From Pseudonocardia pini (GTDB taxonomy: Bacteria; Actinomycetota; Actinomycetes; Mycobacteriales; Pseudonocardiaceae), in contig NZ_JACBXB010000005.1 of the NCBI RefSeq assembly GCF_013870575.1, forward strand, positions 1 through 35,349: a stretch of DNA of 35,349 nucleotides. Reading direction: 5' to 3'. A program made the translations under genes and the position numbers. The stretch's first letter is position 1. Each line of letters starts with the position of its first letter. The notes under the pieces are model-generated. The model had not been told where the DNA came from and searched no databases. It saw only the letters and a program-made list of their open reading frames with translations. Shown one piece after another: positions 1 through 35,349 of the stretch.

Positions 1-188
1 TGCCCACCGTCCTGCCGGACGTCACCCGCCACCACCCGATCTACGTCATCTGTCGCGAGAGCCGACGGCCGACCGGCCGTCGGCGATCGGTCATTGCTCG
101 GTGGCCGGCGGCGAGACGACTCCCTAGCGTGTGGCAGCAGACCGCGTGTGCCCCGCGCACACCCGCACGACTCACCGAGGAGCGCCGC
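1..188. other. Left-edge non-coding stretch with a hairpin
   Basis: No convincing gene is visible here. Short open frames cross the stretch on both strands but none resembles a known protein. It holds a perfect hairpin at 61-84 and, at its right end, a GAGGAG Shine-Dalgarno serving the amidohydrolase remnant at 189. No stop codon occurs in any + frame in the first 60 bases, so the window does not show where an upstream + gene would end. Confidence 0.5.
61..84. terminator. Perfect 10-bp hairpin, possible terminator
   Basis: GCCGACGGCC at 61-70 pairs fully with GGCCGTCGGC at 75-84 around a GACC loop. There is no T tract, which is common for actinobacterial terminators. The gene it would serve lies outside the window or is unrecognised, so an operator role is also possible. 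Confidence 0.4.
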
Positions 189-302
189 ATGGACGCCGGC
201 AGGCTGACCGCGATCGACGTGCACGCCCACGTCCTCGCGTCCGTCACCGAGAAGGAGCGTGCGGGCTCCGGTTCCGACGCCCTCGCGGGCAGGAAGCCCT
301 GA
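189..302 (+). pseudogene. Truncated amidohydrolase N-terminus (37 codons)
   Basis: The ATG at 189 follows a good Shine-Dalgarno (GAGGAG, six bases upstream). It opens a 37-codon frame that begins like an amidohydrolase 2 family protein: residues 8-14 read AIDVHAH, the strand-1 metal-binding H-x-H motif typical of decarboxylase-type amidohydrolases. The frame stops at TGA 300-302, whereas the family is usually about 300 residues or more, so almost the whole barrel is missing. What follows is the start of the molybdopterin oxidoreductase at 307. I read this as the remnant of a deleted gene whose translation start survived. It might now act as a translated leader for the downstream gene. The family call rests on a very short match. 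Confidence 0.5.
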
Positions 303-306
303 TCCC

Positions 307-2625
307 GTGTCCGTCGAGCACTCCCCCTCGCCGCCGCCCGTCGGTCCTCGGGTCGATGCCGAGGAAGCCGACCTCGCCGTCGGGAGGCCCGCGCGTCACG
401 CGGCGGGGTTGAAGGCCGTGCAGGTGTCGCTGAGCCGGGCGATCACGCAGATGGGCGTGGTCAAGACCGCCAGGAACCTGCTCACCCTCAACCAGGTCGA
501 CGGGTTCGACTGCATGTCGTGTGCCTGGCCGGACCCCCAGGGCCACCGCCACACCGCCGAGTTCTGCGAGAACGGCGCCAAGGCGGTGTCCTGGGAGGGC
601 CAACGCGAGACCGTCGGCGCGGAGTTCTTCGCCACCCACCCGATCTCCTCACTCGACCAGCAGACCGAGTACTGGCTGGAGAAGCAGGGCCGACTCACCG
701 AGCCGATGGTCCGCCGCGACGGCGCCGACCACTACGAGCCCATCTCGTGGGAGGACGCGTTCGCCCTGGTCGGCGACCATCTGAACCGGCTGGACAGCCC
801 GGACGAGGCGCTGTTCTACACCTCCGGGCGCGCCTCGAACGAGGCCGCGTTCGTCTACCAGCTCTTCGCCCGCGCCTACGGCACCAACAACCTGCCCGAC
901 TGCTCCAACATGTGCCACGAGTCCACCTCGGTCGGCCTCGCGCGGACCATCGGCATCGGCAAGGGCTCGGTGTCCCTGCAGGACATCCACGAGGCCGACC
1001 TGATCGTCGTCTCCGGGCAGAACCCCGGCACCAACCACCCACGCATGCTCTCCGCGCTGGAGATCGCCAAGCAGAACGGCGCGAAGATCCTCGCGATCAA
1101 CCCGCTGCGCGAGGCCGGGCTGCTGGCCTTCGACAACCCGCAGAAACCCAAGGGCCTACTCGGGCGCGGCACCGCCCTCGCCGACCGCTACCTGCAGATC
1201 CGCGCAGGCGGCGACCTCGCCCTCTGGCAGGGGATCGGCCACCTGCTGCTGCAACGCGGGGTGGCCGACACCGACTTCATCGCCCGCCACACCGTCGGGT
1301 TCGAGGACTGGGCGACCCACCTGAGAACCCTCGACCGGGCGGCCGTCGTCGCCGCGACCGGGCTCGCCTGGAGCGACATCGAGGCCGCGGCGGAGATGTT
1401 CGCGACCTCGTCGCGGATCGTGAACTGCTGGGCCATGGGCATCACCCAGCACCGCAACGCCGTCGCCACGATCTCGGAGTTCGTCAACGTCGCGCTGCTC
1501 CAGGGCATGATCGGCAAACCCGGCGCCGGGCTCTGCCCGGTCCGCGGGCACTCCAACGTCCAGGGCGACCGCACCATGGGCATCTGGGAGAAGTCCCCGG
1601 ACTCCTTCCTCGACGCCCTCGGCACCGAGTTCGGCTTCGAACCCCCCCGCGAACACGGACACGACGCCGCCGCGGCGGTCCGCGCCCTGCGCGACGGGAA
1701 GGCCCGCGTGTTCGTCGGCCTCGGCGGCAACTTCGCCTCCGCCATGTCCGACACCCACGTCACCGAAGCCGCCCTGCGCTCCGCGGCACTGACCGTGCAG
1801 ATCTCGACCAAGCTCAACCGCAGCCACCTCGCCGCCGGCCGCGACGCCCTGATCCTGCCCACCCTGGGTCGCACCGAGAAGGACCTCACCGGCGGACTCG
1901 TCCAACGCATCACCGTCGAGGACTCCATGTCCGCCGTCCACGCCTCCCGCGGCCGCTCCGAACCCGCCGGGCCACTACTGCGCTCCGAGGTCGACATCCT
2001 CTGCGGCATCGCCCACACCACCCTCGGCGACCGCCACGACATCCCGTGGACCGACTTCGCCGCGGACTACTCCCGCATCCGGCAGTCCATCGGCCGGGTC
2101 GTCCCCGGCGCCGAGGACTACGACGACAAGATCCGCAAGCGGGGCGGCTTCACCATGCCGCACCCGCCCCGGGACTCCCGCACCTTCCCCACCGCCGCGG
2201 GCAAGGCGATCTTCACGACCACCCCGCTCGAGGTCATGCAGATCCCCGAGGGCCGGCTCGTCCTGCAGACCCTGCGCAGCCACGACCAGTTCAACACCAC
2301 CATCTACGGCCTCGACGACCGCTACCGCGGCATCCACTCCGGCCGCCGCGTCGTGTTCATCTCCAAGGCCGACCTCATCGAGCTGGGCTTCCAGGACGGG
2401 GATCACGTCGACCTCGTCTCCGAATGGGAGGACGGGGTCGAACGACGAGCCGAGAACTTCCGCCTCGTCGCCTACGACACCCCCAAAGGCTGCATCGCCG
2501 CCTACTACCCCGAGACCAACCCCCTCATCCCCCTCGACTCCCAAGCACTGGAGTCCGGCACCCCCACCTCCAAATGGGTCGTCGTCCGCCTCGAACGGTC
2601 CGGTCGCACACGAGGACCGGCCTGA
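307..2625 (+). CDS. FdhF/YdeP-family molybdopterin oxidoreductase
   Basis: A 772-residue protein of the molybdopterin (bis-MGD) oxidoreductase superfamily, YdeP/FdhF-like branch. Hallmarks are GFDCMSCAWPDP near residue 67 with a C-x2-C pair, AEFCENGAK shortly after, and PDCSNMCHE near residue 197 at the molybdenum-ligand region. It has no selenocysteine and no full N-terminal four-cysteine iron-sulfur motif, as in YdeP-type proteins. The C-terminal MGD-binding domain (LRSHDQFNTTIYG) is present, so the gene looks complete. The frame is open from a GTG at 259, but the GTG at 307 has AGGAAG about ten bases upstream and gives the family's usual N-terminus, so I chose it. The substrate is unknown; true formate dehydrogenase activity is not implied. 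It stands alone, convergent with the catabolic operon. Confidence 0.87.
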   Translation: MSVEHSPSPPPVGPRVDAEEADLAVGRPARHAAGLKAVQVSLSRAITQMGVVKTARNLLTLNQVDGFDCMSCAWPDPQGHRHTAEFCENGAKAVSWEGQRETVGAEFFATHPISSLDQQTEYWLEKQGRLTEPMVRRDGADHYEPISWEDAFALVGDHLNRLDSPDEALFYTSGRASNEAAFVYQLFARAYGTNNLPDCSNMCHESTSVGLARTIGIGKGSVSLQDIHEADLIVVSGQNPGTNHPRMLSALEIAKQNGAKILAINPLREAGLLAFDNPQKPKGLLGRGTALADRYLQIRAGGDLALWQGIGHLLLQRGVADTDFIARHTVGFEDWATHLRTLDRAAVVAATGLAWSDIEAAAEMFATSSRIVNCWAMGITQHRNAVATISEFVNVALLQGMIGKPGAGLCPVRGHSNVQGDRTMGIWEKSPDSFLDALGTEFGFEPPREHGHDAAAAVRALRDGKARVFVGLGGNFASAMSDTHVTEAALRSAALTVQISTKLNRSHLAAGRDALILPTLGRTEKDLTGGLVQRITVEDSMSAVHASRGRSEPAGPLLRSEVDILCGIAHTTLGDRHDIPWTDFAADYSRIRQSIGRVVPGAEDYDDKIRKRGGFTMPHPPRDSRTFPTAAGKAIFTTTPLEVMQIPEGRLVLQTLRSHDQFNTTIYGLDDRYRGIHSGRRVVFISKADLIELGFQDGDHVDLVSEWEDGVERRAENFRLVAYDTPKGCIAAYYPETNPLIPLDSQALESGTPTSKWVVVRLERSGRTRGPA

Positions 2626-2691
2626 GACGACGACTGTTCGGGGAGAAGGACATCGTCGACCACTCGCTGCGCCCCTGACCTGCGCTCGGCG

Positions 2692-2733
2692 GCCCCGAGC
2701 GAGCCCGGGGCGGCAGGCCGGACCGCCCTGCCG
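2692..2733. terminator. Tandem hairpins between convergent genes
   Basis: Two adjacent inverted repeats lie in the 140-bp gap between the oxidoreductase stop and the MBL hydrolase stop. They are GCCCCG/CGGGGC (2692-2697 with 2706-2711) and CGGCAGG/CCTGCCG (2711-2717 with 2727-2733). The convergent setting suggests bidirectional termination. No T tract is visible. Confidence 0.45.
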
Positions 2734-2765
2734 CCGCGCTCCAGGCTCGGCCTCGGTCACACCGG

Positions 2766-3572
2766 CTACCGGATCTCCACGACGTGGCCTTTGGTACCGG
2801 GCACCGCCGGGTACCGCTCGACGACCCGCGGATCGTGGCCGGGGACGAGATGGCCCCCTCGCGCCGTCTCGGCCTTCATCCGGTCGAAGGCGGCGTACAT
2901 GGCGGGCAGGCTGTCCACGATGGAGTACGGCCTGTCCTGCTCGACGTTGTCGTAGAAGTGCGACGCGTCCGAGGCGAGGACGACGGGACCCCCGCCTGCC
3001 TGCACGGACACCGTCTGCAGCCCCGCGGTGTGCCCGCCGGTGAGATGCGCTCGCACACCGTCCGCGAGGTGGGCGTCCCCGTCGACCAGGTTCACCCGCC
3101 CCCCGCGGACCAGCTGACCGAGTGCCGCCAGGTCCTCCGCCTCGACCAGGTGAGGGTTCTCCCCCCGTGTCGCCAGCGGCCCGGTCCAGTAGTCCAGCTC
3201 GCGCTGCTGGACGGTGATCCGAGCGGAGGGGAACGCGGACACCAGCCCCGTGTGGTCGTAGTGGAGATGGGTGAGGACCACCGTGTCGATCGTGTCGGGC
3301 TCCACCCCGAGGGCGCCCAGGGAGTCCAACGGGCAGGCCAGGTAGTGGCGGTCCCCGCGGCGTCGCGCGACCTCCTGGGTGAACCCCGCGTCGACGAGGA
3401 TGCGCCGACCGCGTCCGGCGACCAGCCAGACGTAGTAGCTGATCGGCTTGGCCTCCTCCCCACAGGAGTGGCTCCGGTAGAAGTGCTCCCGGGCCGTCGA
3501 CCTGGTGCGGTGGGCGAACCGGATGGCGAACACGCGCATCTCCGGCGACTCACCGACGTCGAGGAGCGTCAT
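2766..3572 (-). CDS. AHL-lactonase-like MBL-fold hydrolase
   Basis: A 268-residue metallo-beta-lactamase-fold hydrolase of the N-acyl homoserine lactonase (AttM/AiiA-like) group. The metal-binding motif THLHYDH is at residues 101-107; the other ligand positions are visible downstream as GGHTAG, ASDASHF and PGHDP. Proteins of this group hydrolyse lactones, but their real substrates are often not quorum signals. The ATG overlaps the stop of the upstream flavoprotein as ATGA (3572-3569), implying translational coupling, and this is the last gene of the operon. In this setting it more likely opens a lactone intermediate than an AHL; that is inference from context. Confidence 0.85.
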   Translation of the reverse strand: MTLLDVGESPEMRVFAIRFAHRTRSTAREHFYRSHSCGEEAKPISYYVWLVAGRGRRILVDAGFTQEVARRRGDRHYLACPLDSLGALGVEPDTIDTVVLTHLHYDHTGLVSAFPSARITVQQRELDYWTGPLATRGENPHLVEAEDLAALGQLVRGGRVNLVDGDAHLADGVRAHLTGGHTAGLQTVSVQAGGGPVVLASDASHFYDNVEQDRPYSIVDSLPAMYAAFDRMKAETARGGHLVPGHDPRVVERYPAVPGTKGHVVEIR

Positions 3573-5116
3573 GCCGAGTGTTTCCGGGCGGCGGCCGCCC
3601 GGGCCCCGCCGTTCGTCCCGGCGATGCGGCCGAAGACCGAACCCGACGTGAGGCCGCTCCCGCCCGGGTAGTTCCCCGAGAAGAGCCCGCCGACCATCTC
3701 ACCGGCCACGTACAACCCGTCGATCGGCTCGCCCCGGGTGGTCAGCGCCCGCGCCTGCTCGTCGATGCGCAGCCCCCCGAAGGTGAACGTGATGCCGCAG
3801 GCCACCGGGTAGCCGTAGAACGGCGGCTCCTGGATGGCGAGCGCCCAGTTCGACTTCGGCGGGTCGACGCGAGACGCCCGCCCGTCCTTCACCGCGGGGT
3901 CGAAGGGCCGGTCCGTGATGGAGGTGTTGAAGTGGTCGAGGGTCTCCCGGAGCCCGACCGGGTCGATCCCCAGCTCAGCGGCCAGCTGCTCGATCGTGTC
4001 GCCCTCGGCCGCCGAGATCGGCGTCGAGTCGTACTCCTCGCTCCGCAGCATCGGCCGGATGGCGCTGTCGAAGAGCTGGAAGGACACTGCACCGGGTTGG
4101 CGGAGGATCCGCGCGCCGTACTTCGCGTAGGTGTAGTTGCGGTAGTCCTCGCCCTCGTCGAGGAAACGGGCGCCGTCGCGGTTGACGACGACCCCGAGCG
4201 GATAGCTCTGGCGGGTCAGCTGGTTGGTCAGCTCACGGTCGCCACCCTTCGGGTCGGCGCCCGCGTCCCAGGCCACGCTGTGGCAGCTGCCCCAGTCCCC
4301 GTACGGCTCGGCGCCGAGGGCGATCGCCAGGTCGAGGACCTCACCGGTGTTGGTCGGGGTCCCGCGGACGAGCGCGTGTTCCCATCCCTCTCCGAGGTGG
4401 CGACGTCGACGCTCGGGATCCGACTCGAACCCGCCCGCAGCGAGGACGACAGCGCTCGACGAGACCCGGTGCGAGACCTCCCCGTCCTGGTAGACCACAC
4501 CGTCGACCTCTCCGGTCGGGCTCGTGAGGAGCCCGGTGACGGCGGCGCCGTAGCGGACCTGGACCCCCGCCCGGTCCGCGGCGCGGAGGTGCTGCTCGAC
4601 CAGGCCCTTCCCGCCGCCGACCACCCCGAGCACGAGGTTCCCGAAGAAGGTGAAGACCCCCTCGCGCTCGTAGGCCTGCCTCTCGAACATCAGGCGGTAG
4701 CCGATCCCGTGGGCGTGCAGCCAGCGAACGGTGTCGGTGGAGCTGCCGACGAGGATCTCCGTGAGCTCGGGATCGTTCCGACCCTCGGTCACCCGGGCCA
4801 TGTCCTCTCGGAAGGCGGCCTCGGGGTACGGCGGCACGACCGTGCGGGGGAGCAGGTCGACGCTCTCCTGGTCCAGGAGCGGCACGAGGTCGTCGATCTC
4901 CGAGAACGCGACGCGGGTCGCACCCGCCGTGTAGAAGGTGTTCCCGCCGTGCTCGCCGAACGGCGCCTTCTCGAGGACGAGGACCGACGCCCCCTCGTCG
5001 GCGGCGGCGAGTGCCGCACAGAAACCCGCGTTGCCGCCGCCGACCACCACCACGTCGAACTCCTCGTCGCGGCCGTCCGGCCCGGCCTCCGAGGTCGTGT
5101 CCGTCTGCACCGTCAT
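3569..5116 (-). CDS. TcuA-like FAD-dependent dehydrogenase
   Basis: A 515-residue flavoprotein of the fumarate reductase/succinate dehydrogenase flavoprotein superfamily, closest by eye to FAD-dependent tricarballylate dehydrogenase TcuA. The N-terminal dinucleotide fold DVVVVGGGNAG is at residues 21-31, followed by LEKAPFGEHGGNT. The C-terminal FAD-binding stretch reads LYVAGEMVGGLFSGNYPGG. The family oxidises or reduces carbon-carbon bonds of carboxylates, and some members are 3-ketosteroid-dehydrogenase-like. The frame is open to 5170, but the ATG at 5116 overlaps the preceding stop as ATGA, which fixes the start. No TcuB-like iron-sulfur/b-type cytochrome partner is seen in the window, so the electron acceptor is unclear. 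The substrate is unproven. Confidence 0.8.
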   Translation of the reverse strand: MTVQTDTTSEAGPDGRDEEFDVVVVGGGNAGFCAALAAADEGASVLVLEKAPFGEHGGNTFYTAGATRVAFSEIDDLVPLLDQESVDLLPRTVVPPYPEAAFREDMARVTEGRNDPELTEILVGSSTDTVRWLHAHGIGYRLMFERQAYEREGVFTFFGNLVLGVVGGGKGLVEQHLRAADRAGVQVRYGAAVTGLLTSPTGEVDGVVYQDGEVSHRVSSSAVVLAAGGFESDPERRRRHLGEGWEHALVRGTPTNTGEVLDLAIALGAEPYGDWGSCHSVAWDAGADPKGGDRELTNQLTRQSYPLGVVVNRDGARFLDEGEDYRNYTYAKYGARILRQPGAVSFQLFDSAIRPMLRSEEYDSTPISAAEGDTIEQLAAELGIDPVGLRETLDHFNTSITDRPFDPAVKDGRASRVDPPKSNWALAIQEPPFYGYPVACGITFTFGGLRIDEQARALTTRGEPIDGLYVAGEMVGGLFSGNYPGGSGLTSGSVFGRIAGTNGGARAAAARKHSA

Positions 5117-6033
5117 CGCTGTCCGCCTTCCCGCGCGGTCCCGTGACCCGCGTTGTCCCACCGCTGCCACAACGTGGCGATCGATGCGTAGTCGTCCCGA
5201 CCGAGACCGGCGGCGACGGCGAGCTCGTACACCGTGTGCGTCGCCTGGATCCCGAAGAGCGGCACCCCCGACGCCCCCGCCAGCTCGAGGGCGAGGGCCG
5301 AGTCCTTGCGTGCGGCCTCGGTCGGCATCCCGCCCGCGAAGTCCGCTCGGGCGACCCGCTCGGCGACCCGGTGGGTCAGGGGCCGCATGAGGCCCGCCTC
5401 GGGGTCCTTCAGCAGCTCCACGAGTGCCGCCGACTCGATGCCGTTGGTCCCGGCGAGGGCGAGGGCCTCGGCCAGGACGACCATGACCGAGTGGGCGACC
5501 GCGTTGTTCACGACCTTCGCGGCCATGCCGGATCCGAGCCGGCCGAAGTGCAGCCGCCGCCTGCTCATCGTCGTGAGGACCGGCTCGGCCGCCGCCAGAT
5601 CGGCCTCCTCGCCACCCGTCAGCAGGGTCGCGTCGCCCGAGCGCATGGCGGCGACCCCGGAGAGGATGGCGGCGTCGACGGTCCGCAGCCCTGCCGAGCG
5701 GGCCGTCTCCGCGAGCCGGCGGACGTCGTGCGGGTTCACCGTGCTCGTCTCGACGACGAGGCTCCCCTCGGCCAGCACCTCGGCGAGCCTGCCCACGACC
5801 GCGGTGGAGGCCTCCGGCTTCGGCAGGGAGAGCACGACCAGACGCGCGTCGGCGAGGCCGGCGAGGTCGTCGACCACTCCGACGCCGCCCGCACGCGCCG
5901 CGGCACGGCGGGAGGCGTCGAGGTCGTACGCCACGAGCCGGTGGGCGGGCGCCAGGCGCTCCGCGACCGCGGCCCCCATGTTGCCCAGGCCGACGAGGCC
6001 GACGAGACCGTCCGACGTCCGCGCGTCGCTCAT
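5113..6033 (-). CDS. 3-hydroxyisobutyrate-dehydrogenase-like oxidoreductase
   Basis: A 306-residue NAD(P)-dependent beta-hydroxyacid dehydrogenase. The Rossmann motif GLVGLGNMG is at residues 12-20. The family's catalytic lysine is K173 within GSGMAAKVVNN, and the C-terminal helical domain is complete. Relatives act on 3-hydroxyisobutyrate, tartronate semialdehyde, 2-hydroxymethylglutarate or imines. The substrate-binding loop reads DAAILSGV instead of the common DAPVSGG, so 3-hydroxyisobutyrate should not be assumed. The frame runs open to 6273, but the ATG at 6033 overlaps the aldehyde dehydrogenase stop as ATGA and gives the family N-terminus. It sits next to an aldehyde dehydrogenase, which suggests consecutive alcohol and aldehyde oxidation. 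Confidence 0.84.
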   Translation of the reverse strand: MSDARTSDGLVGLVGLGNMGAAVAERLAPAHRLVAYDLDASRRAAARAGGVGVVDDLAGLADARLVVLSLPKPEASTAVVGRLAEVLAEGSLVVETSTVNPHDVRRLAETARSAGLRTVDAAILSGVAAMRSGDATLLTGGEEADLAAAEPVLTTMSRRRLHFGRLGSGMAAKVVNNAVAHSVMVVLAEALALAGTNGIESAALVELLKDPEAGLMRPLTHRVAERVARADFAGGMPTEAARKDSALALELAGASGVPLFGIQATHTVYELAVAAGLGRDDYASIATLWQRWDNAGHGTAREGGQR

Positions 6034-7517
6034 CCGTCCACCTCCACGAGATCGTCGAACGGGTCCGCGATCGAACCCGACAGGTTCAGCAGGACGTTCT
6101 TCGTCCGCAGGAACCCGTCCAACGCCTCGGCGCCCCGTTCCCGGCCCTGGCCGCTCATCCGGACGCCCCCGAAGGGCGCCTGCGCCGCGCTCACCCGGTA
6201 GGTGTTCACCCACACCGTCCCCGCCACGATCTGCTCGGCGACCCGGTGGGCCCGACTCAGGTCGCGAGTCCACAGGCCTGCCGCGAGACCGAAGTCCGAG
6301 TCGTTGGCCAGGGTGACGGCCTCCTCCTCCGACTCGAACGGGATGATCGACAGCACCGGGCCGAAGATCTCCTGACGCGCGAGGGGCGACGCGTTGTCGA
6401 CGTCGGCGAAGACCGTCGGTCTGACGAAGAGCCCGCTCTCGGGGAACGCCGCATCACGGGTCCCCCCGCCCGCGACGAGCCGGGCTCCCGACTCGACCCC
6501 GGCCTGCACCATGGTGGTGACGCGGTCCCACTGGGGCTCGTTCGCGACCGGCCCCATGTGTGTCGAGGCGAGGAGCGGGTCACCGAGCCTGATGCGGTCG
6601 GCCCGGGCACCGAGCTCGGTGACGACGTGGTCGTAGAGGGGCCGGTGGACGAGCAGCCTGCTCCCGGCGATGCAGGTCTGGCCCCCGGCCGAGAAGATGC
6701 CCACGATCGCCCCGCGCAACGCGACGTCGAGGTCGGCGTCGTCGAAGATGATGTTCGCCGACTTCCCGCCCAGCTCGAGGGTCACCGGCACCATGGTGCG
6801 AGCGGCGGCGTGCGCGATCGCCTGGCCGGTCGGCAGGCTGCCGGTGAAGCTGATCCCGTCCAGCCCGGGGTGCTCGGTCAGGGCCCGACCGCACTCCGCT
6901 CCCCCGGTGACGATGTTGACGACGCCGGGCGGGAATCCCGCCTCCGCCACCATCTCGGCCATCAGGACGGTGGTGACCGACGCGTGCTCGGACGGCTTGA
7001 TGACGACCGTGTTCCCCGCGGCCAGCGCGGGCGCCAGCTTGTTCGCGAGCAGCTGCATCGGCGAGTTCCAGGCGGTGATCAGGGCGACCACACCGAGGGG
7101 CTGGCGGAGCGTGTAGTCGAACGTCTCAGGGGTGTCGAGGGGGATCACGCGCCCGTACAGCTTGTCGGCGTAGCCGGCGAAGAAGGCGTAGCTCCGCGCC
7201 GCGAAGCGGGCCTGCGCCCGCGTCTCGGCGAGGAGCTTCCCGTTGTCCCGCGTCTCCCACGTGCCCAGCTCGTCGGCCCGGGCGGCGATGATCGCGGCGA
7301 GCCGGTGCAGCAGCTCCGCGCGGCGAACCCCCGGCGTGCTCGACCATGTCGAGTCGAACGCGGAGCGCGCCGCCCGCACGGCGTCGTCGACATCCTCCCG
7401 AGTGCCGTCGGGGACGGTGCCGAAGCGGTCGCCGTCGAAGGGGTTGACCACCGGCAACCGGCGGTCGCCGCGGGCGGACACCGGTTCGCCCGCGATCAGC
7501 ATCGAGTACTCGATCAT
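6030..7517 (-). CDS. NAD(P)-dependent aldehyde dehydrogenase
   Basis: A 495-residue aldehyde dehydrogenase with the full catalytic set: N151 in ITAWNSP, K174 in VIKPSEH, E248 in LELGGK and the nucleophile C282 in GQTCIAG. The cofactor-binding FTGSLPTG loop is at residues 224-231. Length and motifs match the broad betaine-aldehyde/phenylacetaldehyde/salicylaldehyde class. It should oxidise an aldehyde intermediate to a carboxylate that the operon's ligase could then activate. Nine bases separate it from the upstream acyl-CoA dehydrogenase stop, and its own stop overlaps the next start. The exact substrate cannot be read from the sequence. Confidence 0.9.
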   Translation of the reverse strand: MIEYSMLIAGEPVSARGDRRLPVVNPFDGDRFGTVPDGTREDVDDAVRAARSAFDSTWSSTPGVRRAELLHRLAAIIAARADELGTWETRDNGKLLAETRAQARFAARSYAFFAGYADKLYGRVIPLDTPETFDYTLRQPLGVVALITAWNSPMQLLANKLAPALAAGNTVVIKPSEHASVTTVLMAEMVAEAGFPPGVVNIVTGGAECGRALTEHPGLDGISFTGSLPTGQAIAHAAARTMVPVTLELGGKSANIIFDDADLDVALRGAIVGIFSAGGQTCIAGSRLLVHRPLYDHVVTELGARADRIRLGDPLLASTHMGPVANEPQWDRVTTMVQAGVESGARLVAGGGTRDAAFPESGLFVRPTVFADVDNASPLARQEIFGPVLSIIPFESEEEAVTLANDSDFGLAAGLWTRDLSRAHRVAEQIVAGTVWVNTYRVSAAQAPFGGVRMSGQGRERGAEALDGFLRTKNVLLNLSGSIADPFDDLVEVDG

Positions 7518-7526
7518 CCCGTCGCC

Positions 7527-8672
7527 TCAGTCGCCCGAGCCGAGCCCGAGGAGCTTGCGCGCGATCATCCACCGGTGGATCTCGCTCGTGCCGTGCCCGA
7601 TCCGCCACACCCGGACCTGCCGGTAGAAGCTCTGGATGGGGAGCTCCCGGCTGTACCCGAGACCGCCGAAGATCTGCAGGCTGCGGTCCGTGACCCGCTG
7701 CGCCATCTCCGTGGCGTACAGCTTGGCGGCGTACGCGGCGTGGTGGATGTCCTCGCCCGCGTCCGCCATCCACGCGGCGCGGTAGACGAGGAGCCGCGCC
7801 GCGTCGAGCTCGACCGCCGAGTCGGCGATCATCCACTGGATGGCCTGTCGCGACGCCAGCGGCTTGCCCCAGGTCCTGCGCTCCTTCGCCCAGTCGACGG
7901 CGAGGTCCAGGCAGCGCTGGGCGATCCCCAGCTGGAAGGCCGCGATCTTCGCCCGGCCGTGGGTCAGCTGGTCGGCGGCGAGCTTCCAGGCTCCGTTGAC
8001 GGGGCCGAGGCGCTGTTCGTCGCCCACCTCGCAGTCCCGGAAGGTGAGCTCGTACGGCTCCCAGGCGTCGCCCATCGTGGGGATGGGCCGCGACACCTCG
8101 AAACCGGCGGTCCCGATGTCGACCAGGAAGCAGGTGATCCCCTTCGCCCCCAGCGCCGGGTCCGTCGTCGCGAACACGATGCAGAAGCCCGCCCGCTCCA
8201 CGTCGGAGATGAAGGTCTTCGTGCCGTTGAGGACCCACCCCTCGCCGCGCCGCACGGCGGTGGTCCGCACCGCGGCGAAGTCTGACCCGGTGTCGGGTTC
8301 GGTGAAGGCGTAGCAGCTGCGCAGGCCCTCCTCGATCGTCGGGTAGAGGTACCGCTTCTTCTGCTCGTCGGTGCACGAGTAGAGGATCGGCTCGGGGGAA
8401 CCGCCGAGCTGCAGCATGGCCGGGTGCTTGAAGAGCTCCTCGGCGACGAGGCACGCACCGAGCGTGCCGACCCCTTGCCCCCCGTACTCCTCGGGCACGT
8501 CGAGCGCCCACAGGCCGTGGCGTCGGGCCTTGTGCTCCAGCTCCGTCCGCAGCTCGGGGGAGAACGCCCCGTCACGCAGGAACTGCTGCTCGAGCGGCAT
8601 GAGCTCCGTCTCGCGGAACCTCCTCGCCGACTCGGTGAGCTGGCGGTACTCGTCGGGGATCGTGAAGTCCAA
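7527..8672 (-). CDS. Acyl-CoA dehydrogenase with atypical active site
   Basis: A 381-residue FAD-dependent acyl-CoA dehydrogenase with the three usual domains and the signature CYAFTEPDTGSDF near residues 120-132. The start is TTG at 8672, preceded by GAGGAG six bases upstream; no ATG gives this N-terminus. It is odd at the catalytic base. The MCAD-type glutamate (in YEGT) aligns with H360 in RIGHGTSEI, and the IVD-type glutamate (in LER) aligns with G239 in THGRAK. It may use another base or act as a reductase, but the alignment was done by eye. It follows the barrel-like gene at 8685 after 12 bases. The role in beta-oxidation-like catabolism is inferred. Confidence 0.87.
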   Translation of the reverse strand: MDFTIPDEYRQLTESARRFRETELMPLEQQFLRDGAFSPELRTELEHKARRHGLWALDVPEEYGGQGVGTLGACLVAEELFKHPAMLQLGGSPEPILYSCTDEQKKRYLYPTIEEGLRSCYAFTEPDTGSDFAAVRTTAVRRGEGWVLNGTKTFISDVERAGFCIVFATTDPALGAKGITCFLVDIGTAGFEVSRPIPTMGDAWEPYELTFRDCEVGDEQRLGPVNGAWKLAADQLTHGRAKIAAFQLGIAQRCLDLAVDWAKERRTWGKPLASRQAIQWMIADSAVELDAARLLVYRAAWMADAGEDIHHAAYAAKLYATEMAQRVTDRSLQIFGGLGYSRELPIQSFYRQVRVWRIGHGTSEIHRWMIARKLLGLGSGD

Positions 8673-8684
8673 TGGGTGCTCCTC

Positions 8685-9500
8685 TCAGGGGGCCGTGTGT
8701 TCCGCGCGTCCGTGGAGCGCGGGGCGGGGGTTCGAGAACGCTCGGGTCCGAGGCTCTCGGTGGGGGTCGCCGCCGCGGGCGGAGACGCCCGCGATGCGGC
8801 GGTAGAGCAGGCGCCACGCGGTCCGCCGCCCGTTCCAGGCGGGCGGGCCCTCCATCTGCATGGCGGGTCGCCCCGCGGGATCGGCCTGGGCCCTGATCAC
8901 CTCTTCGTCGCCCTCGTAGGCGGCGAGGAACCGTGGGCAGCCCGGCTCGGGGTGTCGCCACACCCGGTCGGCCTCCCACCGGACGGCCCGGCGGAACCCC
9001 ATGGCGGCGACGACCTCGGCGAGATGGGTCTCGCGGTAGAAGGCGTTGAAGGCCGCGAGCCCGGCCGTGTCGGTGCCGTCCGGCACGTCCATCCCGACGA
9101 GGAAGAGGTACGGGTCGCCCTCGTCGCCGAGCGTGTGGGTGAAACCGGGGTGGCGGCGCCAGGTCATCTCCCAGCGGGCCTCGGGCACCGACCCGGTCCC
9201 GGCGGCGGTCTCCGCGGCGATCCGCTCGACGAGCGACCGGACCTCCCGGTCACCCGCGACCTCGAACAGCAGGAGCCTGCCGGGGCCGAGGTCCCCGCGC
9301 ACGTCGGGACCCACCAGCCGGTAGGCCGACCCCCGGGTCACTCCCGGGGCCGCGGCGACGACCTCCACCACGGCCCGGGTCAGCCCGTCGGTCCACGGGG
9401 CTTCCTTGCCGGGCTCGCCGGGGCCGTGGTCGAGCCCGACGGCGAGGAGCACGCCCTCGCCCCCGGCGGTGTCCGAGCCGGTACCCGCACGGTCAGGCAC
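8685..9500 (-). CDS. Two-domain EthD-like/dimeric alpha-beta barrel protein
   Basis: A 271-residue protein without a firm family assignment. The second half carries a pattern like EthD or dimeric alpha/beta-barrel proteins: FYRETHLAEV, GFRRAVRWE, then PRFLAAYE. The 203-residue protein at 10454 has the same pattern, so the two are paralogues. The first half (to about residue 110), with GPGRLLLFEV, looks like a second, diverged module. The GTG start at 9500 overlaps the stop of the MBL gene by 8 bases. The C-terminal tail (about 25 residues after RRIAG) is arginine and proline rich and may be disordered. Such small barrel proteins often assist aromatic or polyketide-like oxidation, but no function is assigned. 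Confidence 0.7.
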   Translation of the reverse strand: MPDRAGTGSDTAGGEGVLLAVGLDHGPGEPGKEAPWTDGLTRAVVEVVAAAPGVTRGSAYRLVGPDVRGDLGPGRLLLFEVAGDREVRSLVERIAAETAAGTGSVPEARWEMTWRRHPGFTHTLGDEGDPYLFLVGMDVPDGTDTAGLAAFNAFYRETHLAEVVAAMGFRRAVRWEADRVWRHPEPGCPRFLAAYEGDEEVIRAQADPAGRPAMQMEGPPAWNGRRTAWRLLYRRIAGVSARGGDPHREPRTRAFSNPRPALHGRAEHTAP

Positions 9501-10464
9501 GGGGGACTCCCCCGCGCTTCGCGGAGGCGGGGCGTCGGCTCGCGTCCCCGGGCTCCACCCGACTCCAGGTGACCTCGCCGGTGGCGTCCCGGCCGAGCCT
9601 GCCGAGCGTCAGGATCGGCATGTGGGGTCCGGTCACGATCGCGTCGAGGTCGATGGCCATCTCGGCCAGCGCCCCGCGTGCCTCGATCGAGGCACGCGGG
9701 TCGGCGTCGATCTCCGGCAGCCAGTCGTGGTGGCGGAAGTGGATGGGGTGGTGGGCCAGGTCGCCGACCAGGAGGCAGTCCTCGCCGCGGCTCGTGACCC
9801 GGACGCACGTGTGGCCGGGTGTGTGCCCCGCCATCGGGATGGCGGTGACTCCCGGAGCGATCTCCGCCTCCTCGTCGAAGGTGGTGACGAGACCGGCCTC
9901 GATCACCGGCAGGATGCGGGCCCGGACGTAGGTGCCCATCGGGTCGGTCTCGGAGTCGGGACCCGTCCAGTACGCCAGCTCGGCCGCATGGACGAGGACC
10001 CGGCTACGGGGGAAGGCCAACCGCGCCTGCGCGGTGCCGGCGTCGGTGACCAGTCCCCCACAGTGGTCGTAGTGCATGTGGGTCAACACGATCCGGTCGA
10101 CGTCGTCGGGCCCGATCCCGATCTCCCGCAGGCGGTGCCTCATCTCGTCGCCACCGCGCGACTCGCCGAGGTCGTGGATGCCGGGGCCGAAGCCACAGTC
10201 GACCAGGGTGACCGCTCCGGCGAGCTCGACCACGAACAGACCGAAGTTCACGGGGAACTCGGTGTCCGGATCCGTGATCCCCAACGGGGCGGTCCACAAC
10301 GCCGGGTCGATACCGGTGAACCAGAACCGCCTGCGCCCGAACATGATGCCGTCGGTGATGTGGTGGATGCGGGCATCCCCCACGTCGAAGGAGCCGCTCA
10401 GTGCCTGTTCCGCGAGGTCGCGCGGCACGTCGAGCGGGCTGGGGAAACGGTGCTCACCGGGCAT
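9493..10464 (-). CDS. MBL-fold metallohydrolase
   Basis: A 323-residue metallo-beta-lactamase-fold hydrolase. The motif THMHYDHCGG begins at residue 128 and supplies the H-x-H-x-D-H metal set; AGHTPGH, VGDLAHH and TGPH follow in the expected order. It differs clearly from the AHL-lactonase-like enzyme at 2766, so the operon holds two separate MBL hydrolases. The open frame reaches back to 10641, but the ATG at 10464 starts the family-like N-terminus and lies at the end of the preceding gene, overlapping it by 11 bases. A role in ester, thioester or lactone hydrolysis is plausible. The substrate is unknown. Confidence 0.82.
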   Translation of the reverse strand: MPGEHRFPSPLDVPRDLAEQALSGSFDVGDARIHHITDGIMFGRRRFWFTGIDPALWTAPLGITDPDTEFPVNFGLFVVELAGAVTLVDCGFGPGIHDLGESRGGDEMRHRLREIGIGPDDVDRIVLTHMHYDHCGGLVTDAGTAQARLAFPRSRVLVHAAELAYWTGPDSETDPMGTYVRARILPVIEAGLVTTFDEEAEIAPGVTAIPMAGHTPGHTCVRVTSRGEDCLLVGDLAHHPIHFRHHDWLPEIDADPRASIEARGALAEMAIDLDAIVTGPHMPILTLGRLGRDATGEVTWSRVEPGDASRRPASAKRGGVPRA

Positions 10465-11065
10465 GATGCTCTCCCACGCGTCGGAAGTGGTGCGGCGCCG
10501 TGACGGGCCGCGGAGTGTGTCCGGCCGGGTCCTCGCCGGCCTCGGAGGAGCTCGGTCGCAACGACAGCACACGACCGGGACCCGCACCTGCCAGCTCGGC
10601 GACCACCTCGTAGGTGCGGGCGCCGCGAGGTGCGGTGCCACCGGCCGTCGTGGCGGCCTCGTGGGCCCCGAGGCACAGGTCGGAGGGGAGCGGTCCGGCC
10701 GACGAACCGGGGAGCAGGCGCGCCATCATGCGCCACCGGACCGTCATGAGGCTCCAGTCCACCGGGCCCGGGGTGTAGCGGAACCCGGTCCCCGGGACCT
10801 GCTGGTCGCGCAGGTACCTCTCGGCGGCGGTCGGGTCCTCGATCTCGTAGACGGCGAGCCACCGGGGCCCCGGCACCGACGGCCCGCTCGGCGCCAAGAC
10901 TGGTGTCACGGCCTCGTACCGGGTACCCCGCGCGAACCCGTTCGCGAGGGTCACCTCGGCGAGATGGACGTCGTCGTAGTACCGCGCGAACCCCTCGGTC
11001 TCGCGCTCGGTGAGGCTCTCGCCGGGATCGATCCCCACCATGTAGGCGAACTGCGGCGGGGTCAT
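10454..11065 (-). CDS. Short EthD-like/dimeric alpha-beta barrel protein
   Basis: A 203-residue protein paralogous to the one at 8685. The N-terminal half contains YYDDVHLAEV, GFARGTRYE, PRWLAVYE and a W-rich segment ending WRMMARLLPG, matching the second half of its paralogue. The C-terminal part (about residues 125-170) has ARTYEVVAEL and GPGRVLSL, which resemble the first half of the paralogue, so the module order looks reversed. It then ends in a low-complexity, arginine-rich tail, so the second module may be truncated. The ATG overlaps the stop of the carboxymuconolactone-decarboxylase-like gene as ATGA (11065-11062). No function is assigned. Confidence 0.65.
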   Translation of the reverse strand: MTPPQFAYMVGIDPGESLTERETEGFARYYDDVHLAEVTLANGFARGTRYEAVTPVLAPSGPSVPGPRWLAVYEIEDPTAAERYLRDQQVPGTGFRYTPGPVDWSLMTVRWRMMARLLPGSSAGPLPSDLCLGAHEAATTAGGTAPRGARTYEVVAELAGAGPGRVLSLRPSSSEAGEDPAGHTPRPVTAPHHFRRVGEHHAR

Positions 11066-11673
11066 GTGGGCTCCTCCGACGACCCGACGACCTCGGCCAA
11101 CGCCGTCGCGGCGGGCTGCTCGAGGTCGAGGCGCAGCGCGTTGGCGACGACGGAGACGGTCCAGTACCGACCGATGACCGACAGCAGGTCGACCACCTCG
11201 CCGACGGGCAGCAGGCCCGCCACCCTGTCCCAGGTCTCGTCGGTCAGGTCATGAGCGGCGTGGAGCTCGTCGACGACGTCGAGGACGAGGCGGTCGAGCT
11301 CCGACCAGCCCGGCCCGGCGTCGCCACCGGCGAGAGCCCCGATCTCGGCGTCGGTGAGACCCGCGGAGCGGGCGAAGAGGACGTGCTGGGCGAACTCGTA
11401 CCGGGATCGGCATCTCCACCCGACCCGCAGGATCGCGATCTCCCGCAGCCGAGGGCTCAAGGCGGACCCGCTGAACAGGTACCGCTGGAGCGGCGCCTGG
11501 GCCTCCGCCAGGCCGGGGCTGTGGGCCCAGGTGCGGGAGATGTTCAGCTGCGCCGAGTCCGGCACCGGCCTGCCGGCCGCCTCCCGGCGGCGTCGGTACT
11601 CCTCCCGACCCAGCGGGGCGAGCCGGGGCGCGCCCCGATCGGCGGTCCAGCTCGTCACGATGTCCTGCTGCAT
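11062..11673 (-). CDS. Carboxymuconolactone decarboxylase-like protein
   Basis: A 203-residue protein of the carboxymuconolactone decarboxylase/AhpD-like superfamily. The diagnostic stretch is REIAILRVGWRCRSRYEF followed by AQH near residues 81-103. The C-x3-YE-x2-QH arrangement matches the non-AhpD branch common in actinobacterial degradation clusters; the AhpD C-x2-C pair is absent. The ATG at 11691 is possible, but the ATG at 11673 has a strong GGGGGAGG eight bases upstream and was preferred. It lies 21 bases after the thiolase stop and couples by ATGA to the next gene. Members can decarboxylate gamma-carboxymuconolactone, yet many have no known reaction, so only the fold is claimed. Confidence 0.82.
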   Translation of the reverse strand: MQQDIVTSWTADRGAPRLAPLGREEYRRRREAAGRPVPDSAQLNISRTWAHSPGLAEAQAPLQRYLFSGSALSPRLREIAILRVGWRCRSRYEFAQHVLFARSAGLTDAEIGALAGGDAGPGWSELDRLVLDVVDELHAAHDLTDETWDRVAGLLPVGEVVDLLSVIGRYWTVSVVANALRLDLEQPAATALAEVVGSSEEPT

Positions 11674-11694
11674 GCTCTCTGCCTCCCCCATGGC

Positions 11695-12909
11695 CTAGAC
11701 CCGTTCCAGCAGGACGGCCATGCCCTGTCCCCCACCGACGCACAGGGCCGCGACCCCCGTGGTCAGGTCGTCCGCCGCCAACGTCTGCGCCAGGCTCAGG
11801 ACGAGCCGGGCGCCGGTCATGCCGAACGGGTGGCCGAGTGCGATGGCGCCGCCCCGGGTGTTCAGGCGCGCGGGGTCGATCCCGAGCCGGCGTGCACACG
11901 GAAGGACCTGCGCGGCGAAGGCCTCGTTGATCTCGACCCGGTCGACGTCGCCGATCGCCCTGCCGTTGCGGGCCAGCAGGCGTGACACCGCCGGGACCGG
12001 CCCCAGGCCCATCAGCTCCGGCTCGACCCCGGTCACCACCGAGTCGACGATCCGCACCAGGGGTTCGAGCCCCAGCTCGCCCGCCCGCCCCTCGGACATG
12101 ACCACGAGGGCCACCGCGCCGTCGCTCAGCGGGCAGGAGTTGCCCGCGGTCACCTCCCCGCGGGGGTGGAAGACCGGCCGCAGCGACGCGAGGACATCGG
12201 CCGTGGTGTCGGGCCGGATGCCGTCGTCTCGGGTCACGTGGGTGCCGTCGGCGAGCTCGACCGGCACCATCGCCGCGGTCTCCAGGCCCGCGTCACGGGT
12301 GGCCGTCGCCCGGGCGTGCGACAGGGCGGCGAACTCGTCCATGTCACGGCGGCTCACGGCCTCCCGCCTGCGGACGAACTCCGCGGTCGCCCCCATCGAC
12401 ACGTAGACGTCGCCCACCTCGGTCCCGGGGTGCCACTCGGCGTCGTCCGCGAGGCAGCGTGCGGTGTGGTCCGCGGCCGGGGCGAAGGCCGCGTTCAATT
12501 CGCCCGAGTCCGCGCCCCCGTTCACGTAGCGGCTCAGCGTCTCGACGCCCGCGGCGACGTAGGAGGCGCCCGCCCCGGCCTGCACGGCGTGCGCCGCCAT
12601 CCGCACGGCCTGCAGCGAGGACGCGCAGTAGCGGTTGACCGTCACACCGCCCGCCGACGGCAGACCGGAGAGGAGGCCGACCACCCGGGCCAGGTTGTAT
12701 CCCGCCTCCCCGGCAGGCTGTGCACAGCCCAGGATCACGTCCTCGATGTCGGGGACGACCTCGGCGGGAAGGTCACGCAGCACCGCACGGACGACCTGCG
12801 CGGCCAGGTCGTCCGGCCGGACCTCGCGCAGCGAGCCCTTGAAGGCACGTCCGATCGGCGACCGGCGACCGGCGACGACGACCGGGGTCCGGTCGTTCAC
12901 CTCACTCAT
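11695..12909 (-). CDS. Acetyl-CoA acyltransferase (thiolase)
   Basis: A 404-residue thiolase. The nucleophilic cysteine is C95 in NRYCASSLQ; NEAFAAQ, GGAIALGHPFGMTG and the C-terminal CVGGGQG carry the other catalytic residues, so it is complete. It should cleave a 3-ketoacyl-CoA to acetyl-CoA (or propionyl-CoA) and a shortened acyl-CoA, the expected end of a beta-oxidation-like sequence. The frame is open much further upstream, but the ATG at 12909 overlaps the MmgE/PrpD stop as ATGA and gives the family N-terminus TPVVVAGRRSPIG. The long upstream extension is a shadow of the MmgE/PrpD gene. Confidence 0.92.
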   Translation of the reverse strand: MSEVNDRTPVVVAGRRSPIGRAFKGSLREVRPDDLAAQVVRAVLRDLPAEVVPDIEDVILGCAQPAGEAGYNLARVVGLLSGLPSAGGVTVNRYCASSLQAVRMAAHAVQAGAGASYVAAGVETLSRYVNGGADSGELNAAFAPAADHTARCLADDAEWHPGTEVGDVYVSMGATAEFVRRREAVSRRDMDEFAALSHARATATRDAGLETAAMVPVELADGTHVTRDDGIRPDTTADVLASLRPVFHPRGEVTAGNSCPLSDGAVALVVMSEGRAGELGLEPLVRIVDSVVTGVEPELMGLGPVPAVSRLLARNGRAIGDVDRVEINEAFAAQVLPCARRLGIDPARLNTRGGAIALGHPFGMTGARLVLSLAQTLAADDLTTGVAALCVGGGQGMAVLLERV

Positions 12910-14282
12910 GGGGTTGCTCCTCCACTCGACGACGGCCGCGGGGCGAACGTCGCCTCGACGAGGGCGCGCGAGGTGCGCGCCTCGATGCCCAGACACAGGT
13001 CCCGCAGCGCGGCGGCGTCGGCCGGGGACTGTGGCGACTCCGGCTGGAGCCGCTCGAACGCGGCCTCCGCCGCCGCGCGATCCCAGGTCGGGGCATCGAC
13101 GGCCGGGTCGTAGCCCAGCGCGAAGGTCTCCCCCGCCGTGTCGACCTCGAGCCGGACGGCGTCGTCGGGCAGCGTGCCGTCCGAGACGACGTCGATCATG
13201 CCGACGAGGTCCTGCTCTGTCGATGACAGCGGACCGGTCAGGTCCTGCAGGCCGACGCGCCCCCGCGACAGGGCGACGGCGACACAGAACCGGGCGCTCA
13301 TCAGGGCCTCCCCCTTGCCCGCGAACGGCCCCCGGCTGTCGATCCCCGGATAGTGGGCCTGGCTCGGGGGCATCGACAGCCGGACGGCCGTCACCTCGCC
13401 GAGGTCCGCCGTGTGCCTGCGGAGGCGGACGGCCAGTCCCACCGGCGCCTGGTTGAACGCGCACACCGGGTACGCCTTGGGGGTGACCTGCAGGATCATC
13501 CAGTCCCGGCCGAGGTGTCCGGCGGGATCTCCCGCGTCGAGACCGTCGCCGCCGACCGCCCGGTACAGACCGCTGCCGCCTTCGAGCGCGTCGCGCGCCC
13601 CGAGGAGCCCGCGCTCCGCCAGCAGCGCCGCCGTGAGACCGTTGCGGCCCGCGACCCCGGGCTGGTACTGCCACTCCTCGCCACCGGAGACCCAGGTCTG
13701 GTTGACGCCCCCACCGAAGGCGGCGGCGCAGGCCAACGCGTCGGCGACGGAGCTCGGGCTCAGCCCGAGCAGCTTGGCGCAGGCCGCCGCCGCACCGAAC
13801 GCGCCGAAGACGCTGGTCGCCCGGAACCCCCGCGCGGTGGCCGCCGCGGCGGCGGCCCGGCCCACCGCGCTCGCCGCCTCGTACCCCACGACCATCGCCT
13901 CGAGGAGTGCCGTCCCGCTCGCGTCGCGGTGGTCGGCCAGCGCGAGCAGCGCGGGCAGCGTCGTGCAGCCGATGTGGGTCTGGGCGGCGAGCTGGGAGTC
14001 GTCCTGGGTGCGCGCGTGCATCATGGCGGCGTTGGCCAGGACCGCGGCATCGATGGCGGCGGCCGAACCGTCGACGAACAGCCGTGCGGGCCCCGCCGTC
14101 TCGCGGGCCAGCATCAGTGCGGGTTCGTCCGACCGGTAGCCGGCCACCGCGACGCCCATGTTGTGCAGCAGGATCAGCTTGGTCCGCTCCACGACCGCGT
14201 CCGGCACGTCCTCCAGACGGAGATCGGCCGCGAATCCCGCCACCCGCTCCAGGATCGCGTCGCCGGTGCCCACGCCGGTCAT
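12906..14282 (-). CDS. MmgE/PrpD family protein
   Basis: A 458-residue member of the MmgE/PrpD family, which includes 2-methylcitrate dehydratase and cis-aconitate decarboxylase. Recognisable features are the all-helical N-terminal domain (LILLHNMGVAVAGYRSDEP, HARTQDDSQ, HIGCTTLPALLAL) and a C-terminal lid domain with VTPKAYPVCAFNQAP. Length is normal. The family acts on tri- and dicarboxylates, or on related branched acids, by dehydration, decarboxylation or isomerisation. With a TcuA-like flavoprotein and a mesaconyl-type hydratase in the same operon, chemistry on a branched di- or tricarboxylate is an attractive but unproven idea. Both ends overlap neighbours by ATGA. Confidence 0.85.
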   Translation of the reverse strand: MTGVGTGDAILERVAGFAADLRLEDVPDAVVERTKLILLHNMGVAVAGYRSDEPALMLARETAGPARLFVDGSAAAIDAAVLANAAMMHARTQDDSQLAAQTHIGCTTLPALLALADHRDASGTALLEAMVVGYEAASAVGRAAAAAATARGFRATSVFGAFGAAAACAKLLGLSPSSVADALACAAAFGGGVNQTWVSGGEEWQYQPGVAGRNGLTAALLAERGLLGARDALEGGSGLYRAVGGDGLDAGDPAGHLGRDWMILQVTPKAYPVCAFNQAPVGLAVRLRRHTADLGEVTAVRLSMPPSQAHYPGIDSRGPFAGKGEALMSARFCVAVALSRGRVGLQDLTGPLSSTEQDLVGMIDVVSDGTLPDDAVRLEVDTAGETFALGYDPAVDAPTWDRAAAEAAFERLQPESPQSPADAAALRDLCLGIEARTSRALVEATFAPRPSSSGGATP

Positions 14283-14725
14283 CGGAACCGCCCCGCGGAG
14301 GGCAGCTCGACGGTCGCCGCGCCCGGTGCGCAGAGCGTCCCGTCCTGCTTGCGGCCCTCGAGCTCGATCTCGACCACGAGTGCCTCGCCCTCGACACCGA
14401 CGGCGGTCACGGTGCCCGTGCACGTCAGCGTGTCCCCGGGTACCGCGATGGCACGGTTCTGCCACCGGAATCGACGCAGCCGACCGTGCGGCCCCGCCCA
14501 GTTCAGGACGGTCTGGCTCAGGAGTGACCCGTGCAGGTGCGACTGCACCAGGACTCCCGGATAGCCCTCGGACCGCGCATAGCCCTCGTCGTAGTGGATC
14601 CGGTGGGAGTTCCACGTCGCCGCGCTGAAGCGGAAGAGCTGCACCTCGCCTGGGGTGACCACGAGGGGCGGGATCGCGTCGCCCACGGAGACCGGGGCGG
14701 CGCGGACGGTCGCGTCGCCCGTCAT
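14279..14725 (-). CDS. MaoC-like hydratase subunit, HTD2/mesaconyl-C4-CoA type
   Basis: A 148-residue single hot-dog protein. The active-site region reads ATWNSHRIHYDE near residues 35-46. Classic MaoC hydratases have D-x-N-P-x-H here; the N-x-H-R-I-H-Y-D form is typical of HTD2-like and mesaconyl-C4-CoA (3-methylfumaryl-CoA) hydratases. The upstream gene supplies the matching N-terminal, FAS1-like dehydratase domain, so the two proteins likely form one hydratase. The frame extends upstream to 15175, but the ATG at 14725 overlaps the partner's stop as ATGA. It probably adds water to, or removes it from, a branched acyl-CoA. The specific substrate is inference. Confidence 0.82.
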   Translation of the reverse strand: MTGDATVRAAPVSVGDAIPPLVVTPGEVQLFRFSAATWNSHRIHYDEGYARSEGYPGVLVQSHLHGSLLSQTVLNWAGPHGRLRRFRWQNRAIAVPGDTLTCTGTVTAVGVEGEALVVEIELEGRKQDGTLCAPGAATVELPSAGRFR

Positions 14726-15207
14726 CGCGCGATCAGGCTCTCGCGACACGTGACCAGGGGCTGCCCCTGGTCGTCGGAGAACAGGTGCCGGAAGGTGAGG
14801 AGCAGCATCTCGCCCGTGGAGCTGTTCTTCAGCTCGACACTCTCCACCGTGGTCTCCACCGTCACAGCCGTCCCCTCCTCGATCGTCCGGTGGAACTCCA
14901 GGTCCTGTCCGGCGCCCATCAGCCGGAGTCCGGTCAACGGCAGCTCGTCGACGACGGCGGCGGCCGACCCGTCGTCGCGCAGGCCCTCGGTCGGGGGCCC
15001 TCCGGTCCACCCGACGACGGCGGGCACGTGCAGGGGATGAGCCGACACCCGGCCCGTCGCCGACGTCGGCCGTCGGTCCGCTCCCGCGCCCACCGCCGAG
15101 GCGAACCGCTCGATGGCGAGCCGGTCCAGCACCCCGAGCGGTCGGCTGCCGCCGGAGCCGACGAGAGCGCGGCACCTCGTGGCCGCCTCCCGGACGAGAT
15201 CGCTCAC
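14722..15207 (-). CDS. FAS1-like dehydratase-domain hydratase subunit
   Basis: A 161-residue hot-dog protein resembling the N-terminal half of MaoC/HTD2 dehydratases (FAS1-like dehydratase domain). Clues are VLDRLAIERFASAVGAG near residue 26, the VPAVVGW region, and LPLTGLRLMGAGQDLEFH, which matches the substrate-tunnel segment of mesaconyl-C4-CoA hydratases. It lacks the catalytic HxxD-type motif, which sits in the following gene. The GTG start overlaps the acyl-CoA ligase stop as GTGA (15207-15204), and its own stop overlaps the MaoC subunit. Obligate heterodimer formation with that subunit is inferred from coupling and domain logic. Confidence 0.75.
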   Translation of the reverse strand: MSDLVREAATRCRALVGSGGSRPLGVLDRLAIERFASAVGAGADRRPTSATGRVSAHPLHVPAVVGWTGGPPTEGLRDDGSAAAVVDELPLTGLRLMGAGQDLEFHRTIEEGTAVTVETTVESVELKNSSTGEMLLLTFRHLFSDDQGQPLVTCRESLIAR

Positions 15208-16769
15208 GAGGACTCCCCCACCATCCGGCGGAGCGCCTTCTTCTCGATCTTCCCGATGGCCGTCCTGGGCAGCTCGTGCACGATCTGGATCGCGGTCGGG
15301 ATCTTGAAGTCCGCCAGGCGTCCCCGGCAGTGCTCCGTGAGGTCGTCGGTCGACAGGGTGTGCCCGTCGTCGACCATCACGAACGCCATGACCGCCTCGT
15401 CACGGACCGGGTCCGGGACGCCGATCACCGCGGCCTCGGCGACCGCCGGGTGGGTCAGCAGGACCTGCTCGACCTCGACCGCCGCGATGTTCTCCCCCGC
15501 ACGCTTGATCATGTCCTTGCGGCGGCCGCAGAAGTAGAGGTACCCGTCCCGGTCGAGGTACCCGTTGTCGCCGGTGTGGAGCCAGCCGTCGCGGAGGGCC
15601 TCCGCGGTGGCCTGGGGGTCCTTGAAGTAGCCCTTCATGAGCGTGACGCCCGGGGTGCCCGCCACGACGATCTCGCCGATCGTGCCGGTCGGTGCGTCGG
15701 CGCCCTCGTCGTCGACGATCCGGACGGCCCGGTCGTACAGCGGCAGCCCGACCGACGGCCATCGGTCCTCGCCCCGGAGGGGCGCCCGGGTGACGACGCA
15801 CATCGCCTCGGACAGCCCCCACCCGTTCATCAGCCTGAGTCCGAACCGCCGCTCGAACGCCTCCTTCTCCTCGTCGAGCACGTTGATGGCGTAGAAGTTG
15901 ACGCGCAGCGAGTGCGCCCGGTCCTCCTCGTCCGGAGGCTGTGCCAGGAGGGTGCGGACCTGCATCGCGACGAGGTTCGTGCTGGTCGCCCGGTGCTCGC
16001 GCACCTGACGCCAGTAGCGCCTGGCGCTGAAGGACTCGAGGACGATGCACGTCGCTCCGGCGACGAGGGCGGCCATCACCGTGGTGGTCTGGGCGTTGGC
16101 GTGGAACAGGGGCAGCGCGGTGATCAGCCGGTCCTCCGGGCCGAACTCGTAGCTGAAGACCTTCCGGACCCCCGCTCGGATCAGGTTGGCGTGGGTGACC
16201 ATCACCGCCTTCGGGGCCGAGGTCGTGCCCGAGGTGAACAACAGCTCGCACACGGCGTCGCCGTCCAGCGGGACGTCCGGAGCCTCGCCGCCCGCCAGGC
16301 CCAGGCCCTCGACGGTCCGCTCGGCGGCGCGACCGCGCGGGCCGTCGGCCAGGATCCCGAGGACCTCCCCGGAGTCGGCCCGGACGACCTGGTCGAAGAG
16401 CCGCTCGTAGGCCGCGGTGGTCACGTAGGCGACCGCCTCGGAGTGCTGGACCAGGTGGCGCAGCTCCCGCTCGGTGTTGGCGGTGTTCGACGGCACCGCC
16501 ACCGCTCCGATCCACGCCAGCGAGAACCACGACACGAGGAAGTCGGGGCAGTTGGGCAGGTGCAGGACCACGGCGTCGCCCGGTCCGATGCCGAGCCCGC
16601 TGAAGCCCTGAGCGGTGCGGCGGACCAGGTCGACGAACTCGTCGTAGGTGAACGTGGACGTGGTGCCCTGCGCCGACTCGAAGACCAGGAACGTCCGGTC
16701 GCCGTGCCGCTCCTGCTGCGCCGAGAGGAGCTCCCTCAGGGTGCGCGGGCTCGCCCCGTCGCCGCTCAT
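15204..16769 (-). CDS. Acyl-CoA ligase (AMP-binding, CaiC-like)
   Basis: A 521-residue adenylate-forming ligase. The phosphate-binding motif TSGTTSAPK is at residues 179-187, the A5 region is NGWGLSE, A7 contains GRRKDMIKRAGENI, and the C-terminal lysine motif reads RTAIGKIEKK, so both domains are intact. By eye it is nearest the crotonobetaine/carnitine-CoA ligase and medium-chain ligase group. It should activate a carboxylate from the upper pathway to its CoA thioester, using ATP, for the hydratase, dehydrogenase and thiolase encoded with it. The frame is open to 17057; the ATG at 16769 overlaps the E1 dehydrogenase stop as ATGA and sets the start. Confidence 0.88.
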   Translation of the reverse strand: MSGDGASPRTLRELLSAQQERHGDRTFLVFESAQGTTSTFTYDEFVDLVRRTAQGFSGLGIGPGDAVVLHLPNCPDFLVSWFSLAWIGAVAVPSNTANTERELRHLVQHSEAVAYVTTAAYERLFDQVVRADSGEVLGILADGPRGRAAERTVEGLGLAGGEAPDVPLDGDAVCELLFTSGTTSAPKAVMVTHANLIRAGVRKVFSYEFGPEDRLITALPLFHANAQTTTVMAALVAGATCIVLESFSARRYWRQVREHRATSTNLVAMQVRTLLAQPPDEEDRAHSLRVNFYAINVLDEEKEAFERRFGLRLMNGWGLSEAMCVVTRAPLRGEDRWPSVGLPLYDRAVRIVDDEGADAPTGTIGEIVVAGTPGVTLMKGYFKDPQATAEALRDGWLHTGDNGYLDRDGYLYFCGRRKDMIKRAGENIAAVEVEQVLLTHPAVAEAAVIGVPDPVRDEAVMAFVMVDDGHTLSTDDLTEHCRGRLADFKIPTAIQIVHELPRTAIGKIEKKALRRMVGESS

Positions 16770-18769
16770 ACCCGCGCCAGCTTCATCGCGGCCTCGGCGA
16801 TCCGCTCCTCGTCGGGCAACCACTCCTTCTCCAGCACCGGGCTGTACGGGGCCGGGACGGACCGAGCACCCACCCGCATGATCGGTGCGTCGAGGAACCA
16901 GACCCCGTCCTCGGCGATGCGCGCCGCGATCTCGGCGCCCACCCCGAAGTCGCGGTGCGCCTCGTGCACGACGAGCAGCCGGTTCGTCTTGCGGACGGAG
17001 TCCAGCACGGTGGCCACGTCGAGCGGGGCGATGGTGCGCAGGTCGATCACCTCGCACGAGATGCCGTCCGCCTGCAGTCTCTCGGCGACGGCCTCACACG
17101 CCAGAGCGGATCGCGAGTAGGAGACCATGGTGAGGTCGGTGCCCGTCCTGCGGATCGCGGCCTTCCCGATGGGCACGAGATGGTCCGGCTCGCAGCGCGG
17201 CCCCTTCTGGCCGTACAGCAGTCGGTTCTCCACGAACACGACCGGGTTCGGGTCCTGGATCGCGGCCCGGAGCAGTCCGTAGGCGTCGGCGGGGGTGGAG
17301 GGCATGAGGACCGTCAGCCCGGGGATGTGCGCCAGCATGGCCTCGAGGCTCTGCGAGTGCTGGGCACCGGACGACCGACCGGCACCGAACTGCGTCCTGA
17401 TCGTCAGGTTCATCGACGCGCGGCCACCCGTCATGTACGGAAGCTTCGCCGCCTGGTTCATCAGCTGGTCGAGACAGACTCCGATGAAGTCGAAGTACAT
17501 GATCTCCAGGACCGGCTTGAGGCCGGCCATGGCCGCGCCGACGCCGAGCCCGACGATCGCGGTCTCCGAGATCGGGGTGTCCCGGACGCGCTCCGGCCAC
17601 TCCTCCTGCATCCCGCGCATGATGCCGAAGACGTTGCCGCCCTTGCCCACGTCGATGCCGGCGATGAACACGGACTCGTCCGCCTCGATCTCGTGGCGCA
17701 ACGCCGCACCCACCGCCTGGTAGGTCTTCCAGATGCCGTCGCCACGACCGGTGGTGGGCGTGAAGGGCTCGACCTCCGCGGCGGGGGTCGCCGGACGCTC
17801 GACGATCATCCCGACGCCGAGCTCGTCGGGCTTCGGGTGGGGCGCCGCCATCGCCTCCTCGACGGCGCGGTCGAGCAGCTCCTCGACCTCCCGCTCGACC
17901 CTCTCGACCTCGGATCGCACACCGCCGACCTCGAGCTGCCCCCGGGTGACGTCGAGCGGGTCCGCGAAGGTCTGCGAGAAACCCTTGCGGTACAGCTGCG
18001 GATCGCCCTCGTAGTGCCCCTGGACCCGGAGTGTCACCGCCTCGACGAGGCACGGGCCCCTGCCGGCCCGGACGTCGGCGAGCACCTCGACCATGAGCTG
18101 CGACGTGGCCGCGACGTCGTTGCCGTCCACCCGGTGGTAGGCGAGGTCGTAGCCCCTCGCACGCGTCTGCAGGTCGACGGGTTGCTGGTCCGCGGCGGCG
18201 GAGAACTCGGAGAACTGGTTGTTCTCGCAGAACAGGACGAAGGGGAGCTTCCAGAGCGCGGCGAGGTTGGTGGCCTCGTGGAACGCCCCGGTCGAGACGG
18301 CACCGTCGCCCAGGAAGGCCACCGCCACCCCGCTCGTCCGGCGCAGCCGTGCCGCCAGCGCGGCCCCACCCGCGATCGGGATGCCGGCACCCACGATGCC
18401 GTTGGCGCCGAAGATGCCCCGGCTCGGGTCGGCGACGTGCATGGAGCCGCCCCGCCCGCGGCACACTCCCGTCTCGCGCCCCATGAGCTCGGCGAACAGC
18501 TCGCGGGGATCGAGCCCCTTGGCGAGCGCGTGGCCGTGGCCGCGGTGTGTGGACGTGATCACGTCGTCGGTGGAGAGGTGGCGACACGCCCCCACCGCGG
18601 CGGCCTCCTGGCCGATCGCGAGGTGCACGAAACCGGGGATGTGACCGTCGCGGTACAACCGGCCCGCGCGTTCTTCGAACCGTCGGATCGTGTACATCGA
18701 GCGGTACATGTCGAGGAGATCGTCCGCGCCGATCGCGGTCCGACCCACCGTCGCCTCCCCCGCGGTCAC
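16766..18769 (-). CDS. Fused alpha/beta TPP-dependent E1 dehydrogenase
   Basis: A 667-residue fusion of the E1 alpha and beta chains of 2-oxo acid (or acetoin) dehydrogenases. The alpha part carries the thiamine diphosphate motif: GDG at 154-156, ending in NN at 183-184. The beta part starts near residue 345 and includes EIMYFDFIGVCLDQLMNQAAK and the GAQHSQSLE loop. It should decarboxylate a 2-oxo acid, or cleave an acetoin-like hydroxyketone, and pass the acyl group to a lipoyl E2. No E2, E3 or lipoyl domain is encoded in the window, so it must borrow a partner or work differently. The GTG start at 18769 overlaps the SDR stop as GTGA. The open frame further upstream is a shadow of the SDR gene. 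Confidence 0.87.
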   Translation of the reverse strand: MTAGEATVGRTAIGADDLLDMYRSMYTIRRFEERAGRLYRDGHIPGFVHLAIGQEAAAVGACRHLSTDDVITSTHRGHGHALAKGLDPRELFAELMGRETGVCRGRGGSMHVADPSRGIFGANGIVGAGIPIAGGAALAARLRRTSGVAVAFLGDGAVSTGAFHEATNLAALWKLPFVLFCENNQFSEFSAAADQQPVDLQTRARGYDLAYHRVDGNDVAATSQLMVEVLADVRAGRGPCLVEAVTLRVQGHYEGDPQLYRKGFSQTFADPLDVTRGQLEVGGVRSEVERVEREVEELLDRAVEEAMAAPHPKPDELGVGMIVERPATPAAEVEPFTPTTGRGDGIWKTYQAVGAALRHEIEADESVFIAGIDVGKGGNVFGIMRGMQEEWPERVRDTPISETAIVGLGVGAAMAGLKPVLEIMYFDFIGVCLDQLMNQAAKLPYMTGGRASMNLTIRTQFGAGRSSGAQHSQSLEAMLAHIPGLTVLMPSTPADAYGLLRAAIQDPNPVVFVENRLLYGQKGPRCEPDHLVPIGKAAIRRTGTDLTMVSYSRSALACEAVAERLQADGISCEVIDLRTIAPLDVATVLDSVRKTNRLLVVHEAHRDFGVGAEIAARIAEDGVWFLDAPIMRVGARSVPAPYSPVLEKEWLPDEERIAEAAMKLARV

Positions 18770-19659
18770 TGCGGACCGATCGGCAGCTCGTCGGGCACGA
18801 CGTCCGGTGTCGGCTCGCTCCGGTGTGACGGGGTCGTCCCCGAGATGCTGTCGAGGATGACCTTCGCGCCGCCGTGGGACGAGTAGCCCCCGTCGAACGG
18901 GATCTCCGCACCGGTCAGGAAGCTCGATTCCGGTGACATGAGATAGACCGCGAGATGGGCGATCTCGGCGGGCTGGGCGGGCCTGCCCGCGGGGGTGAGC
19001 GACAGCTGCGTGTCGAGCAGCTTCTGCGGTGCGCCGGAGTTGATCTCGGTGTCGATGAACCCCGGGTGGACGATGTTGACCCGGATCCCGAGCGGTGCGA
19101 GCTCGAGCGCGGCGACCTTGGTCAGCCCGCGCAGACCCCATTTCGCAGCGGTGTAGGACACCTGGTGGTGCGCGGACAGCGCGGCGATGGATCCCACGTT
19201 GAGGATCGACCCGCCCTCGGTCATCAACGACGCCACGTGCTGGATCCCGAGCATCGCACCCGTCAGGTTGACGGCGATGCCCCTGTTCCAGCCCTCGAGC
19301 GGGATGTCCAGGATCCGCCCGCGCTGGGGAGCCCCGGCGTTGTTGATCAGACCGTGCACCACCCGCCCCTCCTGGGCGAGGGAGGTGGCCAGCGCCTGCC
19401 AGTCCTCCACCGAGGTGATGTCCAGATGGCGGTACTCGCACCGGCCCAGACTCGACAGGCCCTCGGCGAGGGACTGGCCGACCTCGTCGACGATGTCGGT
19501 GACCACGACCGCGGCACCCTGCTCGAGCAGGGCGGCCGCCTCGGCCGCGCCCTGCCCGCGAGCTCCGCCGGTGATGACGATCGTCCTGCCGTGTAGCCGC
19601 TTCCCGTCCTGCATGGACCCCTCCGCGTCGTTGTTCGTGATGTCGTCGAGCGCACTCAC
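18766..19659 (-). CDS. SDR family oxidoreductase
   Basis: A 297-residue classical short-chain dehydrogenase. The nucleotide motif GGARGQG is at 31-37, NNAG at 106-109, and the catalytic triad is S157, Y169 and K173 (SYTAAKW). The C-terminus extends about 30 residues beyond the usual family end. The GTG at 19659 gives a GTGA overlap with the P450 gene; a second candidate, the ATG at 19614, has GGAGG six bases upstream and would remove the first 15 residues. Immediately behind a P450, its natural role is oxidation of the alcohol formed by hydroxylation to a ketone or aldehyde. That order of steps is inference. Confidence 0.87.
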   Translation of the reverse strand: MSALDDITNNDAEGSMQDGKRLHGRTIVITGGARGQGAAEAAALLEQGAAVVVTDIVDEVGQSLAEGLSSLGRCEYRHLDITSVEDWQALATSLAQEGRVVHGLINNAGAPQRGRILDIPLEGWNRGIAVNLTGAMLGIQHVASLMTEGGSILNVGSIAALSAHHQVSYTAAKWGLRGLTKVAALELAPLGIRVNIVHPGFIDTEINSGAPQKLLDTQLSLTPAGRPAQPAEIAHLAVYLMSPESSFLTGAEIPFDGGYSSHGGAKVILDSISGTTPSHRSEPTPDVVPDELPIGPQ

Positions 19660-20840
19660 CGCAGCCGGACCTTCAGCGACGTGACCTCGGAGACGACGGG
19701 TGTGTGTCGCACCGTCCAGTCACCGTCGAGGCGAAGGTCGGGGAAGCGCTCGAGGAAGACCGACACGCACTCCTGCACCTCGATGCGGGCGAGGAAGCGA
19801 CCGATGCAGCTGTACTGGCCGTTGCCGAACATGACGTGCTGGCCGGTGCTCTGGCGGTCGGCCACGAAGGTGTCGGTGGCGTCTCCGAAGGCCCGCGGAT
19901 CCCGCTGGGCGGCACGCACGTTGACGTGGACCTGGCTCCCGGCGGGGACGTGCACGCCGAAGAGGTCGACGTCCTCGATGGGCACCCGGAGGATCGAACC
20001 GAACCGTGGCCGCAGCCGGATGGTCTCGTCGACCGCCGCCTCGACCCCACCCGGCTCGCGGAGCAGGCTCTCCCACCTCGAGCGCTCCTCGAGGAGGACA
20101 CCGAACGCGATCGCGATCTGGTGGACGGTGTTGTCGATGCTGGCCGCCATCAGGGTCACCGCCTCGTCGACGAGCTCGGCGTCGGACAGGCCGGACTTCT
20201 CCTGCTCGCGGATGAGCCGGGAGGTGAAGTCGTCCCCGAGCTCGGCCGACCGTGCCCGGATGTGCTCCGCGGCGAAGCGCCGGGCCTCGATCAGCGCGTC
20301 CACGGACTCCTGCTGCCTGCTGAGGTCGACGGTCAGGATCGGGCTGATGATCCCGTCGGACAGGGCCGCGGCCGTCGCGGCGAAGCGCTTGTCGGCCGAG
20401 ACGAGGTGGCAGTACATCCGCGGAGGCAGCTGCCAGGCGACGGCCTCCAGCAGATCGGCCGTGTCACCGTCGGCGATCTCGTCCGCGAGGTCCTCGGCGA
20501 TCTCCCGGGACACGTCGCGGAGCGACTCGCTGGTCCGCGGGCTGAGCAGCCGGCTCAGTGGCCGACGCAGCCGCTTGCGCGCCGGGCCCTGGGACGAGAT
20601 CAGCATCCGGTCCCACATCTCCCGGACCGGACCCTCCCGCAGCTCGAACGCGTCGAGGCGCTCCGACCACCGGGTTCGCAGCAGAGGGTGCTTCAGCACG
20701 GCGTGGCACTCGTCGTGGCGCAGCACCTCGAGGCCGCGCTCGCTCCTGGCCGCCCAGCCGAGCTCCCTCAGCCGGTCCAGCTCCGCAGGAGGGCTACCCG
20801 GCTCCAGGAGGGGCAGCTCCGCGATCTCCGTGGTGGTCAT
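19656..20840 (-). CDS. Cytochrome P450, first gene of the operon
   Basis: A 394-residue bacterial class I P450. The heme-ligand loop is FGNGQYSCIGRFLA with C345, the K-helix E-x2-R is ETIR at 272-275, and RLRRPLS occurs in the C-helix. The I-helix reads AASIDNTV: the usual oxygen-activating threonine aligns with N237 after D236. A Thr at this position is common but not universal. The ATG at 20840 has AAGGA close upstream within a GGGAGCAAGGA stretch; longer frames upstream are not supported. It needs ferredoxin and reductase partners that are not in the window. It probably hydroxylates the imported substrate as the entry step. Confidence 0.92.
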   Translation of the reverse strand: MTTTEIAELPLLEPGSPPAELDRLRELGWAARSERGLEVLRHDECHAVLKHPLLRTRWSERLDAFELREGPVREMWDRMLISSQGPARKRLRRPLSRLLSPRTSESLRDVSREIAEDLADEIADGDTADLLEAVAWQLPPRMYCHLVSADKRFAATAAALSDGIISPILTVDLSRQQESVDALIEARRFAAEHIRARSAELGDDFTSRLIREQEKSGLSDAELVDEAVTLMAASIDNTVHQIAIAFGVLLEERSRWESLLREPGGVEAAVDETIRLRPRFGSILRVPIEDVDLFGVHVPAGSQVHVNVRAAQRDPRAFGDATDTFVADRQSTGQHVMFGNGQYSCIGRFLARIEVQECVSVFLERFPDLRLDGDWTVRHTPVVSEVTSLKVRLR

Positions 20841-21198
20841 TCCTTGCTCCCTCGTGTGCGTTCCCGCCGATCGAGCCGCGGGACGAGGCACGTCGTCACG
20901 CTCGAACGGCGGCCACGATAACCGCGGGCCGCCCGACGCCGAGGCGACCTTCCCGACATCCGGAAGCCCTCCGACACGGCGGCGACATACACGCTGAACT
21001 GTGCTCCCGCACCGAGCCTGTGGGCCACGTCGCACTCGACGGGGCCTCACTCAGGCCCGTGGCGTGCGGCGAGGCGAGTGCAGAACGAACGCCGGCTGTG
21101 GCATCGGTCGAGAGCCCGGCCGGACCGTCGAGCTGCCTCGTGCCGAGCCGCCCGCGCGACAACCCGACCGAACCCCGACGACGTGTGGAGTTGGCCGA
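20841..21198. promoter_or_regulatory. Divergent control region of operon and ABC importer
   Basis: This is a 358-bp gene-free stretch between the P450 start (minus) and the transporter lipoprotein start (plus), so it should hold both promoters. It contains a candidate regulator site at 20949-20966, and a bulged inverted repeat, ACGGGGCCT/AGGCCCGT, at 21039-21060. I could not fix convincing -35/-10 pairs for either direction. Small open frames inside look like shadows. Confidence 0.65.
20949..20966 (-). promoter_or_regulatory. Candidate IclR operator, copy 1
   Basis: On the minus strand the 18 bases read CTTCCGGATGTCGGGAAG, an inverted repeat with CTTCC/GGAAG arms separated by 8 bases. Relatives occur at 26157-26174 and 25192-25209. 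It lies about 110 bases upstream of the P450 start and about 230 bases upstream of the lipoprotein start. Confidence 0.5.
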
Positions 21199-22410
21199 AT
21201 GACAGCTATCGATCGTCCCAGAATGCCCTGGCGACGGAGGTCCGCCTCGCGTCACCGTTCGACCGGACTCGGCGTCCTCGTCGCCTCGCTCCTCGTGCCG
21301 GCGCTGGTCGCCTGCGGCGGCGCGACCGGCGGGGCCGCCGCCACCGGACCCGCGTACGTCGTCCCCGCCGAGGTGAAGGCCTCCGTCGAGGCGGCCTACA
21401 ACAGCAAGGACGTCGCCCCGGAAGGCCCGTCGGTCACACCGCTGCCGAACCAGTCGATCTGGATCGTGAGCTGCGGTGAGGCCAACGTGGGCTGTGCCAC
21501 CCCGGCGAAGGGCGCGCTGGAGGCCGCCCGCGCCGCCGGGATGACGGCCACCGTGTGCGACGGCAACTTCGGTGTCGGCGACGCGTTCAACGTCTGTTTC
21601 CGCCAGGCGATCGCCGCCGGTGCGACGGGCATCGTCTCGCTCATCGAGTGCCCGTTCATCCCCGCCGCCTACCAGGCCGCGAAGGACGCCGGCATCCCCG
21701 TCGTCAGCCAGGCCTTCGACTGCGACGACCCCAACAGCAAGACACCGGGGGCGCCGCTGTTCAGCACCAAGCTCAAGTGGAACGCCGAGTACGAGACGAC
21801 CGCGGAGTTCCGCAGGGCGTCCGGCGAGCTGCGCGCCGACTGGTCGATGTACACGACGGACGGGAAGGCGCAGGCGATCATGCTGGACCAGCAGGGCGCC
21901 GTCGGTCCGCGCTACATCAGCGAGGGGTTCACCCAGCGGTTGGCGACCTGCACCAGTTGCTCGGTCTCCGACTCGATCGGCTTCTCCGCCCAGGACCTGC
22001 AGTCCGGCGCCCTGAAGCAGATGTTCTCGTCGAGCCTCGCGGCGAACCCGAACGCCAACGTCGTCTTCGCCCCCTACGACCCCATCCTCACGGCCGCCGA
22101 GGCCCCGCAGGCGTTGCGCGCCACCGGACGCGCGCAGCAGACGAAGGTCATCGGCGGCGACGGCTACACCCCCAACCTCGACCTCATCCGGCAGGGGATC
22201 CAGACCGCCGACCTGGCGTTCGACGCCAACTGGCTCGGGTGGGGGATGGTGGACACCCTGATCCGTGTCGAGAACGGCCAGGAGGGCATTCCGATGGGGC
22301 TCAGCTACACCTTGATCGACGCCACCCACAACCTGCCTCCGGAGGGTGCGGCGTTCACCTCGAAGGTCGACTACCGCGCCGCGTACCTCGGTATGTGGGG
22401 CCGGACCTGA
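21199..22410 (+). CDS. Sugar-type ABC importer substrate-binding lipoprotein
   Basis: A 403-residue periplasmic-binding-protein (Peripla_BP_4/ribose type) lipoprotein. Residues 10-20 are basic, a hydrophobic stretch follows, and the lipobox LVAC ends at C39, so it should be secreted and lipid-anchored. The ATG at 21199 has GTGGAG about eleven bases upstream. Eight further cysteines are spread through the mature protein, including SCGEANVGC and CTSC, which is unusual for this family and may indicate disulfides. It starts the importer operon. The ligand need not be a sugar: related actinobacterial importers beside catabolic operons take up varied compounds. The substrate is presumably that of the divergent operon. 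Confidence 0.85.
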   Translation: MTAIDRPRMPWRRRSASRHRSTGLGVLVASLLVPALVACGGATGGAAATGPAYVVPAEVKASVEAAYNSKDVAPEGPSVTPLPNQSIWIVSCGEANVGCATPAKGALEAARAAGMTATVCDGNFGVGDAFNVCFRQAIAAGATGIVSLIECPFIPAAYQAAKDAGIPVVSQAFDCDDPNSKTPGAPLFSTKLKWNAEYETTAEFRRASGELRADWSMYTTDGKAQAIMLDQQGAVGPRYISEGFTQRLATCTSCSVSDSIGFSAQDLQSGALKQMFSSSLAANPNANVVFAPYDPILTAAEAPQALRATGRAQQTKVIGGDGYTPNLDLIRQGIQTADLAFDANWLGWGMVDTLIRVENGQEGIPMGLSYTLIDATHNLPPEGAAFTSKVDYRAAYLGMWGRT

Positions 22411-22437
22411 TCGTCGCCACCGACCAGGAGGAAGCAC

Positions 22438-24042
22438 ATGTCTCTGCCCTCATCTGACACCACGGTCGACCCGCCCGGGCCCCTTCGCCCCGGTGCCGAC
22501 GTCGCGGTCCGGCTGCGCAACGTCACGAAGCTCTACCCGGGAACCGTCGCCCTGGACGACGTCAGCATGTCCGTCCGGAGGGGGACGATCCACGCACTGC
22601 TCGGCGGGAACGGCTCCGGCAAGTCCACCGCGGTCAAGGTGCTGGCCGGGGTCGTCTCGGCCGAGCCGGGCGGCGTCGTGGAACTGGGCGAGACGGTCGT
22701 CGACGCCGCCGCGGTCACCCCGCGGGTCGCCCGCGCCGCGGGCCTTCGTTTCGTGCACCAGGACCTCGGGGTGTTCGCCGAGCTCTCGGTGGCGGACAAC
22801 CTGTCCATCGGGCACGGGTACGCCACCACCGGCATCCGGTGCATCGACCATCGGGCGGTGCACTCGCGGGCGGAGCGCCTGATCGCCAAGTACCACATCG
22901 ACGGCGCTCCCGACACGCCCTTGCACCGGCTCAGCCCGTCCGCACGGGCACTCGTCGCCATCGCTCGGGCCCTCGAGCAGGACGAGGACCCGGAGAGCCC
23001 CTCGGCCGACGGCATCCTCGTCCTCGACGAGCCGACGGCCGCGCTGCCCACCGACGAGGCGAACCGGCTCTACACCTCGCTGTCGAGGCTGGTGGCGGGC
23101 GGCACGACCGCGATCCTGATCAGCCACCGTCTCGACGAGGTGCTGGAGCACACCGACACGGTGACGGTGCTGCGCGACGGGCGGCACGTCAGCACCGCCT
23201 CGACCCGAGGGCTGACCAAGACGGCACTGGCGGAGCAGATCGCGGGCCGGACCGTGCGGTCCCCCGACCGGGTCGCCCGGACGGCGGCGGAGGTGCCCCG
23301 GCTGCGGCTGTCCGACGTCGGCGGAGCCAAGCTGCGCGGCGTCAGCCTCACCGTCGACGCGGGCGAGATCGTCGGCATCGCCGGTCTCGTCGGATCGGGC
23401 CGCTCCAGCCTGCTCCGCACCGTGTTCGGGGTGGAGGACCGGAGTACGGGCCGGATCCTGCTCGACGGCGAGGAGGTCGACACCCGCTCGGGGCCTGCGG
23501 CGATGATGCGCGACGGGGTGGCCTTCCTGCCCGAGGACCGCGCCACCATGGCCAACTTCGCGGACCTGACGATCCGGGAGAACCTGCTGGCCGCCTCGGT
23601 CCGCAGGTACTGGTCGGGCGGTCGGATGCGCACGAGCCGGGAACGTCGCGACGCCCGGGCGCTGGTCACCCGGTTCGGCATCAAGGCACCCGACGTGGAC
23701 CTGCCGATGTCGTCGCTCTCCGGCGGTAACCAGCAGAAGGTCCTGCTGGCCCGGTGGCTGTCGCGCGATCCCCGCCTCCTGCTGCTCGACGAGCCGAGCC
23801 AGGGCGTGGACGTGGGCGCTCGCGCCGACATCTACCGGATGATCCGCGAGGCGGCCGCGCTCGGAGCCGCCGTCCTGGTCACGGCGTCCGAGTTCGACGA
23901 GCTCGCCACGTTCTGCGACCGCGTCCTCATCCTCCGGTCGGGCTCCGTGGTGTCGGAGACGACCGAGCCCGACGTTCAGACGCTCACCGCCGCTGTCTAC
24001 GACGACCCTGCTGACCACCCTGCTACGGAGACCACCCCATGA
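22438..24042 (+). CDS. Ribose-type ABC importer double ATPase
   Basis: A 534-residue protein with two ATPase domains, RbsA/XylG-like. Domain 1 has GGNGSGKST as Walker A, LVLDEPTAAL as Walker B and a degenerate signature, LSPSARALVAIARAL. Domain 2 has the weakened Walker A GLVGSGRSS, the full signature LSGGNQQK and LLLDEPSQGVD. This asymmetry is normal for sugar-type double ATPases. The ATG has GGAGGAAG just upstream. The gene follows the lipoprotein by 27 bases and overlaps the permease start as ATGA (24039-24042). It powers uptake through the single permease, which should work as a homodimer. Confidence 0.93.
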   Translation: MSLPSSDTTVDPPGPLRPGADVAVRLRNVTKLYPGTVALDDVSMSVRRGTIHALLGGNGSGKSTAVKVLAGVVSAEPGGVVELGETVVDAAAVTPRVARAAGLRFVHQDLGVFAELSVADNLSIGHGYATTGIRCIDHRAVHSRAERLIAKYHIDGAPDTPLHRLSPSARALVAIARALEQDEDPESPSADGILVLDEPTAALPTDEANRLYTSLSRLVAGGTTAILISHRLDEVLEHTDTVTVLRDGRHVSTASTRGLTKTALAEQIAGRTVRSPDRVARTAAEVPRLRLSDVGGAKLRGVSLTVDAGEIVGIAGLVGSGRSSLLRTVFGVEDRSTGRILLDGEEVDTRSGPAAMMRDGVAFLPEDRATMANFADLTIRENLLAASVRRYWSGGRMRTSRERRDARALVTRFGIKAPDVDLPMSSLSGGNQQKVLLARWLSRDPRLLLLDEPSQGVDVGARADIYRMIREAAALGAAVLVTASEFDELATFCDRVLILRSGSVVSETTEPDVQTLTAAVYDDPADHPATETTP

Positions 24043-25082
24043 GTTCCACGACCAGGCTCCAACCGAGCGAGACGACCGACGGCGTCCCCGCCGTGCCGAA
24101 GCGGGACGGCCGGGCCCGGGTGAGCGAGTTCCTGGAGCGTTTCGGCCTGCTCCTCGTCCTCGGGCTCGTCCTGGTGTTCTACGCGTTCTCCGACGCGACG
24201 TCCGGTGTGTTCTTCACCAGCGCCAACCTGGTCACGCTGCTCGGCAACCAGGTCGTCGTCCTCCTCATCGCCGTGGGCGGCATGATCCCGTTGCTCGGCG
24301 GCTACTTCGACCTCTCGCCCGGCGCGATCGCCGGGGTCGCGTCCGTCGCCACCGCAGCGGCGATGGCGGACTTCGGGCTGCCGGTGCCGGTGGCGATCGC
24401 GTTGGCCGTCGCGCTGGGCGCGGCCGTCGGGTTCGTGAACGGGTTCCTCATCACCCGCTACGGCCTCAGCGCCATCATCACCACCCTCGGCATGAGCCTG
24501 CTGCTCACCGGCGCGATGCTGCTGTACACCTCGGGCGGCAGCATCTCGACCGGGATCGACCAGGACTTCATCGCCTTCGGGTCGCTGAACTGGGCCGGTG
24601 TCCCCCGGCTGCTCTTCGTCCTCGTCCCGATCCTGGTGCTCGCCTGGCTGCTGCTGGAGAACTCGCCCTACGGGCGCTACCTGCAGGCGCTGCGATCGAG
24701 CCGGGACGCCGCGGCGCTCGTCGGTCTCAACGTCAACCGCATCGCGGTGTCCAGCTTCGTCCTGGGAGGCGCGTTGGCGGGCTTGGCGGGAGTGCTCCTC
24801 ACGGCTCGCTCGGGCGCCGCGGACTCGACGGCGGGGCCCAGCTTCCTCTTCCCCGCCTACGCGGCGATCTTCCTCGGGGCGACGTCGATCCGGCCGGGCC
24901 GGCCCAACCTGCTCGGCACCGTCCTGGGGGTCTTCTTCGTCGCGGTGCTCGTCTCCGGCCTGAGCCTGCTCGGCGCGGCGGTCTGGGCGCCCTCCGTGTT
25001 CAACGGCGTCGCCCTCCTGGTCGCCGCCGGCATCGCGACCTACCTCGCGCGCCGCCGCGGGGCGCGCTCGATGATGCACTGA
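24039..25082 (+). CDS. Ribose-type ABC importer permease
   Basis: A 347-residue integral membrane protein of the RbsC/XylH permease class (BPD_transp_2). Multiple hydrophobic segments are visible from about residue 33 onward, with FDLSPGAIAGV and the GFVNGFLITRYGLSAIITTLGM segment characteristic of the family. The loop LQALRSSRDAAALVGLNV is the region expected to contact the ATPase. The N-terminal 30 residues are polar and cytoplasmic. It ends the importer operon, 20 bases before a strong hairpin. Translational coupling to the ATPase is shown by the ATGA overlap. Confidence 0.93.
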   Translation: MSSTTRLQPSETTDGVPAVPKRDGRARVSEFLERFGLLLVLGLVLVFYAFSDATSGVFFTSANLVTLLGNQVVVLLIAVGGMIPLLGGYFDLSPGAIAGVASVATAAAMADFGLPVPVAIALAVALGAAVGFVNGFLITRYGLSAIITTLGMSLLLTGAMLLYTSGGSISTGIDQDFIAFGSLNWAGVPRLLFVLVPILVLAWLLLENSPYGRYLQALRSSRDAAALVGLNVNRIAVSSFVLGGALAGLAGVLLTARSGAADSTAGPSFLFPAYAAIFLGATSIRPGRPNLLGTVLGVFFVAVLVSGLSLLGAAVWAPSVFNGVALLVAAGIATYLARRRGARSMMH

Positions 25083-25101
25083 CGGGGCGGTCCCCACCTC
25101 C

Positions 25102-25140
25102 GCGGGTGCCGGACGACGCACTGCGTCGCCCGGCACCCGC
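25102..25140 (+). terminator. 19-bp hairpin terminator after the ABC importer
   Basis: Arms 25102-25120 and 25122-25140 pair over 19 positions with one A-C mismatch and essentially no loop between them, so the tip would open by a few pairs. It starts 20 bases after the permease stop and separates the importer from iclR transcription. Confidence 0.75.
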
Positions 25141-25191
25141 ATCCCCGAGATCCCGCAGGTGTGTCAGGCCCGTACCGAGCCGATCACGCAG

Positions 25192-25209
25192 CTTCCGGAA
25201 CGCGGAATT
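25192..25209 (+). promoter_or_regulatory. Candidate IclR operator, copy 3, at the iclR promoter
   Basis: The sequence is CTTCCGGAACGCGGAATT: the same CTTCCG half-site, then 5 bases and CGGAA. The second arm lacks one G compared with copies 1 and 2, while the core TTCCG-N5-CGGAA is a perfect inverted repeat. It lies 19 bases upstream of the iclR ATG and covers the expected -35 position, so it suits autoregulation. Confidence 0.45.
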
Positions 25210-25216
25210 CAGCAGG

Positions 25217-25222
25217 TACGGT
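25217..25222 (+). promoter_or_regulatory. Putative -10 element of a leaderless iclR promoter
   Basis: TACGGT fits the TAnnnT form and ends six bases before the iclR ATG at 25229, so transcription would begin at about the start codon. The GAGGA immediately before the ATG is too close to work as a Shine-Dalgarno, which supports a leaderless message. No good -35 is visible; the operator candidate occupies that position. Confidence 0.4.
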
Positions 25223-25228
25223 GAGGAA

Positions 25229-26113
25229 ATGTCATCGCATGCAACGGAGCACGCGTCGTCCCGGACAGCCGCGGGCTCCGCTGCGGCCCGCAACACGACG
25301 GGGTCCGTCACCCTGCGTGCGCTCGCCCTGCTCGATGCCTTCAGCCCCGAGCACCCCAGCCTCACGCTGTCCGACCTGGCGAGACGGGCCGGTCTGCCCG
25401 TCTCCACGACCCACCGGCTCGCCGCGGACCTGGTCGAGTGGGGCGCCCTGGAACGGGACGAGGACGGCGCCTTCCACATCGCGCTGAAACTCTGGCGGGT
25501 CGCGAACCTGGCGCCCCACGGCAGCCTGCTCCGCTCGGTGGCGATGCCGTACCTCTACGAGCTCTTCCGCGTCACGCGCCAGAAGGTGTACCTCGCCGTA
25601 CGGTCCAACCAGGACGTCTTCGTCGTGGACCGTGTCGAGGGGCTCGAGGCGCTCACCGCGCTCAGCCCGCCGCGAGGCCCCTATCCCGCCCACGCCACCG
25701 GCCTGGGCCAGGTCCTGCTGGCCTTCGCCCCGCCGGACGTGCTCGCGGACGCGCTGAGCAGACCGCTGACGTCCTTCACCTCGCGCACGCTGACCGACCC
25801 GGGGCACCTGCGACGAGCGCTCGCGGACGTGCGGCGCGGCGGGGTCGCGGTCGTCGACCGCCAGCTCACGAACCAGCACCTCGCCATCGCCGCGCCCGTC
25901 CGCGACGGGGACCGCGCGGTCTCGGTCGCGATCTCCGTCTTCACCCGGGCCGACAACCCCGAGATCCGCTCGCTCGGGCCGCAGGTCCGGGCCGCCGCCC
26001 GAGCCATCTCGTGTTCGCTGACCGCGATGCGGACCTCGGACACCGCTCCCGCGCGCATCCGGACGCATCCGGCACCGTCGGACCGCCTGTCGCACACCAC
26101 TGACCGCTCCTGA
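25229..26113 (+). CDS. IclR family transcriptional regulator
   Basis: A 294-residue IclR-type regulator. The N-terminal winged helix-turn-helix spans about residues 45-80 (LTLSDLARRAGLPVSTTHRL). The C-terminal effector domain contains the family-like VDRVEGLEAL, PAHATGLGQVLLA and GGVAVVDRQL segments. About 25 polar residues precede the HTH. The ATG at 25229 starts the first plausible protein after the hairpin at 25102-25140; the frame is open from 25106 but would begin inside that terminator. Family members bind small organic acids or aromatics and control adjacent catabolic genes. It most likely governs the divergent operon, the importer and the downstream serine hydrolase/MFS genes. Confidence 0.88.
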   Translation: MSSHATEHASSRTAAGSAAARNTTGSVTLRALALLDAFSPEHPSLTLSDLARRAGLPVSTTHRLAADLVEWGALERDEDGAFHIALKLWRVANLAPHGSLLRSVAMPYLYELFRVTRQKVYLAVRSNQDVFVVDRVEGLEALTALSPPRGPYPAHATGLGQVLLAFAPPDVLADALSRPLTSFTSRTLTDPGHLRRALADVRRGGVAVVDRQLTNQHLAIAAPVRDGDRAVSVAISVFTRADNPEIRSLGPQVRAAARAISCSLTAMRTSDTAPARIRTHPAPSDRLSHTTDRS

Positions 26114-26156
26114 CGCCGGCCGCCGCGGCACCTGCCTCTCCCGACGGGACCGCCGG

Positions 26157-26174
26157 CTTCCGCTATCCGGGAAG
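26157..26174 (+). promoter_or_regulatory. Candidate IclR operator, copy 2
   Basis: The sequence CTTCCGCTATCCGGGAAG has perfect CTTCC/GGAAG arms separated by 8 bases. It shares CTTCCG and CGGGAAG exactly with copy 1 and differs from it only in the central five bases. It lies 187 bases upstream of the serine hydrolase start; a possible -10, TAGCTT, is at 26202-26207, without a clear -35. Confidence 0.5.
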
Positions 26175-26279
26175 ACGGCACCGTCGCCCCGGGCGGCCGG
26201 CTAGCTTTGCGGTGCGGAGGACGTCGTCCGGGCGCAGGGTTCGGTGTCGACTCCTCCTTTCACGACCGATAGTCGGCGA

Positions 26280-26304
26280 GGAGATCCGCGCCTCTCGGAT
26301 CTCC
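26280..26304. promoter_or_regulatory. Perfect 9-bp inverted repeat in the serine hydrolase leader
   Basis: GGAGATCCG at 26280-26288 pairs with CGGATCTCC at 26296-26304 around 7 bases, 57 bases before the ATG at 26362. It could be a second operator or an RNA hairpin in the leader; it does not resemble the three IclR-site candidates. Confidence 0.45.
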
Positions 26305-26361
26305 CGACGCCGCCGGCGGGACGCGCCCACTCCAGGGCGCCCCGAAAGGCAGGGTGGATCG

Positions 26362-27519
26362 ATGACCGTTGCAGGCGAGCTCATGTCCAAACAGCGACTC
26401 GCGCACTTCGAGCGGAAGGTCGAGGAGGACATCGCCGACGGCGCCTACTACGGTGCGGCCGTCCGGGTGGCGCGCCGCGGGGAGGTCCTTCTGGACCTGG
26501 CGGTCGGGTCCGGTGACCGCGACGGCGACCAGGTGATCCGACAGGACTCGGTCTTCAGCATCTTCTCGCTCACCAAGGCGTTCACGAACGTCCTGGTGCT
26601 CAGGGCCGCGGAGCTGGGGCGGCTGGCCCTGACCGACCGGGTCGTGGACATCCTTCCCGAGTTCGTCGGGAGCCCGCGGGACCGCGCGACGGTGCTGCAC
26701 CTGCTCACCCACTCCTCGGGCATGCCGGGGCTCTGGGAGGTGGGCCACGGAACCACCGGCGACCGGCTGGACGACGTCCTCGCCGTCATCTACGACCACG
26801 TGCACGGCGTCGTGGAGCCGGGACAGCGTTGCGACTACTCCCCGATGGTCAACCATGCGCTGCTCGGCGAGGTCCTCCGCCGCACGGACCCGGACGGGCG
26901 CGGAATCACCGAGATCCTCACCGAGGACCTCTTCGCTCCTCTCGGCATGGTCGACACGGCCTTCGGGATCAAGCCGCACATGCGACCGCGACACGTCGTG
27001 CCGGACATGCGCGGCACCATTCCGGTCGGGGTCCCGTCGACCACGAGGTCCGGTGAGTACGGACTCTTCGAAGCCGACTCGAACGAGGCGACCTGGGTCG
27101 GGACCGCCTCGACCACCGCGGATCTGCACCGGTTCGCCGAGATGCTCCGCACCGGCGGGACACTGGACGGAACGGAGATCCTCTCTCCCCGGACCATCGA
27201 GATCGCGCGGCGCAACTGGACGGGTGAGATCGAGAACGAGCTCACCCGCGGTACCGCGCTGCGCGCTGGGCTCAGCCCGTCGCCCGCCTACATCGGCCTG
27301 GGCTTCAACGTCCGAGGCACCGCCGCCGTTCGGCACCAGTTCGGGCTGCTCGCCTCGGCGGAGACCTACGGCAACGCCGGGGCCGGGAGCAGCCTCCTGT
27401 GGGTCGACCCGACGACCGACGTGACGTTCGTGGCCCTGACCGCGGGAGTCATGGCGTCCACCCCCAGCCTCGACCGTTTCCAGCGGTTGTCGGACGTGGT
27501 CCACGCAGCGGTTCGGTAA
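26362..27519 (+). CDS. Serine hydrolase, class C beta-lactamase fold
   Basis: A 385-residue protein of the beta-lactamase-related esterase group (EstB/class C fold). The catalytic S-x-x-K is SLTK at residues 69-72, in the context FSIFSLTKAFT. The tyrosine motif is probably Y159 in CDYSPMVNHALLGE. No signal peptide is visible, so it should be cytoplasmic and act on an ester or lactone rather than as a cell-wall enzyme. The frame is open from 26212, but the ATG at 26362 follows GCAGGGTGG and begins the family-like sequence. It lies downstream of iclR and probably shares a transcript with the MFS gene. The substrate is not known. Confidence 0.82.
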   Translation: MTVAGELMSKQRLAHFERKVEEDIADGAYYGAAVRVARRGEVLLDLAVGSGDRDGDQVIRQDSVFSIFSLTKAFTNVLVLRAAELGRLALTDRVVDILPEFVGSPRDRATVLHLLTHSSGMPGLWEVGHGTTGDRLDDVLAVIYDHVHGVVEPGQRCDYSPMVNHALLGEVLRRTDPDGRGITEILTEDLFAPLGMVDTAFGIKPHMRPRHVVPDMRGTIPVGVPSTTRSGEYGLFEADSNEATWVGTASTTADLHRFAEMLRTGGTLDGTEILSPRTIEIARRNWTGEIENELTRGTALRAGLSPSPAYIGLGFNVRGTAAVRHQFGLLASAETYGNAGAGSSLLWVDPTTDVTFVALTAGVMASTPSLDRFQRLSDVVHAAVR

Positions 27520-27586
27520 GCCACCGGACGGCCGAGTCCGCCCGCGCCCGCCGCTGCTGTACTGCTGACCGAAAGGAGGACCGTTC

Positions 27587-28876
27587 ATGTCCACGATCGG
27601 TACTCACCCCTCTGCCCTCAGGGGCCGCCAGTCCGACGAATGGCGGGCCGGTGGCAGGACCGCTGCCTTCTCCGCGATCGGCTACGGCGCCGGCCCCATG
27701 CTCTTCATGATGACGGCGAGCGTCTTCGTCAGACCGATGACGGAGGCCACCGGCTGGAGCACGACCGAGGTGCTGCTGGGGCCGATCTTCATCGTGTTCT
27801 TCAACGCAGCCGCTCTCGTGGTCGGCAGGCTCGTCGACCGGAGAGGCATCCGCACGATCATCCTGGTCGGCTTGGTCCCCTACATCGCGCTCGTCGCGCT
27901 GATGGCGTTCCTCCCGGTCACGAAGATCACCTTCTACGCCCTCGGCGCGGCGATCGGCGTGTTCGGTGCGTTCGGGGGCCAGGTGCCCTTCTACAAACTG
28001 ATCACGTTGTGGTTCGACAAGAGCGCGGGCAAGGCGTTCGGTCTGCTCGGTGCCGGCGCCGGAGTGATGCCGATCCTGGCGATCCCCCTCGTCACCTGGG
28101 CCGTCTACGGAGCAGGCTGGAAGACCGGCTACCTCGTTCTGGCGGGGTTCACCCTGCTGCTGACCATCCCCGCGGTGGCGATAGGCGTGCAGGTTCCCGC
28201 AGGTCAGGAGGTCAGCACCGCGGCCGAGGCGACCGCAGGCGCAGAAGGCCGCCCTCCGGTCAGCGCCCGGACCGTGCTCACCTCGGTCCGCTTCTGGATC
28301 TTCGCCTTCTCGGTCCTGGTGATGTACAGCGGGGCATCGGCGTTCACCGCCAACATGCAGCCGATCCTGCTCGACGGTGGCCTCGGAGTTGCGGTGGCCA
28401 CGACCGTCACCACGGTCTTCACCGCCGGCATGGTGGTCGGCAGGCTGGCGGCAGGCGTACTCCTCGACATGGTGTCGCGCTACTGGGTGGTGATCGGGAT
28501 GCTCACGCTGTCGACCCTCGGCGCCCTCACGCTCACGCAGATCCCGGCGCTGCCTGCCGTCGTGGTCGGGGTGGGGGCGTTGATGGTGGCGCTGAGCCTG
28601 GGCGCCGAGGGCGACATCATGTCCTACTTCCTCGTCAAGGACTACGGGCCGCTGATCTTCGGGGTCCTGTTCTCCGTGTGCATCGCGGTGGCGGGCGCCA
28701 GCGGCTTCGTCTTCCCCTACCTGTTCAGTGGGATCCGGGAGAGCACCGGCAGCTACGACGCCGCCTGCTACCTCGGCGCGGCGTGCTTCGTCGTGGGCGG
28801 GCTGGCTCTCGTCGTGTACGGGCTGCTCGGACGTCGCCGGTCGGCCGCGGCCGTCGACGAGGCGACCGAGGCCTGA
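27587..28876 (+). CDS. MFS transporter
   Basis: A 429-residue major facilitator with about twelve hydrophobic segments, a loop-2/3 motif VGRLVDRRGIRT near residue 80, and a long polar central loop near residues 205-230 that separates the two halves. A very good Shine-Dalgarno, AAAGGAGG, lies upstream of the ATG. By eye it is nearest the monocarboxylate/oxalate-formate-like group, but the ligand is not readable. It follows the serine hydrolase by 67 bases and ends 30 bases before a hairpin. It could import a carboxylate related to the operon's substrate, or export a product. Confidence 0.85.
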   Translation: MSTIGTHPSALRGRQSDEWRAGGRTAAFSAIGYGAGPMLFMMTASVFVRPMTEATGWSTTEVLLGPIFIVFFNAAALVVGRLVDRRGIRTIILVGLVPYIALVALMAFLPVTKITFYALGAAIGVFGAFGGQVPFYKLITLWFDKSAGKAFGLLGAGAGVMPILAIPLVTWAVYGAGWKTGYLVLAGFTLLLTIPAVAIGVQVPAGQEVSTAAEATAGAEGRPPVSARTVLTSVRFWIFAFSVLVMYSGASAFTANMQPILLDGGLGVAVATTVTTVFTAGMVVGRLAAGVLLDMVSRYWVVIGMLTLSTLGALTLTQIPALPAVVVGVGALMVALSLGAEGDIMSYFLVKDYGPLIFGVLFSVCIAVAGASGFVFPYLFSGIRESTGSYDAACYLGAACFVVGGLALVVYGLLGRRRSAAAVDEATEA

Positions 28877-28906
28877 CGCGGACGGGGTCCACCCGAGGGC
28901 CTGCAT

Positions 28907-28940
28907 GCCGTCGAACGCGCGGCAGCAGCGCGCCGACGGC
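28907..28940 (+). terminator. Hairpin terminator after the MFS gene
   Basis: GCCGTCG (28907-28913) pairs with CGACGGC (28934-28940). After a small internal loop, CGCGC (28916-28920) pairs with GCGCG (28928-28932) around 7 bases. The twelve G-C-rich pairs begin 30 bases after the MFS stop. Confidence 0.6.
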
Positions 28941-29017
28941 TGTGCGGCCCGGCGACGCGAGAGGGCCGAGGGACGGACGACGCGGGCGGCCGGCCGCCGA
29001 ACCCATGGTGAGGGCGG

Positions 29018-29089
29018 TGGGCGCGGTAGGGTTCGAACCTACGACCGCTCGGGTGTAAACCGAGTGCTCTCCCGCTGAGCTACGCGCCC
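29018..29089 (-). tRNA. tRNA-Val (anticodon TAC)
   Basis: The minus strand folds into a complete 72-nt cloverleaf. The 7-bp acceptor stem is GGGCGCG/CGCGCCC, the D arm is GCTC/GAGC, and the anticodon arm is CTCGG/CCGAG with loop TTTACAC, giving anticodon TAC for valine GTA codons. The variable region has 5 nt, and the T arm is GTAGG/CCTAC with TTCGAAC. The discriminator is A. The following genomic bases are CCG, so CCA is not encoded and must be added. Its 3' end faces the catabolic region. Confidence 0.95.
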
Positions 29090-29092
29090 CGG

Positions 29093-29118
29093 CCCCCGGG
29101 ACCGCGAGGCCCCGGGGG
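29093..29118 (-). terminator. Hairpin between peroxiredoxin and tRNA-Val
   Basis: CCCCCGGG (29093-29100) pairs with CCCGGGGG (29111-29118) around 10 bases. It lies directly after the peroxiredoxin stop and four bases before the tRNA 5' end, so it would end peroxiredoxin transcription ahead of the tRNA. Confidence 0.5.
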
Positions 29119-29125
29119 TCGGTGA

Positions 29126-29584
29126 TCAGAGTGCTGCGATGGCCTTCTTCCAGGCGTCCTGGTCGCGGGCCTCGCCGGGCTGGTTGACCTCGGCGAAGGC
29201 GACCTTGCCCTGCTTGTCCACGAGGAACGTGCCGCGCACGGCCATGCCCGCGCCCTCGTTGAACACGCCGTAGGCCTTCGCGGTCTCGCCGTGCGGCCAG
29301 AAGTCCGACAGCAGCGGGAAGGTGTAGTTCTCCGCGGTGGCCCAGGCCTTCAGCGAGAAGGTCGGGTCCGTGGAGACCGCGAGGACCTGGACCTCGTCGT
29401 TCTGGAAGGTCGACAGGTCGTCCCGGACCGTGCAGAGCTCGCCGGTGCAGATCCCGGAGAACGCGAAGGGATAGAACACCACCAGGACGGCCTTGTCGCC
29501 GCGGAACGACGACAGGGTCACCTCCTGCTTGTCCTGGTCCTTGAGCGTGAAGTCGGGGGCCTCGGATCCCACCTCGGGTGCCAT
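29126..29584 (-). CDS. ahpE: AhpE-type peroxiredoxin
   Basis: A 152-residue thioredoxin-fold peroxiredoxin that reduces hydrogen peroxide, organic hydroperoxides or peroxynitrite in the cytoplasm. It matches the AhpE pattern closely: APDFTLKDQ, FAFSGICTGEL with peroxidatic C46, FPLLSDFWPHG, AYGVFNE, RGTFLVD and the C-terminal NQPGEARDQ. A second cysteine, C51, gives a C-x4-C pair as in BCP peroxiredoxins; M. tuberculosis AhpE lacks it as I recall. The ATG at 29584 has AGGAG nine bases upstream. The DUF3052 gene lies just upstream, with a hairpin between. This pairing mirrors Rv2238c-Rv2239c. Confidence 0.88.
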   Translation of the reverse strand: MAPEVGSEAPDFTLKDQDKQEVTLSSFRGDKAVLVVFYPFAFSGICTGELCTVRDDLSTFQNDEVQVLAVSTDPTFSLKAWATAENYTFPLLSDFWPHGETAKAYGVFNEGAGMAVRGTFLVDKQGKVAFAEVNQPGEARDQDAWKKAIAAL

Positions 29585-29613
29585 GCGTCGCTCTCCTCGA
29601 AGGCGTGCGGGGA

Positions 29614-29636
29614 ACCCACCGGTGCTCCCGGTGGGT
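29614..29636 (-). terminator. 9-bp hairpin between DUF3052 and peroxiredoxin genes
   Basis: ACCCACCGG (29614-29622) pairs with CCGGTGGGT (29628-29636) around 5 bases. It lies in the 68-bp gap after the DUF3052 stop and upstream of the peroxiredoxin start, so it may be a terminator or an attenuator between the two. Confidence 0.5.
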
Positions 29637-29652
29637 CGCTTTCCCCCTGAGC

Positions 29653-30090
29653 CTAGACCGGGGGCCGCTTCCGGTTCGCCTTCGGCGGCACGAGCCGCTG
29701 ACCGACCCAGTCGCCGAGGGTGACGTTGGAGGTCTGCGCCAGGCCCGCAGTGGGTGCGGCCTCGGCGATATCGCTCGGCTCGAGGTGCCCTGGTTTGCCC
29801 GTCTTGGGCGTGAGCACCCAGATCGTCCCCTCGTCCGCCATCATCCCGCGGGCGTCCACGAGGGTGTCGACGAGATCGCCGTCCCCCTCCCGGAACCACA
29901 GCAGTACGACGTCGATGACCTCCTGGGCGTCCTCGTCGAGGATGTCCTCGCCGGTGACGTCCTCGACGGCGTCTCGCACCGCGTCGTCGACGTCGGAGTC
30001 ATAACCCAGTTCCTGGACGACCATGCCCGGCTCGATGCCGAGCTTGCCCGCGATGTCGGACGTCCGTCCGGCATCTTCCGCGGCGACCAC
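29653..30090 (-). CDS. DUF3052 domain protein
   Basis: A 145-residue actinobacterial conserved protein of unknown function (DUF3052). Typical stretches are KLGIEPGMVVQELGYD, DEDAQEVIDVVLLWFREGDG and WVLTPKTGKPGHLEPSDIAE, which match the Mycobacterium Rv2239c type as I recall it. It is acidic and lacks membrane segments, so it is cytoplasmic. The start is GTG at 30090, with AGAGG seven bases upstream; a far longer open frame in the same phase, antisense to aceE, is a shadow. It is transcribed divergently from aceE across a 207-bp control region, an arrangement kept in related actinobacteria. Confidence 0.88.
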   Translation of the reverse strand: MVAAEDAGRTSDIAGKLGIEPGMVVQELGYDSDVDDAVRDAVEDVTGEDILDEDAQEVIDVVLLWFREGDGDLVDTLVDARGMMADEGTIWVLTPKTGKPGHLEPSDIAEAAPTAGLAQTSNVTLGDWVGQRLVPPKANRKRPPV

Positions 30091-30142
30091 GCGTGCACCT
30101 CTTTTCCTCTGACGGCGGCACGACGATGCGCCGCCTCCACTG

Positions 30143-30167
30143 GTGTTCGGATGCGGAATCCGAACAC
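30143..30167. promoter_or_regulatory. Perfect 10-bp inverted repeat between DUF3052 and aceE
   Basis: GTGTTCGGAT at 30143-30152 and ATCCGAACAC at 30158-30167 form a 25-bp palindrome with a 5-bp spacer. It lies 53 bases upstream of the DUF3052 start and 130 bases upstream of aceE. A dimeric regulator site is likely; the regulator is unknown. No reliable -35/-10 pair was identified around it. Confidence 0.6.
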
Positions 30168-30297
30168 GACCATGCGGCCCTGCGCAACCGCCGTACCGTG
30201 ATCGGGCGCCGAGGGGCACGATAGAGGCCATCGCCCGACCCTCCGTCGCGCACCGTGGACGGCGGCCCGGGAGACTGGAACGGACCACGTACGAGCC

Positions 30298-33117
30298 ATG
30301 CAGGGAGACCCCTTGACCGGCCAGAGCACCACCGGCGACAGCAACGGCAGCGCGGCGGGCGGCACGGACGGCGGCCCACCCCGCGTCCACGTCATCCGCG
30401 ACGGACTCGCCGCCCACCTCCCGGACATCGATCCCGAGGAGACGGCGGAGTGGCTCGACTCGTTCGACGCCGCGCTGGACAACGCGGGCCAGCAGCGGGC
30501 CCGCTACCTGATGCTCCGGTTGCTCCAGCGCGCGCGTGAGCGGCACGTCGGCGTCCCGTCGCTGACCAGCACGGACTACGTGAACAGCATCCCCACCGAC
30601 CGCGAGCCGTGGTTCCCCGGGGACGAGGACGCGGAGCGCAACTACCGCCGGTGGATCCGCTGGAACGCGGCCATGACGGTGCACCGTGCCCAGCGGCCCG
30701 GGATCGGGGTCGGCGGACACATCTCGTCGTACGCCTCGTCGGCCACGCTCTACGAGGTCGGCTTCAACCACTTCTTCCGGGGCAAGGAGCACCCGGGCGG
30801 CGGCGACCAGGTCTACATCCAGGGTCACGCCTCCCCCGGCATCTACGCGCGCGCCTACCTCGAGGGCAGGCTGTCGGAGGACCGGCTCGACGGGTTCCGC
30901 CAGGAGGTGTCGCACGGCGGCCCCGGGCACGGCCTGCCGAGCTACCCGCACCCGCGGCTGATGCCGGACTTCTGGGAGTTCCCGACCGTGTCCATGGGCC
31001 TCGGCCCGATGAACGCGATCATGCAGGCGCGGTTCAACCGCTACCTGCGCGACCGCGGCATCAAGGACACCTCGGACCAGCGGGTCTGGGCCTTCCTGGG
31101 CGACGGCGAGATGGACGAGCCGGAGTCCCGCGGGCTGCTCCAGGTGGCCGCGGGCGAGGGGCTGGACAACCTCACGTTCGTCGTCAACTGCAACCTGCAG
31201 CGGCTCGACGGCCCGGTGCGCGGCAACGGGAAGATCATCCAGGAGCTGGAGTCCTTCTTCCGCGGCGCGGGCTGGAACGTCATCAAGGTCATCTGGGGCC
31301 GCGAGTGGGACGCGCTGCTGCACGCGGACCGCGACGGCGCCCTGATCAACCTGATGAACACCACGCCGGACGGTGACTACCAGACCTACAAGGCGAACGA
31401 CGGCGCCTACGTCCGGGACCACTTCTTCGGTCGCGACCCCCGGACGAAGGCCCTGGTCGAGCCGCTGTCGGACGACCAGATCTGGGGCCTCAAGCGCGGC
31501 GGCCACGACTACCGCAAGGTCCACGCCGCGTACAAGGCGGCGACCGAGCACAACGGCCAGCCGACCGTCATCCTGGCCAAGACGATCAAGGGCTACGGCC
31601 TGGGCTCGCACTTCGCGGGGCGCAACGCGACCCACCAGATGAAGAAGCTCACGCTCGACGACCTCAAGCAGTTCCGGGACGAGCAGCGCATCCCGATCTC
31701 CGACGCCACCCTCGAGGCGGACCCGTACCTGCCGCCGTACTACCACCCCGGCGAGGACGCCCCCGAGATCAGGTACATGGAGGAGCGGCGCCGGGCCCTC
31801 GGCGGCGCGCTGCCCTCGCGGCGCACCACCTCGAAGGCGCTCGTGCTGCCGGGCGACCCGGCCTACAGCGCCGTCAGGAAGGGCTCGGGCAAGCAGGAGG
31901 TCGCCACGACAATGGCGTTCGTCCGGCTGCTCCGCGACCTGATCAAGGACAAGGGGATCGGCGGCCGGATCGTGCCGATCATCCCGGACGAGGCGCGGAC
32001 CTTCGGCATGGACTCCATGTTCCCGACGCAGAAGATCTACAACCCGCACGGCCAGCAGTACACCTCTGTGGACGCCTCGCTCATGTTGGCCTACAAGGAG
32101 TCCGAGCAGGGGCAGATCCTGCACGAGGGTATCAACGAGGCGGGCTCGGTGGGCTCGTTCACCGCCGTCGGGACCTCGTACGCCACGCACGACGAGCCGA
32201 TGATCCCGGTCTACATCTTCTACTCGATGTTCGGCTTCCAGCGCACCGGCGACTCGATCTGGGCGGCCTCGGACCAGATGGCCCGCGGCTTCCTCGTCGG
32301 GGCCACCGCGGGCCGCACGACGCTGACCGGCGAGGGCCTGCAGCACAACGACGGGCACTCGCTGCTGCTCGCCGCGACCAACCCCGCCGTCGCCGCCTAC
32401 GACCCGGCCTTCGGGTACGAGATCGCGCACATCGTCAAGGACGGCCTGCGCCGGATGGTGGGCGACGAGCCCGAGAACGTCATCTACTACCTGACCGTCT
32501 ACAACGAGCCCTACCAGCAGCCTGCCGAGCCCGAGGGGCTCGACACCGAGGGTCTGCTCAAGGGCCTCTACCGGTACCTGGAGGTGCCGACGGGCAGCGC
32601 TGGCCCTCAGGTCCGACTGCTCGGCTCGGGCGTCGGACTGCCGTGGGCGATCCGGGCGCGCGAGCTGCTCGCCGAGGAGTGGGGTGTCGGCGCCGAGGTC
32701 TGGTCGGTGACGTCGTGGGGCGAGCTGCGCCGCGACGGCGTCGAGGCCGAGCACCACAACCTGATCCACCCGGACGCGGAGCCGCGGGTGCCGTACGTGA
32801 CCCGGGCGCTGGGCGGGTCCGACGCGCCGGTCGTGGCGTCGTCGGACTGGATGCGGGCGGTGCCGGACCAGATCCGGCAGTGGGTGCCCGCGCCCTTCGT
32901 GTCGCTGGGCACGGACGGCTTCGGTCTCTCCGACACCCGGCCCGCGGTGCGGCGGTACTTCGCGGTGGACGCGGAGTCCATCGTGGTCGGGGCGCTGTCC
33001 GCGCTCGCGGCGCGCGGGGAGGTCGACAAGGGGGTGGCCGCCGAGGCCGCCGCCAAGTACCGGATCGACGACCCGCAGGCGGCCGGGCCGCAGACCTCGG
33101 ACTCCGGAGTGGCCTGA
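30298..33117 (+). CDS. aceE: Pyruvate dehydrogenase E1, homodimeric type
   Basis: A 939-residue single-chain E1 of the pyruvate dehydrogenase complex, decarboxylating pyruvate with thiamine diphosphate and acetylating the lipoyl E2. The cofactor motif starts with GDGEMDEPE at residue 268 and ends near [18 protein letters not shown] and NATHQMKK carry active-site histidines, and [10 protein letters not shown] carries the glutamate expected to activate the cofactor. Length is normal. The ATG at 30298 is given, but the TTG at 30313, preceded by AGGGAG at a proper distance, is a good alternative that removes five residues. It is divergent from DUF3052 and ends at a strong hairpin. It is unrelated to the fused E1 at 16766. 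Confidence 0.96.
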
Positions 33118-33132
33118 GACTCACCCGTCCGG

Positions 33133-33162
33133 GGGAGGGGTCCCGCCGATCGGACCCCTCCC
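33133..33162 (+). terminator. 11-bp hairpin terminator after aceE
   Basis: GGGAGGGGTCC (33133-33143) pairs perfectly with GGACCCCTCCC (33152-33162) around 8 bases, 15 bases after the aceE stop. There is no T tract. Confidence 0.75.
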
Positions 33163-33187
33163 TCCGGCCAGGTACCGACCCTCGTGT

Positions 33188-33209
33188 TTCGTCCCGGTTC
33201 CGGGACGAA
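33188..33209. promoter_or_regulatory. 22-bp palindrome upstream of the cold shock gene
   Basis: TTCGTCCCGG (33188-33197) and CCGGGACGAA (33200-33209) are perfect inverted repeats separated by TT. It lies just upstream of the putative cold shock promoter and after the aceE terminator. The short spacer favours a protein-binding site over an RNA hairpin. Confidence 0.5.
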
Positions 33210-33227
33210 TACACAGCTCACGACCTC

Positions 33228-33256
33228 TCGGCAAGCGACGCGAATCACGCTAGGCT
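33228..33256 (+). promoter_or_regulatory. Putative promoter of the cold shock gene
   Basis: TCGGCA at 33228-33233 and TAGGCT at 33251-33256 are separated by exactly 17 bases and resemble -35 and -10 elements (four of six matches for the -35). Transcription from about 33263 would leave a leader of roughly 110 nt, typical of cold shock genes. The leader contains a small GGGGC/GCCCC stem at 33336-33349 just before the Shine-Dalgarno. Confidence 0.4.
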
Positions 33257-33374
33257 CCGCCCGACGCCGACCCACCAGGTGGTGGTAAGGGGTCCCGGCC
33301 AGGCGCGGACAGTAGTGGCCTGCCGGCGTTTTCCCGGGGCGAGCGCCCCGTGAGCACGCACGAGGAGAGCAAGA

Positions 33375-33581
33375 ATGGCAGAGGGCACCGTCAAGTGGTT
33401 CAACAGCGAGAAGGGCTACGGCTTCCTCGCTCCCGACGGTGGTGGAGCGGACGTGTTCGTGCACTACTCCGCTATCCAGGTGAACGGCTACAAGAGCCTC
33501 GACGAGGGACAGCGCGTGTCCTTCGACATCGAGCAGGGCCAGAAGGGCCCGCAGGCCACCGGGGTCACCCCGATCGGCTGA
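33375..33581 (+). CDS. Cold shock protein (CspA family)
   Basis: A 68-residue single cold-shock domain. RNP1 is KGYGFL near residues 13-18 and RNP2 is VFVHYS near residues 28-33; WFNSEKGYG is the family signature. It binds single-stranded RNA and DNA and probably acts as an RNA chaperone. The ATG has GAGGAG seven bases upstream. The long leader suggests post-transcriptional control as in other csp genes. It stands between aceE and a convergent pirin gene. Confidence 0.95.
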
Positions 33582-33695
33582 GCCCACACCTGGGGTCCCG
33601 GGCCACCGGGCCTCCACCACCCACCGGCGCACAACCCGTTCCGCTTGCTGCCTCCTCGTGGTGCGTGTCAGCGAACGATCCGTACGTCGTCGACG

Positions 33696-33729
33696 GCCGG
33701 GGTGACCAGCGGGACCGGGTCACCCCGGC
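33696..33729. terminator. 12-bp hairpin between convergent csp and pirin genes
   Basis: GCCGGGGTGACC (33696-33707) pairs perfectly with GGTCACCCCGGC (33718-33729) around 10 bases. It lies 44 bases beyond the pirin stop on the minus strand and 114 bases beyond the csp stop, so it could terminate both. There is no T tract. Confidence 0.6.
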
Positions 33730-33773
33730 TCTCGATGTCCGGGACTCGGTCGAGGGCACCTCGGCAGGCACGC

Positions 33774-34547
33774 TCACGGCCTGAGGTCGCTGCCCATCGT
33801 CCACACGAGGACCTCGGCACCGCGATCGCCCGCGGTCAGGGTGACCCCCTCGTCGGTCAGCCGCAGCTCGTCGCCCTCGCCCACCTCTCCGGGCGGGACC
33901 GTCGCGCTGCCCGCGGCGAGGTAGACGTGCACGAAGGGTGCGGGCGTCAGCTCCCAGACCGCTGCCGCGGGCAGGCGCGCCGCCCAGAGCGCGGCGTCCG
34001 CCCGGCGAAGCGACAGGGGGCTCGAGACGGACCTCTGCTCTGCCCGCTCCGGTGCGGGTGAGCCCTCGGCTGCCCGCACGGGGGCGGGCAGGGCAAAGGT
34101 GTCGACGGAGGCACCCGCGGCGACCAGGACGGGGCTGCCCGAGGCCAGCTCCTCGGAGAGGTCGCGGGACCGCAGCTCCGGGGGTGCCAGGGCGTCGGGG
34201 ACCAGCCAGGACTGCACGAAACGTGTTCCCACGGCGCTGAGCTCGGCGTGCTCCACGCCCGTGCCCGCGGACAGGACCTGCACCGTCCCGGGGCGCACCG
34301 TCCGGGCGTTGCCCAGCGAGTCGCTGTGCTGGAGCTCCCCCTCCACCACCCACGTGACCAGGTCCGCCTCGTGGTGCGCGTGCCGCGGGTAGCCCGCGCC
34401 GGGGGCGAGCCGCTCCTCGTTGTGCGCCAGCAGGGCGCCGAAGAAGGCGTTCGCCGGGTCGTAGTGCGCGCCGAAGGCGAAGCCGTGCCGGGCCTCGCAG
34501 CCCTCGTGCACGGTCACCGCCCGGTCGATGCCGCGTCTGCGCTCCAC
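33774..34547 (-). CDS. Pirin family protein (cupin)
   Basis: A 257-residue bicupin of the pirin family. The likely metal ligands are H56, H58, H99 and E101, in PRHAHHEADL and GVEHAE, at nearly the same positions as in human pirin. The C-terminal cupin is more diverged. Bacterial pirins have been linked to quercetin dioxygenase activity and to modulation of pyruvate dehydrogenase E1. The latter is interesting with aceE nearby, but it is only context. The start is GTG at 34547, with AGGTGG seven bases upstream. It is divergent from the PucR-like gene, with only 34 bases between the start codons, so their promoters must overlap. Confidence 0.85.
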   Translation of the reverse strand: MERRRGIDRAVTVHEGCEARHGFAFGAHYDPANAFFGALLAHNEERLAPGAGYPRHAHHEADLVTWVVEGELQHSDSLGNARTVRPGTVQVLSAGTGVEHAELSAVGTRFVQSWLVPDALAPPELRSRDLSEELASGSPVLVAAGASVDTFALPAPVRAAEGSPAPERAEQRSVSSPLSLRRADAALWAARLPAAAVWELTPAPFVHVYLAAGSATVPPGEVGEGDELRLTDEGVTLTAGDRGAEVLVWTMGSDLRP

Positions 34548-34581
34548 TGTGACACCACCTCCAGCGTGTCATGCTTCTCCC

Positions 34582-35349
34582 ATGACCCTGTCCGACGTCC
34601 AGGCGGTCTCCGTGGCCACGCTGCGACGCCTGGAACGGGCGACCGGCGACCTCGCGGCCGCCTGCCTGTCGGCCATGGAGGACGGGCAGCCGTGGTTCGC
34701 CCGACTGCCCGCCGACCAGCGCGCCGGGGTCCTTCTCGTCACCCAGACGGGTGTCAGCAACTTCGTGGCCTGGCTCGGTGAGCCCTCGGAGACGATCCGG
34801 CTCACCGCCGAGGCCTTCCGGATCGCGCCGCGCGACCTCGCCCGCAGGCTCTCGCTGCGCCAGACCGTCGACCTCGTGCGGATCGCCACCGAGGTGTTCG
34901 AGGAACGGCTGCCGCCGCTGGCCGCCGACGACGCCGAGTACCGGATCCTCGTCGAGGCCGTGCTGCGGTTCGGGCGCGAGATCGCCTTCGCGGCCGCCAC
35001 CGTCTACGCCAACGCGGCCGAGACCCGCGGAGCGTGGGACGCACGCCAGGAGGCCCTCGTCGTCGACGGCGTGGTGCGCGGCGATGCGGACGACGCGCTG
35101 GTCTCCCGCGCCGCCGCCCTCGGCTGGGACCCCGCCGCGGCCGTACGCGTCATGGTCGGTAGCCCGCCGGAGGACCGCGGGGACGCCGCCGACGCGAACA
35201 CCGTGGACGCCGCCGAGGTCCTCTCCGGCATGCGCAGGCACGCGACCCGGCTCGGCCGCTCCGTGCTCGTCGGCGTGCAGGGCGCGCGCCTCGTCCTGCT
35301 GCTCACCGAGCCCCGCGGCCGGACCGCCCCCGACGAGCGTGCGCCCGCG
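34582..35349 (+). CDS. PucR-like transcriptional regulator, 5' part
   Basis: The ATG at 34582 opens a frame of 256 codons that runs off the right edge without a stop. The visible part is helical and alanine/leucine rich, with PWFARLPADQRAGVLLVTQTG near residue 38, then a segment resembling the middle domain of PucR/CdaR-type regulators. The HTH would lie beyond the window. The position after aceE matches Rv2242 of M. tuberculosis, a PucR-like regulator upstream of fabD; the next gene outside the window is therefore predicted to be fabD. The family call relies on this synteny as much as on sequence. A TTCTCC-type spacer rather than a clear Shine-Dalgarno precedes the ATG. Confidence 0.7.
   Translation, partial: MTLSDVQAVSVATLRRLERATGDLAAACLSAMEDGQPWFARLPADQRAGVLLVTQTGVSNFVAWLGEPSETIRLTAEAFRIAPRDLARRLSLRQTVDLVRIATEVFEERLPPLAADDAEYRILVEAVLRFGREIAFAAATVYANAAETRGAWDARQEALVVDGVVRGDADDALVSRAAALGWDPAAAVRVMVGSPPEDRGDAADANTVDAAEVLSGMRRHATRLGRSVLVGVQGARLVLLLTEPRGRTAPDERAPA

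Follow-up and report, generated by a model that had tools for sequence, protein, structure and literature searches.

Two paralogous proteins of a Pseudonocardia pini operon, probably fused ferredoxin-like barrels with reciprocally decayed halves

In a 35,349-nucleotide stretch of Pseudonocardia pini DNA (contig NZ_JACBXB010000005.1, positions 1 to 35,349; hereafter the window), two paralogous proteins of 271 and 203 residues (P271 and P203) are probably fused barrels with reciprocally decayed halves and probably serve a catabolic operon as isomerases or lyases that use a general base. It is well supported that P271 consists of two ferredoxin-like domains, which arose when a single DUF4286/EthD-like domain was duplicated in tandem, and likewise that P203 descends from the same two-domain subfamily. 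Because the N-copy of P271 has lost the motif His and the C-copy of P203 has apparently shrunk, the likely catalytic motif is retained C-terminally in P271 and N-terminally in P203.

Results

Both proteins are encoded on the minus strand, with the following features.

8685–9500, minus strand: P271 (b-type), GTG start; ORF, profile, model and alignment
9129–9458, minus strand: N-half of P271, residues 15–124, a diverged domain copy with the motif His replaced by Val; profile and model
9270–9287, minus strand: GPGRLL of P271, residues 72–77; profile, model and alignment
8778–9122, minus strand: C-half of P271, residues 127–241, an intact domain; BLASTP, profile, model and alignment
9012–9026, minus strand: HLAEV of P271, residues 159–163, supplying the H-x-x-E of C-half helix 1; candidate general base
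10454–11065, minus strand: P203 (a-type), ATG start, an intact N-terminal domain and a short C-terminal tail
10700–11065, minus strand: intact domain of P203, residues 1–122; 35-sequence profile and model
10952–10966, minus strand: HLAEV of P203, residues 34–38, candidate general base
10457–10699, minus strand: tail of P203, residues 123–203, possibly a helix-less remnant of a second domain
10565–10582, minus strand: GPGRVL of the P203 tail, residues 162–167

The original prediction had placed one series of motifs (HLAEV, GF-R-x2-R-[WY]-E and PR-[WF]-LA-x-YE) in the second half of P271 and the first half of P203, and the motifs were located there. The C-half of P271 carries GFRRAVRWE, HPEPGCPRF and GPPAW..RR..WRLLYRR; GFRRAVRWE (residues 168–176) pairs with GFARGTRYE of P203 (residues 43–51), and PRFLAAYE (residues 189–196) with PRWLAVYE (residues 67–74). 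The similarity of the two stretches is far beyond chance, with residues 131–241 of P271 aligning to residues 6–123 of P203 at 33% identity over 120 columns (BLASTP, E 4e-12). The GPGR word is also present where it had been reported, in the first half of P271 and in the tail of P203, but that it marks a second kind of module was not confirmed: in P271 it stands where strand 3 starts in a further copy of the one domain. According to alignment and model, GPGRLL opens strand 3 of the N-half, and PRFLAAYE occupies strand 3 of the C-half. Taken by itself the word is weak: when the P203 tail was shuffled 2000 times, a shared run of at least six residues (V, I, M and L merged) came up 24 times.

The first half of P271 also aligns weakly to the same stretch of P203 (BLASTP, E 0.024), a first hint that the two apparent modules are one. 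A domain profile built from 35 single-domain relatives, with no window sequence included, matched P271 twice, at residues 45–102 (5.7 bits) and 149–205 (29.9 bits), and matched residues 20–89 of P203 at 39.2 bits. Given alone, residues 1–124 of P271 scored 8.2 bits, the best of their shuffles reaching 2.3 bits (170 of 300 reported). In the AlphaFold monomer model of P271 (pLDDT 70.2), the N-half reads E17–24, H33–49, E54–62, E75–81, H84–100 and E107–116 (E, strand; H, helix), and the C-half E131–137, H145–167, E171–182, E191–197, H199–206 and E226–236; the models of P271 and P203 rest on shallow alignments of 16 and 12 rows, respectively. Profile, model and fold match together place two ferredoxin-like (βαββαβ) units in the single P271 chain. 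The best Foldseek matches of P271 in the PDB are two-domain chains, but loose ones (E about 1e-6, TM 0.40–0.55), and VIA aligned 193–204 residues over both halves with two-domain chains, the Z-scores among the matches listed including 14.6 for SOR 6qo0, 13.9 for 5f9p, 13.9 for 2pgc and 13.6 for 3gn6. The halves of each protein may close into one α+β barrel; both halves of P271 align with fused barrels, in a monomer model of pLDDT 70. The proteins are paralogous, barrel-like and duplication-born members of one operon, as originally proposed, on the evidence of the BLASTP match, the double profile match, the model and the overlapping genes. The permutation or domain exchange proposed with this is not supported, since the halves of P271 that carry GPGR and HLAEV are, by profile and model, copies of one domain.

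Searched singly against Pfam, NCBIfam and the PDB, P271 and P203 gave only chance-level sequence matches; RebB (0.081), MtrR (0.2), titin (0.5) and versatile peroxidase (0.59) were rejected as such. Profile searches of PDB sequences returned nothing convincing, with an 8-row two-domain profile finding no PDB chain at E ≤ 10. For either protein DUF4286 (PF14114) gave no row at E ≤ 1 and EthD (PF07110) no row, the gathering cut-off being reached in neither case. At E ≤ 0.1, PF14114 matched 18 of the 30 members of set A7 (best 5.3e-7), and PF07110 matched nine.

Structure prediction of each protein alone yielded two ferredoxin-like units for P271 and, for the tail of P203, strands of mostly low confidence. 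The intact domain of P203 is modelled as E6–13, H20–40, E44–52, E69–75, H78–88 and E108–117; past residue 122 there are four strands and no helix (E132–136, E151–159, E166–171 and E192–201), at a pLDDT of 39–64 up to residue 190 and 74–82 beyond. The PDB structure matches of this model are weak (best E 0.025). When the tail was scored against the profile of single-domain relatives, 102 of 1000 shuffles did equally well; among the five profiles tried, the numbers were 7 of 1000 against the second domain of the Rhizobium a-type and 8 of 1000 against five C-halves. In a larger set, with six profiles tried, the best result, 34 of 3000 shuffles, came from the four C-copies that are either a-type or unpaired, and all eight C-copies gave 157, the N-copies 308 and the b-type C-copies 1963 of 3000. 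One alignment sets HEAA of the tail against HLAE, which would mean that a His, though not the acid, may survive there. Although no domain profile assigns it securely, the tail is likely a decayed second copy of the domain, as the sequence comparisons suggest, and in the model the C-copy of P203 has shrunk to what are probably strands only.

Relatives were collected from plasmid records and genomes by sequence and profile searches. A first scan of genome contigs found none, and a second found Rhizobium sp. BK313 only. Pairs are present on the Rhizobium jaguaris plasmid pRCCGE525c (L010; 261 and 223 aa, span 4.4 kb), in Rhizobium sp. BK313 (L017; both paralogues within 4.3 kb) and in G1220, a congener of the window genome (L081; 247 and 197 aa, the latter counted from an internal ATG, span 5.9 kb); in L017 and L081 we chose the start codons where a longer ORF existed. 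In G1087 (L082), of the same family as the window genome, only one two-domain protein was found, of 223 aa. With the window, the pair is therefore seen in four of the five subfamily genomes, two of which are Rhizobium. Clear two-copy homologues are the a-type proteins of G1220 and of both Rhizobium genomes and the G1087 protein, and the two-copy layout runs throughout alignment A12, with one copy shortened in the 197-aa protein of G1220. The b-type gene at L081:13636–14229 has an N-half of only about 82 aa that seems to lack helix 1; in this it parallels the tail of P203, where no helix is modelled.

The two-domain subfamily is rare. Matches occurred in 52 of 390 family genomes (own included), and among the loci examined from these (29 besides our own profile-examined, weaker matches left out) the subfamily was present in the window genome, G1220 and G1087. 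Among 394 class genomes, the window genome and nine others matched; judged by match ranges, those nine span one half only, and no further subfamily member was found. The domain itself is common: 246 class genomes were searched and 44 had a match, the window genome counted. As to the single-module versions that the original prediction had thought worth surveying, all 29 further class-genome loci examined among the matches (L022–L050) hold one copy each. Plasmid-borne single-domain relatives are often annotated as DUF4286 family proteins. Locus L003 was set aside as a likely chance match (weak, E 9.9e-4; the long ORFs there resemble a protease and one other protein), and at L007 the match is interrupted by stops.

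Other arrangements of the domain were also observed. L069, L074, L076, L078 and L084 form a further tandem family (about 215–226 aa), and L075 and L077 another (about 240 aa inside 428-aa frames); the representatives L084 and L075 have His in both halves and lie outside the window's clade in the tree. In another family of the phylum, L015:1096–1812 encodes a 238-aa relative whose two domains both have the His; the ORF beside it resembles an amidohydrolase. At L014:1387–2117, a single-domain DUF4286-like gene adjoins, by eye, an EthD-like gene, so that two kinds of small barrel protein are adjacent there.

The tree covers 35 domains, of which the 17 halves from the subfamily (nine N-copies and eight C-copies) form one clade (support 99/98). 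Within it, one branch (81/33; 80% of bootstraps) sets apart all nine N-copies, both window ones included, and another (69/73; 66% of bootstraps) the eight C-copies; the bootstraps had not settled. The N-half of P271, a flagged long branch of unsure placement, joins the N-halves of the Rhizobium 223/225-aa and G1220 197-aa proteins (94/89), which identifies P271 as b-type. The swapped order originally described is not supported: the two-domain homologues hold like copies in tandem, and the N-copies of the window group with N-copies. Most simply, the order of the copies is unchanged between P271 and P203. Each protein seems to have preserved the presumed working half where its paralogue lost it, which makes the modules look swapped, though they are copies of the same domain.

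Two alternatives bear on this descent. A true permutation or exchange, by which the intact domain of P203 would be a C-copy moved to the front, we regard as improbable. In its favour, the best BLAST partner of P203 among the domains compared is the C-half of P271 (1.7e-12, vs 1.4e-9 for R1 N), a C-copy gives its domain the top pairwise identity of the tree set (G1220a_C, 39%), and an AU test leaves P203 N joining the C-copies acceptable (p 0.374). Yet P203 N falls among the N-copies in the tree at the support given above, its nearest rows by path being two N-copies, and P203 lacks HPxPGCPR[FY], which by eye occurs in six of the eight C-copies (shortened in G1220b) and in none of the nine N-copies. 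DxxGxxG, also scored by eye, lies ahead of strand 3 in five of the nine N-copies, P203 not among them, and in none of the eight C-copies; both signatures fit an unchanged order. Moreover, as both halves are the same domain, no module order is required. It is very improbable that P203 was truncated by a sequencing or assembly frameshift and that the true protein has a full second domain. The codon-position signal does weaken past residue 140, with GC3 falling from 0.95 to 0.75–0.80, and the assembly is fragmented (1246 contigs); but when all three frames of the 3' stretch were tested with the domain profile, the other two gave no score and no domain remnant, the end of the ORF overlaps the next gene by 11 nt, leaving little space for a full domain, and the congener's b-type likewise has a shortened inactive half.

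The reading of tandem copies in unchanged order with reciprocal decay can be placed in its gene neighbourhood, which includes the following genes.

11062–11691, minus strand: carboxymuconolactone-decarboxylase-family (CMD) gene, overlapping P203 by 4 nt
9493–10464, minus strand: metallo-beta-lactamase-fold (MBL) hydrolase between P203 and P271, overlapping P203 by 11 nt and P271 by 8 nt
7527–8672, minus strand: acyl-CoA dehydrogenase, 12 nt past P271 if TTG is the start

The best NCBIfam row for the MBL hydrolase is the AidB lactonase, at 106.7 bits far under the cut-off of 360. The cluster also contains thiolase, MmgE/PrpD, FAS1-dehydratase-like, AMP ligase and aldehyde dehydrogenase genes and, further, HIBADH-type, FAD and P450 genes. 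Near the pair lie Amidohydro_2 in G1220, and a dienelactone hydrolase and an alpha/beta hydrolase in BK313; the families of these hydrolases, like the MBL family, include lactonases. No such hydrolase was recognised beside the single G1087 protein among the six L082 genes scanned. Common to the G1220 and BK313 loci are an aldo/keto reductase near the pair, which did not turn up among those window genes that were scanned, and an oligopeptide-type ABC transporter (by eye; SBP_bac_5 in L017). The neighbouring hydrolases suggest a lactone or enone intermediate, and the operon would be a CoA-dependent catabolic one. Elsewhere in the window, a fused alpha/beta E1 of a 2-oxoacid dehydrogenase occupies one ORF (16766–18700) upstream of the AMP ligase, and two adjoining FAS1-dehydratase-region genes (MaoC-like; 14282–15207) possibly encode a heteromeric hydratase. 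A 558-aa minus-strand ORF (33565–35241) has no Pfam match, and the codon positions of the overlapping ORFs 33774–34547 (minus) and 34528–35349 (plus) are more coding-like than its own.

The motif His is present in 34 of the 35 single-domain relatives, followed at +3 by D in 19, E in 13 and Q in two. In the subfamily, the C-halves of the b-type have His in four of four, with an acid at +3 in three and Q in G1220, and all four a-type N-halves carry H-x-x-[DE]. The His column of the four b-type N-halves reads V, E, E and T, the T coming from the half without helix 1; the a-type C-halves have H without the acid in R. jaguaris, S in BK313, H-x-x-E in G1220 and the tail remnant in P203. Both halves of the G1087 protein contain H-x-x-E. 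In the window, an intact H-x-x-[DE] is present only in the C-half of P271 and the N-half of P203. Given that the G1087 protein and the congener's a-type carry H-x-x-E twice and that the a-type C-half of R. jaguaris has a His, reciprocal loss is not universal.

By analogy, the chemistry of P271 and P203 would be general acid-base: in each protein one half would be catalytic, its His acting as a general base polarised by the acid at +3, and the remaining half would merely close the barrel, as in bacterial chalcone isomerase. The pair would then run proton-transfer isomerisation, cyclisation or elimination steps, jointly or in succession, perhaps on lactone or enone intermediates opened by the interposed MBL hydrolase. 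More tentatively, and in our view rather doubtfully, P271 and P203 may form an obligate pair, one hetero-oligomeric isomerase for the MBL hydrolase's substrate to which each contributes the catalytic half that the other lost. Support for a hetero-oligomer comes from the recurrence of the pair in four of the five genomes alone. If true, nature would here offer an example of complementary decay following the duplication of an already duplicated domain.

The same anatomy could instead belong to a cofactor-free oxygenase (anthrone-oxidase or PenE-like) or to a haem protein, which we consider possible, though on the unlikely side. Fold matches listed by VIA include 5f9p and PenE 9kdp (Z 12.1), as well as entries for chlorite dismutase/coproheme decarboxylase at Z of about 10–12; however, a fold match does not give function, the family and PDB searches returned no sequence match to those families, and the motif whose strong conservation we traced is H-x-x-[DE], as in chalcone isomerase. 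It seems unlikely that either protein is devoid of catalysis and serves its paralogue as a partner or regulator. Each window protein does have one degenerate half, and the pair shares one neighbourhood in four of five genomes, but all eight proteins of the four pairs keep an H-x-x-[DE] half (H-x-x-Q in the congener's b-type).

Discussion

The recurring pair with opposite halves retained is new as far as a narrow literature search goes, and the narrowness of that search makes this no proof of absence. DUF4286 stood in no title or abstract among the papers found by full-text literature search, and H-x-x-[DE] now offers a testable candidate catalytic motif for DUF4286-like proteins. With the single-domain DUF4286/EthD proteins, the window proteins share H-x-x-[DE], and their relatives score, mostly weakly, with PF14114 and PF07110; unlike them, P271 and P203 match neither model and form a two-domain subfamily. 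Muconolactone-type isomerases share the fold.

Bacterial chalcone isomerase (CHI; E. ramulus type) also has two ferredoxin-like domains, and the spacing of its His33 and Asp36 equals that of HLAE. An excerpt of PMC9694015 describes a catalytic and a solvent-exposed ferredoxin-like domain, with His33 as general base, hydrogen-bonded via one water to Asp36; His33 appears likewise in an excerpt of PMC8361940. CHI entries occur among the Foldseek matches of P271, loosely (E about 1e-6, TM 0.40–0.46, rmsd 7–8), and are absent among the 50 matches listed by VIA. Unlike the fold, the sequence of CHI has no similarity to the two-domain subfamily in the search with the 8-row profile, and as that search gave no PDB match at E ≤ 10, the comparison is one of fold and spacing.

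Chlorite dismutase, HemQ, DyP, OxdA and HmoB resemble the window proteins in fold, not in sequence, for which there was no match: they too are built of fused ferredoxin-like domains, which in those proteins form one barrel, with the His in one half, and the other half may lose secondary structure. In the part of PMC4835899 consulted, decay of one half after fusion is already described for haem-binding barrels; one half of these tandem-fused ferredoxin barrels keeps the functional His, mostly the C-half, and the N-domain of HmoB has a degraded helix. Whereas these barrels mostly retain the C-half, the co-located pair described here keeps opposite halves, and would allow the passage from symmetric two-site barrels to one-site enzymes to be compared in both directions within one operon.
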